A DNA stretch of 64,000 nt from Acidobacteriota bacterium. GTDB lineage: Bacteria > Acidobacteriota > Terriglobia > Bryobacterales > Bryobacteraceae. The stretch lies in the NCBI GenBank assembly GCA_029776225.1, contig JAKOTR010000032.1:62001-126000 (forward strand). Direction: 5' to 3'. The notes under the pieces were generated by a model. The model made no database searches and had not been told where the DNA came from. It was given only the letters and a program-made list of their open reading frames with translations. Positions 1 to 64,000 of this stretch are shown here, in pieces. Position 1 is the stretch's first letter; each line of letters opens with the position of its first letter. Made by a program: the position numbers and the translations under genes.

Positions 1-1167
1 GGCGAATCCTACCTGGTGCTTTTGAGCGACGGCAACCCGACGCGCGGCGCGATTCGCACCGCAACACTGGCATCGAGGTATGCGGCGAAGTGGCAGCAGG
101 CGCGGCCGCGGACGTACGTGTTCGCTGTCGGCGACGACGCCAACATGCCGCTGCTGAAAATGCTGGCGCGCAGCGACGGCATTGTCGAGTGGGTGCGCTC
201 CACCGAACCGCCGGAGTTCAAGCTGAATGCCTTTGTTTCCAGGATCGGGCGGCGGCCGATAGAAAACCTTCGGTTTGCCGCCGCGCCGGCATCGAATTTC
301 GACATGGTGTACCCGCTGGAGAGCGGCACCTTCGGCGGCTCCGTGGCGGCGTGGGTCGGGCAATACAAGCAGCCGGGACAGGCAACGTTCACCATTCGCG
401 GCGTGCGCGACGGAAAGCCGCTGGACATCCGCGCGCAGGCGGCGCTGCCTGCGCAGAGCGCCGATCATCCGCACTTGCCGCGCACCTGGGCGCGCGCACG
501 GGTGGACGCGCTGCTCGAAAAAATCGAACGCGAGGGCGAGGATCGCGCTACCATCGACGAGATCATACGGCTGGCGCGGAAATACAAGTTCGTTACGCCC
601 TACACGTCGTTTCTCGCCGCGCCGCGCGCTCTGCTGCGCCCGCGGTTGATCCGTCCGGGAGATCCGGTGCTGCGGGTGAGGACCGATCCCTCGGTGGTGT
701 CTGTGACCGCGCTGTTTCCCTTCGGGCTGGTGAAGGAACTGCGCTATCTGAAGCGCGAGGACATCTGGCAGACGCGGTTTCTCGCGCCCGTGGACATGAA
801 CGACGGCACCTATCGCGTGCGGCTGCTGCTCCGCGACCGCTCCGGCCACGTCTACCGCGAATCGAAGACGTTTGTCATCGCGAGCAAGCCTCCGGTGGTG
901 CGCGTGCGGCTGGAAAAGGAACGGTTCCGGCGTGGCGAGACGGTGCGCATCCGCGCCGCTGCTTCCGAGACCACGCGCACGCTGACCGCGCGCATGTACG
1001 GCATCGCGCCTGTCAACCTGAGATGGAATGCGCGCGAGAAGACAAATACGGGCGAGTTTGTCGTGCCTGCGCACTTGCCGGCCGGCCGCTACACCATGAC
1101 GGTAACGGCTGAGGACTTCGCGCACAACATCGGAACCCAGGAGGTGGCCCTTGAAGTGGTTCCGTAG
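1..1167 (+). CDS. VWA-domain protein, 5' end truncated by window edge
   Basis: The reading frame is open from base 1, so the true start and the N-terminal part of the domain lie outside. The fragment begins inside a von Willebrand factor A fold: its first residues read GESYLVLLSDG, the strand carrying the last metal-site aspartate of VWA domains. The DxSxS part must lie upstream. The rest (about residues 220-388 of the fragment) looks like beta-sandwich material. By family knowledge such VIT/VWA-type proteins are exported and bind ligands or partner proteins; no enzymatic motif is visible. The stop overlaps the next gene by 17 bases, so it is probably translated together with the TPR, DUF3352-like, transpeptidase-like and SpoIID-like genes that follow. 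Internal GTG or ATG codons are not the real start. Confidence 0.75.
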   Translation, partial: GESYLVLLSDGNPTRGAIRTATLASRYAAKWQQARPRTYVFAVGDDANMPLLKMLARSDGIVEWVRSTEPPEFKLNAFVSRIGRRPIENLRFAAAPASNFDMVYPLESGTFGGSVAAWVGQYKQPGQATFTIRGVRDGKPLDIRAQAALPAQSADHPHLPRTWARARVDALLEKIEREGEDRATIDEIIRLARKYKFVTPYTSFLAAPRALLRPRLIRPGDPVLRVRTDPSVVSVTALFPFGLVKELRYLKREDIWQTRFLAPVDMNDGTYRVRLLLRDRSGHVYRESKTFVIASKPPVVRVRLEKERFRRGETVRIRAAASETTRTLTARMYGIAPVNLRWNAREKTNTGEFVVPAHLPAGRYTMTVTAEDFAHNIGTQEVALEVVP

Positions 1168-4100
1168 CCGTGTCCTGTTGCCGGCATGCGGCGCGGCTGC
1201 CGCGCTGGCCCTCTATGCGGACCTGCCCGCGTGGTTGCAGCACATCCCGGCGCTGCCGGGGCGCGAAGGCGTGTTCTTCCGGACGGAGCCGATGCCGGGC
1301 GGGCCCGTGGCGGTGCGGCGTCCTCCGGCGGAAGCGAGGGCCGAGCTGACGAAACTGATCGCGGCCGCGCCAGCCGACGCCGAACTGCACGCGCTGCGGG
1401 CGCGGGTATCCGAGGAGCAGCTCGATTTCACCGCGGCGGAGCAGGACTGGCTGCGGTTCGCCGAATTAGCGCCGGATAAGGCCGCGGGACAGCTCGCGCT
1501 GGCGGATTTCTACCACCGGCGGCTGCGGCCGGACGATGAACTTCGCGCGCTGGCCGCGGCGGCGGCACAACCCACGCCGCCCCAGGAAAGTCTCCAGCCC
1601 GCTTCGCAACAGCGGTCCTGGCGCGCATTTGAGCGCGCGGTGGCGCTTGTCGAGGCGCAGGCGTTGCCTGTGGAAACGGGTCTCACGCAATTCCGTGCGT
1701 GGATCGCGCGGTATCCGCAGGAGCGGGCCGCTTACCAGCGGTTCTTCGACTACGCCCTGGCGCACAAACGGTTTGACGCGGCGTCTGAGGTGATCGCCGC
1801 GCACCAGAAGGCGTTCCCTGAGGACGCCGTGTTCCCGGTGAGCGCGCGTGCGCGCATCGAAGAGAGCCGGGGATCCGTGGAGCAGGCGCTGGCCGTTTAC
1901 GATCGCGCGTTCGAGCCGCTGTGGCCGCCCGAGCTGGTCAAGGAATACTTCGGTTTGCTGGAGCGAACACGCAACCTGCGGCGCTTTCTCGAGCGTGCGC
2001 GGGCAGCGCTTGCGGCGAATCCGAACGACCTCAACGCCGCGGTCCGCATTTTCTATTACTACCAGCAGCAGGGCAATCTGCCGGCGGCGCAGCGGACGCT
2101 CGTCGAGTTCCGCTCGCGCAGGCAGGCGCGGCAGGCTGCATTGACCGCCGAGGAGCTCTGGATACTGGCGCGGCTGTTTGAAGCCACGCAGCAGTACGAG
2201 GAGGCGGTCCGCAATTACTACGACCTGTACACGCTGGCCGGCAGCGGCGCGGATGCCGAGCGCGCGCTGGCGGGGATCATCCGCGTCCTGTTCACCGCCC
2301 CAGAGCAGCCCATACGGTTCGGCGCGGGCGACCTCTCGTTCTACAAAGACGTCGCCACGATGGACCCGCACCCCGGGTTTCTCAACGGCATCCTGTCGCT
2401 CCTGCTGAACTCGACGCATCCGCAGAGCCAGTTTGCGGAGGAGAACCGCGCCTCGGCAGCCTACTTCCACCGCGTGCGCGCGGCCGAACTGCTGGAGCTG
2501 TTCGATTCGCGCTTTCCCAACTCCACGCAGCGCCCGGCGCTGCTCTACCAGCTTGTCTCGGCGTACGCCACCTACGGCGACAGCGACGGCGTGATCCGCG
2601 CAGCGCGGCGGTTCCTGGCCGCGTTCCCTCAAGCCTCGCAGCGGACCGCGGTGGCGCTGCTCATGGCCGACGCCTTCGCGCGCAAGAACGACGAGCAGCA
2701 GGAGTTCGCCGTATATGACTCCCTGCTCAAGGAACTGGCCGCGCAAGCTCAAGGCGCGCCCCTGCGCGAGCCCGACTATCAGAAGGTGCTCAACCGCTAC
2801 ATCGCGCGGCTGGTATCGCTCAAGCGCCCGCTCGACGCGCTGCGCGTCCTGCGGCAGGAAATCGACCGCAATCCGAACGACGAGGGCCTGTATGAGCGGT
2901 TGGCGGCGTTTCTGCAACAGAACCGGCTGGATGCGGAGGTGGAACAGGTCTACCGGCGCGCGATCCAGCAATTCGGCGGGACGTCGTGGTACGACAGGCT
3001 GGCGCGCTGGTATCTGCGGCAAAAGCAGACGGCGGCATTCCAGCAGCTCACGCGCGAGGTGGTGGACATTTTTTCCGGCACGGACCTCGAACGCTACTTC
3101 CGCCAGGTGGTCAGTCCGGGGGCGGTCGGCGCAGGGATGTATCTGCAGGTGAACCTCTATGCCCACCAGCGCTTCCCGAACAACCTCGTGTTCGTGAACA
3201 ACCTGCTTGGCGCTTACACCGCCCGCGGCACTGCGGATCCGGCCGCCTGGCAGCGGCTGCTGCGCCGCTACTGGTATTTCGACGACGGCTTGCGCGCCAC
3301 GTTCTTCCGCTTCCTGGCCGGATCGCAGCAGCTCGATGCCGAGCTGAACGAGGCCCGCAACGCCGGGCCGGGCAACCTGGCCGCGGTGCGGTTCGTCGCC
3401 GAAGCGGAAGCCTGGCGCTCGCACTTCGAGCAGGCCGCGCCGGGATTCGACGCGCTCGCGGCGCAGCATCCGGCGGACGCAGGAATCGCCCAGCGCGCGG
3501 CGGCGCTCAACCGGTCGCTCGCGGCGTTCGATCCGCAATGTGCGGCGCGAGCCGTCGCGATCGAAGAGAAGCTGCACCAGTTCGCGCCGCGCGATAGCAC
3601 CACGCTCACCAGAATCGGAGAGACCTATGCCGACCGCGAGCTGTTCGACAGCGCCCGGCCATACTGGAACCGCATCGCCGCCATCGAGCCCGGTAAGCCC
3701 GACGGGTACCTGGAAGCGGCCACGACTTTCTGGGATTACTTCCTGTACGACGACGCGCTGCGGCTGATTGAAGAGGGCCGCGCCAGGCTCAACAACCCTT
3801 CGCTTTTTGCCTACGAAGCGGGCGCGATCTACGAGAACAAGCGCGACTACGCGCGGGCGGTGGCAGAGTACATGAAGGGCGCCGCGCCGGGCTCGTCCGC
3901 GCGAGCGCGGCTCATACAGCTTTCGCGCCGGCCCGCGCAGCAGGCCCTGGTCGAAAAGCTCACCATCCAGCGGGCTTCTGGAACCAACCCGGACCCGGCC
4001 GCCGTAGCACTGCGCACGGCGGTGCTCGAAGCGCAGAACCGGCGCGACGACCTGCGGCGGTTCCTCATCGATGTGGCGGGGCGCACCTCGTCCATGGAGT

Positions 4101-7100
4101 TGCTGGAGACCATTCGCAACACCGCGAGCAGGGCGGGGCTGGACGAGGCGGAGGAACGCGCGCTCGAGCGCCAGATCGCGGTGACAGGGGATCCCATCGA
4201 GCGCATGCGGCTGCGCCTCGCCCTGATGCGCTTCTATGAGGGGCGCCGTGACGTGCAGCGCGCGCGCCGAGCTGTCGAGGAGCTCTACAGACAACACCCG
4301 GAGATCCGCGGCGTCGTTCGCGCGACGGTGGATTTCTACTGGCGCAACAACATGCAGCGGCAGGCCATCGCCGTGCTGCGGCGCGCCATCGCCTCAGCCG
4401 CCGCTCCGCTGAAACAGCAGTTCACACTCGAAGCGGCGAGGAAGTCAACCGAGAGCGGCGACATTCAGGGCGCGCGCCAGTTGCTCGACACACTGCTCAA
4501 AGCCGAACCCCACAACCCAACCTATCTCGCGGCCATGGCGGAGACTTACGCGCGGCAGGGCGACGACCGAGGGCTGCGCGACTTTTACACGCGCAAAATC
4601 GCCGAGATCAAGGACCAGAATCTGCGGACCACGCTGCGGCGCGGGCTAATTCCCGTGCTCACGCGGCAGAAGGACTACGTCGCCGCCATCGATCAGTACA
4701 TCGAGATCATCAAGGCGTTTCCGGAAGACGAGGGCGTTGTGCGCGAGGCCGCCTCCTACGCCTCCGCGCATGGTTGCGAGGAACGGCTCCGCGGCTATTT
4801 TGCGAAGGCCGTGGCCGATTATCCCAGAGATTACCGCTGGCCGATGGTCCTGGCCCGCCTGAACACGTTCTTCGAAGACATTCCGGCGGCCATCACCGCA
4901 TACGGGCAGGCCACCGCGATCCGCCCGGACCGCGTGGACCTGCACATCGCGCGCGCCTCGCTCCAGGAGCGCCTCATGCGGTTCGACGACGCGCTGGCCA
5001 GTTACCAAAAAATCTACGAGCTGACCTACCGCGATCCGCAATGGATGCGCAAGTCCGCCGAGGTGTATGCCCGGCGCGGGCAGGCGGATGCGGCGGTGAA
5101 AGCGCTGCGCGAAGCTTTCATCGAGGGCCGCCCGGAACGCCCCGAGCCGTTCTTCGAAGTCGCGCGCATTCTGGATTCGTGGAACCTGCTCGATGCCGCG
5201 CGCCGTTTCGCCGAGCGCGGGGTGGAGCTTGCCGGGGTGAACCTGCTCGCGGATCGCGATTACATTCCCGGAGCTCAGACGTACGCGCGAGTGATGACGA
5301 GACTCCGCGCTCATGAAGAAGCCTACGCCCGCCTTGAAAAGCTGGCCGTGGATGACGCCACGCGCGGCGTGCTCGATTGGGTGCTTGCCGACATGTCCTC
5401 CGCGGTGAGCATCTACTTCACTCCCGAGGAGAAGGCATCGTTTGAAGCTTTTCTGAGCCGGCAAACGCCTTCTCCATCGCTCATCACAATCGCGGGACGC
5501 GCGGGCCTGCACGACTTCGAGGCACGGCGCCTCTTCGAGCAGATGATGGCGCGCCCCGGGAAGGCACGCGAGGAGGAGCAGCACTTATCCTGGCTCCAAG
5601 AGCGCCGCATGGAGTTCGGCGACCTTGCCCAAAAGCTGCTGGCTTACTGGAAGGCGCATCCGCCCGCGCAGGACCGCGACCGGTTGCTCATCGATGCGGC
5701 GGAGGCATACCGCCTGGCGGGGGACGAGAAGGGTGAGTTGTCCGCGCTGGCGCTCAAGCAGCGCAGTTCGGCATTGACGGGCGACCCGCTCCAGCGTTAC
5801 CTCGAGCTGCTGCTGCGGCACGACCCGCAGAGATTGGTCGCGCTGGCCGGAGCGGCCACCGAACTGGAGCGCAATGCGGCGGCGAACGCGGCAATGGCGA
5901 GCGGCGATCCGGCTCTGGCGCTGCGCGCGGTGGCGGCGCGCGGAAACGGAATGCCCCCGGTCTGGACCAGCGCCTACACCGCGCTTGCCGGACTCTACTA
6001 CGCGGGCACAGGTCCCTCGGTGGAGGACGCTTTCCGCGACGCGCTCGGAGCGGGCACACTCGGCGACCGGCTCGGCAAGCCGGTGGACCGCACGCGGCAG
6101 CTCGCCGGCAGCATCTGGTTCTACTACGGAACCGCGTACGGCGCTTATCGTGCGGCGAAGAAGACCGGCGATCCCGAAGACTACCTCCCGGCGCTGCTAG
6201 AGGGCTCGCCCGCCAGTGCGAACGCCTACGTCACGCTGGCGGATTACTACCGCGAAACCGGCCAGCCCGGCCGCGCGCTGGCCGATTACGCCCGCGCCGT
6301 TGAACTCGATCCGAACCGCGGCGACATCGAAGCCCGCATGGCCGAAGTGCTCTGGGATGAGGGAAGGCGCGACGAAGCCATCGCGCACTGGAAAGCGGCG
6401 TTCGCTGCATTTCGCAGGCTGCTGGACGGCCGCATACCGGAAACATTCTGGGGCGTTGTCGAACGCCTTCTCCAGAGCGTTGGCCGGCGGAAACTGCTGC
6501 CGCAGGTGCGCCAGGAGGCCGATGCCGTGCTGCGCACCTATATCCGGCGAAACGGAGGCTACCGCTCCGAACCGCTGTTGCGCGCGGCATACGACGCCGG
6601 CGGCATCGACTGGGTCATCGATCTTGTTCGCGCCGCGGAGCAGCCGCTCCCGATCTACACATCGATCATCGACGCCCGGTGGCTGCCGGAAGCGGCGCGC
6701 GAGCAGGTCTATCGCCAGATCCTCGATGCGGCCGCCGCGCAGGCGGCGCAGGCCACCGCGGATTACCAGTACCGGCAGGAGGAGTTGCGGGAGTGGCGCT
6801 TCCGCTGGATCGGCTACCTCGTCGACACAAAGCAGGCCGCCCGTGCGCAAACCGAACTCGAAGCCCTGCCGGAAGACATGCGCGGGGACTACAGGGCGCA
6901 GTTGCTCGAAATCCGCATCGCGGCCCAACGGGGTACGCTGGCGGCGCTCATCGAGCGCTACGGCCGCGAGCCCGACACAGCGCCGACCTTCGATCTGTTG
7001 CGCAATACCGCGGCGCGGCTCAGGGAAAACGGCGACGACGCCGGCGCACGCCGCGTGCTCGAATTCGCGTACACGCGCGAACTGGATGAGCGCAATTTCA

Positions 7101-8005
7101 GTTCCGCGAACTTCCTGGGGCTGGCGGAGTTGCGGCTTGAAACCGGCGACACGGCGGCAGCCGTTGCTCTTCTGCGCCGCATGACGCTGGTGGCCGGCGA
7201 GCCGTTCGAAAACCTTGTGCCGGCGGCGGACCTGTTGATTAAGTATGGCCATACAACCGAGGCGAGGCAGTTTCTCTCCGAGCGCGTGAAGGCGGTCCCG
7301 TGGGACTTCGCCGCGCGGGTAAAGCTGGGAGACGCTGCCGTGGCGGCCGCGCCGGAAGCCCCGTACGCGCTGCGCGCACAGGCGGCGTTGCTGAAGCCCG
7401 CGGGGAAAACGGGCAGCGCGGAGCTCGACCTGCTCGCATCGGGCGCGATCACGCCGGCGGCGGCCGAACAGCCGTTCTTCTACCACGCTCGCATTGAGGC
7501 CGCCCGGACAACTTCCGATGCGGCCGTGCGCATCCGCCTGCTGAGGGGCGCGCTTGCCATTGATCCGAACGCGAACGATGCGCGGCTGGCCCTCTTCCGC
7601 GCCGCGCTCGCCGGCGGCGAATACCAGACCGCGCTATCCTCCATGGAACCGATGCTCATTACCGTGCGCTCGCTGTTGAGCCGGCCCGATCCGGGTGAGG
7701 GACCCGCTCCGCCCCATCTCTCCGGGATGTTTCTGGCTGAAACCGGGCTCGGCGCGCGCGAGCGCGGCGCGCTGGCCGAGGGACTCGGCCTTGCGTCGGA
7801 GAAGGTGGGGCGCCCAGGCGCGGCAATCGTTTTCTACCGGATCGCGCTGGCGCTCGAACCCACGCAGGGCGCACGCGACGCGCTCGACCGCCTGCGCGCG
7901 GAACAGGACCGCCGGGCGCGGGACGCGCAGCGCAGGCCGGTAATTTCAGAGGGGCTCGAGCAGGAGCGGCTGGTCCGCCCCCGTCTGAATGGAGGCTCGC
8001 AATGA
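1151..8005 (+). CDS. Giant tetratricopeptide-repeat protein (2284 aa)
   Basis: The start is TTG at 1151, six bases after a perfect AGGAGG (1139-1144) inside the end of the VWA gene. Residues 5-25 are hydrophobic and preceded by K/R, which looks like a signal peptide or N-terminal anchor, so the protein is probably periplasmic or membrane attached. Nearly all the rest consists of degenerate TPR-type helix pairs with A-x-x-x-Y/L and P-N-D/N turns. Several copies are close to consensus, for example near residues 1690-1760 (ASANAYVTLADYYRETGQ). No catalytic domain was recognised. TPR solenoids act as protein-binding scaffolds; here the likely partners are the products of the co-translated VWA, transpeptidase-like and SpoIID-like genes (inference). 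The gene ends in an ATGA overlap with the next one. The size is far above typical TPR proteins. Confidence 0.85.
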   Translation: MKWFRSRVLLPACGAAAALALYADLPAWLQHIPALPGREGVFFRTEPMPGGPVAVRRPPAEARAELTKLIAAAPADAELHALRARVSEEQLDFTAAEQDWLRFAELAPDKAAGQLALADFYHRRLRPDDELRALAAAAAQPTPPQESLQPASQQRSWRAFERAVALVEAQALPVETGLTQFRAWIARYPQERAAYQRFFDYALAHKRFDAASEVIAAHQKAFPEDAVFPVSARARIEESRGSVEQALAVYDRAFEPLWPPELVKEYFGLLERTRNLRRFLERARAALAANPNDLNAAVRIFYYYQQQGNLPAAQRTLVEFRSRRQARQAALTAEELWILARLFEATQQYEEAVRNYYDLYTLAGSGADAERALAGIIRVLFTAPEQPIRFGAGDLSFYKDVATMDPHPGFLNGILSLLLNSTHPQSQFAEENRASAAYFHRVRAAELLELFDSRFPNSTQRPALLYQLVSAYATYGDSDGVIRAARRFLAAFPQASQRTAVALLMADAFARKNDEQQEFAVYDSLLKELAAQAQGAPLREPDYQKVLNRYIARLVSLKRPLDALRVLRQEIDRNPNDEGLYERLAAFLQQNRLDAEVEQVYRRAIQQFGGTSWYDRLARWYLRQKQTAAFQQLTREVVDIFSGTDLERYFRQVVSPGAVGAGMYLQVNLYAHQRFPNNLVFVNNLLGAYTARGTADPAAWQRLLRRYWYFDDGLRATFFRFLAGSQQLDAELNEARNAGPGNLAAVRFVAEAEAWRSHFEQAAPGFDALAAQHPADAGIAQRAAALNRSLAAFDPQCAARAVAIEEKLHQFAPRDSTTLTRIGETYADRELFDSARPYWNRIAAIEPGKPDGYLEAATTFWDYFLYDDALRLIEEGRARLNNPSLFAYEAGAIYENKRDYARAVAEYMKGAAPGSSARARLIQLSRRPAQQALVEKLTIQRASGTNPDPAAVALRTAVLEAQNRRDDLRRFLIDVAGRTSSMELLETIRNTASRAGLDEAEERALERQIAVTGDPIERMRLRLALMRFYEGRRDVQRARRAVEELYRQHPEIRGVVRATVDFYWRNNMQRQAIAVLRRAIASAAAPLKQQFTLEAARKSTESGDIQGARQLLDTLLKAEPHNPTYLAAMAETYARQGDDRGLRDFYTRKIAEIKDQNLRTTLRRGLIPVLTRQKDYVAAIDQYIEIIKAFPEDEGVVREAASYASAHGCEERLRGYFAKAVADYPRDYRWPMVLARLNTFFEDIPAAITAYGQATAIRPDRVDLHIARASLQERLMRFDDALASYQKIYELTYRDPQWMRKSAEVYARRGQADAAVKALREAFIEGRPERPEPFFEVARILDSWNLLDAARRFAERGVELAGVNLLADRDYIPGAQTYARVMTRLRAHEEAYARLEKLAVDDATRGVLDWVLADMSSAVSIYFTPEEKASFEAFLSRQTPSPSLITIAGRAGLHDFEARRLFEQMMARPGKAREEEQHLSWLQERRMEFGDLAQKLLAYWKAHPPAQDRDRLLIDAAEAYRLAGDEKGELSALALKQRSSALTGDPLQRYLELLLRHDPQRLVALAGAATELERNAAANAAMASGDPALALRAVAARGNGMPPVWTSAYTALAGLYYAGTGPSVEDAFRDALGAGTLGDRLGKPVDRTRQLAGSIWFYYGTAYGAYRAAKKTGDPEDYLPALLEGSPASANAYVTLADYYRETGQPGRALADYARAVELDPNRGDIEARMAEVLWDEGRRDEAIAHWKAAFAAFRRLLDGRIPETFWGVVERLLQSVGRRKLLPQVRQEADAVLRTYIRRNGGYRSEPLLRAAYDAGGIDWVIDLVRAAEQPLPIYTSIIDARWLPEAAREQVYRQILDAAAAQAAQATADYQYRQEELREWRFRWIGYLVDTKQAARAQTELEALPEDMRGDYRAQLLEIRIAAQRGTLAALIERYGREPDTAPTFDLLRNTAARLRENGDDAGARRVLEFAYTRELDERNFSSANFLGLAELRLETGDTAAAVALLRRMTLVAGEPFENLVPAADLLIKYGHTTEARQFLSERVKAVPWDFAARVKLGDAAVAAAPEAPYALRAQAALLKPAGKTGSAELDLLASGAITPAAAEQPFFYHARIEAARTTSDAAVRIRLLRGALAIDPNANDARLALFRAALAGGEYQTALSSMEPMLITVRSLLSRPDPGEGPAPPHLSGMFLAETGLGARERGALAEGLGLASEKVGRPGAAIVFYRIALALEPTQGARDALDRLRAEQDRRARDAQRRPVISEGLEQERLVRPRLNGGSQ

Positions 8006-9621
8006 AACGGCGCATTGCACTCCCGCTCGCGTTGGTGGTGGGCGCTGTCTGGGCGCTGGTTCAAGCGCCGGCGCCGCGCAGCCTCGCCGGGTATGTTCCC
8101 GCCGGGCCGCTGCTGGTTCTTGAAGCCCGGGATTTCGCCGCGCTCCTTCGCGACTGGAACGGCTCCGCGGAAAAGAAGCTGTGGCTCGCCAGCGCCAATT
8201 TCGAGGTGTTCTCGCGCTCGCGGCTGTATCAGCGGCTCGCGGAGGCTCATAAGGAATTCGCCGCGGCGGCCGGGTTCCCTCCGGACATGTCTCTGCTCGA
8301 CTCGGCGGCGGGCGACGAGTCCGTGCTGGCGCTTTACGACATCGGCAAACTGGAATTCCTCTACATCACCAGGCTGCCCTCGGCGCGGGCCATCGAAACC
8401 ATGCTCTGGCGCACGCGCGGCAACTACGAGACTCGCCAGGCGGCGGGCGTCGATTACTTCGTGCGAGTGGACCCGGTTTCCCGCCGCGTTGCGGCTTTCG
8501 CAGCGACGAACGATTACCTGCTCATCGCCACGCGCGAGGACCTGATCCCCGCGGCGCTCAATCTGCTTGCGGGCTCGGGCGGCAGCGCCGTCACGAGCGA
8601 GGAATGGTATGCCGCCCCGGTGCGCGCCGCCAGACAGCGCGGCGAACTGCGGCTGGTGATGAACCTGGCCGCGCTGGTTCGCAGCCCATACTTCCGTTCG
8701 TACTGGGTGCAGCGGAACACGTCCGTCGTAAGTCAGTTCCATGCGGGCATCGCCGACGTTTTTCGCTCGCCCGCCGAAATTCGCGAAGAGCGCGTGCTGC
8801 TGCGGTTCGGGCAGGCGCCTCCAGCCGTGCGGAGCGCGGTGATGGGGCAGGCGCTGCAGATGGTTCCCGACGATGCCGGGCTGTTCCGCGCGTGGGCCAA
8901 CCCCACGCCGGAGGCCGCGCTCGAGGTGCTGGTGGCGCGGGTGCTCGATCCCCAGCCTGGACCCGAGCGGCCTTCCGAGATCGCCCCAACAGCCCCTGTG
9001 GCCAGCGTTGCCGGGACCGAGGAGGACCTGGAAACCCGCATCGACGAGCCGCCTCTCGCAAGGACCGGAGGCAGATTCGATTCCGCGCCGTTACGCAAAC
9101 TGTTCGAAGCCGCCGGGCTCCAGGCAATGATGGAAACCGGAGCGACTCGCGTACTGCCCGAGGGAGTGTTCGTCAATATCGATTCCGCCGTCGCGCTGAT
9201 CGCATCCTCGGATTGGGACGCCGGCGCAGTACGCAACGCGCTGAGCACCGCGGCGGAAACGGGTCCCCTGGGACGGATTGCGTTTGAGACCAGCGGGCGC
9301 GTGCTTGTCATCGGCAACTCGGCGGAGCTTGTGAAGAAGGTGGCCACGCGCGCCGCCGGACCCGCGCCGAACAGTGGAGCCGCGTACGCCGCGGCGTTCA
9401 ATGCCGCCGTTGAGCGCCCCAACTTCGAGAGGCTGACGACTCTGATTGACAGCGTGTCGAGCCGCGAACCGCGCGGGCCGGAGCGCCAGCCGCGATTCTT
9501 CTCGGAAAACATCGCCAGCCTGGGCCGGACGCTGGGGCGCGTGCAATCCATGGCAGTCGTGCGCGAGGACGCGGGCAACACGGTGACGGAAACCGTCACC
9601 TACCGCCTGGGGCAGCCATGA
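8002..9621 (+). CDS. DUF3352-like exported protein
   Basis: This 539-residue product starts with ATG in an ATGA overlap with the TPR gene and has GGAGG upstream. The N-terminus (KRR followed by about 17 hydrophobic residues) is a signal peptide or anchor. It is followed by GYVPAGPLLVLEARDFAALL, which resembles the opening of DUF3352 proteins, where a short 'pole of life' strand precedes a repeated alpha/beta unit. A second, related segment appears from about residue 330 (FDSAPLRKLFEAAG). DUF3352 proteins have no established function. Its place between a TPR scaffold and cell-wall enzymes suggests an envelope role, but this is inference only. It ends with another ATGA overlap into the transpeptidase-like gene. 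Confidence 0.65.
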   Translation: MKRRIALPLALVVGAVWALVQAPAPRSLAGYVPAGPLLVLEARDFAALLRDWNGSAEKKLWLASANFEVFSRSRLYQRLAEAHKEFAAAAGFPPDMSLLDSAAGDESVLALYDIGKLEFLYITRLPSARAIETMLWRTRGNYETRQAAGVDYFVRVDPVSRRVAAFAATNDYLLIATREDLIPAALNLLAGSGGSAVTSEEWYAAPVRAARQRGELRLVMNLAALVRSPYFRSYWVQRNTSVVSQFHAGIADVFRSPAEIREERVLLRFGQAPPAVRSAVMGQALQMVPDDAGLFRAWANPTPEAALEVLVARVLDPQPGPERPSEIAPTAPVASVAGTEEDLETRIDEPPLARTGGRFDSAPLRKLFEAAGLQAMMETGATRVLPEGVFVNIDSAVALIASSDWDAGAVRNALSTAAETGPLGRIAFETSGRVLVIGNSAELVKKVATRAAGPAPNSGAAYAAAFNAAVERPNFERLTTLIDSVSSREPRGPERQPRFFSENIASLGRTLGRVQSMAVVREDAGNTVTETVTYRLGQP

Positions 9622-10367
9622 AGTTCGCCCTGCTGATTCTCGCGGCGGCGACGCTCTACGAGCAGTCGGTGGCACGGCTGCTCGGCGAGCGCTTCTCCGA
9701 ACCCCACATCTCCCACCTGTTTGTGAAAGCGTCCACCGGCGAAATCTTAGGGGAGCGCTGGCCGGACGCGTCGCGGCCGGTAGCGCCCGGTTCGCTGGTA
9801 AAAGTCTTTACCGCGCTGGCTTACGGCGAAACGCACGGAAACCGGTTTCCGGAGTTGGCGTGCGGCAAAGACTCGGGGTGCTGGCTGCCGCGCGGGCACG
9901 GAAAAGTCGGGATCGTGGAAGCCGTGGCGCACTCTTGCAATGCTTACTTCCGCGTCCTGGCGAAAGGCGTGAGCGTGGAGGACGTGGCCGCGGCGGCGCG
10001 GCGATATGGCGTCGAACCGCCGCCCGCGGACGCTCCGGCCGAAGCGCTGGTGGGAATCGGCTCGGCGTGGAAGGTCACGCCGGTTTCGCTCGTCCGCGCC
10101 TACTGCCGGATGGCGTCGGACCCCTCGGCGGCGGTCCTGGTGCGCGGGCTGGCGCTCTCAGCGGTCTCGGGCACCGGCATCGGCGCGGGGTCCGGCCTGG
10201 TGAAAACGGGCACCGCTCCCTGCGTTCACCAACCGCGCGCCCCGGGAGATGGTTTCGCGATTCTCCTGTATCCCGCCGCGTCGCCTAAGTACGTGTTGCT
10301 AGTCAGAGTGCACGGGACTACCGGCGCTCGCGCCGCTGAAATTGCGGCGGCAGGACTGCCCCAATGA
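9618..10367 (+). CDS. Small penicillin-binding transpeptidase-like protein
   Basis: This 249-residue protein has the three motifs of the penicillin-binding transpeptidase fold: SLVK (S59, K62; the SxxK nucleophile motif), SCN (S106-N108; SxN) and KTG (K196-G198). The order is right, but the spacing is compact: about 250 residues in total against roughly 300 for the transpeptidase domain of a class B PBP. A short hydrophobic N-terminus (residues 3-13) suggests export. There is no glycosyltransferase or PBP dimerisation domain. By family it would acylate at peptidoglycan stem peptides, as a D,D-peptidase or transpeptidase. It could also be a beta-lactam-recognising sensor or an inactive relative. 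It overlaps both neighbours by four bases and is followed directly by a SpoIID-like glycan-cutting protein, so a joint peptidoglycan-remodelling role is a reasonable inference. Confidence 0.7.
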   Translation: MKFALLILAAATLYEQSVARLLGERFSEPHISHLFVKASTGEILGERWPDASRPVAPGSLVKVFTALAYGETHGNRFPELACGKDSGCWLPRGHGKVGIVEAVAHSCNAYFRVLAKGVSVEDVAAAARRYGVEPPPADAPAEALVGIGSAWKVTPVSLVRAYCRMASDPSAAVLVRGLALSAVSGTGIGAGSGLVKTGTAPCVHQPRAPGDGFAILLYPAASPKYVLLVRVHGTTGARAAEIAAAGLPQ

Positions 10368-11176
10368 TGCTCCTCGCCGCGATCATCGTTCGGATCGGCG
10401 TGCTTGGGCTGTTCGCGCCCGATACTTTGGTGGTGCGCCCTGCTCCCGGCTGCGCGTTGGTTGTGGAACAGAACGGGCAGCGGACGGTACTCGAAGGCGG
10501 GCAGTCGATCGTCGCGCGGGGGGCGCTCCGCGCCTGGCCGCGGGGCGGCTGCGATTTCATTCTGGCCGTACCCGGGAAAATCGAACGGCGCTATCGCGGG
10601 GACCTCGAAATCAGGCAGAGCGGCGGCGTGCTGTCGGCGGTCATTTCGATGGATCTCGAAACCGCGGTGGCGTCGGCGGTGGCAGCCGAGAGTCCGCCCG
10701 GCGCTCCTTTGACCGCGCTGATGGCGCAGGCAGTTACCACGCGCTCGTACTATATCGCCGCGCGCGGCCGCCACGAGGGTTTCGATTTCTGCGATACGAC
10801 GCACTGCCAGTTCCTGCGCTCGCCGCCGGAGCCGGATTCGCCCGCCGCCGTTGCCGCCCGTCGCACCCGAGGGTTGGTGCTCACCTGGAGGGGCGCTCCG
10901 ATTCCGGCGCTGTTTTCGGCAAGCTGCGGCGGCCGGACGCGCGCGCTTGCCAATCCGGGCGTGGATGAATACCCCTACTACGAAGTCGAGTGCCCTTACT
11001 GCCGCCGCGGGCCGCGCGTCTCCTGTTCCTATTGCGATCCAGGGGCCGCAGGCGCCGGGCACGGTTTCGGCCTGTGCCAGACCGGCGCGAAGGGCATGGC
11101 CGCTGCCGGAGCGACCCTCCTCGAAATCCTCGGGCGTTACTTTCCCAACGCCCAACTCGGCAGCCCGCTGCCCTGA
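10364..11176 (+). CDS. SpoIID/LytB-domain protein (lytic transglycosylase-like)
   Basis: This 270-residue product has an N-terminal hydrophobic stretch and then the SpoIID/LytB domain. Visible are the catalytic glutamate region (E109 in AAESPPG), the AQAVTTRSY helix (121-129), the C-x3-HC pattern (C143, H147, C148) that binds zinc in SpoIID structures, and the C-terminal GHGFGLCQTGA (232-242), matching the family's GHGVGMSQYGA. SpoIID proteins cleave glycan strands of denuded peptidoglycan, in endospore formers during engulfment. Nothing here suggests sporulation, so a LytB-like wall-remodelling role is more likely. Between residues 210 and 224 there is a CxxC-x7-CxxC cluster that looks like an inserted zinc knuckle. 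It starts inside the stop of the transpeptidase-like gene and ends the five-gene cassette. Confidence 0.85.
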   Translation: MMLLAAIIVRIGVLGLFAPDTLVVRPAPGCALVVEQNGQRTVLEGGQSIVARGALRAWPRGGCDFILAVPGKIERRYRGDLEIRQSGGVLSAVISMDLETAVASAVAAESPPGAPLTALMAQAVTTRSYYIAARGRHEGFDFCDTTHCQFLRSPPEPDSPAAVAARRTRGLVLTWRGAPIPALFSASCGGRTRALANPGVDEYPYYEVECPYCRRGPRVSCSYCDPGAAGAGHGFGLCQTGAKGMAAAGATLLEILGRYFPNAQLGSPLP

Positions 11177-11257
11177 AATCGTGCAATTTCTCCCTGTTAT
11201 GGTCAGAATTTCCTAGTTAACTGTGCGCTATTCAGGCTTGTTTGTATGAATTGCGGG

Positions 11258-11274
11258 TTGGCACGGAGCTTGCA
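11258..11274 (+). promoter_or_regulatory. Sigma-54 (RpoN) promoter
   Basis: TTGGCACG-N4-TTGCA matches the -24/-12 consensus at every defined position, with GG at 11260-11261 and GC at 11272-11273, twelve bases apart. Transcription would begin near 11284, leaving only about 12 bases before the ATG at 11297 of the lipoprotein gene. This also argues against an upstream in-frame start at 11246. Such promoters need an AAA+ enhancer-binding activator; none is in the window. Confidence 0.8.
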
Positions 11275-11296
11275 TAGCGCGGGAGCGGTGAAGCTC

Positions 11297-11956
11297 ATGC
11301 GCAAAGCGTTCCTGGTCCTGCTGGCGCCGCTTTTTCTCTCTCTTCTCGGATGCTCGAAAGCTCCGCCGGTCGAGGAGCAACCGGCCGCGGCGGAACCTGC
11401 CGCCGTGGAGACTCCGGAGGCCCCGCCGCCGCCCGTGGAGCGCTACGCCGTGATTCCGGCTGGAACCGCCGTCCGCGTCCGGCTTGACCAGACTCTCGAC
11501 ACCGCACGCAACAGCAGCGGCGACCGGTTCGAAGCCACGCTCGCTTCGCCGGTGACCGTCGACGGCGAAGTCGTGATCCCCGCCGGCACGACGTTCAACG
11601 GCCACGTGACGACATCCCAGCAGTCCGGACGGCTGAAGGGCCGCGCGTATCTCGGCGTCACGCTGGACTCATTCGTGTTGAACGGCGAGACGTATCGCCT
11701 CTCCACAGGCACACACACGCGGGCCAGCCAGGCTCACAAGAAACGGAACACCGCCCTGATCGGCGGAGGCGCGGCCGCCGGCGCGCTTATCGGAGCGCTT
11801 GCGGGCGGCGGTAAGGGCGCGGCTATCGGCGCTGGAGCCGGCGCCGCCGCGGGAACTGCAGGCGCGGCCGCAACGGGCAAGCTGAACGTGCGCTTGCCCG
11901 CCGAAACCGCACTCACTTTCCGTCTCAAGGCTCCGGTGCGCGTGAGGGTGCAGTAG
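11297..11956 (+). CDS. Lipoprotein with C-terminal glycine-zipper segment
   Basis: From ATG 11297 the product begins [19 protein letters not shown], a classic lipoprotein signal with lipobox LLGC. GTG 11288 is an alternative start; GGGAG at 11281-11285 serves as the ribosome site. After a Pro/Ala-rich linker comes a beta-rich domain ([18 protein letters not shown]... [12 protein letters not shown]) of the type found in acidobacterial envelope proteins. Then comes a glycine-zipper stretch ([17 protein letters not shown] and onward) that could insert in or stack on membranes. The last 25 residues return to beta structure. The function is unknown. It is the only gene here behind a sigma-54 promoter, which points to stress, nitrogen or envelope-linked control (inference). 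Confidence 0.75.
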
Positions 11957-11958
11957 CC

Positions 11959-12456
11959 CTAGACCGCCTGTTCGTCGGCCGAGGGCCCGTACAGCGGCGG
12001 CACAGGGACGTCATTCAGCCGCAGGTACATCGCCAGTTGCGCGCGGTGGTGGATGCCGTGGTTCATCACGAGAGTGCGCAGCACGCCGATTCTGGGCATG
12101 GCAAGCACCACCTTCTCGCCCGAACGCAGCGACCAGGTCTCATGCATCCGTTCGTCGGCCGCCCCGGCAATGGCCGCGCGGGCGCAAGCCGTGTACTTAT
12201 CGAACCGCTCCAGCAGCTCCGCCGTGGTCTTGGCCTCCGGGTTCTCGACCGGCTCCGCCAGATCGAAGAAATCCTTTTCCATTATCACGACGGCCCAGTA
12301 CGGCACCGTCGCCACGTGAGTTGCCAGCGCCCCCATGGTGAACGATTTGGGATGCGGTTTCCAGCCGAACTTGTCCTCGGGCAGCCGCTCCAGCACCTTT
12401 CGCGTGTTGGCCATCTCTTGATCGAATTCGGGCAACAATAAATCGGCTATCGGCAT
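11959..12456 (-). CDS. DinB-family protein
   Basis: This 165-residue product fits the DinB/YfiT four-helix metal-binding family: N-terminal MPIADLLLPEFDQEMANTRKVLERLPEDKF, HVATVPYW in the second helix, and NHGIHHRAQLAMYLR near the C-terminus, which supplies the family's histidine metal ligands. Family members include thiol transferases of the bacillithiol/mycothiol type and many uncharacterised proteins; the substrate cannot be told here. The start ATG has a strong GGAGGAAAT upstream (complement of about 12460-12468). A TAGAAT -10-like box lies at 12475-12480 on the same strand. It converges with the lipoprotein gene, with only two bases between the stops. Confidence 0.8.
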   Translation of the reverse strand: MPIADLLLPEFDQEMANTRKVLERLPEDKFGWKPHPKSFTMGALATHVATVPYWAVVIMEKDFFDLAEPVENPEAKTTAELLERFDKYTACARAAIAGAADERMHETWSLRSGEKVVLAMPRIGVLRTLVMNHGIHHRAQLAMYLRLNDVPVPPLYGPSADEQAV

Positions 12457-12540
12457 GATTTCCTCCGCTACTCGATTCTACGCGACTAATTCGCGTTGTG
12501 GGTGTAACATCGACCGCTGGGAAGCAAGACTTTAGGCCCG

Positions 12541-12984
12541 CTAAAATTCCCGTCCTTCCAATCCGGCGATGGCCTTTCTTACTTCGGGCGGCACGGGCAC
12601 GGGCCTCTTAGCCTGGTAGTCCAGCACGACGATCGTGGAATCGGCTTCCGCGGCCACCGCGTTCAGAGCTTCGCTGACGATCGTATGCTCCATCTGGAAG
12701 CTCGTGTTGCCGATGCGGGTGACGCGGGCGCCGATGTGAACCGTATCGGGGAAATGGATGGGGCGGCGGTAGTCGCAACTGAGGTTTGCGATAATCGGCC
12801 CGATTCCGGCAAGCGGGAAAGCCGGCCAGAGCCCGACCCGCATCAAGTACTCGACGCGCGCCGTCTCGCACCATCGCAAGTGCACCGTGTTGTTCACGTG
12901 GTTAAAAGCGTCCAGGTCTCCCCAGATGACCGGAACCCGGACCACAACGGGATACCCGCGCAAAGCTTCGTGACAGCCGCTCAT
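12541..12984 (-). CDS. Acyl-CoA thioesterase, hotdog fold (YbgC/4HBT type)
   Basis: The product of about 147 residues contains VIWGDLDAFNHVNNTVHLRWCETARVEYL, the hallmark start of the 4-hydroxybenzoyl-CoA thioesterase family (D, then H-x-N) with the catalytic aspartate in GDLDAFNH. It continues with DYRRPIHFPDTVHIGARV, as in YbgC-like enzymes. It would hydrolyse acyl-CoA or acyl-ACP thioesters in the cytoplasm; the chain preference is unknown. I chose ATG 12984 (MSGCHEAL) because the upstream in-frame ATG at 12999 falls inside an AT-rich TATGAAT segment that could be the -10 box. The gene reads away from anmK. Confidence 0.8.
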   Translation of the reverse strand: MSGCHEALRGYPVVVRVPVIWGDLDAFNHVNNTVHLRWCETARVEYLMRVGLWPAFPLAGIGPIIANLSCDYRRPIHFPDTVHIGARVTRIGNTSFQMEHTIVSEALNAVAAEADSTIVVLDYQAKRPVPVPPEVRKAIAGLEGREF

Positions 12985-13065
12985 AATTGAAAAATTCATA
13001 TTCGCGCGGCGCGGCGGAGAACGTCAACAAGCGTTTGTGTTTTCACCGGCTCTACACTGGGAACC

Positions 13066-14217
13066 ATGAGAGTTGCAGGCATTATGAGCGGAACGTCGCT
13101 GGATGGCATCGACGTGGCGATCGTCGATATCCGCGGTCTCCGGCGCATCTCGACCGTGGCGTTCCACTCCGTTCCGTATCCCAAGCCGGTTCGCGACGCG
13201 CTGCTCGGAGTCTCCAACGCCAACACGCACACCTCCGCCATCTCCCGGCTGAACTTCGCGCTGGGCGAACTCTACGCGCGCGCCGTGCTGGAAACTTGCA
13301 GGCGAAAGGGGGTTCCGCTCGAAAGCCTGGAGCTCATCGGCTGCCACGGCCAGACCATCTACCATGAAGGCGAGCCGGCGCCGTTTCTGGGCATGGCCGT
13401 TGCCAACACCATGCAGATCGGCGAGGCGGCCGTGATTGCCGAACGCACCGGCGTCCCGGTGATTTCCGATTTCCGGCCGCGCGACATTGCCGCGGGCGGG
13501 CGCGGAGCGCCGCTGGTCCCCTATGTCGATTACCTGCTCTACCGGAGCCGCAGCCGCGGCCGTGTGGCGCTCAATATCGGCGGAATCGCCAACATCACCG
13601 CGATCCCGCCGCAGGCGCAGCCCGAGGACGTTATCGCGTTCGACACCGGTCCGGGCAACATGGTCATCGACGCGCTGGTTTCCCGCTACACCGGCGGGAA
13701 GCTCAGCTTTGACCGCGGCGGGCGCATCGCGCGGCAGGGATCCATCGATCGCAGACTGCTCGGCCGGCTGCTGCGTCAGCCGTATTACAGCGCCGCCCCG
13801 CCGAAGTCCGCGGGACGCGAGCAGTTCGGCGCGGCGTTCGTGGAACGGCTGCTGGCGACAGGCCTGCCGCTCCCCACGCTGATCGCCACCGCAACCGCGC
13901 TCACCGCCGTCTCGATTGCCGAAGGGATCGAACGCTTTGTGCGCCCGCGTATGCCGGTCGACGAGTTGATCGTCTCCGGGGGCGGGGCGCACAATCCAAC
14001 TCTCATGGCGCATCTTGCGGCGTTTCTGCCGGGAGCGGCTCTGGCCCGGTCCTCGGATTTCGGAATCGATGTGGATGCCAAGGAGGCCATCGCCTTCGCC
14101 GTGCTTGCGTACGAGACCTGGCGCGGGCGCCCCGCGAACCTGCCCAGCGCGACCGGAGCGCGGCACCCCGTGATACTGGGAAAGCTGACTCCCCAGCCCC
14201 GCAGGCGAGGCACATAG
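13066..14217 (+). CDS. anmK: Anhydro-N-acetylmuramic acid kinase
   Basis: The 383-residue protein begins MRVAGIMSGTSLDGIDVAIVDI, the ATP-binding MSGTSxDGxD signature of AnmK. It also has GHGQT-type (CHGQTIYHE), NIGGIANIT, FDTGPGNMVID and SGGGAHNPTLM blocks. It phosphorylates 1,6-anhydroMurNAc (with hydrolysis of the anhydro ring) to MurNAc-6-phosphate in cytoplasmic peptidoglycan recycling. Length fits the family. No murQ or other recycling gene is adjacent. A TACACT box (13053-13058) lies seven bases before the ATG with no visible ribosome-binding site, so the transcript may be leaderless. Confidence 0.93.
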   Translation: MRVAGIMSGTSLDGIDVAIVDIRGLRRISTVAFHSVPYPKPVRDALLGVSNANTHTSAISRLNFALGELYARAVLETCRRKGVPLESLELIGCHGQTIYHEGEPAPFLGMAVANTMQIGEAAVIAERTGVPVISDFRPRDIAAGGRGAPLVPYVDYLLYRSRSRGRVALNIGGIANITAIPPQAQPEDVIAFDTGPGNMVIDALVSRYTGGKLSFDRGGRIARQGSIDRRLLGRLLRQPYYSAAPPKSAGREQFGAAFVERLLATGLPLPTLIATATALTAVSIAEGIERFVRPRMPVDELIVSGGGAHNPTLMAHLAAFLPGAALARSSDFGIDVDAKEAIAFAVLAYETWRGRPANLPSATGARHPVILGKLTPQPRRRGT

Positions 14218-14343
14218 CCTTGCCTGAAACGCGCCCATACGCCCTACCGTCGGCAGAAATAGGAAGAATTGCGCGGCGATGTGCCGCTCCGGGCCGGGAA
14301 CAATTTTCTTTCGGACGGCGTACTGAATAGGGGAGGACAAAGG

Positions 14344-14676
14344 ATGTATTGCACAAGGTGCGGGCACCAGATGAGGGAAGGCGACATCTTCTGCGCCAGG
14401 TGTGGTCTGTCCACGGATCCGGCTTACAGGCGCGCCACGCCGTCAACGCTGAGCCGGCCGATGTATGACAAAAAAATCGCCGGCGTGTGCGCCGGCTTTG
14501 CCCACTACTTCGGTGTTGATGTCACGCTGATGCGTATTCTCTGGCTCGCGGCCCTGATCCTCACCGGAGGCTTGCTGCTGCTGGTTTATATCGCCGCGTG
14601 GATTCTGATGCCAAGACAAGAAGCACCCCCCGCCCCGCGGCAGGCTGAGCCGGGCCCTGAAACCTCTCGCGCCTGA
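14344..14676 (+). CDS. Zinc-ribbon plus PspC-domain membrane protein
   Basis: The start ATG follows GGGAGG (14331-14336) by seven bases. Residues 3-20 form a double CxxC zinc ribbon (CTRCGHQ... CARCG). Then comes the PspC domain (MYDKKIAGVCAGFAHYFGVDVTLMRILW) and a transmembrane segment of about 22 residues (LAALILTGGLLLLVYIAAWILM). A Pro-rich tail closes the 110-residue protein. PspC proteins are membrane-stress (phage-shock) components that recruit or sense PspA in enterobacteria. Here there is no pspA or pspB neighbour, so only membrane association is safe. Zinc-ribbon/PspC fusions are a recurrent architecture outside Proteobacteria. Confidence 0.85.
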   Translation: MYCTRCGHQMREGDIFCARCGLSTDPAYRRATPSTLSRPMYDKKIAGVCAGFAHYFGVDVTLMRILWLAALILTGGLLLLVYIAAWILMPRQEAPPAPRQAEPGPETSRA

Positions 14677-14679
14677 GCT

Positions 14680-15339
14680 TCACAGCCAGTACTGCCATTT
14701 CCCGGCCAGAAGAACGTAAGCCGCGAGCACCCCGTTTGTCACCGCATGGGCAAGGATGCAATCGGCGAGGCTGCGCGTGCGGATCATCCAATAGTTGTAG
14801 GCGATTCCCGCTGCAAGACCCACGTCCCAGAAAGCGCCATGCTCGGAGGCGAACAGGAGCGCCGTTACCCAGAATGCCATTGGGCGGTAGGTCCCCAGCG
14901 GCACCTTCTCGAAATGCGGAGCAATCAACCAGCGCACCAGCCACGCCCGCCAGAACAGCTCTTCCACAACGGGCACCAGCAGCACCGAGCCGCACACGCG
15001 AGACAGCACATAGAGCAGCGAGCCGCCCTGGACCGCCGAGTTCGGTTCACCGCTAAGGAAATTGGTAAATAGCCAATGAGAGCGGTATTCCGGCCACAGC
15101 AGGTCAACGCCGATCCAAACCACGAACACGCCCAGCCCCACCAGCACGCTCGCCACCGGCGCCGACGGTTTCAACCGCACCAGCCTGCGCGAGCACACCA
15201 GCAGCACCACGGCCACTACAACCGTTCGCAGAGGGTAGGCGTAGAGGGGACTGAGCTTAAGCGCGTGGCCCACGCCCAGCAGGGCCATCAGCACGGCGAA
15301 CGGCGCTACATAGCGCCACGATTTCTCGTACTGTTGCAC
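14680..15339 (-). CDS. CAAX-protease-like integral membrane protein (CPBP family)
   Basis: This 219-residue, multi-helix protein has the CPBP/Abi glutamate motif EELFWRAWLVRWL, a second block SEHGAFWDVGLAAG and a third, LAHAVTNG, which carry the Glu and His residues of the glutamic intramembrane protease family. The EELFWRAWL and AYNYWMIRTRSL segments resemble the CAAX-related subfamily found in genomes with exosortase/PEP-CTERM systems; no exosortase is visible here. The start is GTG at 15339. It sits 18 bases downstream of the PrsT-like TPR lipoprotein gene on the same strand, which supports the link with that system. Substrate unknown. Confidence 0.75.
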   Translation of the reverse strand: MQQYEKSWRYVAPFAVLMALLGVGHALKLSPLYAYPLRTVVVAVVLLVCSRRLVRLKPSAPVASVLVGLGVFVVWIGVDLLWPEYRSHWLFTNFLSGEPNSAVQGGSLLYVLSRVCGSVLLVPVVEELFWRAWLVRWLIAPHFEKVPLGTYRPMAFWVTALLFASEHGAFWDVGLAAGIAYNYWMIRTRSLADCILAHAVTNGVLAAYVLLAGKWQYWL

Positions 15340-15357
15340 GATGGATCTATCGGCGGC

Positions 15358-17679
15358 TCAGCCTAATTTGTCCATCAGCTCTTTGATCTTCGCCGCTTCG
15401 GCCGGCGAGGGCTTCAATTGCAGCGCCGCCTGAAGTTCTTTCCGCGCCTGGGCCTTATCGCCCTTCGTGTATAGCGCCATGCCCAGGTGATAGCGGAACG
15501 TGGATACGTCCGGCTTCCTCGTCACAAGGTCGCGGAAGATCGCGATCGCGTTGTCATTGAGTCCCTTTTTGATATAGATCCATCCCAGCGTGTCGGCAAC
15601 GTTCAGGTCGGTGGGCAGCCTCTGCCGGGCGCGCTCGGCCATGGCCAGCGCCTGATCCAGATCGCCTCCGGCTTCCGCGATCAGGTAGGCGAGGTTATTG
15701 AGTGCTACCGGGTTATCGGGCTGAATCCTTAAGACCTGCTCGTAAACCGACCGGGCATCTTCGTACTGCCCGGCGCTGTCCAGCAGCAGCGCAAGCTGAA
15801 GCGCGGGCTGGGCATCGCTGGGAAGCAGTTCTTTGGCTCTCCGGAACGCATCCATGGCGGACTTGGTGTCCCCCATCACGCGATACGTCTCGCCGAGCCG
15901 CAGGTACACGCCCCCGTCGTTTGGCTGTTGCTTGAGTATCTCCTGGTAGTTCCTGACCGCTTGATCGTATCGCTTGGCGCGATAGGCAAGGTTGCCGAGC
16001 GCGAGCTGGATCTGCGCCGTGCCGGGCCGCCTGGCCAGTTCCTTTTCCAGAAGCTGCATCGCCCTGTCGTAGTTCCCCTGCCCGGCGTAGGTTTCACTCA
16101 ACCCCATCAGCCCGCGCAGGTCGTCGCGATCGGCCTCGTAGAGCTTGGTGAAAATCTTCTCGGCTTCCGAGTATCGCCTGTCGGCGAGATTGAGCATCCC
16201 AAGCTGTATCAGCGCCTCCCGTGACTCGGGAGCCATTTTCAAGGTGGCCTCGAGTTCCTGGCGGGCCTGGTCCCGGTTGCCCACGGCGGCCAGAGCGCTG
16301 CTTCGGATCAGCCGGGCTCCGATATTGCCCGGTTCCAGCTTCAACACTTCATCGGCGTTCTGGATCGCCGCGCCGAAGTCTCTGCGGTGAGTGGCCAGCG
16401 TAGCCAGCGCCAGCTTCGGCGCGACGTAGTCGGGCCTCAGCCGCGCGGCTTCCTGGAACTGCACTTTGGCCTGCTCCAGGTCACCCTTGGCGACCAGCGC
16501 ACGTCCCAGGTTGAACCGCACCACCGGGTTGGACGGCGAGCGAGTCACCACCTGTTGAAGGTCGTTCACCGCCGCCTGGACCTGTTTCGGATCGCCGCCG
16601 TGTACCAGCAGGGCCGCGCGCATCGCCTGCGCCTGGTCGTCCTTCGGAGATTTCTGCAGAACCTCCTCCAGGATCCGGATGGCTTCCGCGTCCTTGCCCT
16701 GCAGAGCAAGCACGCCGGCGACGTTCTTCATGTACTCGTTCTTCTGGTCCGGTTCGGCAGCCGCGCCTTCCTGGAACACGCGAATCGCGTTGTCATAGTC
16801 GCGGATGGCGCGGTAGAAAGTTCCGGCCTTCTTGTAGCCGTCGGGGAACTCCTTGGAGGCCAGCCTGTCGAGCGCGCTTTTCATCTCCGGCTGCCGCTTC
16901 ACGGAGTAGTAATGGCCGGCGAGCTGGCGCAGGTAGTCGCCCTCTTTCGGATTGTTAGCCACCTTCAGCTTGAGGATCTGTTCGGCCTCGTCGACCCGGT
17001 TGGCGCGCATCGCGTGGAGATAGAGCAGGTCGTATATGGCCCCGAACGTCTTATCCTTCGCGATCATCTCCCGGCCGAGCCTCTCGGCTTCGGCGGTCTG
17101 GCCCGCGGCGTACAAAGCCTGCGCCAGCGGAAGCACGATTTCGGGCTTATACGGAGAGATCTCGTGGGCCTCCCGGAAAGAGGCGATCGCTTCGGGCAAC
17201 TGTTTGCGCGTCAGCTCCAGGTATCCTTTCAGGCGCAAGCCGCGCGCCGACTTGCCTTCCAGCTTCAGCAGGTCGTCGGCCAGCTCTTCGATCAGTGGCG
17301 CCAGCGTTTCCCGCTCGCGCGACGGAGTATTCGGGCTGAGGTAACTGAGCAGGTAGATTTCCGCCAGTTCGACCCGGGGTTCGATGGCGGCCGGATTCGT
17401 GTCGATCGCCCGCCGGAAGTCGCGCGCCGCGTCCTGATAGCGCTGCATCCGCAACTCGGCCAGGCCCACCCGGTAGTAGGCCTCGCTGTACCGGGGATCC
17501 TTCTTCAAAGCATTCCGGTACATGATGTAGGCTTCTTTGTACTTGCCGTTTTCAAAGTACCGGTTGCCGTTCTGCAGATACTTAACCTTGACAACGTTCG
17601 GATCGCGGCTGCACGATAGGGCCGTCACAGCCAGCGAAAAAGCCAGCAGATACGAGCACAGCCTTACGTGGTTCCACAT
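15358..17679 (-). CDS. TPR lipoprotein, PrsT-like
   Basis: From ATG 17679 the protein starts MWNHVRLCSYLLAFSLAVTALSC, a lipoprotein signal with lipobox cysteine. Alternative starts lie at 17697 (ATG) and 17700 (GTG). About 25 residues later regular TPR units begin (YLQNGNRYFENGKYKEAYIMYRNALKKDP) and continue to the C-terminus, giving about 773 residues. The overall form, a lipoprotein made of TPRs with KDPRYSEAYYRVGLAEL-type repeats, resembles PrsT, the TPR lipoprotein linked to PEP-CTERM/exosortase and exopolysaccharide clusters. It is flanked by a TolC family gene upstream and a CAAX-protease-like gene downstream, all on the minus strand. A function in export or polysaccharide assembly is inference. 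Confidence 0.8.
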   Translation of the reverse strand: MWNHVRLCSYLLAFSLAVTALSCSRDPNVVKVKYLQNGNRYFENGKYKEAYIMYRNALKKDPRYSEAYYRVGLAELRMQRYQDAARDFRRAIDTNPAAIEPRVELAEIYLLSYLSPNTPSRERETLAPLIEELADDLLKLEGKSARGLRLKGYLELTRKQLPEAIASFREAHEISPYKPEIVLPLAQALYAAGQTAEAERLGREMIAKDKTFGAIYDLLYLHAMRANRVDEAEQILKLKVANNPKEGDYLRQLAGHYYSVKRQPEMKSALDRLASKEFPDGYKKAGTFYRAIRDYDNAIRVFQEGAAAEPDQKNEYMKNVAGVLALQGKDAEAIRILEEVLQKSPKDDQAQAMRAALLVHGGDPKQVQAAVNDLQQVVTRSPSNPVVRFNLGRALVAKGDLEQAKVQFQEAARLRPDYVAPKLALATLATHRRDFGAAIQNADEVLKLEPGNIGARLIRSSALAAVGNRDQARQELEATLKMAPESREALIQLGMLNLADRRYSEAEKIFTKLYEADRDDLRGLMGLSETYAGQGNYDRAMQLLEKELARRPGTAQIQLALGNLAYRAKRYDQAVRNYQEILKQQPNDGGVYLRLGETYRVMGDTKSAMDAFRRAKELLPSDAQPALQLALLLDSAGQYEDARSVYEQVLRIQPDNPVALNNLAYLIAEAGGDLDQALAMAERARQRLPTDLNVADTLGWIYIKKGLNDNAIAIFRDLVTRKPDVSTFRYHLGMALYTKGDKAQARKELQAALQLKPSPAEAAKIKELMDKLG

Positions 17680-17782
17680 GATCGATTCCCATGTCATCAC
17701 AATTCGGTCCAGGTCTGCAATGGAAAACGGCTAGCCGGACAACTGCAGCGTAATAGTACGAAATGGCTGGTTTTGCACCCAC

Positions 17783-19069
17783 TTACCTCAGAGCAGCCAG
17801 CAGTTCGCCGGTCTGCTTGAGCAGCGCCAGCCTGGCCTTGGCCAGGTTCGCCCGGGCATCGTAAAACGCGATCCATTTGTCGGTTTCCAGGACTCTGGCT
17901 TCTTCCACCTCGCGCAGCGGCGCGCGGCCCTCCTGCATCTGAGCCAGCAGAATGGAAACCTGATCCCGGGCGACCTCGAGATCGGCGCGGGCGATATCGA
18001 GCGCGGTCTGCGCCAGTTGCACCTCTTCATATGCCCGCCGCGCGTCGGCCTCGATCCGCTGGCGCGTGGTGCGGAACTGGGTCCTCAACTGGGCGGCTTC
18101 CGCCTCCGCCTGCGCCACCGCTGCGCTGGAGGCAGGCCCCTTCAAGAGCGGCAGGACCACGGACACTCCGAGCTGGCCGTTGTTCCGCTGGAACTTGCGG
18201 AAGAACTCGTCATAGTTATTGAACCGGGCCAACAGGGCGTACTGCGCCACGAGGTCGAGCTGAGGCAGCCAGGCCGCGCGTTCGGCTTTTATGTCGAACC
18301 CCTTGGCCGCCAGCCGCGCTTGAAGCGCCTTCAGCTCCCGGTTCTCGGCCAGGGCCGCTTTCACCGCCTCGTCGGCCGAGTCGGGAATCGGGAGATTAAT
18401 GGCGTCCGTCTCGGCATCCACCGGCCGTACTTCATCCTCCGGGTCCAGTCCGAGCACCGCAGCCAGGGCGCTCTGCGCGCTGCGCAGATTCGCCTGGATC
18501 ACCTGCTCCCGGTAGCGCGCCCGCGCCAGATTCAGCTCGGCGCGGCGCAATACGATCGGCAAGTCCCTGCCCTCGCCGACGCGCGCGCGAACCATCTCCA
18601 GCACCGCTTCCAGCGACTTCGCCTCGGGAGCGATCACGGCCGCCATCTGCGCGGCCCTCTGCGCGTCCACGTACAGCTCGGCGGTCCGGTAAGCCACTTC
18701 GCTCCGCTTGGCGGCGGCGTCGTAAGCGGCGCCCCGCTGGTTCTCTCTGGCGGCCGCGAGGCGGAAACTGAGCGGCCTGTTAAACACGGACGCGATTGCC
18801 CTGGCCTGGATAATCGAAGGGGTTGCGCCTTCGATGCTCATCGGGAACCCGCTGCTGTAGGCCAGGCCGCTCGCTACCAGGAGCTTGGGGACAAACGGAT
18901 CGCGCGCGAACTTCACCGCCTGCTCGGCCTTCACCTCGTCCAGCCGCGCCAGCACCACGTCCGGGCTCTGCTTGAGCGCCAGCTCCACCGCCTGGCGCAA
19001 GGTCAAGCTATGCACCTCCGCGGCGCAAGTGGATACACCAAGCAACAATAAAATGGCAAATGGACGCAT
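17783..19069 (-). CDS. TolC-family outer-membrane efflux protein
   Basis: The 428-residue product has a short signal peptide (RPFAILLLLGVSTCAAE). Two long alpha-helical coiled halves follow, typical of TolC: LTLRQAVELALKQSPDVVLARLDEVKAEQAV near the N-terminus, and a second half with AERAAWLPQLDLVAQYALLARFNNYDEF. The C-terminal coil (ARADLEVARDQVSILLAQMQEGRAPL) completes the repeat. TolC trimers form the outer-membrane channel of type I secretion or RND efflux. No adaptor or pump gene is adjacent; instead the PrsT-like lipoprotein gene follows 103 bases downstream on the same strand. Confidence 0.85.
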   Translation of the reverse strand: MRPFAILLLLGVSTCAAEVHSLTLRQAVELALKQSPDVVLARLDEVKAEQAVKFARDPFVPKLLVASGLAYSSGFPMSIEGATPSIIQARAIASVFNRPLSFRLAAARENQRGAAYDAAAKRSEVAYRTAELYVDAQRAAQMAAVIAPEAKSLEAVLEMVRARVGEGRDLPIVLRRAELNLARARYREQVIQANLRSAQSALAAVLGLDPEDEVRPVDAETDAINLPIPDSADEAVKAALAENRELKALQARLAAKGFDIKAERAAWLPQLDLVAQYALLARFNNYDEFFRKFQRNNGQLGVSVVLPLLKGPASSAAVAQAEAEAAQLRTQFRTTRQRIEADARRAYEEVQLAQTALDIARADLEVARDQVSILLAQMQEGRAPLREVEEARVLETDKWIAFYDARANLAKARLALLKQTGELLAALR

Positions 19070-19293
19070 GACTCCAGCTTAGACCAGCGTCATGCCGTTG
19101 CTGGCGGCGGAATTACGCGCGGGGGATTCGGGGAAGCCGGCCGGGAATGCCAGTTTTCGACTCGCGGGGAGTTCCCATCGGCAAATCCAAATAGTATGAT
19201 TCAAAAAGCGCTCCTGCGGATCCGGCGGCCCGCCCTGACCGCCTGCGATCCCGGCAGCTCGTTCCCCCTGACAGTTGGTGATCCGGCAAACCT

Positions 19294-19458
19294 ATGAGAG
19301 ATGCATGGTTCAGACTGCGTCAGGTGTGGTGTCGACTGATGCACCCGGCCCCGATGTGGCCCATTCGCGGTTTTTACAATTGCCCCAGGTGCGGCCTGAC
19401 CCACGCAGTGCGATGGGAAGAGCCGCTGAAGCACGATCCCGCGCGCAAGTCCAAGTAA
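19294..19458 (+). CDS. Small CxxC protein (54 aa)
   Basis: A 54-codon frame in the gap before the ilv operon encodes a basic peptide with MWPIRGFYNCPRCGLTHAVRWEEP (split for reading: MWPIRGFYNC, PRCGLTHAV, RWEEP). The single CPRC pair followed by a V-x-W-E ending resembles small 'MWP-GxYxCxxC-VxWE' ORFs seen in related genomes, from memory and not checked. The frame has no good ribosome-binding site. One CxxC alone could bind metal only as a dimer. It might also be a chance ORF, but the conserved-looking motif makes a real gene more likely than not. Confidence 0.5.
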   Translation: MRDAWFRLRQVWCRLMHPAPMWPIRGFYNCPRCGLTHAVRWEEPLKHDPARKSK

Positions 19459-19573
19459 ATTGAGGGAATTGCCGCGGCCCGGCTCCGGTGACTCGCGGGC
19501 GCTTCTCCCGCGCCGTCCGGGATCCTGCGTGGCCGCGCCGCCGCTGCGCTCCGGCGAACTTCTCTGGCGGCTC

Positions 19574-19603
19574 TTGCATTGCCGCCCCTGTATACGCTAT
19601 TCT
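19574..19603 (+). promoter_or_regulatory. Candidate promoter of the ilv leader
   Basis: TTGCAT (19574-19579) and TATTCT (19598-19603) with an 18-base spacer are moderate matches to -35 and -10 boxes. Transcription would start near 19610, about 57 bases before the GTG that begins the Ile-rich leader peptide. No other candidate in the gap from 19459 looks better. Confidence 0.4.
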
Positions 19604-19666
19604 GCTCAAAAAGGGATGGGAGAGGCTCCCCAATTCGGTCAATTGAGTGAGTCACCCCTCCACAGT

Positions 19667-19741
19667 GTGCCCTCACAGGCTGTACTTTCCGTAATTATCA
19701 TCGCCATTATCATCGGGGTCGCTGTACCGGACCCCGCCTGA
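19667..19741 (+). CDS. ilv operon leader peptide
   Basis: A 24-codon frame from GTG 19667 to TGA 19739-19741 encodes a peptide with the core VIIIAIIIGVAV: six isoleucine and four valine codons plus one leucine. An in-frame ATG at 19616 would give a 41-residue version, and neither start has a clear ribosome site. The position, just ahead of a strong terminator (19763-19807) and of ilvB, and the branched-chain amino-acid codon run are those of a ribosome-stalling leader peptide. Charged tRNA-Ile or tRNA-Val shortage would halt the ribosome on codons 19691-19714 and change the fold of the downstream RNA. Confidence 0.85.
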   Translation: MPSQAVLSVIIIAIIIGVAVPDPA

Positions 19742-19777
19742 TTCGGCCTGTAGGGATTCTGAAAGGCCATCGGCGGG
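19714..19777 (+). promoter_or_regulatory. ilv attenuator: pause hairpin and antiterminator
   Basis: CGGGGTC (19714-19720) pairs perfectly with GACCCCG (19730-19736), giving a 1:2 hairpin at the end of the leader ORF. Part of arm 2, CCCGCC (19733-19738), can instead pair with GGCGGG (19772-19777), with an inner GGCCT/AGGCC pairing (19746-19750 with 19764-19768). This alternative fold takes up the left arm of the terminator. The folds are mutually exclusive. A ribosome stalled on the Ile codons would cover arm 1 and favour the antiterminator. Confidence 0.75.
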
Positions 19778-19807
19778 AGAAATCAAATCCGGCCGATGGC
19801 CTTTTTT
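19763..19807 (+). terminator. ilv attenuator terminator
   Basis: AAGGCCATCGGC (19763-19774) and GCCGATGGCCTT (19792-19803) form a perfect 12-bp stem with a 17-base loop, followed by a run of six T (19802-19807). It stands 72 bases before ilvB and after the leader stop, so it must be conditional; read-through depends on the antiterminator fold. Confidence 0.9.
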
Positions 19808-19878
19808 ATTGGTAGTTCGTTTTATTCGAAATTCGGGTCGGCTGCCCCGCAGCCCACCCCAAAGAGTTAGGAGAGTGA

Positions 19879-21609
19879 ATGTCGAATTTGATGAGCGGCG
19901 CGCGAATGCTGCTGGAATGCCTGGTCCGCGAGGGGGTCGATTGTTTCTTCGGCTACCCCGGAGGCGTAACCCTCCCCTTATATGACGCGGTCTATGACCA
20001 CCCCATGCGCCACGTACTCGTACGTCACGAGCAGAACGCGGCGTTCGCAGCTTCCGGCTACGCCCGCTCCACGGGACGCGTTGGCGTTTGCTGTTCCACC
20101 TCCGGCCCCGGCGCCACCAACCTGGTCACCGGGCTCGTGGACGCCATGATGGATTCCATCCCCGTGGTCGCCATCACCGGGCAGGTCCACAGCAAGCTGA
20201 TCGGCAGCGACGCTTTCCAGGAGGCCGACACGTTCGGCATCACGCGTAGCTGCACGAAGCACAACTACCTGGTCAAGAACATCAACGAACTCCCGCGAAT
20301 CGTCCATGAGGCGTTCTACATTGCCGCGAGCGGCCGCCCCGGCCCGGTCCTGATCGACATCCCGAAGGACGTCTTCCAGGGGCAGGCCCACTACTCCCCG
20401 GTCTCGGCCATTCACCTGCCCGGCTACAAGGTGCCCGGCGAGGGCCACACCGGCCAGATCCGGCGCGCCGCGCAGATGATCTGGGACGCCGAACGGCCCT
20501 TCGTCTACGCAGGCGGCGGCATCGTCTCATCGGGCGCTTCCGCCGAGCTGCGGGAACTGGTTGAGCTGGTGGATATCCCCACCGTCTGCACGCTGATGGG
20601 TCTGGGCGCGCTTCCTGGCAGCCACCCGAATTTTGTGAGCATGCCCGGGATGCACGGCAGCTACGCCGCCAACATGGGCATGACCCAGTGCGATCTTCTC
20701 ATCGCCCTCGGCGTCCGCTTCGATGACCGCGTCACCGGCCGCCTCTCCGCCTTCGCCCCGCGCGCCAAGGTCATCCACGTCGATATCGACCCCGCCGAAA
20801 TCGGCAAGAACCGCGTGCCGGATCTGCCGATCGTCGGCGACGCCAAGCGCGTGCTCAGGCGCATCATCAAAGTTCTGCGCGAACTGGAACCGAAGATGCG
20901 CGACGTCAGGGCGGAGAGCCGCCGCGCCTGGTGGCGCCAGATCCGCCAGTGGCAGGAAGAGCACCCGCTCGTGCCCGCCATGTCCGCCCACGAGATCAAA
21001 CCGCAGCACCTGATGACGGAAATCAATCGCCTGGCGAACGGGCGGGCCATCGTCGCCAGCGATGTCGGCCAGCACCAGATGTGGGCCGCCCAATTTATCC
21101 GTTTCGAAGAGCCGCGCCTGTGGCTCAGCTCCGGCGGCCTCGGCTCGATGGGCTTCGGCCTGCCCGCGGCCATGGGCGCCCAGGTCGCCAACCCGGACAA
21201 GCTTGTCTTTGCCGTTGTGGGCGATGGCGGATTCCAGATGTCGGTTGCCGAGCTGGCGACGATTGCCAGCAACGGCCTGCCGGTGAAAATCATAGTCTGC
21301 AACAACGGCTGTCTCGGCATGGTGCGGCAGTGGCAGGAGCTGTTCTACAATAACCGGACCTGCGCCGTCGAGCTGGAAGCCTTTCCGGACATCGAGAAAC
21401 TGGGCGCTGCTTACGGGATCAAGGGCCGCACTATCGAGCGGCCGGAGGAAGTCCGGCCCGCCCTCGAGGAAGCGGTGCGCGAGCCGGGTCCGTACCTGCT
21501 TAACGTCAAGGTTTCGCAGTGCGAGAACGTGTACCCGATGGTCCCGGCGGGCGCGGCCCTCAATGAGATGGTGCTGGCGCCGCCCAAGCCCGTTCCGGTG
21601 CCGAAATAG
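19879..21609 (+). CDS. ilvB: Acetolactate synthase large subunit
   Basis: The 576-residue protein has the ThDP-enzyme layout: N-terminal Pyr domain with FFGYPGGVTLPLYDA and the catalytic glutamate in VRHEQNAAFAA, a central domain, and a C-terminal PP domain with the ThDP-binding GDGGFQMSVAEL...NNGCLGMVRQWQE block. It condenses two pyruvates to acetolactate, or pyruvate with 2-ketobutyrate, the first common step of Val/Leu/Ile synthesis. A GGAG-rich ribosome site precedes ATG 19879. It opens an ilvB-ilvN-ilvC operon controlled by the Ile/Val attenuator upstream. Confidence 0.96.
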   Translation: MSNLMSGARMLLECLVREGVDCFFGYPGGVTLPLYDAVYDHPMRHVLVRHEQNAAFAASGYARSTGRVGVCCSTSGPGATNLVTGLVDAMMDSIPVVAITGQVHSKLIGSDAFQEADTFGITRSCTKHNYLVKNINELPRIVHEAFYIAASGRPGPVLIDIPKDVFQGQAHYSPVSAIHLPGYKVPGEGHTGQIRRAAQMIWDAERPFVYAGGGIVSSGASAELRELVELVDIPTVCTLMGLGALPGSHPNFVSMPGMHGSYAANMGMTQCDLLIALGVRFDDRVTGRLSAFAPRAKVIHVDIDPAEIGKNRVPDLPIVGDAKRVLRRIIKVLRELEPKMRDVRAESRRAWWRQIRQWQEEHPLVPAMSAHEIKPQHLMTEINRLANGRAIVASDVGQHQMWAAQFIRFEEPRLWLSSGGLGSMGFGLPAAMGAQVANPDKLVFAVVGDGGFQMSVAELATIASNGLPVKIIVCNNGCLGMVRQWQELFYNNRTCAVELEAFPDIEKLGAAYGIKGRTIERPEEVRPALEEAVREPGPYLLNVKVSQCENVYPMVPAGAALNEMVLAPPKPVPVPK

Positions 21610-21632
21610 AGCCGAATTGTAAAGGTGATTCG

Positions 21633-22184
21633 ATGCTACAAGTCATATCGCTCTTAGTCGAGAACAAGCCCGGCGCACTGATGCGCATCACCGGCGTACT
21701 CAGCGCCCGCGGATATAACATTGAAAGCCTGACGGTCGCGCGCACGCTCGATCCGACGCTCTCCCGCATGACCATCGTGGTGGATGTTGAACCCTCCCTG
21801 CGCGCCCAGGTAATCAAACAGATGAACAAGCTCATCAACGTGCTGCAGGCCTCGGACCTCACGGACGGCCCCGCCGTGCTGCGCGAGATGGTTCTGCTCC
21901 GCGTCCGCGCACCGATGGAAAGCCGTACCGCCATTCTCAAGGAGGCCGAAATCTTCGGAGCGCGCGTGGTGGACTCCTCGGTGGAAGGCTTCGCGCTGGA
22001 GGCCAGCGGCGACCCGGAAAAGCTCGACGAGTTCATTGATGTGATGCGGGCCTATGGCGAGATCGAGGTCACCCGTTCGGGGCTTCTCGCCGTTTCGCTC
22101 GAACCCAAGAAACTGCGCCTCTCCCCTCCGATTCCCACACGGAACGAAGCGCTCAAAACCAAGGAAGTAGTCACAACGGAGTAA
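21633..22184 (+). CDS. ilvN: Acetolactate synthase small (regulatory) subunit
   Basis: The 183-residue product opens with an ACT domain (VISLLVENKPGALMRITGVLSARGYNIESLTV), which binds valine in this family and gives feedback control of the large subunit. The C-terminal half (REMVLLRVRAP... DSSVEGFALEASGDPEKLDEFIDVM) matches the IlvH/IlvN C-domain that activates catalysis. It lies 23 bases after ilvB and 3 bases before ilvC. Length is close to the common IlvH size, with a short extra tail of about 20 residues. Confidence 0.95.
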   Translation: MLQVISLLVENKPGALMRITGVLSARGYNIESLTVARTLDPTLSRMTIVVDVEPSLRAQVIKQMNKLINVLQASDLTDGPAVLREMVLLRVRAPMESRTAILKEAEIFGARVVDSSVEGFALEASGDPEKLDEFIDVMRAYGEIEVTRSGLLAVSLEPKKLRLSPPIPTRNEALKTKEVVTTE

Positions 22185-22187
22185 TTC

Positions 22188-23234
22188 ATGGCAAAACGCT
22201 ACTACGAAAAAGATGCAAATTTGAATGATCTGAAAGGCCGCACCGTTGCCATCATCGGCTATGGCAGCCAGGGCCACGCCCACTCGCTGAACCTCCGGGA
22301 TTCCGGCGTCGACGTCGTCGTCGCCGAACTCCCCGGCACCGCCAACTGGGACAAGGCAAAGGCCGCCGGACTCCCCGTGATGACCGCCGCCGAAGCGGCT
22401 GCACGCGCCGACATCATCATGGTGCTCGTCGCCGATCACCATCAGCCCGGCGTGTACAACGAAGCCATCGCCCCGAACCTGAAAGCCGGCAAGACCCTCA
22501 TGTTCGCCCACGGATTCAACATCCACTTCGGCCAGATCGTGCCGCCGAAGGACGTGGACGTCTCGATGATCGCTCCGAAGGCCCCGGGACACCGCGTGCG
22601 CGAGCTGTTCCTGGAAGGCGTCGGCGTTCCCGCCCTTGTCGCCGTCCAGCAGGATGCCTCCGGCAAGGCGCTCCAGACCGCTCTCGCGTATGCCCTCGCC
22701 CTCGGCTGCCTGAAAGCGGGCGTGATCGAGACCACCTTTAAGGAAGAGACGGAGAGCGACCTGTTCGGCGAGCAGGCCGTGCTCTGCGGCGGCGTCTCCG
22801 AGTTGATCCGCGCCGGATTTGAAACGCTGGTGGAGGCCGGCTACGCCCCCGAGATCGCCTACTTCGAGTGCCTGCACGAGCTCAAGCTGATCGTCGATCT
22901 CATCCAGGAAGGCGGCCTCGCCTACATGCGCTTCTCCGTGTCCGATACCGCCGAGTACGGCGACTATACGCGCGGTCCCCGCGTCATCGACGGCCGCGTA
23001 CGCGAGACCATGAAGCAGATCCTCGCCGAGGTCCAGTCCGGCCAGTTCGCCAAGGAGTGGATCGAGGAAAACAAGTCCGGCCGCAAAAACTTTCTCGCCA
23101 TGCGCGAGGCGGCGCGCACGCAGCCCATTGAAACGGTTGGCCGCGAACTGCGCGAGATGATGCCATTTCTCAAGAAGAAAAAGGAAGCCGGCGTCCCCGA
23201 GGACGATACGGCCCAGACTACAGGCGCAAGGTAA
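22188..23234 (+). CDS. ilvC: Ketol-acid reductoisomerase
   Basis: The 348-residue class I (short) enzyme starts [40 protein letters not shown], with the Rossmann [17 protein letters not shown] nucleotide loop. The C-terminal knotted domain has the metal-binding D/E residues in [16 protein letters not shown] and the [13 protein letters not shown] block. It isomerises and reduces acetolactate or acetohydroxybutyrate with NAD(P)H and Mg2+. It is the third gene of the ilvBNC operon; a strong terminator follows seven bases after the stop. Confidence 0.96.
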
Positions 23235-23240
23235 ATTGCG

Positions 23241-23270
23241 GGGCAGCCGCCAGGCGCGGCTGCCCTTTTT
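23241..23270 (+). terminator. Intrinsic terminator after ilvC
   Basis: GGGCAGCCGC (23241-23250) pairs perfectly with GCGGCTGCCC (23256-23265) around a 5-base loop, followed by five T (23266-23270). It separates ilvC from the citramalate synthase-like gene, whose ATG is 12 bases further on. Confidence 0.9.
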
Positions 23271-23281
23271 AGTAAACCAAC

Positions 23282-24889
23282 ATGAAAATTTCTGTTCTCG
23301 ACACTACGCTGCGCGACGGCACGCAAGGTGAATCCATATCTTTTACCGTTGAGGATAAGATCGCGATCGCTCTGAAACTCGACGAACTCGGAATCGACTA
23401 CATCGAGGGAGGCTGGCCCGGCTCCAATCCGCGCGACAAGGAATTCTTCTCGCGCGCGAAGGACCTCAAGCTCAAGCACGCCCGGCTCACCGCGTTCGGC
23501 TCCACGCGCTTCGCCAAGAATCGCGTCGACCAGGACCCGAACGTCAAGGCGCTGCTCGAAGCCGGCACCCCTACCATCTCGATCTTTGGCAAGACGTGGG
23601 ACTTGCACACCCGCCGCGCGCTCAAGATCTCCGAGGAAGAGAACCTCAAGCTGATCTTCGAGACCGTGCGCTATCTCAAGGATCACGGCAAAGAGGTCAT
23701 CTTCGACGCCGAGCACTTCTTCGACGGCTACAACAGCAACCCGGCGTTCGCGCTGCGCGCGCTCGAAGCGGCCCAAAAAGCGGGCGCCGACATTCTGTGC
23801 CTGTGCGACACCAACGGTGGAACGCTCACCGGCAGGGTGACGGAAATCGTCGCCGAAGTCCGGAAGCGCTTCGACGGCATCATTGGTATCCACGCGCACA
23901 ATGACTCCGATTGCGCCGTGGCCAACACCATCGCGGCCGTCGAGCAGGGCGCCACGCACATCCAGGGATGCATGAACGGCTATGGCGAGCGGTGCGGCAA
24001 CGCCAATCTCTGTTCCGCCATCGCAAACCTGGAGTTGAAGCTCGGCCACACCGTCATCGGTCCGGAGAGGCTGACCAACCTCGCTCCGGTCGCCCGGTTC
24101 ATCGCGGAACTGGCAAACCTCCCGCTCCGCGGCGACCAGCCCTACGTCGGCCACAGCGCGTTTGCGCACAAAGGAGGCGTCCACGTCAGCGCCATTCTGC
24201 GCGACGCGGCCACCTACGAGCACGTCGATCCCGCGCGCGTCGGCAATCGCCAGCGGGTGCTGCTCAGCGACCTTTCCGGCCGCGCCAACATTCTTTACAA
24301 GCTCAAGCAGCACGGCATCGCCGACCGCCTCGACGAAAAAGCGCGCGGCGAACTGCTCGAGCGGATCAAGCACATGGAGTACGAAGGCTACGAACTCGAG
24401 GCCGCCGAGGGCACCTTCGAACTGCTCGTCCGCGAGGCGCTGCGCCCCGGCGTAAGGTTCTTCGAGCTCCTGAGTTCCGAGATCGTCACCAAAGTGGACG
24501 ACAACGATTCGCTCACGAGAGCCACCGTCGTGCTGAAGGCGCAGGACGGAATCCATAGCGCCACCGCCAAGGGCAACGGCCCCGTCCATGCGCTCGACCT
24601 CTGCCTGCGAAAGTGCCTTTCCACCCTGTATCCCAGCATCGCCGAGGTGCGCCTCACCGATTACAAGGTGCGCGTCCTCGAACCCAAGAAAGGCACCGCG
24701 GCCAGGGTTCGGGTGCTGATCGAATGGTCCGATCATCAACGGTCCTGGAGCACCGTCGGCGTGTCTGATAACGTCATCGAAGCAAGCTGGCGCGCCATGG
24801 TCGACGCCATCCGGCTTGAGTTGATGCGCCTTACCGAAACGGACGAAGCCCTTTCCAAGGCGGTCGAGGACTACTGCTGGGGGGTCTGA
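23282..24889 (+). CDS. cimA: (R)-citramalate synthase / 2-isopropylmalate synthase-like
   Basis: The 535-residue protein begins MKISVLDTTLRDGTQGESISFTVEDK, the DTTLRDGxQ signature of the IPMS/homocitrate/citramalate family. It has the HAHND metal-binding block (IGIHAHNDSDCAVANT), NGYGERCGNAN, and a C-terminal regulatory domain. The form with TQGESISFTVEDKI and IEGGWPGSNPRD is typical of the CimA branch (TIGR00977), which condenses acetyl-CoA and pyruvate to citramalate, giving 2-ketobutyrate for isoleucine without threonine. An isopropylmalate synthase role is less likely but not excluded. It follows ilvBNC across a strong terminator and has no obvious ribosome-binding site. Confidence 0.88.
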   Translation: MKISVLDTTLRDGTQGESISFTVEDKIAIALKLDELGIDYIEGGWPGSNPRDKEFFSRAKDLKLKHARLTAFGSTRFAKNRVDQDPNVKALLEAGTPTISIFGKTWDLHTRRALKISEEENLKLIFETVRYLKDHGKEVIFDAEHFFDGYNSNPAFALRALEAAQKAGADILCLCDTNGGTLTGRVTEIVAEVRKRFDGIIGIHAHNDSDCAVANTIAAVEQGATHIQGCMNGYGERCGNANLCSAIANLELKLGHTVIGPERLTNLAPVARFIAELANLPLRGDQPYVGHSAFAHKGGVHVSAILRDAATYEHVDPARVGNRQRVLLSDLSGRANILYKLKQHGIADRLDEKARGELLERIKHMEYEGYELEAAEGTFELLVREALRPGVRFFELLSSEIVTKVDDNDSLTRATVVLKAQDGIHSATAKGNGPVHALDLCLRKCLSTLYPSIAEVRLTDYKVRVLEPKKGTAARVRVLIEWSDHQRSWSTVGVSDNVIEASWRAMVDAIRLELMRLTETDEALSKAVEDYCWGV

Positions 24890-24893
24890 GGCG

Positions 24894-25448
24894 TTGCGCT
24901 ACGTCTTCCGTAGGCGCATCCCGAAGTTCGACCGCGTGCTGCTGGTCGAAAGCGGATCGCGCGGTATTGCCGAGCGCGTTCTGCCCGTGCTCCGCCGCAA
25001 CCACGGGGACAACCTCCAGATCGATATCGTCACCTGCTACGCCGGCTCGCCCGGGGGGTCCGCGCCGGAGACCGTGGTCTTTCACGTCTCGAATTACCCC
25101 GGGCGCGCCGGCTTCAAGCGCCTCTGCGGCGAACTGCTGGCGCGCCGCTACCCCGCCCTGGGAATCATCTGTTCCGGCGAGCCCATCATGACCCGCTGGA
25201 AGTGGGCGCTGGCTGCCCGCCTCCCGGCCAAGGTCTTCATCATCAACGAAAACGGCGATTATTTCTGGTTCGACTACAGCAACTGGCGCATCATCGCCTA
25301 CTTCGCCTTGCTGAGAACCGGCCTGGCCGGACCGGGCGCCCTGCGCAGCCTCGCCCGGCTGGCGCTGTTCCCCTTCACGCTGCTTTACCTGCTCCTTTAC
25401 GCGGCAGCCGTCCACCTGCGGCGGGCGGCCAGGAACTGCGGCTTCTGA
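24894..25448 (+). CDS. Unknown protein with C-terminal membrane helix
   Basis: From TTG 24894, four bases after the cimA-like stop, the frame encodes 184 residues. The N-terminal part (DRVLLVESGSRGIAERVLPVLRR) looks like a Rossmann-type start. A middle segment reads PAKVFIINENGDYFWFDYSNW. The last 40 residues contain a hydrophobic helix (LALFPFTLLYLLLYAAAVHL). I do not recognise the family. A distant relation to glycosyltransferase or nucleotide-sugar proteins is possible. Its closeness to cimA suggests co-transcription with it, not necessarily a shared function. Confidence 0.6.
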   Translation: MRYVFRRRIPKFDRVLLVESGSRGIAERVLPVLRRNHGDNLQIDIVTCYAGSPGGSAPETVVFHVSNYPGRAGFKRLCGELLARRYPALGIICSGEPIMTRWKWALAARLPAKVFIINENGDYFWFDYSNWRIIAYFALLRTGLAGPGALRSLARLALFPFTLLYLLLYAAAVHLRRAARNCGF

Positions 25449-25503
25449 CCCAGCTCAACGTCCGCAAGCAAGTCCGCAAGAACTCCAACTCCCTCCAGGT
25501 CGT

Positions 25504-25519
25504 TGTGCGAAAACGCACA
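25504..25519. promoter_or_regulatory. 16-bp palindrome, possible operator
   Basis: TGTGCG and CGCACA are exact inverted repeats around AAAA. The half-site length and spacing fit a dimeric helix-turn-helix regulator. As RNA it would make a 6-bp stem with a GNRA-like tetraloop, but no T-run follows, so a terminator is unlikely. Confidence 0.45.
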
Positions 25520-25563
25520 CTGTTGGCGGTTTCCGGGCAAAGATACGCGCCCGGAGGGAGTAC

Positions 25564-25617
25564 GTGAAGCTTTCTCGCGATTGGCAGCGTTCGTGCTCAT
25601 ACAAACTGTTCCAATAA
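25564..25617 (+). CDS. Possible 17-residue leader ORF
   Basis: GTG 25564 is preceded by GGAGGGAG with normal spacing and the frame ends at TAA 25615-25617, encoding VKLSRDWQRSCSYKLFQ. The ribosome site partly lies in the stem TCCGGGC/GCCCGGA. There is no amino-acid run, and the next gene is 430 bases away, so this may be chance. Confidence 0.25.
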   Translation: MKLSRDWQRSCSYKLFQ

Positions 25618-26050
25618 TCGAATAAAATCGTTTCCTTCGGGACTTGCATCATTACGAATCCATGCGGGGAGCCGTCCGCGGCTGATCGCGGCAGCGGCAT
25701 GCTTTGAAATGCGAACGAAAGCGCTAAAACAAAACTCGAGTTTATGTTCCCGGCGCCGGGACTCACTGAGTGAAGATGCAGAACCTCCACCTCAAAATTG
25801 GAGAGAGCAATATCGAGCGTTTGTGGGAGCACACCGCCCGAATCCGGCGCGAAGCCTGTAAGCCGGAGCGGTTGGCTTCTTTCTTTCCTGCCTCAACTCC
25901 GCCTCGTGGGCGATCCGGACATTCCGGTCGCCTCAGCGGCCCTCCATTTTGTATCCCGTTGGGCGGCGTCTTACCGCCCGAGACTCTGGCGCCGGCGGGT
26001 TTTGCGCCGGGCGAACCGCAGATGAAATCACATGATCGGGGTTGATGAGA

Positions 26051-27508
26051 ATGAAGAAACTCGATTTCGAGCACAGAATCGTAATCACGGGCTATGGGAT
26101 CGTGGCCCAGGCTGCTCTGCCCCTCTTGATGAAACATGTGAATGTTCGGCCGGGGCAGATCACTGTGATCGATTTCTGCGACCGGACCGAGGCGCTCCGA
26201 CCGTGGCTGGAGACGGGCACCGTGCGCTTTGTGAAAGAGCGGGTGACACCGGAGAATTTCTCCTGCCTGCTGTCGCAGGCCGTGGGCCCCGGCGGCCTCA
26301 TCATCGATTTGGCGTGGAGCACCGACTTCTTCGCCATGGCGGAGTGGGCCCACAAGAACAAGGTTCTTTATGTCAATACGTCGCTGGAGACCTGGGGCCC
26401 ATCCGACGGTCTTCAAACAAAATCCGTAATCGAAAAGTCCCTTTATTGCCGCTATGTCCGCGCGCTTGAGCTGGCTTCGAAATGGCGCGGCGCGCCGACC
26501 GCCGTTCTCGACCACGGCGCAAACCCCGGCCTGGTTTCGTCGTTCGTCAAAAAGGGCCTGATCGATATCGCCATGCGGGTGCTCCGCGAAAATCGCCTGT
26601 CCAACGGGCGGCAGGGACATATCGAAGCGGCCCTCGAACGAGGTGATTTCCCGAATCTGGCGCGTGAACTCGGCGTCAAAGTGATTCATTGCAGCGAACG
26701 GGACACCCAGCGCGCCAGTACCCCGAAGACACCCGACCAGTTCGTCGGGACCTGGAGCGTCGAGGCCATGTGGGACGAATCGATTTCTCCCAGCGAGTTC
26801 GGCTGGGGCACGCACGAAATGGTTCGCCCGCACTCGGCCGTGCAGCCGGATTTCGGTCCCCGGAACGTGCTGATTCTCCCGCGAATGGGGATGAACACGT
26901 GGGTGCGCTCCTGGGTGCCGCACGGCGAGATTGTCGGCATGGCCATCACTCACGGCGAGTGCTTCGGGCTTTCCCATGCGCTGACCGTGCATGAAAACGG
27001 CAAGACAGTTTACCGGCCCACGGTCCTTTACGCCTACCTGCCGTGCGCGGAGTCGCTCATCTCGCTTCACGAGCTGAGGTGCCGCAACTATGAGCTGCAT
27101 CCGGTCGAGCGCATCATGGCCGAGGACATTCATTCCGGCACGGACGCCATTGGGGCGCTTATCATGGGCCACCCGTTCAAGTCCTGGTGGACGGGTTCCA
27201 TTCTCTCCATCGAGGAGGCGAGAAAGATCGTCCCCAACGTGAGCGCGACGGCGGCGCAGGTCGCCGCCGGAGTGATTGCCGGCGTGCTCTGGGCGATTCA
27301 GAACCCGAGCAAGGGCCTCTGCTTCCCGGAGGACCTGCCGCACGAGGAGATCCTCAGCATTGCCGCGCCGTACCTCGGCCAGTTCGTCTCGGAGCCGGTC
27401 GACTGGACGCCGCTTCAGGGCCGCCGCGTGTTCTTCAAAGAGAGCGCCGCCGCAAAAATGAACGGGGACGACCCCTGGCAGTTCGAAAATTTTCTGTTCC
27501 ACCCATAG
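26051..27508 (+). CDS. hss: Homospermidine synthase-like
   Basis: The protein of about 485 residues starts with a Rossmann motif (RIVITGYGIVAQAALPLLMKH) and includes DHGANPGLVSSFVKKGLIDIA, a block characteristic of bacterial homospermidine synthase in the saccharopine-dehydrogenase-like superfamily. Other matching parts are WSVEAMWDES and GMNTWVRSWVP. The enzyme makes homospermidine from two putrescines with NAD+. ATG 26051 was chosen because GGGG lies nine bases upstream; 26042 (TTG) and 26045 (ATG) are in frame. No other polyamine gene is adjacent. Confidence 0.85.
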   Translation: MKKLDFEHRIVITGYGIVAQAALPLLMKHVNVRPGQITVIDFCDRTEALRPWLETGTVRFVKERVTPENFSCLLSQAVGPGGLIIDLAWSTDFFAMAEWAHKNKVLYVNTSLETWGPSDGLQTKSVIEKSLYCRYVRALELASKWRGAPTAVLDHGANPGLVSSFVKKGLIDIAMRVLRENRLSNGRQGHIEAALERGDFPNLARELGVKVIHCSERDTQRASTPKTPDQFVGTWSVEAMWDESISPSEFGWGTHEMVRPHSAVQPDFGPRNVLILPRMGMNTWVRSWVPHGEIVGMAITHGECFGLSHALTVHENGKTVYRPTVLYAYLPCAESLISLHELRCRNYELHPVERIMAEDIHSGTDAIGALIMGHPFKSWWTGSILSIEEARKIVPNVSATAAQVAAGVIAGVLWAIQNPSKGLCFPEDLPHEEILSIAAPYLGQFVSEPVDWTPLQGRRVFFKESAAAKMNGDDPWQFENFLFHP

Positions 27509-27582
27509 CTGTGTTGCTCATAAAATCTCTTGGAGCGGCCGCAGCGCGGCCCTCTTATGTGGTACACAAGTAGATCAGCGTC

Positions 27583-28557
27583 ATGAAAGCCATCCTTGTC
27601 CACGCCTGTGGTGGCCCGGATCAGTTGCGATATGAGGAAGTACCCACGCCGGCTCCCGGCCCCGGGCAGGCGCTTGTCAAAGTCGCCGCCGCTGGTGTGA
27701 ACTTCATCGATATCTACCACCGGACCGGGCTTTACAAGCTCCCCACACCCATTGCCCTGGGCATGGAAGGCGCGGGCACTGTGGAGGCCGTCGGCCCCGA
27801 CGTGCGCGAGTTCGCCCCTGGCGACCGCGTCGCCTGGGCCTGGGGCGGCGGGTCTTACGCCGAGTACGCGGCGCTTCCGGCGTCCGCTCTCGTCAAAATC
27901 CCCGACCGCATCGAGTTCCAGACCGCTGCCGCCGTCATGCTGCAAGGCATGACCGCCCACTACCTCGCCCTTTCCACCTACCCCATCAAGGAGCGTGAAA
28001 CCGCGCTTGTTCACGCCGCCGCAGGAGGCGTCGGGCTGCTGCTGACGCAAATCATCAAGATGCAGGGCGGGCGCGTGATCGGCACCGTTTCCACGCAGGC
28101 CAAGGCGGACCTCGCCCTCGCAGCCGGCGCCGACGCCGTAATCTTCTACACCCGTCAGGACTTCGAGCCCGAAGTGAAGCGCCTGACCGGCGGGCGCGGA
28201 GTGGACGTCGTTTACGATTCCGTGGGCGCCGCCACTTTCATGAAAAGCCTCAACTCGCTCCGCCCCCGGGGCATGCTGGTCTCCTTCGGGCAGTCGAGCG
28301 GCCCTGTGCCTCCGTTCGACTTGCTGCTGCTCAATCAGAAGGGTTCTCTGTTTGTGACCCGGCCCAAGCTTCAGGATTACTGCGCGACGCGGCTCGAGCT
28401 GCTCTGGCGCGCCGACGACGTCCTTGGCTGGGTGGACTCGGGCAAGCTGAAGGTGCGCATCGACAAGACTTACCCGCTTTCAGAGGCCGCCCAGGCCCAC
28501 CGTGACCTCGAAGGCCGGAAAACAAGCGGCAAGCTGCTGCTCATCCCCGGCAGCTAG
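27583..28557 (+). CDS. qor: NADPH:quinone oxidoreductase, zinc-independent MDR family
   Basis: The 324-residue product begins MKAILVHACGGPDQLRYEEVPTPAPGPGQALVKV and has GVNFIDIYHRTGLYKLPTPIALGMEGAGTVEAVG, the quinone oxidoreductase version of the GroES-like domain, without the zinc ligands of alcohol dehydrogenases. The nucleotide fold is HAAAGGVGLLLTQIIKMQGGRVIGTVST. It would reduce quinones or enones with NADPH in the cytoplasm; the true substrate is unknown. It stands alone after the hss-like gene with a 74-base gap. Confidence 0.88.
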   Translation: MKAILVHACGGPDQLRYEEVPTPAPGPGQALVKVAAAGVNFIDIYHRTGLYKLPTPIALGMEGAGTVEAVGPDVREFAPGDRVAWAWGGGSYAEYAALPASALVKIPDRIEFQTAAAVMLQGMTAHYLALSTYPIKERETALVHAAAGGVGLLLTQIIKMQGGRVIGTVSTQAKADLALAAGADAVIFYTRQDFEPEVKRLTGGRGVDVVYDSVGAATFMKSLNSLRPRGMLVSFGQSSGPVPPFDLLLLNQKGSLFVTRPKLQDYCATRLELLWRADDVLGWVDSGKLKVRIDKTYPLSEAAQAHRDLEGRKTSGKLLLIPGS

Positions 28558-28640
28558 GAACAGCCATGGACGCGTCCCAACCTGCCGGAAGCCCGTACTT
28601 TACTCCGCTGCGGAACGCACACGAGGCGCAACGCTAACGC

Positions 28641-29735
28641 ATGCCTGGCGCTCTCAGTGAATTCGAATCCCGCCGCCGCCCCGTCCTCGAGGCGCTGGCG
28701 CAAAGGAAGCTGGACGCGCTGATCGTCGCTTCCGCGCCCAACGTGCGGTATCTGTCCGGGTTTACCGGCAGCAACGGCGCGCTGCTGGTCTGGCCGGGCG
28801 GAACGGTCCTGTTCACCGACCCCCGCTACGAGATCCAGGCCGCTCAGGAAACGGATTGCCGGGTGAAGGTGGCGCGCGGTGCGCTCTACCCCGCCCTGAT
28901 GAAGTTCGCCGCAGGCAAAAAGCTGAAAAACCTGGGCTTCGAAGCCGGCCGCGTCTCCTATGAGGCCTACGAGCAGCTCCGGATCGGCCTCACGCTGAAC
29001 GCGTCGCTGACGCCTGTATCCGGGCTGGTCGAGATCATCCGGATGGTGAAGTCCGAGGCCGAAATCGCCCTGATCGAGCAGTCGGTCCGGCTGAATTCGC
29101 AGGCGTATGAAAAAGCCATGCGCCGCGCCCGCCCGGGAATGAGCGAATTCGAACTGGCGGCCGAGTTCGAGTACCAAATGCGCCGTTTAGGAGCGGAAAA
29201 GCCTTCTTTCGAACCCGTTATCGCCGCCGGACCGCGCTCTGCCTTGCCCCACGCCCGCCCCACCTCCAATAGACTGGGAAAGAATCAGTTACTATTAGTA
29301 GACGTGGGCGCCAGCCGGGAGGGCTACGCGAGCGACATGACGCGGATGGCCTTCCTGGGGAAGCCCGGCCCCAAGGTCAAGCGGCTGTACCAAGCCGTTC
29401 TGGAAGCCCAGCTTGCCGCGCTGGATGCGGTGAGGCCGGGCGTCCGGGCCGAACAGGTTGACCGCGCCGCCCGCCAGGTGCTGCGCGCAGCAGGGTTGGG
29501 CGCGGCTTTCGTACACTCCACAGGCCATGGCCTGGGGCTGGAGATCCATGAGCCGCCCCGGATCGGCAAGCGCGACCGGACGGTGCTTGCCGCGGGCATG
29601 ACCATCACCGTGGAGCCCGGCGTTTATCTGGAAGGGTTCGGAGGAGTACGCATCGAAGATACCGTAGTGGTCACCGGGTCGGGATGCCGGATCCTGACGC
29701 CCACCTCCAAAGAGTTGTTGTTGTTGCCGTTCTGA
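28641..29735 (+). CDS. pepP: Xaa-Pro aminopeptidase (M24)
   Basis: The 364-residue protein has a creatinase-like N-terminal domain (LSGFTGSNGALLVWPGG... FTDPRYEIQA) and an M24 pita-bread domain. The metal ligands are visible: two aspartates in LLVDVGASREGYASDMTRM, histidine in HSTGHGLGLEIHEPP and glutamates in TVEPGVYLEGFGGVRIEDT. It removes N-terminal residues ahead of proline. It is followed five bases later by accB. In many bacteria the order is pepP-efp-accB-accC; here no efp is present between them. Could equally be annotated pepQ-like. Confidence 0.88.
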   Translation: MPGALSEFESRRRPVLEALAQRKLDALIVASAPNVRYLSGFTGSNGALLVWPGGTVLFTDPRYEIQAAQETDCRVKVARGALYPALMKFAAGKKLKNLGFEAGRVSYEAYEQLRIGLTLNASLTPVSGLVEIIRMVKSEAEIALIEQSVRLNSQAYEKAMRRARPGMSEFELAAEFEYQMRRLGAEKPSFEPVIAAGPRSALPHARPTSNRLGKNQLLLVDVGASREGYASDMTRMAFLGKPGPKVKRLYQAVLEAQLAALDAVRPGVRAEQVDRAARQVLRAAGLGAAFVHSTGHGLGLEIHEPPRIGKRDRTVLAAGMTITVEPGVYLEGFGGVRIEDTVVVTGSGCRILTPTSKELLLLPF

Positions 29736-29740
29736 TAGCC

Positions 29741-30256
29741 ATGACATTGGACGAAATTCGAGAGTTGATTAAAGTTGTCACCGACACGGGCATAGCCGAA
29801 CTGGAAGTGCAGCGCGGTGATAACAGGGTGCGGATTCGCCGCGCCAACCGGGCCCAGGTGCATGAGTACGTTGTGCCGGCCCAGGCTGAATCGCGCTCCG
29901 GCCACCACGTTGCCCAGCAGGCCGGCGCCGCGGCTGCCCCCGCGCCAGCGACGGTCCCCGCTCCTGCGGCGCCTGCTACCCCGGCGCCAACGGACCCGCT
30001 GAGCGACCCAACCGTGGTGACAGTCAAGTCGCCGATTGTCGGAACCTTCTATGAGGCGCCTTCGCCCGGCGCGGCGCCCTTCATCAAGGTAGGCGACGTC
30101 GTGAAACCGGGCGATGTGCTGTGCATCATCGAGTCCATGAAGCTGATGAATGAGATCGAGGCCGAAGTCGGCGGCGTCGTCATCAACAAACTCGTCAACA
30201 ACGCCCAACCGGTCGAGTACGGCGAAGCCCTGTTCGCCATCCGTCCCACCTCCTGA
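29741..30256 (+). CDS. accB: Acetyl-CoA carboxylase biotin carboxyl carrier protein
   Basis: From ATG 29741 the 171-residue protein starts [34 protein letters not shown], the usual BCCP N-terminal region. A long Ala/Pro linker follows, then the biotinyl domain [46 protein letters not shown]. The biotin lysine is in ESMKLM. It carries CO2 between biotin carboxylase and carboxyltransferase in the first step of fatty-acid synthesis. An in-frame upstream GTG/ATG would run into pepP and is rejected. accC starts eight bases later. Confidence 0.96.
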
Positions 30257-30264
30257 TCGCAGGC

Positions 30265-31611
30265 ATGTTTGAAAAGATACTGATTGCCAACCGGGGGGAG
30301 ATTGCTCTCCGCGTCATCTGCGCCTGCAAGGAGCTCGGGATCAAGACCGTCGCGGTCTATTCCGAAGCGGACCGGCACAGCCTGCACGCCAGGTTCGCCG
30401 ACCAGGCCATCTGTATCGGTCCGGCCAAGAGCAGCCTGAGCTATTTGGATATACCCGCGGTGATCAGCGCCGCGGAGATCGCCAACGTGGATGCCATCCA
30501 CCCGGGCTACGGCTTCCTCAGCGAGAACGCGGATTTCGCGGAAGTCTGCGAGCTGTCGGGCATCAAGTTCATCGGGCCGCCGCCCGAAGTGATGCGGCTG
30601 ACGGGACTCAAGGACCGCGCGCGCGCCGCCATGAAGGCGGCCGGGGTGCCCACGCTGCCGGGATCCGATGGCGTTCTGAAATCGCCCGAGGAGGCGCTGG
30701 ACGTGGCCGGGAGGATCGGCTACCCGGTGATCCTGAAGGCGACGGCGGGCGGCGGCGGACGCGGGATGCGCATCGTGCGCACGCCGGAGGAGCTGCCCGG
30801 CCTGTTTGTCCAGGCGCAGCAGGAGGCGGCAGCCGCCTTCAACTGTCCGGATGTCTACCTGGAGAAGTACATAGAGTCGGCGCGCCACATCGAGTTCCAG
30901 GTGCTGGCCGACCAGCACGGCAACGTCGAGGTGCTCGGCGAGCGCGAATGCACCATACAGCGGCGGCACCAAAAGCTGATCGAAGAGGCGCCGGCGCTTT
31001 GCGTGACGCCCGAAGTGCGCGCGCGGATTTCCAGCGCCCTGCGCGAGGCCATGAGGTCGCTGGGCTACGTGAACGCCGGGACGGTCGAATTCGTGATGAA
31101 CGCCGAGTGCGGGCAGCTCTACTTCATCGAGGTGAATGCGCGCATTCAGGTGGAGCACCCCGTTACGGAGTGCGTCACGGGAATCGACATCGTAAAGAGC
31201 CAGATCCGGATCGCGGCCGGCCACAAGCTGCCGGACATCATCCCGCGGGTGGAGATTCGCGGGCACGCCCTGGAGTGCCGCATCAACGCCGAGCACCCCG
31301 AAACGCTCGCGCCTTCACCGGGGCGCATCACCGGCCTGAACCTGCCGGGCGGCATGGGCGTGCGGGTGGATACGGCCGCCTACACGGAGGGCGTGATCTC
31401 GCCCTATTACGATTCGCTGATCGCCAAGGTGATCGCGCACGGCGACGACCGCGCCGAGGCCATCATGCGCATGAGGCGGGCGCTGGATATGTGCGTGGTG
31501 GAGGGCATCCACACGTCCATCCCGCTGCACCAGAAGATTCTCGCTGACCCGGATTTCGTGGCCGGCAAGTTCGACACCAATTTCGTTCGGCGGTTCCTGC
31601 CAGCGAAGTAA
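30265..31611 (+). CDS. accC: Acetyl-CoA carboxylase biotin carboxylase subunit
   Basis: The 448-residue ATP-grasp enzyme begins [36 protein letters not shown] and contains [12 protein letters not shown] (glycine-rich ATP loop), [36 protein letters not shown] and [16 protein letters not shown] with the catalytic residues. It carboxylates biotin on AccB using ATP and bicarbonate. It is cotranscribed with accB. The carboxyltransferase genes accA and accD are not in the window. Length is standard. Confidence 0.97.
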
Positions 31612-31640
31612 TCCTCAAACGGGCTGAACCGCCGGAGCCG

Positions 31641-32588
31641 CTACTCCAGAGGAATGCGGCTTTTGTTTTTCTCGAGCCAGGTGGAAAACGTCAGCAGCGA
31701 CGGGTTCAGCGAGCGCGTAAACTCGACGCTGCGCGCGGCGCAAAAGTCCTCTGCGAAATCGCGATAGAACTGAAACATGTTGCCGAGGTCTTCCGCGCCC
31801 GGGAAGCCGAGCTTGCGGTAGACCTCAGGCGGCACATCGTTGTACACGATTTCCTTTCCCAACGCCTTGCTGAGCGCGGCGGCCATCTCGTGCCCCGTCA
31901 GGTGCTCGCCGGCGATGCCAACTCTCTTGCCCACGAATTCCCCGCCCCTTTTGAAAACGGCGTAGGCGCAATTGCCGATGTCCTCGACGGCGATGCCCGG
32001 CAACTTCTTGTCCCCCATCGGCATCGTGATCGCCAGTTTTCCGTCGGGACCTTTTCGCGGCCCCATTCCTTGGATGAAGTTTTCCCAGTAAAACGAGGCC
32101 AGCAGGAAAGTGACGGGCAGTCCCTGGTCTGAAAAGAAGCGGTCGGATTCTCCCTTGCCGTCGAAATGCGGCACCTTGAAGCGGCCCATCAGAGTCGGCA
32201 TGCGGTTGTCGCTGAGCGGCACCCACCGGCGCGTGTCCTCGAGCGTTGACCAGATAACGTGCCCGACGCCTGCCCGCTTGGCTGCCCGGGCCATGTTTTC
32301 CGCCTGCGCCATTTCCTTGTCAGGCGAGAAGTGCGCCCAGAAAAACGTGACACAAAACGCCCCGTCTGCGCCCTGGAACGCTCGCTCCAGGCTCTTCAAA
32401 TCGTCGATATCGGCCGCAACGACTTCAGCGCCCGCCTCCGCCAGTTCCCTGGCCTTCTTGGAATTCACGTCCCTGGTCAGCGCCCGGACGGCGTACCCGC
32501 CTTGCGGATCGCAAAGAATCGCACTCGCCAGTGCCCCGCCCTGCGCGCCGGTAGCGCCTACGACCGCAATAGTCTTTTTCGCAGCCAT
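31641..32588 (-). CDS. NmrA-like NAD(P)-binding protein
   Basis: From ATG 32588, with GGGGGTG upstream, the 315-residue product opens MAAKKTIAVVGATGAQGGALASAIL, the Rossmann GATGxQG motif of the NmrA/HSCARG subgroup of atypical SDRs. It has VVAADIDDLKSLERAFQGADGAFCVTFFW and lacks the YxxxK catalytic pair of classical SDRs. NmrA-like proteins often sense NADP or act as redox regulators rather than as dehydrogenases. It converges with accC. The role is unknown beyond binding of NAD(P). Confidence 0.82.
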   Translation of the reverse strand: MAAKKTIAVVGATGAQGGALASAILCDPQGGYAVRALTRDVNSKKARELAEAGAEVVAADIDDLKSLERAFQGADGAFCVTFFWAHFSPDKEMAQAENMARAAKRAGVGHVIWSTLEDTRRWVPLSDNRMPTLMGRFKVPHFDGKGESDRFFSDQGLPVTFLLASFYWENFIQGMGPRKGPDGKLAITMPMGDKKLPGIAVEDIGNCAYAVFKRGGEFVGKRVGIAGEHLTGHEMAAALSKALGKEIVYNDVPPEVYRKLGFPGAEDLGNMFQFYRDFAEDFCAARSVEFTRSLNPSLLTFSTWLEKNKSRIPLE

Positions 32589-32647
32589 AATCACCCCCGG
32601 TGAGTAGATTCGCAAAGCAGCGGAAAAGACTTGCAAAAAGCCGGCTT

Positions 32648-33478
32648 TCAGGCGGAGGCCGAGAACCAGCGGTACATCTGATAGAAACAGAAGGCCGTGA
32701 TCAACACGCAAAGGCAGGCGGCCACGCGCCAGGCGCGCTCGCTCCAGGTTTCAACGAGGCTTGGCGCCCCGGCCACGTATCCCGTGGCGAAACCGGCGGC
32801 CAGCCCGCCGATATGCGCCGCATTGTCGATGCGCAGGCCGGGCAGAAACCCGATGATCAGAATGTAAATCACCCACCGCGTATACAGGCCGCGGATTTCG
32901 GCCCCCAGCGGGCTGCGGCTCTTCACGCCCACCGCGATCATGGCGCCGATCAGCCCCAGTAGCCCGGCCGAGGCGCCCACCGACAGCCCGGCGCTCCAGA
33001 CCGAGCTGGCGTAGAAGCCGAAGACGGTGGCCGCGAAGTAAATCACGATGAGCCGCGCCGACCCGTAGATCTGCTCGACCTGCGCCCCGACGTCGAACAA
33101 CACCCACGAGTTCATCAGGATGTGAATCAACCCGCCGTGCAGAAATCCGGCCGTGACCAGCCGCCACCACTGGCCGTACTGGATGGCTTCGCGCAGCTTG
33201 GCGCCGAAGTCAAACAGCGTGCGGGGATCGACGGACATGATGGCGTCGGGGTTGCCCGCGCGCATGCTGTAGATCACCGTGGCCGCGAACAGGCCGAAGT
33301 TGATCAACAGGATCATCGTGGTGGTGAAGTAGGCGTGAGGGACAAATCCCCCGAGAACCGGCTTGGGAGAGCGCCGGTCCACGGCGCGCGGGCCCACCTC
33401 CCCCTCGCAGTACGGGCACACGCGGTTGCTGGTCGTGATGAAAGCCCGGCAATGCGGGCACATGCGGCGGGTTTCCAT
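32648..33478 (-). CDS. Rhomboid-family intramembrane serine protease with zinc ribbon
   Basis: The 276-residue protein begins with a CxxC-x15-CxxC zinc ribbon (MCPHCRAF... CPYC), then a multi-helix rhomboid core. The catalytic serine sits in GASAGLLGLIGA and the histidine in NAAHIGGLAAGFATGY, with GGLIHILMNSWVLFDVGAQVE as the HxxxN-type helix 2. Rhomboids cut transmembrane substrates within the bilayer; the substrate is unknown. A TACAAT box (complement of 33487-33492) lies eight bases before the ATG, so the transcript may be leaderless. It is divergent from the aldolase gene that opens the microcompartment cassette. Confidence 0.9.
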   Translation of the reverse strand: METRRMCPHCRAFITTSNRVCPYCEGEVGPRAVDRRSPKPVLGGFVPHAYFTTTMILLINFGLFAATVIYSMRAGNPDAIMSVDPRTLFDFGAKLREAIQYGQWWRLVTAGFLHGGLIHILMNSWVLFDVGAQVEQIYGSARLIVIYFAATVFGFYASSVWSAGLSVGASAGLLGLIGAMIAVGVKSRSPLGAEIRGLYTRWVIYILIIGFLPGLRIDNAAHIGGLAAGFATGYVAGAPSLVETWSERAWRVAACLCVLITAFCFYQMYRWFSASA

Positions 33479-33529
33479 GAATCTTCATTGTAGCGGCTGA
33501 AGGAGCCCAATTATCGGCTTACCGTTTGC

Positions 33530-33535
33530 TACAAT
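33530..33535 (+). promoter_or_regulatory. Extended -10 box of the microcompartment cassette
   Basis: TGC-TACAAT (TG at 33527-33528, TACAAT at 33530-33535) is an extended -10 match. No good -35 is visible. The ATG is 11 bases downstream and has no ribosome site, which suggests a leaderless or very short 5' end. Confidence 0.45.
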
Positions 33536-33546
33536 TTACTCTTCCG

Positions 33547-34317
33547 ATGAAAACGGAGCGGGAATATCGCGAAGAGATTGTGCACGTCGGGCGCATGATC
33601 TGGGAAAAAGGATGGGTGGCCGCCAACGACGGCAACATCAGCGTGCGTCTGGATCAGGACCGCTTCCTGTGCACGCCGACGCAGGTCTCCAAGGGCATGA
33701 TGAAGCCCGAGGACCTGGTTGTGTGCGACGCCAACGGCAACAAAATCTCCGGATACAAGGAACGCACGTCGGAGTTCATGATGCACCTGACCGTGTACAA
33801 TCTCCGGCCGGACATCCGGGCCGTGGTGCATGCGCACCCGCCGGTGGCCACCGGCTACGCAACGGCCGGGCGCTCTCTGAACCTGGCGCTGCTGCCGGAG
33901 GTGGTGATCGGGCTCGGCTGCGTTCCGCTGGCCGACTACGGCCTGCCGGGCACGCCTGAGTTGATCAAACCCATGCTGCCGCTCATTCCCAAGTACGAGG
34001 CTCTGCTGATGGGCAACCACGGAGCGGTCTGCTACGGCCAGGACGTTTACCAGGCGTTTTTCCGCATGGAGACCGTCGAGCACTTTGCGCGGATTTCTCT
34101 GGTGGCTGAACTGCTGGGCGGCGCCCGGGTGCTGCCGAAAGAGGAAGTGAACAAGCTGCTCGAAGCGCGCGCGCGCTACGGAGTGAACACACGCGGCGGG
34201 CTGGAGGCCGGCTGCCCCCTGGCCGCCGAGGAAGTGGGCGGCCAGAAGATCCAGGTTACGCGCGAGGAACTGATCGCGCTCGTCGAGGAAGCCGTGCGCG
34301 CGCGGCTGTCGTCATAG
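33547..34317 (+). CDS. Class II aldolase with C-terminal encapsulation-type tail
   Basis: The 256-residue product is a FucA/AraD-family class II aldolase: E76 in TSEF, H95 and H97 in VVHAHPP, and H158 in GNHGAV give the Zn-binding and catalytic residues. It would cleave a ketose 1-phosphate such as fuculose- or rhamnulose-1-phosphate to DHAP and lactaldehyde; an AraD-like epimerase activity is the alternative. Residues about 235-254 (QVTREELIALVEEAVRARL) form an amphipathic helix after a Gly/Pro-rich linker (AGCPLAAEEVGG), as in encapsulation peptides that target enzymes to microcompartments. Typical FucA is about 40 residues shorter. It is followed 18 bases later by a BMC-H gene. Confidence 0.9.
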   Translation: MKTEREYREEIVHVGRMIWEKGWVAANDGNISVRLDQDRFLCTPTQVSKGMMKPEDLVVCDANGNKISGYKERTSEFMMHLTVYNLRPDIRAVVHAHPPVATGYATAGRSLNLALLPEVVIGLGCVPLADYGLPGTPELIKPMLPLIPKYEALLMGNHGAVCYGQDVYQAFFRMETVEHFARISLVAELLGGARVLPKEEVNKLLEARARYGVNTRGGLEAGCPLAAEEVGGQKIQVTREELIALVEEAVRARLSS

Positions 34318-34335
34318 GATTAGCAGGAGGCTCTA

Positions 34336-34626
34336 ATGGGTGAAGCGCTGGGTATGATCGAGACCCGCGGCCTGGTGGCCTTGATTGAAGCCGCCGATGC
34401 CATGGTGAAGGCCGCAAACGTGACCCTGGTAGGTTGGGAGAGGGTTGGTTCGGGATACGTGACCGCTTTGGTCCGGGGCGATGTGGCAGCGGTTCGCGCC
34501 GCCACAGACGCAGGCGCCGCCGCCGCGCGCCGCGTGGGCGAGCTCATCTCGGTCCACGTGATTCCACGGCCCCACCCGAGCCTGGAAGAAAGCCTGCCCA
34601 TCGGCCGGAGCACGGCCGCCAAGTAG
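34336..34626 (+). CDS. Microcompartment hexameric shell protein (BMC-H)
   Basis: The 96-residue protein is a single BMC domain: [60 protein letters not shown] is shared in order with PduA, CcmK and EutM. The pore loop reads RVGSGYVT where PduA has KIGSGLVT. The hexamer tiles the facets of the polyhedral shell, with a central pore for metabolites. AGGAGG precedes the ATG. It is the only hexamer gene in the window, whereas most compartments need at least one hexamer as well as trimers and pentamers. Confidence 0.95.
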
Positions 34627-34642
34627 GCGGAAGAAGGTTCCC

Positions 34643-34918
34643 ATGATACTGGCCCGAGTCGTGGGCACGGTTGTGGCCACGCGGAAAGATCCCCGCCTGG
34701 AAGGCAAAAAGCTGCTGGTTCTGAAGCCGATCACGCCGGACGGTAAGGACGAGCCCGGCTACGTCGTCGCCGTCGACACGGTGAGCGCCGGCGTTCGCGA
34801 AAAAGTGCTCGCCGTTTCCGGCAGCTCGGCCCGCATGGCCGAAGGCTGCAAGGACAAGCCCGTGGACACCGCCATCGTCGGCATCGTCGATGCGGTCAGC
34901 CTCGACGAGAAAGGATAG
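34643..34918 (+). CDS. Microcompartment pentameric vertex protein 1 (EutN/CcmL, BMC-P)
   Basis: The 91-residue protein starts MILARVVGTVVATRKDPRLEGKKLLVLKPI, the EutN/CcmL opening (xxxGxVxGTVVATRKxPxLxGxKLLxV). It continues with VAVDTVSAGVREKVLAVSGSSAR, then the VDTAIVGIVDAV end. Pentamers of this fold close the twelve vertices of the shell. It is 16 bases after the BMC-H gene and six before the next BMC-P. It is the most consensus-like of the three. Confidence 0.94.
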   Translation: MILARVVGTVVATRKDPRLEGKKLLVLKPITPDGKDEPGYVVAVDTVSAGVREKVLAVSGSSARMAEGCKDKPVDTAIVGIVDAVSLDEKG

Positions 34919-34924
34919 CCGCGG

Positions 34925-35200
34925 ATGTTCCTTGGCCGCGTCATCGGCCGCGTCTGGGCGACGGTTAAGAACCAGAACCTCACCGGACAGCGGCTGCTGA
35001 TCGTTCAGCCTGTTACGCCCGAGCTGAAGGATACCGGCAAACGCATCGTCTGCACGGACGCGACCGGCGCCGGCGCGGGGGAACTCATCTATTGGGTCCG
35101 CGCGCGCGAAGCCAGCTATGCGCTGCTCCCCGACGAGGTCGTCACCGACGGCACCATCGTCGGAATCGTCGACCATCTCGACGTAAAGAGGACTCCCTGA
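34925..35200 (+). CDS. Microcompartment pentameric vertex protein 2 (EutN/CcmL, BMC-P)
   Basis: This 91-residue protein has the same fold, MFLGRVIGRVWATVKNQNLTGQRLLIVQPVTPELKDTGKRIVCTDATGAGAGELIYWVRAREASYAL. It is clearly diverged from its neighbours, with W in the strand RVWAT and an extended middle that lacks the S-G-S-S-A-R loop. The TDGTIVGIVDHLD ending is typical. The gene stops with TGA directly abutting the ATG of BMC-P3. The divergence suggests different vertices or partners, not a recent duplicate. Confidence 0.93.
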   Translation: MFLGRVIGRVWATVKNQNLTGQRLLIVQPVTPELKDTGKRIVCTDATGAGAGELIYWVRAREASYALLPDEVVTDGTIVGIVDHLDVKRTP

Positions 35201-35494
35201 ATGCAGATCGGACGTGTTATCGGCAGCGTCGTCGCAACCCGGAAGCATCCCAGCCACGAAGGGTTGAAGCTGCTGCTCGTCCAGCCGCTGAACCTCGACG
35301 GCACCGACCGCGGCGACGCGGTAGTAGCGGTGGACGCTCTGGACGCCGGCGTCGGCGACCGCGTGCTGCTGACCAATGAAGGTTTCTGCGCGGGGAGTTC
35401 GGTGGGCCGCTGGCCCGCAACCCCCATCGACGCCGCCGTGCTCGGCGTGATCGAAGAAATCGAGCTGTTGCCGGACGTGCGCGGGCAACGATAA
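35201..35494 (+). CDS. Microcompartment pentameric vertex protein 3 (EutN/CcmL, BMC-P)
   Basis: The 97-residue product MQIGRVIGSVVATRKHPSHEGLKLLLVQPLNLDGTDRGDAVVAVDALDAGVGDRVLLTNEGFCAGSSVG closes the tandem. TPIDAAVLGVIEEIEL and a short charged tail follow. The consensus for EutN/CcmL is clear. The GFCAG loop is at the position that in CcmL/EutN faces the pentamer axis. It starts without any gap after BMC-P2 and ends 74 bases before the HAD gene. Confidence 0.93.
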   Translation: MQIGRVIGSVVATRKHPSHEGLKLLLVQPLNLDGTDRGDAVVAVDALDAGVGDRVLLTNEGFCAGSSVGRWPATPIDAAVLGVIEEIELLPDVRGQR

Positions 35495-35568
35495 TTCCCG
35501 CGCATGGCGCAAGAGTTCCCAGCCACGTACACTGGAAAGATAGAGCTCCTGGGAGGCGTTCACTCATT

Positions 35569-36174
35569 TTGATCAGAACTGTAATTTTCGATCTCGGGCA
35601 GGTCATCGTGCCTTTCGACCTGCAACGGGGGTACGAGGCTCTCCGCCCCCACTGCCCATATCCGGCCGAGGAAATTCCCCGGCGTATCTCCTCAACCGAC
35701 CTTGTGAGGCGTTTCGAATGCGGCGAGGTGTCGCCGGAATCGTTTGTCGAACAGCTTTCCGACCTGCTTGGCCTGCGCGTGGATTACGACCACTTCTGCG
35801 AGCTGTGGAGCAGCATTTTTCTTCCCGACCCCCTGCTGCCCGAGTCGCTTCTGGCCGGACTCCACCGCCGCTACCGGCTGCTCCTGCTCTCCAACACCAA
35901 CGCGATCCACTGGGCCATGATCCGGGAGAAGTACCCGCTGCTGTGCCATTTTGACGATTACGTGCTTTCCTACGAGGTGGGCGCGCTCAAGCCCTCCGCC
36001 CGCATTTATGAGGAAGCCATCGCCAGAGCTGGCTGCGCACCCGGGGAGTGCTTTTTCACCGACGATATTCCGCGTTATGTGGAGGGGGCGCGTGAGGCGG
36101 GGATGCAGGCGGTGGTGTTCGAATCGGCGGAGCAGCTCGAGCGGGAGCTGCGAGCGCGCGGCGTCCGGTGGTAG
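35569..36174 (+). CDS. HAD-family hydrolase (HAD-IA, YihX-like)
   Basis: The 201-residue protein from TTG 35569 starts IRTVIFDLGQVIVPFDLQRGYEAL, where the nucleophile block DLGxV resembles the YihX-like branch of HAD phosphatases. Later motifs are LLLSNTNAIHW (motif II S/T) and ALKPSARIYEEAI with FFTDDIPRYVEGA (motifs III and IV). It probably dephosphorylates a small sugar phosphate or nucleotide. GGGAGG is 12 bases before the TTG. It follows the shell genes and could belong to the sugar pathway, but this is not shown. Confidence 0.85.
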   Translation: MIRTVIFDLGQVIVPFDLQRGYEALRPHCPYPAEEIPRRISSTDLVRRFECGEVSPESFVEQLSDLLGLRVDYDHFCELWSSIFLPDPLLPESLLAGLHRRYRLLLLSNTNAIHWAMIREKYPLLCHFDDYVLSYEVGALKPSARIYEEAIARAGCAPGECFFTDDIPRYVEGAREAGMQAVVFESAEQLERELRARGVRW

Positions 36175-36203
36175 GGGTCCGGAATACCGGATATTAAGAT
36201 CGT

Positions 36204-36232
36204 TTGCAGTTTGCGCCGCTTGGATCTATAAT
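36204..36232 (+). promoter_or_regulatory. Strong sigma-70-type promoter of gltA
   Basis: TTGCAG (36204-36209) and TATAAT (36227-36232) are separated by exactly 17 bases. The -10 is a perfect consensus. Transcription should begin near 36239, about 50 bases before the citrate synthase ATG. Confidence 0.85.
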
Positions 36233-36253
36233 TCATTGAATCCAGAGTTGGTG

Positions 36254-36267
36254 TTTACTGTAGTAAA
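36254..36267. promoter_or_regulatory. Palindrome in the gltA 5' leader
   Basis: TTTACT-GT-AGTAAA is an exact 6-2-6 inverted repeat located about 15 bases after the predicted start of transcription and 22 bases before the ATG. The position is right for a repressor operator. The regulator is unknown. Confidence 0.55.
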
Positions 36268-36289
36268 AGTTAACAATTGAGAGAACCTC

Positions 36290-37597
<1,308 letters not shown>

Positions 37598-37630
37598 CGC
37601 GCACCGCGGATCCGCCAACCGCTTGCGGAA

Positions 37631-39202
37631 CTAGCGCGCGGCGGCGATGGCCCGCAGGCCGGGCAGCACGTCGCCGATCGCCGCCGGCTCCGAGGCCGGA
37701 TTTCCCAGCGCGAAATAGAGCTTGCGGTAAAGCGGGTACAGCTTTTCGTACACGGCGCTCTCCCGCGCATCAGGCTCGACGGTGCGATAGCGCGGGCACA
37801 GCGCCTGCTGCGCTTCCTCGACCGTCTTGAACGTACCCGCCGCCAGAAATGCGAAGATCGCTGAGCCCAGGCTCGTCACCTCGCTCTCCGGCACGAGGAC
37901 GGGCTTGCCGAACACGTTCGCATAAACCTTGTTCAGCGTCTCGTTCTTCTGCGGGATGCCGCCGCCGTTGATCACACGGCGGATCGGCACGCCGTGCTCG
38001 CCCATGCGCTCCAGGATGATCCGCGTGTGGAACGCCGTTCCCTCGATGGCGGCGAACAGCTCGTCCTGCGGCCCGTGCGTGAGGTTCCAGCCCAGCGTGA
38101 CGCCGCCCAGTTCCGGGTTAACCAGAACGGTCCGGTCGCCGTTGTCCCAGGTCAGCCTGAGCAGCCCGGTCTGGCCGGCCCGGTAATTCTCCACCTGCTT
38201 GGAGAGCTCGGCGACGGTCGTGCCCGCGCGCCGGGCGATGGCCTCGAAGATGTCGCCGGTCGCCGAGAGCCCCGCCTCGATGCCGAAATAGTCGGGGTGA
38301 ATCGATCCCTTAACCACCCCGCACACGCCCGGAATCAGGTCCACCTCCTTGGCGATGGCCATGATGCAGGTCGATGTGCCGACGACGTTCACCACGTCGC
38401 CCTCGCGGATACCCGCGCCGATGGCATCCCAATGCGCGTCAAAGGCGCCCACCGGAACCGGGATCCCGGCGCGCAGCCCGAGTTTTTCCGCCCACTCCGG
38501 AGTGAGTGTGCCGGCGACGCGGTCCGAGGTGGCGTAACACCCGTTGAGCTTCTCGCGGATGCCGGCAAACAGAGGATCGACCTTGACGAGAAAATCTTCC
38601 GGGGGCAGCCCGCCGAGCGCTGCGTTCCACATCCACTTGTGGCCCATCGCGCAGATACTGCGGGGCACGGCGGCGGGGTCCGTGATGCCGCAAAGAGTGG
38701 CGGCCGTCATGTCGCAGTGCTCCAGCGCGGTCACCATCTTCTCCCGGCGTTCCGGGTTGTGGCGCAGCCAGTGGAGCAGCTTGGCGAAACCCCACTCCGA
38801 GGAGTAGACACCGCCGCACCACTCGATGGCCTCGAGTTTCTCCCGGCGCGCGGCCGCGGTGATCTCGGCCGCTTCGCGCTTGGCGCGGTGATCGCACCAC
38901 AGGTAGTAATCATCGAGCGGCACAAGCCCCTCGCCCACCGGCACCACGCTCGAACCGGTGGTATCCACCGCGATGGCAGCCACTTCGCTGCCGGGCACGC
39001 CGGCTTGGCTAACGGCCTTTCGCGTCGCCTCCACTAGCGCCCGCATGTGCTCGGCGTGGGACTGGGTGGCGTGGTCCGGGTCTTCTCTTTTCCGGACGAG
39101 CGGATACTCGGCGACGGCCGAACCCAGCCTGCCGCGCTCGCTATCGAAGATCGAAACCCGGACGCTCAGGGTGCCGAAATCGACGCCTGCTACGATTGCC
39201 AT
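37631..39202 (-). CDS. araB: FGGY-family kinase, ribulokinase-like
   Basis: The 523-residue product begins MAIVAGVDFGTLSVRVSIFDSERGRLGSAV, the ASKHA phosphate-1 motif. It contains VAAIAVDTTGSSVVPV, LWCDHRAKREAAEI, GAFDAHWDAIGAGI and VINGGGIPQKN (FGGY C-terminal block). The sequence is closest in form to AraB-type ribulokinases; an L-fuculokinase or rhamnulokinase activity is possible because the neighbouring isomerase is L-fucose-isomerase-like. It would phosphorylate the ketose made by that isomerase. It starts 20 bases after the isomerase stop, so the pair is an operon under the promoter at 40679-40707. Confidence 0.88.
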   Translation of the reverse strand: MAIVAGVDFGTLSVRVSIFDSERGRLGSAVAEYPLVRKREDPDHATQSHAEHMRALVEATRKAVSQAGVPGSEVAAIAVDTTGSSVVPVGEGLVPLDDYYLWCDHRAKREAAEITAAARREKLEAIEWCGGVYSSEWGFAKLLHWLRHNPERREKMVTALEHCDMTAATLCGITDPAAVPRSICAMGHKWMWNAALGGLPPEDFLVKVDPLFAGIREKLNGCYATSDRVAGTLTPEWAEKLGLRAGIPVPVGAFDAHWDAIGAGIREGDVVNVVGTSTCIMAIAKEVDLIPGVCGVVKGSIHPDYFGIEAGLSATGDIFEAIARRAGTTVAELSKQVENYRAGQTGLLRLTWDNGDRTVLVNPELGGVTLGWNLTHGPQDELFAAIEGTAFHTRIILERMGEHGVPIRRVINGGGIPQKNETLNKVYANVFGKPVLVPESEVTSLGSAIFAFLAAGTFKTVEEAQQALCPRYRTVEPDARESAVYEKLYPLYRKLYFALGNPASEPAAIGDVLPGLRAIAAAR

Positions 39203-39222
39203 GACTGTTCTCCGGCCGCCTG

Positions 39223-40635
39223 TTACGCCTCGTGATAGTAGATGTCCCAGCCGAGATAGCGCGTGGCTGCCTCGTACACCATGCCGGCCACGTGCGAGAA
39301 GCAGGCCGCGACGTGGTGCTCAAAGCCGTTCTCGCAAATATAGCGAAGCAGCTTCTGCATGCGAGGGATCTTTACGACGCCGGCGCCGCCGAACGTGGTG
39401 AGCGGATCGTTGGTGAATTCTCCTTCGCCGACGTAGCCGGTGATCTTGCCCTTCAGATCGTCGGTCGAGAAGCGGGCGAAGCTCATCGGGCCGGCCTTCA
39501 CGCGCCCGACGCAGGTGCCGAACGTATTCTCCTTGCCGACCGTGCCCGCGATGATCTCCTGGTAATCCATCCGGACGTCCTGGAAGAAGTCCTTGGGCAG
39601 GTTGCTGCAATGGAAGCAGACGGCCTTGTCGGGATCGTCGCCGTAGTTGTTGTTCCAGTCAAGCAGCGCGCTGGGCGACTCGGAAGCGAGCGCGAGGGCG
39701 TGCATGGCGAGGGCGCCGCAGACATCCACTTCGCACGCGCTCGGCAGCAGATGGTTGCTCAGCATGCTCATCACGGTGCATGGCACAACCCCGAAGTACT
39801 CTTCCATCGACGTCCAGCACTGGATGGCGGTGACGTTGACGTCCACTTCCTTCATCCACGCATCGACGACCACGCCGAACTTGGCCATTTTCAGCAGGGC
39901 CGCCGCAGAGACGCCATCCGTGGAAACGTAGTCTTTGATGGCCGCGAGCTTGGCCTGGACCGCGGCGTCGCTATCCTTCAAGCGCTCCACCCGGCCGAAG
40001 ATCTCCGAAAGATCGATGGGCTCGACGGTGATTCCGTTATTCTCCAGCAGCTTCTCGCTGTAGCGGACGGTGTTGAACGCCGCCGGGCGCGCCCCGATTG
40101 CACCGACGCGGGCGCGCTTCAGACCCTTCACTACGCGGCACACGCCGCCGAACCACTGGGCGTCCTGGTCAAACTGCGGGGAATCCGGGGCCTCGGTGTG
40201 GAGCGTGGTGAGCGAATACGGGATGCCGTACTGCTTGAGGTTGTTGCAGAGCGACATTTTGCCGCAGAAGCTGTCCCGGCGGTCGGCAATGCTCATCTTG
40301 CCGGGGCCGTCCGGCGTCGCCTGGATCAGCACGGGGACGTCGAGGCCGGCCAAACGCAGCGCGTCCGCCACGCCACGCTCCTCGCCGAAATTGGGAAGCG
40401 TGACGACGATGCCGTCAATCTCATCGCGATGATCGCGGAACAGCGCCGCGCATTTCTTGGCGTCATCCCGCGTGACGACGGCGCCGTGTTTGGTGTCCTC
40501 GGGACCGAGGACGACCACCTTGAAACAGTTCCGCTCCAGCGCCTGAATCATCTCTTCGCGTCCCGACTTGGCCAGGTGGTCGGGGAAAAACCCGCGATTG
40601 CCGACGATAAGGCCGACAGTCATCTGCGTTTTCAT
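39223..40635 (-). CDS. L-fucose / L-arabinose isomerase-family protein
   Basis: From ATG 40635 with GGGGTGAAAGC upstream the 470-residue product has MTVGLIVGNRGFFPDHLAKSGREEMIQALE and GIVVTLPNFGEERGVADALRLAGLDVPVLIQATPD. The C-terminal part matches the fucose isomerase family (AITGYVGEGEFTNDPLTTFGGAGVVKI-like). It should interconvert an aldose and a ketose (L-fucose to L-fuculose, or L-arabinose to L-ribulose). It is the first gene of the operon with the FGGY kinase. The pair could supply a ketose phosphate to the class II aldolase at 33547. An upstream in-frame start at 40707 overlaps the promoter and is rejected. Confidence 0.85.
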   Translation of the reverse strand: MKTQMTVGLIVGNRGFFPDHLAKSGREEMIQALERNCFKVVVLGPEDTKHGAVVTRDDAKKCAALFRDHRDEIDGIVVTLPNFGEERGVADALRLAGLDVPVLIQATPDGPGKMSIADRRDSFCGKMSLCNNLKQYGIPYSLTTLHTEAPDSPQFDQDAQWFGGVCRVVKGLKRARVGAIGARPAAFNTVRYSEKLLENNGITVEPIDLSEIFGRVERLKDSDAAVQAKLAAIKDYVSTDGVSAAALLKMAKFGVVVDAWMKEVDVNVTAIQCWTSMEEYFGVVPCTVMSMLSNHLLPSACEVDVCGALAMHALALASESPSALLDWNNNYGDDPDKAVCFHCSNLPKDFFQDVRMDYQEIIAGTVGKENTFGTCVGRVKAGPMSFARFSTDDLKGKITGYVGEGEFTNDPLTTFGGAGVVKIPRMQKLLRYICENGFEHHVAACFSHVAGMVYEAATRYLGWDIYYHEA

Positions 40636-40648
40636 GCTTTCACCCCAA

Positions 40649-40664
40649 AAGTAAGCGTTTTCAT
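40649..40664 (-). promoter_or_regulatory. LacI-family operator
   Basis: On the minus strand ATGAAAACGCTTACTT matches the cre-like consensus WTGNAANCGNWNNCWW at every defined position. It lies between the start of transcription and the ATG of the isomerase, so a LacI/GalR-type repressor could block the operon. No such regulator gene is in the window. Confidence 0.75.
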
Positions 40665-40678
40665 TACCGCAAAGGTAG

Positions 40679-40707
40679 ATTTCATCAGGAATTGCCGCCC
40701 GCGTCAA
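40679..40707 (-). promoter_or_regulatory. Promoter of the isomerase-kinase operon
   Basis: On the minus strand TTGACG (-35, complement of 40702-40707) and TGAAAT (-10, complement of 40679-40684) are 17 bases apart. Transcription should begin near 40672, about 37 bases before the ATG. Confidence 0.7.
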
Positions 40708-40794
40708 CCCCGGCCGCTAAAGACGGGCGTTTCCGGCGGACCGGGCGCCTATGCGCGGGCCGGACAAGGCTCCTTTGGGGGATTCTAACGCCGG

Positions 40795-41826
40795 TTAACT
40801 GTTGCTGGAGGTCGTTTCCGCCATCGCCACCGGCGCGCTGGCGTGCCGCTTCGCGTGGTGGCGGATTTCACCAAGTTTCAGCCCGGTGACCGCCAGTGCA
40901 ATGGCTCCCGCGGTCAGCAGCGGCAGCGTGATCACGCACCAGGTCATCAGCGAGAGCCCGGTTGCGGTGGTCTTGTCGATGCCGAACAGGCCCAGCGCCA
41001 GCACCATCAGCACTTGCGACGGACCCACGTTGCCCGGCGCCTGGGGAATCGCCGTCCCGATACGGAGCACAACCAGAACCACCAGCGCTGGCCACATCGT
41101 CAGGTCGAGATCGTAGCCCCGCATCAGCGCGTAGATCGGCATCACCTGGATCAGCAGATAGATCAGGCTGGCGGCGAAGGCCACATAGAAGGACCTGGAG
41201 TTTCCCATCAGGTGCAGGTCGTCGATCAGAACGCGGAGCTTCGCGCCCCAGCGCGTCTTGGGGCACGCTGCGTGGGCATGGTGCTTCCAGAACATCACCA
41301 GTCCCATCAACAGCGCCACCACGACGACTACCACTCCGATGCCTTTGCCGAGCTCAACCACTACCCGCGGATACGGCACGAAGAGGGTCGTTGCCGCGAA
41401 CAGCGCCATCAGCCAGATGCCGTCGAACACGCGCTCGATTACCGCCGAAGAAAGCGCGACGGAAAAAGGAATCCTGCTCCAGCGCGCCTGCAAATATGAG
41501 CGGATGACCTCGCCCGGCCTCAGCGGAAACACTTCATTTGTGAACAGCCCCACATAGATGGCCTGTACGGACCGCCACAACGGCACCCGCACTACCGGCC
41601 CCAGCAGGATGTTCCATCGCCAGGCCTGGAAGACGTACACCGCGATATCGGAGACTACGGCGATCGCCACCCAGCCCCAGCGAAGGGACTGAAAATCCTG
41701 CATCACCGTCTTGAAATCCACTCCCTGGAGAAACCAAACCAGCGAGGCCACGGAAATCGCGTAACCAATTGCCGGCGCCAGCCAGGAGGGGATTCTCGCT
41801 TGGAACCTGCCTACGCGGAACTGCAT
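40795..41826 (-). CDS. Flippase-like membrane protein (LPG synthase TM / UPF0104 type)
   Basis: The 343-residue protein has about eight hydrophobic helices. The family blocks GLFTNEVFPLRPGEVIRSYLQARWSRIPFSVALSSAVIERVFDGIWL and RIGTAIPQAPGNVGPSQVLMVLALG are typical of the PF03706 (lysylphosphatidylglycerol synthase TM region / AglD) family. Members move or modify lipid-linked groups, but the substrate differs. It lacks the C-terminal synthase domain of MprF. A TATGAT box (complement of 41838-41843) is 11 bases before the ATG. It is divergent from the fadN-like gene. Confidence 0.85.
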   Translation of the reverse strand: MQFRVGRFQARIPSWLAPAIGYAISVASLVWFLQGVDFKTVMQDFQSLRWGWVAIAVVSDIAVYVFQAWRWNILLGPVVRVPLWRSVQAIYVGLFTNEVFPLRPGEVIRSYLQARWSRIPFSVALSSAVIERVFDGIWLMALFAATTLFVPYPRVVVELGKGIGVVVVVVALLMGLVMFWKHHAHAACPKTRWGAKLRVLIDDLHLMGNSRSFYVAFAASLIYLLIQVMPIYALMRGYDLDLTMWPALVVLVVLRIGTAIPQAPGNVGPSQVLMVLALGLFGIDKTTATGLSLMTWCVITLPLLTAGAIALAVTGLKLGEIRHHAKRHASAPVAMAETTSSNS

Positions 41827-42018
41827 GCGCTAGTACCATCATAAATGACTTTTTTGCGCCCCACGGTTCGCTTAATCGGCAGATGAAGTTTTCTTTTGAT
41901 TACTATTCTATTTGTTAACTACTCTTTAATCGCGCGCCGAGCACCGCCGGCTTCTCCCGATCGCTTTTTTGGTAAACTCCGCAAGAGGTTTTTCAACGAG
42001 AAAGACCTGACCGGCACA

Positions 42019-44358
42019 ATGGCACTGAAGAAGACTGTCCGCCGGGTGGCCGTTCTGGGCGCCGGCGTCATGGGCTCGCAGATCGCGGCCCATTTCGCCA
42101 ACGCAGGCATTCCCGTGCTGCTGCTGGACGTCGCGCTGCCGGATGAGCAGCAGCGCAGCGCCGCCGCTTTGCGCGGCATCGAGTGGGCGGCATCGCGGAG
42201 GCCCGGCGCTTTTTTCACGCCGGAAGCCGCGTCGCTGGTGACGCCGGGAAACTTCGATGACGATCTGCGCGACGCCGGCGGCTGCGATTGGATCATCGAG
42301 GCGGTCGCCGAGGACCTCGAGGTCAAACGCGCGCTGATTGAAAGAGTTGCTTGCTGGCGCCGCCCGGACGCGATCTTTTCCACCAGCACCAGCAGCATTC
42401 CCCTGGCCGAAATTGCAAAAGGATTTCCGGCCGAATTCGGCCGCACGTTCCTCGGCACGCATTTTTTCAATCCGCCGCGCTATCTGCACCTGCTCGAGCT
42501 CGTCCCCGGGCCGGAAACCGATCCCGAGGTGCTCGAATTTGTGGCGAATTTCGCCGAAATCCGGCTCGGCAAGGGCGTCGTGCGCGCGAAGGACACGCCG
42601 GCCTTTATCGCCAACCGCATCGGAAGCTTTTTCTCGGCAACGGTCCTGCGGCTCATGGTGGAAGGCGGTTATTCGGTCGAAGAGGTAGATGCGCTCACCG
42701 GCCCGCTGATCGGCTTGCCGAAAAGCGCAAGCTTGCGGCTGGCGGACATCATCGGTCTGGATACCTGGGCCTGCATCGCGCAGAACCTGTACCGGTTGGC
42801 GCCTGAAGACGCATGGCGCGAACGTTTTCAATTCCCGGAGTTCGTCGCGCGCATGATTGAACGCGGCTGGCTGGGAGACAAGACCGGCCGGGGATTTTAC
42901 AAACGCGCCGGCGCCGGGGGAGAAATTCAGGCCATCGACTGGCGGACGCTCGAATACCGTCCCGCCGAAAATCCGGTGTTCCCATCCGTCGACGCCACGC
43001 GGTATGTGAGGGACCTTGCGGAGCGCCTGCGCACGGTGATCGCCGCAGACGACCGCGCCGGAACTTTCCTCTGGCGCGCCTTGAGCGATCTGTTCCTCTA
43101 CGCCGCTGGTCTTGTGCCGGAAGTCTCCAACCTTATCGTCGAGATCGACCGCGCCATGCGCTGGGGCTATGGCTACAAACTCGGGCCGTTCGAACTGTGG
43201 GACGCGCTCGGCGTGGAGCAAACCGTCGAGCGCATGCGAAGCGACGGGCGCACGATCCCGGAGGGCGTCGAAGCGCTGCTCGACTCCGGCTCGAAATCCT
43301 TCTACCGCGCCGCCGATCAGAACGGCGAGCCGCGCACCGAGTACTTTGACTTCGGGCGCACCCGCTTTGAAACGCTGGAAGACCGCCCAGGCATCCTCGT
43401 GCTCTCCGATCTGAAGCGGGCGCGCGGCGTCGTTGCAGGCAACCGCGGCGCTTCGCTCATCGATCTCGGCGACGGCGTCCTCTGCCTGGAGCTTCACGAC
43501 AGGCGCGGTGTGCTGGGCGGCGATCAGATCGACATGATCCTGGCCGGCCTCGAGGAGACCGCCCGCAACTTCGAAGCCATGGTGATTGCCGGGCAGGCCC
43601 CCGAAGGCTTGTGCGCCGGCGAGGACCTCGCGCTCATTCTGATGTATGCGCAGGAGCGCGAATGGGACGAACTCGAGGCCGCCGTGCGGCGTGTGCAGGA
43701 CGCCAACATGGCCATCAAGTATGCGGTGCGGCCCGTCGTCGCGGCGCCCTTCGGCTTCACCACCGGCAGCGGCTGCGAGGTGGCCTTGCACGCCGCGCGC
43801 ATTCAGGCCTCCGCCGAGCTGTACATGGGCCTGACCGAGGCGAACGCGGGCCTGATCCCGGCCGGCGGCGGCTGCAAAGAAATGCTGATCCGGCTGGGCG
43901 ATCCTCAGCGCGTGCTAGAGCTGATTGCGTCCGCAAGAGTCTCCACCAGCGCCGCCGACGCGCGCAAGTTGGGTTTGCTGAGAGCGACGGATGCCGTATC
44001 CATGAATCCGGAGCGTCTGATCGCCGAAGCCAAGGCCGCCACGCTGGCGCTCGCTCCGGTGTGGTCGCCCGGCGTTCCCAACTGCGAAATCCGCGTGACG
44101 GGCGATCCCGGCTATGCCGCCATGCAGTTGAAGGCATGGCTGTCCTACAAAGGCAACCACATCTCCGAGACCGATCTGGACATTGCGGGAAAGCTGGCGT
44201 ACGTTCTAAGCGGCGGAAGGCTCTCGGGACCGCAGAACGTCCCCGAGCAGTATTTGCTCGATCTCGAACGCGAAGCTTTCCTCAGTCTATGCGGAGAGCC
44301 CACGACGCAGCAGCGGATCGAATGTCTGCTCGCGGCCGGCAAACCGCTGCGTAATTAA
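42019..44358 (+). CDS. fadN: 3-hydroxyacyl-CoA dehydrogenase / enoyl-CoA hydratase (FadN-like)
   Basis: From ATG 42019 the 779-residue protein has an N-terminal NAD-binding domain (VRRVAVLGAGVMGSQIAAHFANAGIP), the dehydrogenase block GTHFFNPPRYLHLLELVPG and KDTPAFIANRIGSFF. The C-terminal half is a crotonase-type domain with GFTTGSGCEVALHAARIQASAELYMGLTEANAGLIPAGGGCKEML. Dehydrogenase-first order is that of Bacillus FadN, the reverse of E. coli FadB. It would hydrate and oxidise acyl-CoA in beta-oxidation. The thiolase gene follows 12 bases later. In-frame upstream codons to 41896 are not used because they lack homology. Confidence 0.9.
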   Translation: MALKKTVRRVAVLGAGVMGSQIAAHFANAGIPVLLLDVALPDEQQRSAAALRGIEWAASRRPGAFFTPEAASLVTPGNFDDDLRDAGGCDWIIEAVAEDLEVKRALIERVACWRRPDAIFSTSTSSIPLAEIAKGFPAEFGRTFLGTHFFNPPRYLHLLELVPGPETDPEVLEFVANFAEIRLGKGVVRAKDTPAFIANRIGSFFSATVLRLMVEGGYSVEEVDALTGPLIGLPKSASLRLADIIGLDTWACIAQNLYRLAPEDAWRERFQFPEFVARMIERGWLGDKTGRGFYKRAGAGGEIQAIDWRTLEYRPAENPVFPSVDATRYVRDLAERLRTVIAADDRAGTFLWRALSDLFLYAAGLVPEVSNLIVEIDRAMRWGYGYKLGPFELWDALGVEQTVERMRSDGRTIPEGVEALLDSGSKSFYRAADQNGEPRTEYFDFGRTRFETLEDRPGILVLSDLKRARGVVAGNRGASLIDLGDGVLCLELHDRRGVLGGDQIDMILAGLEETARNFEAMVIAGQAPEGLCAGEDLALILMYAQEREWDELEAAVRRVQDANMAIKYAVRPVVAAPFGFTTGSGCEVALHAARIQASAELYMGLTEANAGLIPAGGGCKEMLIRLGDPQRVLELIASARVSTSAADARKLGLLRATDAVSMNPERLIAEAKAATLALAPVWSPGVPNCEIRVTGDPGYAAMQLKAWLSYKGNHISETDLDIAGKLAYVLSGGRLSGPQNVPEQYLLDLEREAFLSLCGEPTTQQRIECLLAAGKPLRN

Positions 44359-44370
44359 ACTAAGGGAATC

Positions 44371-45546
44371 ATGCCTGAGCCTGTTGTGATCGATTGTTTG
44401 CGCACCGCCATCGGCAAGGCCCGGCGCGGCGCCTTGCGCAACTCGAGGCCGGACGACCTGGCGGCCGCCGTGGTTCGCGCCCTGATCGACAGGTATCCGC
44501 AGGTGCCCGCCGACGAAGTGGACGACGTCATTCTCGGATGCGCGTTCCCCGAGGCCGAGGCCGGCATGAACATAGCGCGGAATGTGGCCCTGATGGCCGG
44601 GTTGCCCGACCTCGTGCCGGGCATGACCATCAACCGCTTCTGCGCATCCGGGCTGCAAGCCATCGCCCTCGCGGCGGACCGCATCCGGGCCGGTTCGGCG
44701 CAGATTGTGATTGCCGGCGGCGTAGAGTCGATGAGCCTGGTTCCGACGACGGGCAACAGTTTCGCGCCGAATCCCTGGATCGTCGATCATCGCCCGGAGA
44801 TTTACATGAGCATGGGGCTCGCCGCGGAGGCGCTGCGGCGCAAGTACGATATCGCCCGCGAGGACGCCGACACGTTCGCTCTCCACAGCCATCGGAACGC
44901 GGTGCGGGCGCAGGCCGAGGGACGGTTCGACGAGGAGATCGTGCCCATTGAAGTGGAAACCAAGGTTTTCGTCGACGGCCAGGCCCAGCGGCAATCCATC
45001 ATCTTCGCGAAAGACGAGGGGCCACGCGCCGACACCTCGCTCGAAGCGCTCGCGGCGCTGAAGCCGGTTTTCGACGCCCAGGGCGCCGTTACCGCCGGCA
45101 ACTCCTCGCAAGCCAGCGACGGCGCCGCCGCCGCGCTCGTGATGTCGGACCGCAAGGCGCGCGAACTCGGGCTGAAACCGCGGCTCCGGTTCGTGAGCTT
45201 TGCCGTCGGCGGAGTGCCCCCGGAACTCATGGGTATCGGGCCGGTTGTCGCCATTCCCAAGGCGCTCGAACTGGCGGGACTGCACCTGGAAGACATAGAC
45301 ATCATCGAGCTGAACGAGGCCTTCGCCGTGCAGGCGCTCGCGGTAATCCGGCTGGCCGGGCTGGACATAGAAAGGATCAACCCTAATGGAGGCGCGATTG
45401 CGCTCGGGCATCCCCTGGGATGCACCGGTGCGCGGCTCACCGCCACCCTCATGCGGGAACTGGAGCGCTCCAACGGCACATACGGCATGGTGACGATGTG
45501 CGTGGGCGGGGGCCAGGGCGCTGCCGCTATCTTCGAAAAAGTCTAG
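44371..45546 (+). CDS. fadA: Acetyl-CoA acyltransferase (thiolase)
   Basis: The 391-residue thiolase has the nucleophile in NRFCASGLQAIALAADRIRAG, the LNEAFAVQALAVIR block, GGAIALGHPLGCTGARL with the histidine, and CVGGGQGAAAIFEKV with the second cysteine. It cleaves 3-ketoacyl-CoA to acetyl-CoA and a shortened acyl-CoA. With the FadN-like gene directly upstream it forms a beta-oxidation pair. No acyl-CoA dehydrogenase is adjacent. Length is typical. Confidence 0.94.
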   Translation: MPEPVVIDCLRTAIGKARRGALRNSRPDDLAAAVVRALIDRYPQVPADEVDDVILGCAFPEAEAGMNIARNVALMAGLPDLVPGMTINRFCASGLQAIALAADRIRAGSAQIVIAGGVESMSLVPTTGNSFAPNPWIVDHRPEIYMSMGLAAEALRRKYDIAREDADTFALHSHRNAVRAQAEGRFDEEIVPIEVETKVFVDGQAQRQSIIFAKDEGPRADTSLEALAALKPVFDAQGAVTAGNSSQASDGAAAALVMSDRKARELGLKPRLRFVSFAVGGVPPELMGIGPVVAIPKALELAGLHLEDIDIIELNEAFAVQALAVIRLAGLDIERINPNGGAIALGHPLGCTGARLTATLMRELERSNGTYGMVTMCVGGGQGAAAIFEKV

Positions 45547-45609
45547 CCTGCAAAGAATCAGGCCGCCTGTGCGTTACACTGTGGTTACAGGGGCTCCGTT
45601 CTCATCGGC

Positions 45610-46515
45610 ATGATCGACCTGCATACGCATACCCATGAATCGGACGGAACTTTTTCGCCCGAGGAACTCGTCCAGGCGGCCGTCGATTTGAAGTTAGAAG
45701 CGCTGGGTATCACCGATCACGACACGTTCGCCGGCTACGACCAGGCCGTGCCGCTTGCGCGGGCGGCGGGGCTGGAGCTGATCTGCGGCATCGAGTTGAG
45801 CACGAAGCTGCGCTCCAGGCAGGGGACGACACGCAACAAATCGGTGCACATCCTGGGATATTTTCTCGATGCGCCGCCGGCGCCCGCGTTCCGCAACTGG
45901 CTCGACACCCTCCAGCGCAGCCGCCGCGACCGCAATGCCCGCCTGGCCCAACGCCTTCGTTCGCTCGGCATCGAGGTGACGCTGGAAGAAGTCGAACGAC
46001 TCGGCCGCAGCCTGGCCGGACGGCCGCATTTTGCGCAAATCATGGTGCGCAAGGGCTACGTGAAATCGATTCACGAGGCGTTTGAAGTGTACCTTGGCGA
46101 GTCCGCCCGCGCCTACGTGGAACGCGAAGAGCCCACCGTCGCCGAAGGCATACAGAAGATTCTGGAGGGCGGCGGCTTGCCCTCGATCGCTCACCCGGTG
46201 CGCCTCTCCAGAGACGGCGCAGCGGTCGAGAAAATGATCGCTGAAATGCGCGACTTTGGTCTGCGCGCGATCGAAACCTACCATTCGGATCACAGCCCGC
46301 GCGAAGTGGAGCAGTACCTCGCAATGGCCCGCCGCTACGACCTGGCCATAACCGGCGGCACAGATTTCCACGGCGACAACAAGCCCGGCATATCGCTCGG
46401 CACGGGAGTGAACGGAAATGTTTCGGTGCCCCGCTCGGTTCTCGACGATCTCCGCGCCGGCAGGCCGCAGCGCTATGTTTCGGCTTCTACTTTCCGCATG
46501 CCCCCGGCGATGTAA
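45610..46515 (+). CDS. PHP-domain phosphoesterase (TrpH/RNase AM-like)
   Basis: The 301-residue protein begins MIDLHTHTHESDGTFSPEELVQAAVDLKLEALGITDHDTFAGY, the PHP metal-binding HTHSxxSDG and TDHDT motifs. It ends with GGTDFHGDN. The insert (GRPHFAQIMVRKGYV) matches the YciV/TrpH branch, which degrades small RNA or nucleotide 3',5'-bisphosphates. It stands alone after fadA. Confidence 0.9.
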   Translation: MIDLHTHTHESDGTFSPEELVQAAVDLKLEALGITDHDTFAGYDQAVPLARAAGLELICGIELSTKLRSRQGTTRNKSVHILGYFLDAPPAPAFRNWLDTLQRSRRDRNARLAQRLRSLGIEVTLEEVERLGRSLAGRPHFAQIMVRKGYVKSIHEAFEVYLGESARAYVEREEPTVAEGIQKILEGGGLPSIAHPVRLSRDGAAVEKMIAEMRDFGLRAIETYHSDHSPREVEQYLAMARRYDLAITGGTDFHGDNKPGISLGTGVNGNVSVPRSVLDDLRAGRPQRYVSASTFRMPPAM

Positions 46516-46524
46516 GGGACCGGC

Positions 46525-47457
46525 CTACCCGGACACGATCGCGGCGCTCGCGCCGGCGGCTTCGAGCACAGTGCCCTTCGGCGCTTCCGCCAGTCTGACG
46601 TAACCCAGCGCGAGCACCTTTCCGGCGTCGGGCGACCACGCGGCCGAGGTGATCTCGCCCACCACCTTGCCTCTGGTAGTTACCGGCGTGCCTGCCGCGG
46701 GCGGCTCGGTAGCCTCAATCGCCAGCCGAACCAAGAAGCGGTGGACCCCGCCGCGCGAGCGGATCCGTTCCACGATCTCCTGCCCGAGGTAGCAGCCCTT
46801 GTTGAAGTGAATGGCGTGCAGCAGCCCCGTCTCTTGCGGCAGGTTCTTTTCGGTGATGTCCTCGCCGTAGCGCGGCCGGCCGTTTTCAATCCTTACGACG
46901 CGCGCGTCTTCCGGCCCTGCGGGGACGGCCCCCGCCGCTTCCAGCATTCGCGCGAGTTCCTCCCGCTCCCGGCGCGGTCCGATCACCGCAAAACCGGGCG
47001 TGCCCGTTGTGCTGAGACGCGCCACCACGCGTTCCCCCCACGCCGCGTGAGACCACGGTTTGTCCGGAACCGGGGCGCTTACGGCCGCAAGCACGTCCGC
47101 CGCTTTCGGCCCCTCGATGCCCAGTTCGGTTGTCTTATCGGTCGCGTCCTCGAGCGTGACGTCGTCCGCGATGATGTACTTGTCCAGGTGCTCGTACGAT
47201 TTGGTTCGCGTTTCGGGCTCGGTCTCCAGGAGGAAAAAATCCTCGAAGCGCAGCAGGTTCATATCGCCGAGTATGCGTCCCTGCGCGTTCAGGAAAAAGG
47301 CGTAGCAGCCCTCTCCCGGCTGGAGCTGCTCGACGTGGTTCGTCACCATGGCGTGCAGCAGGCGCGCGCGATCTTCCCCGGTGATGCGAATGCGCCCCCG
47401 CCCGGAGAGGTCCAGTAACGCCGCGCCGTCGTGCAGTGCCTTGTACCCTTGGGTCAT
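46525..47457 (-). CDS. ygfZ: Folate-binding Fe-S protein YgfZ / GcvT-like
   Basis: The 310-residue protein has the YgfZ signature K-G-C-Y-x-G-Q-E (FNKGCYLGQEIVERIRSRGGVHR) with the conserved cysteine, plus a GcvT-like fold. N-terminal parts LLHAMVTNHVEQLQPGEGCYAFFLNAQGRILGDMNLL match. It acts with tetrahydrofolate in Fe-S cluster maintenance. It is transcribed together with the CopD-like gene 13 bases upstream in the same direction. Confidence 0.92.
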   Translation of the reverse strand: MTQGYKALHDGAALLDLSGRGRIRITGEDRARLLHAMVTNHVEQLQPGEGCYAFFLNAQGRILGDMNLLRFEDFFLLETEPETRTKSYEHLDKYIIADDVTLEDATDKTTELGIEGPKAADVLAAVSAPVPDKPWSHAAWGERVVARLSTTGTPGFAVIGPRREREELARMLEAAGAVPAGPEDARVVRIENGRPRYGEDITEKNLPQETGLLHAIHFNKGCYLGQEIVERIRSRGGVHRFLVRLAIEATEPPAAGTPVTTRGKVVGEITSAAWSPDAGKVLALGYVRLAEAPKGTVLEAAGASAAIVSG

Positions 47458-47470
47458 CGGTCCTCCAGCA

Positions 47471-47914
47471 TCAATAGATGCGCCGCAGGTAGGCGGCTAC
47501 CAGAATCGCCAGCAGGCCTACGATCGCGGCGCCCGCAAGCCGGCGCACACCGCGCGATTCGCTTTCGGGCCTTTCCGCCGGCGCACTCACGGCCAGCGCC
47601 GCCGATACAAACACGTGGGCCGCGAGCAGCATCTTGACGCCGAACCAGATGTGGTACATGCGCGTGTGCCCCGGCTGCGTGAGCAGGTTGTACGTCCCGG
47701 AAACCAGCAGGCCGGCGATGGCCGCGTAGACCAGGGGACGGAACCGCGCCGCCTGCGCCGCCCAGGCTCCGGTCCTGTCATCATCCTGGAGCCCCTTCAA
47801 GGCAGGCGCAGCAACTCCCCAGACATAAATGGCTCCGCCGATCAGGGCGACAACCGACACAATATGCAGCCAGCGGGAGAACACCCCCAGCACTTCCAGG
47901 GGAATCGAAACCAT
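47471..47914 (-). CDS. CopD-like four-helix membrane protein
   Basis: From ATG 47914 the 147-residue protein has four hydrophobic helices (residues about 10-30, 60-80, 88-108 and 125-142). It has LHIVSVVALIGGAIYVWGV and the conserved histidines in WLH, TRMYHIWFGVKML and AAHVFVSAAL. Such proteins resemble CopD/DUF2214-type membrane proteins, but the role in copper or haem binding is not shown here. TATACT on its strand (complement of 47921-47926) lies six bases before the ATG, so the mRNA is probably leaderless. An upstream in-frame start at 48121 would run through the MBL gene. Confidence 0.7.
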   Translation of the reverse strand: MVSIPLEVLGVFSRWLHIVSVVALIGGAIYVWGVAAPALKGLQDDDRTGAWAAQAARFRPLVYAAIAGLLVSGTYNLLTQPGHTRMYHIWFGVKMLLAAHVFVSAALAVSAPAERPESESRGVRRLAGAAIVGLLAILVAAYLRRIY

Positions 47915-47920
47915 AATGAA

Positions 47921-47928
47921 AGTATACG
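47921..47928. promoter_or_regulatory. Palindromic GTATAC shared -10 region
   Basis: The self-complementary GTATAC (47922-47927) gives TATACT on the minus strand and TATACG on the plus strand. It lies six bases before the CopD-like start and 17 bases before ATG 47946 of the MBL gene. Symmetry of this type allows RNA polymerase to load in both directions. Confidence 0.45.
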
Positions 47929-47945
47929 AGGTACAGGCCGAACAC

Positions 47946-48578
47946 ATGATCCACGAAATCCTTCCGGTTGGCGTGCTTGCCTGCAACTGCTCCATTTTGG
48001 GCGACGAGCGCACGAAAGAGGCGCTGGTGATCGACCCGGGCGACGACGTCTCCGAGATCCTGCGCATCCTCGAGCGGCACGGGTTGCACCTGAGCCAAAT
48101 CGTTGTCACCCACGCGCACATCGATCACATCGGCGGCGCGGCCAAACTCAAGCAGGCCACCGGAGCCCCCGTCATGCTGAACGAGAACGACATCCCGATT
48201 TACGACACCCTCGACGCGCAGGCCCTGTGGATCGGCGTGCAGGCGCCGGAGCGCACCGTGATCGATACTCCGGCTCGCGACGGGGACAAGTTGCAGGTGG
48301 GCTCGATCAATCTGGAAGTGCTTCACACACCGGGCCACACCCCGGGCAGCATCAGCCTCTGGATCCCGGCGGAAAAGAAGCTGCTGGCGGGCGACACGCT
48401 CTTCCGCGACAGCATCGGCCGCACCGATCTGCCCGGCGGCGACGGCCGCCTGATCCTGCGCTCGATCCGCGACAAGTATTTCCCGTTGCCCGAGGACACC
48501 ATCGTTATTCCGGGGCACGGCGAAAGCACCACACTCGGCCGCGAGCGGGAGTTCAACTACTTCCTTCAGGGTCTGTAG
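47946..48578 (+). CDS. MBL-fold hydrolase (glyoxalase II-like)
   Basis: From ATG 47946 the 210-residue protein begins MIHEILPVGVLACNCSILGD and has the metallo-beta-lactamase metal site THAHIDHIGGA (HxHxDH), HTPGHTPGSISLW and PGHGEST. It resembles glyoxalase II-like hydrolases of the YcbL type that act on S-D-lactoylglutathione or related thioesters. An earlier ATG at 47916 is only one base from the start of the divergent gene and would sit on the shared promoter, so I prefer 47946. Confidence 0.88.
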   Translation: MIHEILPVGVLACNCSILGDERTKEALVIDPGDDVSEILRILERHGLHLSQIVVTHAHIDHIGGAAKLKQATGAPVMLNENDIPIYDTLDAQALWIGVQAPERTVIDTPARDGDKLQVGSINLEVLHTPGHTPGSISLWIPAEKKLLAGDTLFRDSIGRTDLPGGDGRLILRSIRDKYFPLPEDTIVIPGHGESTTLGREREFNYFLQGL

Positions 48579-48593
48579 GTACACTGAAGGGTT

Positions 48594-49715
48594 ATGCGGA
48601 TTCCCGCCTGGCCCATTCATACCGAACGCGAAATCGAGCTGTTGCGGCAGGTGCTGAACAGCCCGCAGTGGGGCGGCTTCAACGAGATCGTAAGCCGCCT
48701 GGAAAGCGAGTTCGCGGCTTTTCAGCATTGCGCCTACGGCATCAGCGCGGCCAACGGCACACTGACGCTCGAGGCGGCGCTGGCCGTGCTCGGCATCGGG
48801 CCGGGCGATGAGGTGATCGTACCGGCCATCTCATTCATCTCCACCGCGACCGCCGTCTCGCGCACGGGCGCGCTTCCCGTTTTCGTGGACATCGAACCCG
48901 AAACGTTCAACATGGACCCGGAGCGCGCCGCCGAAGCGATCACCCCGCGGACCAAAGCGATTCTGCCCGTCCACTTCGGCGGGCCGCTGGCCGACATGGA
49001 CCGCCTCGGAGCGCTCGCGGCGGAGCACGGAATACCGATCGTAGAGGACGCCGCCCACGCCCACGGCTCGGAGTGGAACGGGCGCAGAGCGGGAAGTTTT
49101 GGCGTCGCCGGCTCGTTCAGCTTCCAAAACTCGAAAGTCATAACGGCCGGCGAGGGCGGAATGCTGACCTCGAACGACGCCGGATTCGCCGAGCGCGCAC
49201 GCTCCTTCTGCAACCAGGGGCGGCGCATCGGAGAGAATTACTTTTTCCATTACACACTGGCTACTAACTACCGCATCTCGGCGCTACAAGCGGCGGTGCT
49301 GCTGGCGCAACTGGAACGGCTGCCCGAACAGATCTGCCTGCGGGAGCGTAATGAGCGGCTGTTGCGTTCCGAACTGGCGGACATCCCCGGCCTGCGCTTC
49401 CAGCAGGCGCACCGGCAGGTCAACGTCCACTCGCACTACCTGCTGCTCGGCCGTATCGACGAGCGGGAGTTCGGAATGACGCGCGACGAGTTCCACCGCG
49501 CCGTCACTGCCCAAGGCATCCCCTGCACGCCGTTTTATCCCCACCCGCTCTACGGGAATCCGCTCTACCGGAACGGCGGTTGCAGAGTCATGTCCTGCCC
49601 GGTGGCCGAGGCCTGCGTCCGCGACGCGTTCTGGTTCCCTCACCGCGTGCTGATGGGAGACGAGGAAACCACGCGCGAGATCGCCGCCGCAATTCGCCGC
49701 GCCGCCCGACGGTGA
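48594..49715 (+). CDS. DegT/DnrJ/EryC1/StrS aminotransferase
   Basis: The 373-residue PLP enzyme has the DegT family layout: FQHCAYGISAANGTLTLEAALAVLGIGPGDEVIVPAISFISTA, VEDAAHAHGSEWNG (with D152) and SFSFQNSKVITAGEGGM, where K181 forms the Schiff base. Such enzymes transaminate nucleotide sugars or act as sugar dehydratases for surface glycans and antibiotics. TACACT (48580-48585) sits eight bases before the ATG, with no ribosome site. It follows the MBL gene on the same strand. Substrate unknown. Confidence 0.9.
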   Translation: MRIPAWPIHTEREIELLRQVLNSPQWGGFNEIVSRLESEFAAFQHCAYGISAANGTLTLEAALAVLGIGPGDEVIVPAISFISTATAVSRTGALPVFVDIEPETFNMDPERAAEAITPRTKAILPVHFGGPLADMDRLGALAAEHGIPIVEDAAHAHGSEWNGRRAGSFGVAGSFSFQNSKVITAGEGGMLTSNDAGFAERARSFCNQGRRIGENYFFHYTLATNYRISALQAAVLLAQLERLPEQICLRERNERLLRSELADIPGLRFQQAHRQVNVHSHYLLLGRIDEREFGMTRDEFHRAVTAQGIPCTPFYPHPLYGNPLYRNGGCRVMSCPVAEACVRDAFWFPHRVLMGDEETTREIAAAIRRAARR

Positions 49716-49728
49716 GCTGCGCCGTCCG

Positions 49729-50802
49729 TTACCCGCGAACGCCGGCGCCGAGCGCCTTGCGGGCGTACTCCAGGCTCCGCTCCAGGTCGCGCCGTTGCTG
49801 TTGCTTGAGCGCCGCCTGAATCTCCGGCGTCTGCCTGCCCGGACCCGCAATCACCATCGCTCCCATGAACGGGTGGCCGGCCTTGGCCAGCGCAACGAAG
49901 CGCGCGAACTCACCCGCCCGGGCCTTCGGAAACGCCTTCCAGAACTCCTCCTCAAAGTAAGGCAGCACCTGCGGCGGGCGGCCGGTGATGATTTCAAGCT
50001 GCATGGCCGCTTCCGGGCACAGCTCGCGGAAGCGGGCAACCAGGACACGCAAATCGAGCGAGCCGTCGCCCAGCGCCACCCACTGGAACGCGGCCCCGCG
50101 CGGATGCTCGTAGACCACGGAATCGCGGAAATGCGTGGTCACGACGTAGGGCGCCAGCGTTTCCAGGGTGACCATCGGGTTCTCCACCACCGCCATCGGA
50201 TTGCCTAGATCGAGGCAGCAGCCCACGAAGTCGCGGCCGGCTTCTTCGATCAGGGTGCGAAGCTCCCAGGCCTGCATATCGGAGTGGTTTTCGATAGCGA
50301 TCTTCACACCCGCGTCCAGCGCCTGCGAGCGGACCGCCCGCAACACCTTGACCGTCGCCTCGATATGCGCTTCTATGGGAAGCTTTCCGCGGCGGTCCGC
50401 CCCGCTGCCCAGAAAGCAGCGCATCGCCTTCGAGCCGACCGCGCGCGCCACGCTCAGTCCTTTCAGCACATACTGGACCGCATCGCCCGTAGCCGGGTTC
50501 CAAGCGCTCGACGTCGGGCAGATGCATCCAATGCCGGCTTCGATCTCTATGCCTCGCCGCTCGGCATCCTCCCGGACTTTTTGGAGATGGGCCGCATCGA
50601 GGCTTTCATAGTTGTCCAGGCTCGAAAGCTGGATGATGTCCAGCTTGAGGTGCCCCGCATAGTTGAGCAGATCGAGCGCCCTCCAGCGCCAGTCGCGAAT
50701 GGAATACGCATCGATGCCGAGTTTGATGCGGGCGGCCGGAGCAGCGGAAGCCGTGGCGGCAGCGGCTCCGCCGGCAGTCTGAAGGAAAGTTCGCCTGAGC
50801 AT
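49729..50802 (-). CDS. Tat-exported sugar phosphate isomerase/epimerase-fold protein
   Basis: The 357-residue product starts MLRRTFLQTAGGAAAATASAAP, a twin-arginine signal (RRTFLQT) typical of acidobacterial exported enzymes. The rest is a TIM barrel of the AP endonuclease 2/xylose isomerase-like superfamily (KLGIDAYSIRDWRW, IQLSSLDNY, IAIENHSDMQAW, CLDLGNPMAV). Metal ligands E and D are visible in IENH and DLGN. Exported members of this group handle sugars outside the cytoplasm. It has no clear partner gene. Confidence 0.85.
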   Translation of the reverse strand: MLRRTFLQTAGGAAAATASAAPAARIKLGIDAYSIRDWRWRALDLLNYAGHLKLDIIQLSSLDNYESLDAAHLQKVREDAERRGIEIEAGIGCICPTSSAWNPATGDAVQYVLKGLSVARAVGSKAMRCFLGSGADRRGKLPIEAHIEATVKVLRAVRSQALDAGVKIAIENHSDMQAWELRTLIEEAGRDFVGCCLDLGNPMAVVENPMVTLETLAPYVVTTHFRDSVVYEHPRGAAFQWVALGDGSLDLRVLVARFRELCPEAAMQLEIITGRPPQVLPYFEEEFWKAFPKARAGEFARFVALAKAGHPFMGAMVIAGPGRQTPEIQAALKQQQRRDLERSLEYARKALGAGVRG

Positions 50803-50823
50803 GCTCTTTATGATAAGCGGGGC

Positions 50824-52011
50824 TCAGAGTGTTTTGAGTTGGGCTATCGCGGCGGCAAGGGCTTCGCGGGAGGGCAGGCTGCCCTGGGCCATTTGGGCGC
50901 TCCCGCCTCCCCGCCCGCCCAGAGCCGTTACCACGGACTTGACGGCGTTGCCCGCATGAATTCCGGAATCCGCGGAGGCGGCGAGTAACAGCGCGGGCGG
51001 ATCTTCAACCGTTGCGAGGAAAACCGCCTTTCCGCCCGCGATGAATCCTTGCGCGGTGGCGCGCAGCTCGTCGTCGAGCGCGGCGGCTGTCTGCATCGTT
51101 CTTCGCACGCCCGCCGCGTCCGGGATGGCGGCGCGGTACAGTTCCGCCCCGCGAAGGCGCGCCAGTTCGGCCGCAAGTTTCCGGACGGCCTTTTCCGATG
51201 CCTCCAGCGCCTTCTGTTGGGCCGCGGCAAGCGCGGGAGTCTCGTCGGGCGCCGCCGAGAACAGCCGGCCGAGCTGCGCCAGGTTCTCAAAATCGGCGCG
51301 CGCGCGGCGAATCGCCCGGAACCCGCAGACAAACTCGATCCGCACGCCGCCGTGCGCCTTGCCTAACCTGCGCAGCAGCACCGGACCGATCTCCGCCGTG
51401 CCGCGCACATGGGTGCCGCCGCACGCGCTGCGGTCCACGCCTTCGATCGAGACGATGCGGAGCAGGCCCCCGCGCTGTGGCGCTTTACGCAGTCCGGACG
51501 CCGAGGAACTGTCTTCAAAGGAAACCGTCACCGGCCGGTTCTCGATCACCAATTGGTTCGCGCGCCGTTCGATCTCCGCGGCCTGCCGCGCATCGAGCGA
51601 TGCCAGCTCCACATCAATAGTCGAGACCTCAGCGCCCAGGTGAAATCCGATGGTGCGGGCGCCCAGCATCTCCAGCACCACGGCCGAGAGCAGGTGCTGG
51701 CCGCTGTGCTGCTGCATGTGGTCGAAGCGCCGCTCCCAGTCGACGCGGCAGAAGACCTCGCCCGGGCTAACCGGACCGGCGGTGATGTGCGCAATGCAAT
51801 CTTCCTCATCGACCACGTCCACCACCGGGACACCGCCGATCGTCCCGGTATCGTGCGGCTGCCCTCCGGAAGTTGGGTAGAAAGCCGTGCGGTCGAGATA
51901 CACGCGCCGCCCTTTATCGCGGACGCCGGTCACGCGGGAGGTGAATTCGGTCAGGTAGCTATCGTGGTAATAAAGACGTTCGGTGGCAGGATTGCCGGGA
52001 CTCAGACCCAC
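50824..52011 (-). CDS. alaX: Alanyl-tRNA editing protein AlaX (long form)
   Basis: The 395-residue protein begins TERLYYHDSYLTEFTSRVTGVRDKG and has the editing-site motifs HMQQHSGQHLLS (HxxxH) and CGGTH, as in AlaRS and AlaX. After about residue 235 there is a DHHA1-like C-terminal domain (GGGSAQMAQGSLPS). It hydrolyses Ser- or Gly-tRNA(Ala). Start GTG 52011 overlaps the end of nuoA by ten bases. Lacks the aminoacylation domain, so it is not AlaRS. Confidence 0.9.
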   Translation of the reverse strand: MGLSPGNPATERLYYHDSYLTEFTSRVTGVRDKGRRVYLDRTAFYPTSGGQPHDTGTIGGVPVVDVVDEEDCIAHITAGPVSPGEVFCRVDWERRFDHMQQHSGQHLLSAVVLEMLGARTIGFHLGAEVSTIDVELASLDARQAAEIERRANQLVIENRPVTVSFEDSSSASGLRKAPQRGGLLRIVSIEGVDRSACGGTHVRGTAEIGPVLLRRLGKAHGGVRIEFVCGFRAIRRARADFENLAQLGRLFSAAPDETPALAAAQQKALEASEKAVRKLAAELARLRGAELYRAAIPDAAGVRRTMQTAAALDDELRATAQGFIAGGKAVFLATVEDPPALLLAASADSGIHAGNAVKSVVTALGGRGGGSAQMAQGSLPSREALAAAIAQLKTL

Positions 52012-52358
52012 TCCAGGGCGCCCTTCTTATACGCCCAGATGTACCCCACGATCAAAATGGCGAGAAATACCGCAACCTCGGCGACTCCGAACCAGCCAAG
52101 CTGCTTGAAGCGCACCGCCCAGGGAAACAGGAAAATCGTTTCCACGTCGAAAATCACGAACAGAATCGCGATGATGTAGAACCGCACCGTGTAACGGCCG
52201 CGGGCGTCGGAAACCGGGGGGATGCCGCACTCGTAAGGTTCCATCTTCGTCGACGCCGGCGCGGACGGGCGAACCAGCTTGGCGGCGACGAGCAGTACGA
52301 TAGGAAGGGCCATCGCACAAACGGCAAAAATCGAAATCGCGAGGTAACCTTCGGGCAT
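52002..52358 (-). CDS. nuoA: NADH-quinone oxidoreductase subunit A
   Basis: From ATG 52358 the 118-residue protein has three transmembrane helices (residues about 3-25, 65-85 and 90-110) and KMEPYECGIPPVSDARGRYTVRFYIIAILFVIFDVETIFLFPWAV, the highly conserved NuoA block. It is part of the membrane arm of complex I. A TACGAT box (complement of 52367-52372) lies eight bases before the ATG. No nuoB-N gene follows; the gene runs into alaX, an unusual separation from the complex I operon. Confidence 0.93.
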   Translation of the reverse strand: MPEGYLAISIFAVCAMALPIVLLVAAKLVRPSAPASTKMEPYECGIPPVSDARGRYTVRFYIIAILFVIFDVETIFLFPWAVRFKQLGWFGVAEVAVFLAILIVGYIWAYKKGALEWV

Positions 52359-52493
52359 AAAACGATATCGTAGCACACGCGCCGGTGGCCCCCGGCTTTG
52401 GCCGCGCCCCGCCTCCACCGGTCCGCGAGACGCAAAGGCCACCCCTAAAGGCCGGCTTCCATTCCGCCGATCTGAACAGACGGGAGAATACTC

Positions 52494-53444
52494 GTGGAGC
52501 GCTCGCTATCCCAGGAGGAAATAGACAGCGTATTTAGTTCGCTGCATGGCAAAAAGCCGGACGAAGCCAGGGCGGTCCCCTACGATTTCCGCCGTCCGGA
52601 CCGGATCGCCAAGGACCAGCTTCGCGCTATTCACCTCCTGCACGACAACTTCGCCCGCAACCTCGCCTCCAGCCTTTCGGCGTACCTGCGGGCCTACGCC
52701 ATGGTAACGCTCGTCTCGGTCGAGCAGCTTTCCTTTTCCGAATTCTCCCAGTGCCTTCCCTCTCCGACCTGCCTCGTCTCGCTGGCGATGAAACCTTACG
52801 AGGGAAGCGCCGTTCTGGAAATCAACTCCTCGCTCGTGTTCCCGATCCTGGAAATGCTGCTCGGCGGCAACGGCAAGGCCAGCGCGAAGATCAACCGTGA
52901 GGTCACCGATATCGAGCAGGTGGTGCTGGACGGGCTCTACCGCATCATCCTGCACGACCTCAGACAGGCCTGGAGCAGCATCACCCCGATCGATTTCACC
53001 ATCGAGAGCCGCGAAACCGAACCGCAACTCCTGCAAATCATGGCGCCGAACGAAGCCGTCGTCGCCATCGGCCTCGAAGTGCGGATCGCCGAGTGCTCCG
53101 GCCTGATCAACATCGGCCTGCCCTCGATCATCATCAAGATGCTGCGCCAGAAATTCGACCAGCAATGGACGGTCCGGCGCACCGCTTCGACCGAGGAAGA
53201 ACAGGCGCGTATGCTGCGGCTCATCCAGTCCTCGAACATTCTGCTCGATGCCAGATTGCAAGGGCCGACGATCTCCGTCGAGGATATGCTCAAGCTCAAC
53301 GTTGGGGACGTCTTGACGTTCGACTACCCGGCGGACCGTCCGATCAGCTTCCTGGTGAACGGCAAGCTCAAATATCGCGGATTTGTGGCCTGCTCAGGCC
53401 GCAAAAAGGCTTTCTTGATCGAGGAATTATACCAAGGCGATTGA
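52494..53444 (+). CDS. fliM: Flagellar motor switch protein FliM
   Basis: The 316-residue protein from GTG 52494, with GGGAG eight bases upstream, begins MERSLSQEEIDSVFSSL, the LSQxEIDxL CheY-P binding peptide of FliM. It continues through the FliM middle domain (LLHDNFARNLASSLSAYLRAYAMVTLVSVEQLSFSEF) and has the C-terminal SpoA domain (VGDVLTFDYPADRPISFLVNGKLKYRGFVA). It is a part of the C-ring that sets motor direction. No other flagellar gene is in the window; its neighbours are nuoA and ftsZ. Confidence 0.94.
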   Translation: MERSLSQEEIDSVFSSLHGKKPDEARAVPYDFRRPDRIAKDQLRAIHLLHDNFARNLASSLSAYLRAYAMVTLVSVEQLSFSEFSQCLPSPTCLVSLAMKPYEGSAVLEINSSLVFPILEMLLGGNGKASAKINREVTDIEQVVLDGLYRIILHDLRQAWSSITPIDFTIESRETEPQLLQIMAPNEAVVAIGLEVRIAECSGLINIGLPSIIIKMLRQKFDQQWTVRRTASTEEEQARMLRLIQSSNILLDARLQGPTISVEDMLKLNVGDVLTFDYPADRPISFLVNGKLKYRGFVACSGRKKAFLIEELYQGD

Positions 53445-53454
53445 CGGCCGCCGC

Positions 53455-54705
53455 TTACTGAAGCGCCCGCCGCCGCAAATACGCCGGAGTATCCAAATCG
53501 TTGAGGTCTTCTTCTTCCTCTACCGGAGCAGGCGCCGGGGGAGGAACCGGATAACCCGTCGTTGCCCTGGGCGCCGCCGGCGGTTCGGGTTCGGGCGCAA
53601 CCGGAGGCGCGGCCGCAGCACGCTCCGGCTCCATCTCGCTCAGCCAGAGCGTCTGAGCCGCTGCGGCAACCGGTTCCTCCTCCGGCTCCAATTCCCGCGC
53701 CGGCACACTCCGCTGCCGCGCGAAGCCGGTGGCGATCACGGTTACCTTCACCGAATCCTCCATCGCCTCGTTCAGCACAACCCCGAAGTTCACCTCGACG
53801 TCCTCGTTTTCCGTCGCCGCGCGGATCAACTCGCACGCTTCGTGGACATCGTGCAGTCCGAGCCGGCTGGAGCCTACGATATTCAAAAGCACGCTCTGCG
53901 CGCCCTTGATCCCGGCGCCCTCCAGCAGCGGGCAGCCGATCGCCTCTTTGGCCGCCTTGACAGCGGCGCCCTCGCCGGACGCCGTCGCCGTGCCCAGCAG
54001 CGCGCAGCCGGCACCGAACATCGTCGAGCGCACATCGGAAAAGTCGCGGTTGATGAAGCCGGGCGTGGTCATGATCTCGACGATATCGGAAACCGTGCGG
54101 CGCAGGAAGTCGTGTCCCATCCGGAACGCTTCCACGAGGCTCGTGCCCCGCGGCGCAAGCGTCAGCAGCCGGTCGTTCGACACGGTAATCACGGCGTCGA
54201 CAATGGCCGCCAGTTCCTCCAGGCCCTTCTCGGCCTGGCGCCTGCGGCGCGCCCCCTCGAACGTGAACGGTTTGGTCGCAACCGCCATGGTCAAGGCGCC
54301 CATTTCCTTGCCGAGCGATGCGATTACCGGGGCCGCGCCGCTGCCCGTTCCGCCGCCCAGTCCCGCCGCGACAAACACCAGGTCCGCGCCCTCGAGAATC
54401 TCGCAGATCCGCTCCGTATCGTCGAGCGCGGCCTGCCGCCCGATGGACGGATCGGCCCCCGTCCCGCGCCCGTGCGTGATCTTACAGCCGATGGCAAGCT
54501 TGTTCTGCACCGGGCAAGCCTGCAAAGCCTGCACGTCCGTGTTCACGACGTAGAACTCGACGCCCTCCAGGCCGCCCTCCATCATGTGAGCCACCGCGTT
54601 GGAGCCGCCTCCTCCGACTCCGATCACCTTGATCTTCGCCGCGGTGTGTGTGTCGTCCTGCAACTCGTATTTCAAATTGCCAACGTTGGCGTCGAGCAAA
54701 TCCAT
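53455..54705 (-). CDS. ftsZ: Cell division protein FtsZ
   Basis: The 416-residue protein has IKVIGVGGGGSNAVAHMMEGGLEGVEFYVVNTD, the tubulin signature GGGTGSG at residues 117-123, and NRDFSDVRSTMF. The tail after about residue 330 is long, Pro/Glu-rich and unstructured. It ends with DLDTPAYLRRRALQ, the conserved C-terminal peptide that binds FtsA. GGAGGCACAG precedes the ATG. It polymerises with GTP as the division ring. It is the last gene of the dcw cluster in transcription order, 15 bases after ftsA. Confidence 0.97.
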   Translation of the reverse strand: MDLLDANVGNLKYELQDDTHTAAKIKVIGVGGGGSNAVAHMMEGGLEGVEFYVVNTDVQALQACPVQNKLAIGCKITHGRGTGADPSIGRQAALDDTERICEILEGADLVFVAAGLGGGTGSGAAPVIASLGKEMGALTMAVATKPFTFEGARRRRQAEKGLEELAAIVDAVITVSNDRLLTLAPRGTSLVEAFRMGHDFLRRTVSDIVEIMTTPGFINRDFSDVRSTMFGAGCALLGTATASGEGAAVKAAKEAIGCPLLEGAGIKGAQSVLLNIVGSSRLGLHDVHEACELIRAATENEDVEVNFGVVLNEAMEDSVKVTVIATGFARQRSVPARELEPEEEPVAAAAQTLWLSEMEPERAAAAPPVAPEPEPPAAPRATTGYPVPPPAPAPVEEEEDLNDLDTPAYLRRRALQ

Positions 54706-54720
54706 CTGTGCCTCCTGCTG

Positions 54721-55917
54721 CTATGCGCCCAGTACTTTAGCTAAGAACCCGCTGCTCCTCCGGTCCAGTTCCGCCCGCAGCTTCAGCCGGGCCGAATACA
54801 TGGCCAGCCCGGCCGCCGCGGTCCATGCGGGGTCGTCGATTTCTCCCGGCCAGTCCATGATTCCCACCGGCAATCCGATGCGCGCCTGGCATTTCAGAAC
54901 TTTTTCCGCGGCGTCGCACATCCCTTGCAGCCGCGCGCCGCCGCCGGTAAGCACGCACTCCATTAACATCTGCTCCAGGCCGATGCGCTTCAGTTCCTCC
55001 GCCACGAACTCGAACAGCTCCAGCGCGCGCGCTTCCAGAATCAAGTTCAGCTCGCGGCACGGCGCCTCGCGCGCGGGACGCCCCGGCGCCGCGGGCAGCT
55101 CGATCAGGCTGTTGTCCGCGCCAAGGCCCAGCAGGGCGCACCCGTACTGCTCCTTGATCCAGGCCGCGTCCTCGGGGTTCACGATCAGCCCGCGAGCCAC
55201 GTCGCGAGTGAAATGGTCGCCGCAGATCGGAAGGCTGGAGGACAACAGCAATGCCTCGCCGTAATAAGCCGCCAAATCGGTGGAATGTGCGCCGATATCC
55301 ACCACCACACTCCCCTCGCGCCGCTCTTCCGGCAGAATGGAGGCATAGGCCGCCGCCAGCGGCTCGAAGACCGTTTCCTCCACCACCAGGTGCGCCTCGT
55401 TCGCCGCGCCGACCAGCGCGTGGTGATCCTGCCGGGAGCCGGTCACCAGGTGAACGTACACCTCCAGCCGCGAACCGATCATCCCGCGCGGATTTCTGTG
55501 GCCGGGGCGGCCATCGACGGTGAAATCCTGCGGCGTCAGGTGCAGCACCATTTCGTCTTCCTGCAACTGCACGCGCGAGGCCCGTTCGATCACGCGGTTC
55601 ACGTCGTTCTGATCGATTTGCCGCGGGAAGCCGATCTCGTATCCGCCGCGCCCGTTCGTTCCGCAAACGCTGCCGCCGATTCCGAACACCGCGGATCCGA
55701 TCGGCGTCTGCGCCAGCGCCTCGGCTTCGCGCACAGCCCGCAGAATGGACTCCGAAACGGCCTTCTGATCGGCGATGCGCCCCTTGTACCAGCCCTGTGA
55801 CGGCGCCGCGGCGTAGCCCAGCAGGCGCACCCGGGCATCCTCCATCAGCAGGATGACGCACCGCGTCCACTGGCTCCCGGCGTCCACACCGGCCGCAAGA
55901 ACCGGTTTAGCGGGCAT
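54721..55917 (-). CDS. ftsA: Cell division protein FtsA
   Basis: The 398-residue actin-like protein starts MPAKPVLAAGVDAGSQWTRCVILLM with the ATPase phosphate-1 motif. It has VVDIGAHSTDLAAYYGEALL and CVLTGGGARLQGM. The C-terminus ELDRRSSGFLAKVLGA is an amphipathic membrane-targeting helix. It tethers FtsZ to the membrane. Its start overlaps the end of ftsQ by 11 bases. Confidence 0.95.
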   Translation of the reverse strand: MPAKPVLAAGVDAGSQWTRCVILLMEDARVRLLGYAAAPSQGWYKGRIADQKAVSESILRAVREAEALAQTPIGSAVFGIGGSVCGTNGRGGYEIGFPRQIDQNDVNRVIERASRVQLQEDEMVLHLTPQDFTVDGRPGHRNPRGMIGSRLEVYVHLVTGSRQDHHALVGAANEAHLVVEETVFEPLAAAYASILPEERREGSVVVDIGAHSTDLAAYYGEALLLSSSLPICGDHFTRDVARGLIVNPEDAAWIKEQYGCALLGLGADNSLIELPAAPGRPAREAPCRELNLILEARALELFEFVAEELKRIGLEQMLMECVLTGGGARLQGMCDAAEKVLKCQARIGLPVGIMDWPGEIDDPAWTAAAGLAMYSARLKLRAELDRRSSGFLAKVLGA

Positions 55918-56821
55918 CGGAGCCTCCCGTGCCCACCACGGTGATGCGGTCGTCCAGCCGCAGATCGAACGTGCGCGCCCCGGGCAGCCTGCGGCTGATC
56001 TCCGGGTAATTGGCCAGAAACCTGGTCAGCCGGGGAAGATAGCGCTGGTTGCCCAGCATCAGCCGCACCGCACGTCCCTCCACGTTGTAGGTGACGATGA
56101 GATTCTCGGGATCGTCCGCATTGATTTCCGATATCTGGCCCGAATGGCTTTGTACCTCAGCGATCAGATCCATTGCCTGCTGCACGCGCTCCCGCCTTGC
56201 CTCGACCGGCTGCTGCCGCGTGAGGCCGTACAGCGCCGGAAGGTTGAAGCGCGCGCGCGGCGGCGGCGTCAGGATTATGCCCTCGCCGTCCACCAGCGCC
56301 GCCTCGTACCGCACCGTGCCGGAGGCGTCGCGCGATTGCGGCAGCATCGCGAATGCCACCGGAGTGCGCTCGTAGATCCTGACGTCCACCCGGTTTGGCC
56401 ACCGGCGCGAGACGGACGCGTCGCGAACCCAATCGATCCGCATCAGCGCGCGGCGCCGTTCGGCCAGCGGCATCAGGTAGATGCTGCGCCCGAAATCCTC
56501 CGCGAACACCCCCACCACCTGCGCCTGCGGCGCGTAGCGTAATCCCGTGATCGACAGGTTCGGATGCGCCTCCGGGCTGCCCGTAAGGATGAAGTGCCCG
56601 TCGCTGGCCAGGAACTGGTCGATCCGGTAACCAGCCGCAATCACCGCCAGCGCGGCGATCGCCAGACTCGCCCAATACAGCCATTTCCGTGCGCGGCGGC
56701 CCCAGCTTTTCGGCGCCTCCGCTTTGCGCCGCGTTCGCGCCGCCGGCGCCGCCTCCGGCGCTCTTGCGGAGATCTCCTCGGAGTCCGCCACCTCGAGTTG
56801 TGCGCTCTGCCTGCGGCCCAT
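55907..56821 (-). CDS. ftsQ: Cell division protein FtsQ
   Basis: The 304-residue bitopic protein has a basic cytoplasmic N-terminus, one transmembrane helix (about residues 47-68, KWLYWASLAIAALAVIAAGY), then the POTRA domain (GHFILTGSPEAHPNLSITGLRYAPQAQVVGVF) and the FtsQ beta domain (IDWVRDASVSRRWPNRVDVRIYERTPVAF). It links FtsZ/FtsA side proteins to FtsBL in the periplasm. It sits three bases after murC. Confidence 0.92.
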   Translation of the reverse strand: MGRRQSAQLEVADSEEISARAPEAAPAARTRRKAEAPKSWGRRARKWLYWASLAIAALAVIAAGYRIDQFLASDGHFILTGSPEAHPNLSITGLRYAPQAQVVGVFAEDFGRSIYLMPLAERRRALMRIDWVRDASVSRRWPNRVDVRIYERTPVAFAMLPQSRDASGTVRYEAALVDGEGIILTPPPRARFNLPALYGLTRQQPVEARRERVQQAMDLIAEVQSHSGQISEINADDPENLIVTYNVEGRAVRLMLGNQRYLPRLTRFLANYPEISRRLPGARTFDLRLDDRITVVGTGGSDAR

Positions 56822-56824
56822 GGT

Positions 56825-58210
56825 CTATGCTCCGCGAATGCGTTCCAGAAGGCGGTCTCCCGCCTGCCACACGTTACCCGCTCCCAGCGTCAGGACCAAA
56901 TCGCCGGGCTTCGCCGCCGCCAGCGCGGCCTCGACCGCGCGCTCGATCGTTCCCACGTACTCCACCGACTTGTGCCCGAAGTCGCGGATCCGCGCCGCCA
57001 GTGCCTCGGCGCTCACACCTTCTATCGGCTTCTCGGACGCCGCGTAGATATCCAGCACGAACACCGAATCGGCCTGGTAAAAACACCGGGCGAACTCGTC
57101 CATCAGGTGGAGCGTGCGGCTGTAGCGGTGCGGCTGGAAGATGACGTGAATCTTGCCGTAATTGCACTGCCGCGCCGCGGCCAGCGTCGAGCGGATCTCG
57201 GTGGGATGATGGCCATAGTCGTCGACCACCGTGATGCCGCACGCCGTCCCGCGCTCCTGAAACCGGCGGTCCACGCCGGTGTAGGCGGCCAGACCCTCCC
57301 GAATCGCCTCCACGGGGACTTCCAGCTCCAGGCTCACCGCCGCGGCGGCGGCCGCATTCAGCACGTTGTGAGCGCCGGGCACCTGGAGCCGGAACTCACC
57401 GAGATCCGTGCCGCGGTTGCGCAGCCGGAAGGTGCTGGACAGATGCCTGTATTCGCAATCGCTCACCACCACGTCGGCCTGCGCCCGCGTGCCGTAGGTG
57501 ATCGTTCGCCTCTTCACTTCCGGCAGAATCCGCTGCACGTTCTCGTCGTCCAGGCAAAGCACCGCAGCGCCGTAGAACGGCACCTTGTTCACGAATTCGA
57601 CAAACGCCGCGCGGATTTCTTCGATCGAAGAGTAGTGATCCAGGTGCTCGCGGTCGATGTTCGTCACAATCGCCAGAATCGGCGAGAGCTTTAAAAACGA
57701 ACCGTCGCTTTCGTCCGATTCCACCAGCAGGAAGTCGCTATTGCCGAGCCGCGCGTTCGAGCCGCCGATCGACTTCAGCCGGCCGCCCACCACCACGGTC
57801 GGGTCCTGCCCGCCGCGGCTCAGAATCGTCGCCAGCATCGAAGTCGTGGAGGTCTTGCCGTGGCTCCCGGCCACCGCGATGCCGTACTTCAGCCGCATCA
57901 GCTCGGCCAGCATTTCTCCGCGCGGGATCACCGGGATCTGGCGCCGCCGCGCCTCCAACACCTCCGGGTTGTCCTCGCTGATCGCGGAACTCACCACCAC
58001 GGCCTTCGCCGCGCCGATGTTCTCCGCCGCGTGTCCTTCGTAAATCTTCGCCCCCAACTCCGCCAGGCGCTCGGTAATCGGCGTCCGCCTCAAGTCCGAA
58101 CCGGTGATCGTGAAGCCGAGATCGAGCAGGATTTCGGCGATCCCGCTCATTCCGATCCCGCCGATGCCGGTGAAATGCAGATGTTGGGGTTTAAGAAACA
58201 TTTTCTCCAT
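56825..58210 (-). CDS. murC: UDP-N-acetylmuramate--L-alanine ligase
   Basis: The 461-residue Mur ligase begins [40 protein letters not shown]. It has the ATP loop [35 protein letters not shown], and [20 protein letters not shown]. It adds L-alanine to UDP-MurNAc, the first stem peptide residue. A 66-base gap separates it from murG upstream; other junctions in the cluster are overlaps or shorter gaps. Confidence 0.96.
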
Positions 58211-58276
58211 GCCGCAACCGCGCGGCGAAAAAACATTTATCTAGGCCATTGTTTCGGCTTCGGCCGCGCATGTCAA

Positions 58277-59350
58277 TTAAAATCTTCGGTCCGCCACTTC
58301 TTCGAGCAGGTCCGCCGCGCGCGCCGCGGCGCCCGGCCGCGCGAACCTTCGCGCCGCTTCGCCCATACGCTCCAGCAGGCGCCTTTCGGACGCCAGCCGC
58401 CGCACCTCCTCGAACAGCCTCTTGCCGTCGAACTCGGCGTCCCTCACCAGCCGCGCCGCGCCGGCAGCCGCCAGAATTTCGGCGTTCCGAAGCTGGTGGT
58501 CGTCGGCCGCGAACGGGAACGGCACCAGGATCGCCGGTTTTCCCGCCGCCGCCAGTTCCGCGCAAGCGCCCGCGCCGGAGCGGCAAATCACCAGGTCAGC
58601 CTCCGCGAACGCTGCCGGCATATCTTCGATGAACGGAACCACTTCGCCGTCGAGTCCCGTGCGGGCAAACTCAGAGGCCAGTTCGTCCCAGGCTTCGCGT
58701 CCCGTCTGGTGAATCAGGCGCACCGCGAAATCCGCCTCGCGAAACAGCGGCCAGCTCCCGCGCGCGGCCTGGTTCAGCGTGCGCGAGCCGCGGCTGCCGC
58801 CCGTTATCAAAACCGTAAGCACGGCGGACCGCCTCTTCGGCGGAATCGAAAAAAATTCCTCGCGCACCGGCAGGCCCGTCAGTTCCGACTTCCCTTCCGG
58901 GAACCAGCGCGCCGTCTCTTCGAAATTGACGAGCACGCGGGCGGCCACCCGCCCCATCCAGCGGTTCGTCATGCCGGGCGCCGCATTCGGCTCCATCAGC
59001 ACCATGGGAATGCGCCGCGCCCAGGCCGCCAGCACAACCGGGCCCGCCACGTATCCGCCCATGCTGAATACCGCCGCCGGACGCCATCGCGCGAGCGAAC
59101 GCATCATCGCCAGCGTGCCGGTTCCAAGCTGCCAGAGCGTTTTCACCCGCCGCGCCATTCCTACGCGCTTGAGTCCGCCGATGCGGATCCGCTCCAGCCG
59201 GAAACCCGCCGCCGGGACGAGTTTCGCCTCAATTCCTTCCGCCGTGCCGACAAAGAACGGCTCGTGCCCGCGCCGCTTCAATTCCTCGGCCACCGCCAGC
59301 GCGGGAATCACGTGCCCGCCCGTGCCGCCGCCGGCCATCAAAAACTTCAT
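58277..59350 (-). CDS. murG: UDP-GlcNAc transferase MurG
   Basis: The 357-residue GT28 enzyme has KFLMAGGGTGGHVIPALAVAEELKRRGHEPFFVG at the N-terminus and VLITGGSRGSRTLNQAAR, and the donor-binding region DLVICRSGAGACAELAAAGKPAILVPFPFAADDHQLRNAE. It transfers GlcNAc to lipid I to make lipid II at the inner membrane face. It starts four bases inside the ftsW stop. Confidence 0.95.
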   Translation of the reverse strand: MKFLMAGGGTGGHVIPALAVAEELKRRGHEPFFVGTAEGIEAKLVPAAGFRLERIRIGGLKRVGMARRVKTLWQLGTGTLAMMRSLARWRPAAVFSMGGYVAGPVVLAAWARRIPMVLMEPNAAPGMTNRWMGRVAARVLVNFEETARWFPEGKSELTGLPVREEFFSIPPKRRSAVLTVLITGGSRGSRTLNQAARGSWPLFREADFAVRLIHQTGREAWDELASEFARTGLDGEVVPFIEDMPAAFAEADLVICRSGAGACAELAAAGKPAILVPFPFAADDHQLRNAEILAAAGAARLVRDAEFDGKRLFEEVRRLASERRLLERMGEAARRFARPGAAARAADLLEEVADRRF

Positions 59351-60486
59351 CCTGATTGCTCGCTCACGCTCAGCAGCATCCCAAGCAAGATCAGCGTGCT
59401 CAGCAGCGAACTGCCGCCGTAGCTGATCATCGGAAGCGGAATCCCCTTAGCCGGCGCCATATCCAGCACAACGCTCATGTTCATCAGCGCCTGTACCACG
59501 ATGATCGACGTGACCCCAACCGCCAGGTAGCGGCCGAAATCGTCCTGGGTCGAGCGCGCCAGTTGCAGCCCTCTCCACAGAATCACCAGGTACAGCACGA
59601 CCAGAGTGCCGCAGCCGAGCAGCCCCAGTTCCTCGCCGACTACAGCATAAATAAAATCCGTGTGCGCTTCGGGAAGGTAGAACAGCTTCTGCTTGCCGTC
59701 CATCAAGCCCTTTCCGATCAATCCGCCGCTGCCGACCGCGATCTTCGACTGCCGCACGTGGTAGCCCGGGTCGCGGTTGAACGACGATTGGCCCAGATAA
59801 GTCTTGACTTTCTCCCCCCAGGCGAACCGCTCCAGCGTCTTGTATTCGGGATCGAAAAAGCCGAACACGCGCACCATCCGGTACGGCTTCCAGGCCACCG
59901 CCGCTCCCACGCAGATGACTCCGATAATCAACGCCCTCCAGATGTACTTCTTCTCGAGGCCCGCCACGTAAAACACAACCGCGGCCGTGATCACCAAGAC
60001 CGCGGCCGTCCCCAAATCCGCGATCACCACCGCCACCGCGAGCGGCACCACCGCCACCAGCGCCGGCAATAGCGTGTGGCGGTTGTTGATCGCCTTCGCC
60101 CGCAGCGCGACAAAGTACGCCAGAAACAGGATCAGCGCCGGCTTGGCAAACTCCGAAGGCTGTATCCCTACCGGACCCAGCCGCAGCCAGCGGTGCGCCC
60201 GGCTGTCGACGAAATAGACCACAACCAGCAGGAAGAGCACTACGCCGATGGAGGCGAAGGCGCAGGCCGGGGAATTCAACCGGCGGTAATCCAGGCGCAT
60301 CAGCCCGATCATCACCGCCAGACCCAATACGGCCCAGGCCATCTGCCTCACGATGTAGTAACCCGAATACCCGAATTTCAGCTCCGCCACGACCGAGGAG
60401 GCGCTGTAGACCATCACCAGGCCGAAGCACACCAGCGCCAGGATGCAGCCGAACAACACCCAATCGGTCTTGACGCGCTGTGCCAT
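59347..60486 (-). CDS. ftsW: Cell division protein FtsW (SEDS glycosyltransferase)
   Basis: The 379-residue protein has about ten transmembrane helices and SEDS motifs: GLVMVYSASSVVA, WLRLGPVGIQPSEFAKPALILFLA, PEAHTDFIYAVVGEELGLLG and KGIPLPMISYGGSSLLSTLILLG. SEDS proteins polymerise glycan from lipid II with a partner class B PBP; ftsI is not in the visible part of the cluster. It begins three bases after murD. Confidence 0.93.
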   Translation of the reverse strand: MAQRVKTDWVLFGCILALVCFGLVMVYSASSVVAELKFGYSGYYIVRQMAWAVLGLAVMIGLMRLDYRRLNSPACAFASIGVVLFLLVVVYFVDSRAHRWLRLGPVGIQPSEFAKPALILFLAYFVALRAKAINNRHTLLPALVAVVPLAVAVVIADLGTAAVLVITAAVVFYVAGLEKKYIWRALIIGVICVGAAVAWKPYRMVRVFGFFDPEYKTLERFAWGEKVKTYLGQSSFNRDPGYHVRQSKIAVGSGGLIGKGLMDGKQKLFYLPEAHTDFIYAVVGEELGLLGCGTLVVLYLVILWRGLQLARSTQDDFGRYLAVGVTSIIVVQALMNMSVVLDMAPAKGIPLPMISYGGSSLLSTLILLGMLLSVSEQSG

Positions 60487-60489
60487 AAC

Positions 60490-61836
60490 TCAGGACGCCT
60501 TGCGCTCTTCCAGCCTCATCACCGTTTCCTTGAACACCCGCCCGCGGTGCTCGTAATTGTCGAACTGATCGAAACTGGCGCACGCGGGCGCAAGCAGCAC
60601 CGTGTCGCCCGGCTCGGCCTCGCTCCAGGCTTCCCGGACGGCGGCTTCCAGCGTGCCCGCGAAGATCAGGCGCACGGAATCCCCCAAATGCTCGGCGATC
60701 TTCGGCGCCGCCGCCCCGATGAGCAGCGCCGCCCGAGCCTTCTCCCGCAGCAGCGGTTGCAGCACCGTGTAGTCGCTGCCCTTGTCCTTGCCGCCCAGTA
60801 TGATCCACAGCCGCCCCGGAAACGCTTCGATCGATTTCACCGTGGCGTCGACGTTCGTGGCTTTCGAATCGTTGTAGAAATCGACGCCGCCAATCGTCCG
60901 CACGTACTCGATGCGATGCTCGACGCCGGGGAACGTCCGCACCGCCGCCGCGATCGCTTCCAGCGGCACGCCCGCCATGTGCGCCGCGCCCGCCGCCGCC
61001 AGCGTGTTCTCCACGTTGTGCCGCCCGCGCAGCGGAATGTCGGCGATCGCCATGAACGGCGCGCCGTCGCAGTACAGCCGCTCGAAATCGGCGTAGAAGC
61101 CGGGTGAGATGGCGCGCTTCGTCGAGAACCAAATCTTCTGCCCGCGGCTGCGCCGCCCGTACTCCACGCAGCTCGCATCGTCCGCGTTGAGCACCGCGAA
61201 ATCGCCTTCCGTTTGCGTCTCGAACAGGCGCGCTTTGGCGTTTACGTAGTTCTCAAACGTGTGATGACGGTCCAGATGGTCCGGGGTGACGTTCAGGCAA
61301 ACGGCGATGTCCGCGCGGAAGCACTCGATGGTTTCCAGTTGGAAGCTGGAGAGCTCGATTACGTTCCACTGCTCCGTGCGCGACGTGGCGATCATCGCCG
61401 TAACCGGCGTTCCGATGTTGCCGCCCACCTGCACCGGAATCCCGGACTCGCGCAGAATATGGCCCGTGAGCGCCGTCGTCGTAGTCTTGCCGTTCGCTCC
61501 GGTGATTCCGATTGTGCGGCCCTGAAGAAAGCCGGCCGTCAGCTCCACTTCTCCGAGCACGCGCGTGCCGCGCCGCCTGGCCGCTTCCAGCTCCGGCAAA
61601 TCCGACGGCACGCCGGGCGAAATCACGATCGCATCGACCCCTTCAAACGCCGCGGCCGATTGCGGCTCGAACGGCACGCCGAGCCGCGCCAGCACCGTCC
61701 CGGCTTCGTTCAGCTCGCTCAACGGCTTGCTGTCGATCGCCCGCACCTTCGCGCCCCGGGACAGCAAAAACTCCACCACGGCCAGCCCTGACTGGCCCAT
61801 CCCCACTACCGCGATATTTTTTTCTTGAAAGTCCAA
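60490..61836 (-). CDS. murD: UDP-N-acetylmuramoylalanine--D-glutamate ligase
   Basis: The 448-residue Mur ligase begins MDFQEKNIAVVGMGQSGLAVVEFLLSRGAKVRAIDSK, with ATP loop GITGANGKTTTTALTGHIL, and NVTPDHLDRHHTFENYVNAK. It has NDSKATNVDATVKSIEAFPGRLWIILGGKDKGSDY. It adds D-Glu to UDP-MurNAc-L-Ala. It begins four bases after mraY. Confidence 0.96.
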   Translation of the reverse strand: MDFQEKNIAVVGMGQSGLAVVEFLLSRGAKVRAIDSKPLSELNEAGTVLARLGVPFEPQSAAAFEGVDAIVISPGVPSDLPELEAARRRGTRVLGEVELTAGFLQGRTIGITGANGKTTTTALTGHILRESGIPVQVGGNIGTPVTAMIATSRTEQWNVIELSSFQLETIECFRADIAVCLNVTPDHLDRHHTFENYVNAKARLFETQTEGDFAVLNADDASCVEYGRRSRGQKIWFSTKRAISPGFYADFERLYCDGAPFMAIADIPLRGRHNVENTLAAAGAAHMAGVPLEAIAAAVRTFPGVEHRIEYVRTIGGVDFYNDSKATNVDATVKSIEAFPGRLWIILGGKDKGSDYTVLQPLLREKARAALLIGAAAPKIAEHLGDSVRLIFAGTLEAAVREAWSEAEPGDTVLLAPACASFDQFDNYEHRGRVFKETVMRLEERKAS

Positions 61837-61840
61837 CTTC

Positions 61841-62977
61841 TTATCTCAACTTCAATGTCGTCAGCGCAAAGAGCGCCATGACGAGCCCGGCGATCCAGAA
61901 TCGCACGATGATTTTGGATTCCGCCCACCCCAGCGCCTCGAAATGATGATGCAAAGGCGCCATCTTGAAAATTCGCTTGCCGCCCCGCAGCTTGTAACTC
62001 GCTACCTGGAGAATCACCGAAAGCGCCTCCAGCACGAAGACGCCTCCAATGAACAACAGCAAGATTTCCTGCTTGATCAGCACCGCGACCACCGCCAGGC
62101 TTCCGCCCAGCGCCAGCGACCCCACGTCGCCCATGAAAATCTCCGCCGGGTGCGCGTTATACCAGAGGAAGCCCAGGCACGCTCCAGTCATGGCGGCGCA
62201 AAAAATGGTGAGTTCGCCCGCGCCCGGCACCCGCACCAGGTCGAGATACCTGGCGAACTCGGCGTGGCCGCTGGTATAGGTCAGCGCCGTCATCGCCGCC
62301 GCTGCGACCACCATCAGCCCGATCGCGAGCCCGTCCAGCCCGTCCGTCAGGTTCACCCCGTTCGACATTCCCACGATCCACAGGATCAGAAACAGGAAGA
62401 AAAACGTAAACGCCAGCGGGTAGGTAAACGGGTTGCCGAGCAGCGGCTCGATCACCAGGCTCGGCCTGAACCACTTGAAAAACGGAACGTTCATCGACGT
62501 CGAGTAAGCTCCCTGCTCCCGCAGTATCAGTAGAAAACCGCCGATGATCAGCGCCACCACGCACTGCAACGCGAATTTCTTTCTCCCTGTGAGCCCTAAA
62601 TTCCGCTTGTTTCTGATCTTCGTGTAATCGTCCCAAAAACCGATCGCGCCGAAGCTCAGAATGCCGAACAGCGCAATCCAGACATACGGATTGGCGAGGT
62701 TCGCCCACAGAAGCGTCGGCAGCACGATCGAAATCACGATCAGCACGCCGCCCATGGTCGGGGTCCCCGCCTTCTTCTGGTGCGATTTCGGCCCTTCCTC
62801 CCGGATATGCTGCCCGATCTGGAATTGCCGCAGCTTGCGGATCAGCCAGGGCCCCAGCACCAGGCAGAGAAACAGCGCCGTGAGACTGGCGAAGGCGGCG
62901 CGAAACGTGATGAACCGGAAGACCCGGAAGGGGCTGAAATATTGATAGAGCTGTTCGAACAGCAGCCAGTAAAACAT
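61841..62977 (-). CDS. mraY: Phospho-MurNAc-pentapeptide translocase MraY
   Basis: The 378-residue protein has about ten transmembrane helices with HQKKAGTPTMGGVLIV, the DDYTKI block (FWDDYTKIRNKRNLG), NLTDGLDGLA and AEIFMGDVGSLALGG with the Asp/Asn residues of MraY. The C-terminus has MAPLHHHFEALGWAESKIIVRFWI. It transfers phospho-MurNAc-pentapeptide to undecaprenyl phosphate to make lipid I. It lies 34 bases after murF. Confidence 0.96.
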   Translation of the reverse strand: MFYWLLFEQLYQYFSPFRVFRFITFRAAFASLTALFLCLVLGPWLIRKLRQFQIGQHIREEGPKSHQKKAGTPTMGGVLIVISIVLPTLLWANLANPYVWIALFGILSFGAIGFWDDYTKIRNKRNLGLTGRKKFALQCVVALIIGGFLLILREQGAYSTSMNVPFFKWFRPSLVIEPLLGNPFTYPLAFTFFFLFLILWIVGMSNGVNLTDGLDGLAIGLMVVAAAAMTALTYTSGHAEFARYLDLVRVPGAGELTIFCAAMTGACLGFLWYNAHPAEIFMGDVGSLALGGSLAVVAVLIKQEILLLFIGGVFVLEALSVILQVASYKLRGGKRIFKMAPLHHHFEALGWAESKIIVRFWIAGLVMALFALTTLKLR

Positions 62978-63011
62978 CGATTACCTGTTATGCCGGGCTC
63001 CCGGCCCGCAT

Positions 63012-64000
63012 TTAGGCACAGAACCTCTCCAACGCCTTCTCCACCTGGGTGCCGCGCGAACCTTTGAACAGCACCGCGTCGCCTTCCACGAGCAGTGTGC
63101 GCAGAAATTCGCCGGCGGCGCAGGGGTCCTCGAAAAAGAACGCGGCGCCGGCCGGCAAACCCGATCGAATGGCTTCATCGACCATCGTGCGAGCCGCGCC
63201 GCGAATCCCAACGAGCACATCAACCCCGCACGCGACGGCGTAGTTGCCTACATCGCGGTGCAAAGGCTCGGACCAGCGGCCGAGTTCGAGCATCTCCCCC
63301 AGCACGGCGATCCGCCGCCGCGCGGGTGTCTCCCGGAGCACATCCAACATCGCCCGGACGGCCTCCGGGTTGGAGTTATAGCAATCGTTCAAAATCGTGA
63401 TCCCGGCATGCGTGAAGCGCTCTCCTCGCATCCTGCCCGGTGCGAGTTTCCGGACCGCTTCCACCAGACGTTCCGGCGCGATCCCGAATACCCCCGCCAC
63501 GGCGATCCCGGCGAGCGTGTTCAGCAGGCCATGCCGGCCAATCAGACTACATTCGAAATCCGTTTGTCCCAGTCGAAATCGTATGCCGCCCGGCGTGTAG
63601 TCTACGTGCACCGGTTGCACATCAGCTCCGGGGGAAGTACCGAAGGTTACCACAGATCCGCGGTGAATTTCTTTAAATGCGGCGACTCGCGGATCGTCCG
63701 CGTTCAACACTGCCACCCCGTCCGGCGGAAGGGCTTCGATCAATTCGCGCTTGGCCAGCGCCACTTCCTCCACCGAGTTGAAAAACTCCGCGTGCGCGAA
63801 CCCGACGTTCGTTACGACTCCGATATTCGGGCGGGCGATTCCCGCCAGCCGCCGGATCTCCCCGGCGTGATTCATCCCGATCTCCAGCACCGCGGCGCGC
63901 GCTTCGTCCGGAATCCGCAGGATCGACAGCGGCAGCCCGACGTGGTTGTTCAGGTTCCCCACTGTCTTGCCCACCGGCATTTCCGAGGCGAGCAGTTGCG
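63012..64000 (-). CDS. murF: UDP-MurNAc-tripeptide--D-Ala-D-Ala ligase, 5' part beyond window
   Basis: The frame stays open to the right edge (visible N-side residues QLLASEMPVGKTVGNLNNHVGLPLSIL), so the true start and ATP loop are outside. Motifs are EIGMNHAGEIRRLAG, TNVGFAHAEFF, NDCYNSNPEAVRAML and the typical MurF C-terminal domain. It adds D-Ala-D-Ala to the tripeptide. An ATG at 63980 is internal. It is the furthest upstream gene visible of the dcw run; murE probably lies beyond, by analogy. Confidence 0.95.
   Translation of the reverse strand, partial: QLLASEMPVGKTVGNLNNHVGLPLSILRIPDEARAAVLEIGMNHAGEIRRLAGIARPNIGVVTNVGFAHAEFFNSVEEVALAKRELIEALPPDGVAVLNADDPRVAAFKEIHRGSVVTFGTSPGADVQPVHVDYTPGGIRFRLGQTDFECSLIGRHGLLNTLAGIAVAGVFGIAPERLVEAVRKLAPGRMRGERFTHAGITILNDCYNSNPEAVRAMLDVLRETPARRRIAVLGEMLELGRWSEPLHRDVGNYAVACGVDVLVGIRGAARTMVDEAIRSGLPAGAAFFFEDPCAAGEFLRTLLVEGDAVLFKGSRGTQVEKALERFCA

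Follow-up and report, generated by a model that had tools for sequence, protein, structure and literature searches.

A predicted ribosome-mediated attenuator that would sense isoleucine and valine upstream of an acidobacterial ilvBNC operon

Background

The attenuators of the Escherichia coli ilvGMEDA and thr operons combine a leader peptide of cognate codons with three competing hairpins, and translation of their leaders starts at a normal ribosome-binding site.

Leaders rich in branched-chain amino acid (BCAA) codons have also been described before ilvB in Corynebacterium, Mycobacterium, Streptomyces and Leptospira, and in the ilvB-OMG motif of several phyla (excerpts of PMC1262725 and PMC10272879); attenuation of ilvB by upstream ORFs (uORFs) has been argued to be widespread (PMC10272879, excerpt). 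In Corynebacterium ilvBNC (IlvL, ilvB-II motif), transcription starts one nucleotide from the leader start codon (excerpts of PMC11857589 and PMC10272879), and one of the control codons named for C. glutamicum is GUA (PMC11857589, excerpt). For M. tuberculosis ilvB1, GUA is drawn as a regulatory codon (PMC13236596, excerpt).

Here we describe an element at positions 19574-19807 of an acidobacterial window, the whole 64,000-nucleotide stretch of DNA that was analysed, whose source is a draft genome of 5,177,044 bases. The element lies directly upstream of ilvB. To judge from excerpts on Corynebacterium ilvBNC, the two share the site before ilvBNC, a BCAA-rich leader ORF and a terminator with an antiterminator; the anti-antiterminator and the start codon near the transcription start described there have predicted counterparts here. 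The Corynebacterium peptide has 15 residues with three Val, two Ile and two Leu codons, while the peptide here has 41 with a run of Ile plus Val; moreover, the stop codon here, unlike that in Corynebacterium, falls at arm 2, and the likeness is one of layout. A short BCAA uORF, an intrinsic terminator and, as is predicted here, masking of the antiterminator by a ribosome at the stop codon are features of M. tuberculosis ilvB1NC as well, but its control codons read LVVI whereas those here are an Ile run followed by V-x-V, a different sequence (PMC13236596, excerpt). The ilvB-OMG and Leptospira ilvB motifs resemble the element in lying upstream of ilvB with predicted uORFs rich in BCAA codons; unlike the peptide here, theirs are reported to be rich in Thr as well (PMC10272879, excerpt).

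Relative to E. coli ilvGMEDA and thr, the element differs in its predicted leaderless, or nearly leaderless, start and in a first hairpin (1:2) that is weak in many relatives. An initial annotation of this DNA had regarded such attenuation as less often documented outside Proteobacteria and Actinobacteria. That view needs qualifying in light of the several groups named above. For Acidobacteria, no leader-peptide attenuator appeared in the titles or abstract openings among the matches listed in the open literature, and the word stem searched for is absent from the main text, as excerpted, of PMC11109978 and PMC8632094. The principle is known; its occurrence in this acidobacterial lineage is new as far as the literature search reached. 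The lineage itself, first described as a likely acidobacterium, agrees with the best four named IlvB relatives, an Acidobacteria bacterium, an Acidobacteriia bacterium and two Bryobacterales.

The operon and its three hairpins

Family-model matches uphold the assignment of the genes behind the element as ilvBNC and identify the fourth gene as that of citramalate synthase (Table 1), which, judged by the spacing, is probably part of the same operon. The end of the citramalate synthase gene is adjoined by an ORF of 184 codons with a TTG start (24894-25448); it has no Pfam or NCBIfam match at E 0.001 and may not be a gene.

Table 1. Features of the ilvB upstream region and operon (positions in the window)
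Feature	Positions	Strand	Basis
Promoter: -35 TTGCAT 19574-19579, 18-nt spacer, -10 TATTCT 19598-19603	19574-19603	+	Pattern match
Predicted leader ORF from ATG, 41 codons, MGEAPQFGQLSESPLHSVPSQAVLSVIIIAIIIGVAVPDPA, stop TGA 19739-19741	19616-19741	+	In-frame open start near -10
ORF from GTG, 24 codons, MPSQAVLSVIIIAIIIGVAVPDPA, stop TGA 19739-19741	19667-19741	+	Leader ORF of the initial annotation
Control codons ATT ATC ATC GCC ATT ATC ATC GGG GTC GCT GTA (-15 to -5)	19694-19726	+	Ile+Val enrichment
Hairpin 1:2 (anti-antiterminator), CGGGGUC 19714-19720 with GACCCCG 19730-19736	19714-19736	+	Fold -13.3 kcal/mol
Hairpin 2:3 (antiterminator), CCCGCC 19733-19738 with GGCGGG 19772-19777	19733-19777	+	Fold -24.3 kcal/mol
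Hairpin 3:4 (intrinsic terminator), T6 19802-19807	19763-19807	+	Fold -31.8 kcal/mol
ilvB, acetolactate synthase large subunit	19879-21609	+	TIGR00118, 795.9 bits, cut-off 538.35
ilvN, acetolactate synthase small subunit	21633-22184	+	NF008864, 177.6 bits, cut-off 119
ilvC, ketol-acid reductoisomerase	22188-23234	+	NF004017, 545.3 bits, cut-off 336
Citramalate synthase gene	23282-24889	+	TIGR00977, 701.5 bits, cut-off 450

Three mutually exclusive folds had been proposed for the RNA, and their positions and arm overlap were confirmed, with the fold energies of Table 1: arm 2 is common to 1:2 and 2:3, and arm 3 is common to 2:3 and 3:4. Distal pairs extend the antiterminator (19740-19742 with 19769-19771, and 19745-19749 with 19764-19768). 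The terminator, when recomputed, proved as perfect as claimed, with AAGGCCAUCGGC (19763-19774) pairing with GCCGAUGGCCUU (19792-19803) over 12 bp in addition to inner and outer pairs, and with its T6. Rfam 15 covariance models gave no match at gathering score in the window; in 19600-19900 there were only chance microRNA and isrD matches, with E up to 5.

Promoter and start of the leader

A promoter pattern, TTG[CT][AG]T-N16-19-TAnnnT, which was framed after inspecting the upstream sequences, is present upstream of all 34 family leaders, with an exact TTGCAT in 31. The opposite strand of these stretches has it at 0/34 loci, and among 23 other loci it occurs once, at L007. When the transcription start is set seven bases beyond the first base after the -10 box, the predicted start in the window falls at about 19610-19611. 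ATG 19616 sits 12 nt past the -10 sequence, an offset that is identical in the congener L130. At 33 of the 34 family loci the -10 is followed after 6-27 nt by an ATG or GTG that is open and in frame, the other locus (L108) having a TTG at 9; between 3 and 14 nt, such an in-frame codon is found at 23/34 loci, compared with 0 and 2 loci for the other two frames. The peptide frame is open through to the stop at 34/34 loci and the shifted frames at 3 and 14, the first of these counts being due in part to how the start was picked. Predicted 5' UTRs in the family measure -1 to 20 nt, and -1 or 0 at 13 loci. Thus, given that promoter and in-frame start coincide, the family leaders are predicted to be leaderless or nearly so. 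In three acidobacterial genomes, 9.7-19.4% of genes have been predicted to be leaderless (PMC3160421, excerpt). The order-level group (17 rows) mostly has TTGACC, and its first in-frame ATG or GTG comes about 23-41 nt after the predicted transcription start.

The leader had originally been started at GTG 19667. This candidate was rejected: some 56 nt separate it from the predicted transcription start, and its Shine-Dalgarno match is at most three bases long. It is probably an internal codon, and the leader probably begins 17 codons upstream, at ATG 19616, which corrects the start that a reporter construct would use. The remainder of the peptide as first described is retained, namely the Ile run (19694-19714) and four Val codons other than the start (GTA, GTA, GTC, GTA).

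Conservation among relatives

IlvB was searched in 61 genomes. Of the close loci, 35 had readable upstream DNA: 33 belong to the window's genome and family, and the other two, L006 and L007, come from named records and were grouped by similarity; there was no readable start-proximal upstream DNA at L005 and L008 or in genomes G001, G005, G018, G025, G037 and G055. The element is present at 34 of the 35, all distinct in the compared stretch. The exception, L007 (Bryobacterales), keeps the TTGCAT promoter, and no BCAA leader or terminator was found upstream of its ilvB; this is a possible natural loss of the attenuator. A terminator hairpin followed by at least three T was detected by pattern at 33/34 family loci and by eye at L113 (T3). 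L086, whose stop codon comes a few bases earlier than in the other loci, was left out of the codon counts and the ribosome model but kept, by use of an anchor instead, in the alignment and arm-swap tests described below.

A diverged form occurs at 17 of 18 order-level loci (families f2 and f3), where peptides mostly end in Pro-Gly-stop and arm 2 is mostly GCCCCGGC. At the eighteenth, L124, the core sequence is present with the stop codon out of place, and this locus is left out of all order-level counts. Over the compared stretch L131 and L133 do not differ. Nine of the 17 order-level relatives have no U-tract of at least 5. The leader and 2:3 are kept, with a longest T run of 2-4, at L121, L122, L125, L126, L127, L129, L131, L132 and L133. 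When ten order-level relatives (the nine without a U-tract, plus L123) were folded, no common structure sequestering the ilvB start was seen. The element is absent at four loci outside the order (L136-L138 and L039).

The conserved leader ORF and the compensatory changes in the folds that were sought in relatives were both found, so the sequence-level condition named for refuting the attenuator, lack of a conserved Ile run or of such changes, did not hold. Since the layout is conserved at 34 distinct loci, and a single candidate was found among 75 comparison loci, the element represents more than chance.

Covariation and specificity of the arms

Covariation was scored against 500 shuffles in alignment A1, which has 34 rows of family loci; relatedness is not modelled in this test or in the arm-swap test. 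For hairpin 3:4, 92.9% of cells are paired and 28 double changes occur; 0/500 shuffles reached either value. In the proximal part of 2:3, 86.8% of cells are paired (3/500) and there are 7 double changes (4/500). When 2:3 is slid by +1, fewer cells pair (72.1%), there are more pair types, and the covariation score is equal (0.166 vs 0.161) because of runs of C and G. Hairpin 1:2 is paired in 67.6% of cells in fixed columns and showed no covariation in this register (254/500 shuffles); it is only about 4 bp long in many relatives. No complex conserved fold beyond the three hairpins was found in A1.

Since the arms shift register between loci, an arm-swap test was used after this negative result for 1:2. 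The duplex energy of each locus's own arms was compared with that of arms exchanged between the 34 loci (2000 permutations). Each pairing was specific (0/2000), with z values of -3.7 for 1:2, -5.6 for 2:3, -6.9 for 2:3 with its distal part and -8.9 for 3:4. None of the control pairings 1:3, 2:4 and 1:4 was weakened (z 0.5, 0.0 and -0.3). Among the 17 order-level rows the extended 2:3 alone was significant (0/2000, z -3.6), and 1:2 (153/2000), the short 2:3 (283/2000) and 3:4 (151/2000) were not; many arm-4 segments are misplaced there, and for that reason 3:4 is not judged in this group.

The arrangement had been likened to exactly the E. coli logic. The exclusive folds agree with this, but the likeness needs qualifying for 1:2, which lacks covariation in a fixed register and is so short in many relatives.

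Codons of the leader

The leader peptide has 41 residues here and 18-51 in relatives. Between codons -14 and -4, counted back from the stop, Ile and Val make up 58% of codons in 33 family leaders, compared with 14% in the ilvB genes at these loci; in 17 order-level leaders the share is 42%. Synonymous choice is also biased: GTA accounts for 56 of 104 Val codons in the family leaders compared with 6% in ilvB, and ATT for 60 of 106 Ile codons compared with 21%, although binomial values on this bias ignore relatedness and part of it may reflect avoidance of structure.

Codon -5 is GTA in the window (19724-19726), in 25/33 family leaders and in 17/17 order-level leaders; away from this position, GTA provides only 3 of the 23 Val codons in the order-level group. 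Codon -7 is GTC in 21/33 family and 13/17 order-level leaders, at a position that is also paired in 1:2. Pro at -2 is found in 29/33 family and 15/17 order-level leaders, followed at -1 by Ala in 32/33 of the former and Gly in 17/17 of the latter. This ending is conserved because its arm 2 nucleotides pair with arm 3.

Modelling the ribosome position

In our model, a ribosome covers the RNA through 12 nt beyond the first base of the A-site codon, and the readout is the upstream pairing of arm 3, in the equilibrium fold, while arm 4 is not yet transcribed. With the ribosome at codons -16 to -13, 32-33 of 33 family loci have a mean pairing above 0.5, and from -12 to -6 all 33 do. The number then falls to 27 loci at -5, 20 at -4, 6 at -3 and 2 at -2, and to 0/33 both at -1 and at the stop. 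The corresponding counts for the 17 order-level loci are 15 from -16 to -6, 10 at -5, 4-6 from -4 to -1 and 1 at the stop. In the window itself, pairing is 0.88-0.97 up to -6, 0.59 at -5, 0.63 at -4, 0.45 at -3 and -2, 0.04 at -1 and 0.02 at the stop. The model thus assigns sensing to codons up to -6, places codon -5 at the boundary and makes the stop codon the OFF position.

When the ribosome is removed and the folded RNA begins 75 nt ahead of the stop, 26/33 loci keep most of arm 3 in upstream pairs (0.68 in the window), indicating that 1:2 is not a dependable brake in the equilibrium model. A role for 1:2 like that in E. coli has only the arm swap in its favour, with this upstream pairing and the fixed-register covariation test against it.

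Proposed mechanism and alternatives

We read the element, with a probability of about 0.85, as a ribosome-mediated transcription attenuator of the ilvB-ilvN-ilvC-citramalate synthase operon that senses Ile and Val. This was also the reading of the initial annotation, and it is now backed by conservation, compensatory changes, covariation of 2:3 and 3:4, and arm-swap specificity, together with the coincidence of promoter and start and the codon bias, all visible in the DNA. The cognate operon, the switch in the position model and the independent BCAA leaders that precede ilvB in other acidobacterial families count for it as well. Points against it are the lack of covariation in 1:2, the equal score of the slid 2:3, the arm 3 pairing predicted without a ribosome, the 0.45 that the window keeps at -3 and -2, the order-level loci lacking a U-tract, and L007. 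The transcription start, translation, footprint, coupling and amino-acid response that we infer would combine as follows. A ribosome would initiate at ATG 19616 on a leaderless or nearly leaderless transcript and read the 41 codons closely trailing RNA polymerase. When charged Ile- or Val-tRNA is short, it would slow on the control codons (about -16 to -6), leaving arm 2 free to pair with arm 3 as the antiterminator, and the operon would be transcribed. With fast reading, the ribosome would come to the stop codon, which is located at arm 2, and mask this arm; arm 3 would then pair with arm 4, and transcription would stop in the T6. Hairpin 1:2, which is weak in many relatives, may act as a secondary brake when the leader is not being translated or the ribosome has been released.

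The same anatomy would also suit a leader ORF that couples general translation to read-through, with Ile/Val starvation not being the signal. In the Streptomyces coelicolor ilvB leader, codon substitutions reportedly left regulation unchanged (PMC1262725, excerpt), and the predicted sequestration of arm 3 at 26/33 loci without a ribosome means that the initiation rate alone could matter. This explanation is nevertheless improbable given the shares already cited for Ile and Val in leaders and ilvB (58% vs 14%), the biased synonymous choice, the GTA kept at -5 and a switch that the position model places at Ile/Val codons. Conservation of the last two residues (Pro at -2, Ala or Gly at -1) might instead point to nascent-peptide arrest, in which the ending (Gly-)Pro-Ala-stop, or Pro-Gly-stop at the order level, stalls termination and sets the fold. 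However, those codons are the very arm 2 nucleotides that pair with arm 3, which explains their conservation, and in the position model it is the terminator that would gain from a ribosome kept at the stop; we consider arrest highly improbable.

Control by a riboswitch or a protein-bound leader (T-box, ppGpp riboswitch or unknown aptamer), the ORF being incidental, would have a parallel in the ppGpp riboswitch that controls ilvB in other bacteria (PMC10272879, excerpt). It is less probable still, since the window has no Rfam 15 match at gathering score and A1 has no complex conserved fold. A plain terminator beside a chance Ile-rich ORF is barely credible: terminators alone are common, and weak matches to our covariance model in other genomes often cover the hairpin only (see below), but such an accident is contradicted by the conserved frame, the codon bias, the three-way arm specificity, the promoter placed by an in-frame start, and the 0/174 shuffled upstream regions that score at least 7 in the leader scan. 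Arrest peptide, riboswitch and chance ORF were each rejected as explanations of the leader.

Within the attenuator reading, the well-placed rare Val codon is the most interesting feature. We tentatively suggest, as a possibility that we hold to be doubtful, that GTA at -5 is a position-locked switch codon in a leaderless attenuator, kept at this codon across an order and marking the final point at which a ribosome would leave the antiterminator mostly formed, so that the charging of the GUA-reading Val isoacceptor would set the decision. As GUA is also the control Val codon named for Corynebacterium and Mycobacterium, unrelated lineages may in that case have converged on a leaderless start and a GUA readout. 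Two questions become open to experiment: with the near-fixed GTA at the switch boundary, which isoaccepting tRNA is read by an attenuator, and with the predicted leaderless start, whether such leaders are well served by leaderless initiation.

Distribution in the phylum and beyond

When 75 ilvB loci, nearly all from other phyla, were scanned in a like manner, 1 candidate leader was obtained, and it has no Val codon in the counted stretch. A covariance model of the element, R1, has a single strong match in the window's genome. Under stricter filters, R1 had matches at E up to 0.001 in 27 of 396 phylum genomes. Three matches are strong: the window's own copy and one in each of two genomes of its family. 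In the remaining 24 genomes the matches score 24-30 bits, several cover the hairpin only, and most are taken for plain terminators. When 32 R1 loci were compared with the four operon proteins (tblastn), six matched ilvB: the window's own locus twice (L139, L166), family loci L140 and L141, L160, and L150, where a partial ilvB match lies about 1 kb from the R1 match.

Of 129 genomes sampled from the phylum, 96 yielded an IlvB match. Upstream regions (58, from 57 phylum genomes with IlvB matches of at least 43% identity, the partial G066 being left out) were scanned for an ORF with at least 7 Ile/Val/Leu in ten residues upstream of a terminator. Seven of the 58 were positive, against 0/174 shuffles, and they belong to families f16 (two), f27 (two), f38 (two) and f45. 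At L206 (f38), the scored ORF is in a different frame from the plausible leader. None of 11 loci in family f8 reached a score of 6 in the scan. L160 (f30), reached through R1, has a further BCAA leader before ilvB. Taken together, ilvB attenuation in the phylum looks patchy, perhaps with several origins, and the element offers a usable attenuator signature for an abundant soil phylum.

By eye, L160 and L190 have promoter-like sequence 11 and 13 nt upstream of the ATG. The f16 genome G069 carries two ilvB copies (L173 and L175), which are preceded by separate BCAA leaders that differ from one another, each with a terminator. The ilvB leaders at L178, L180, L190, L201, L206 and L160 are of unrelated sequence and often use ATT and GTA codons.
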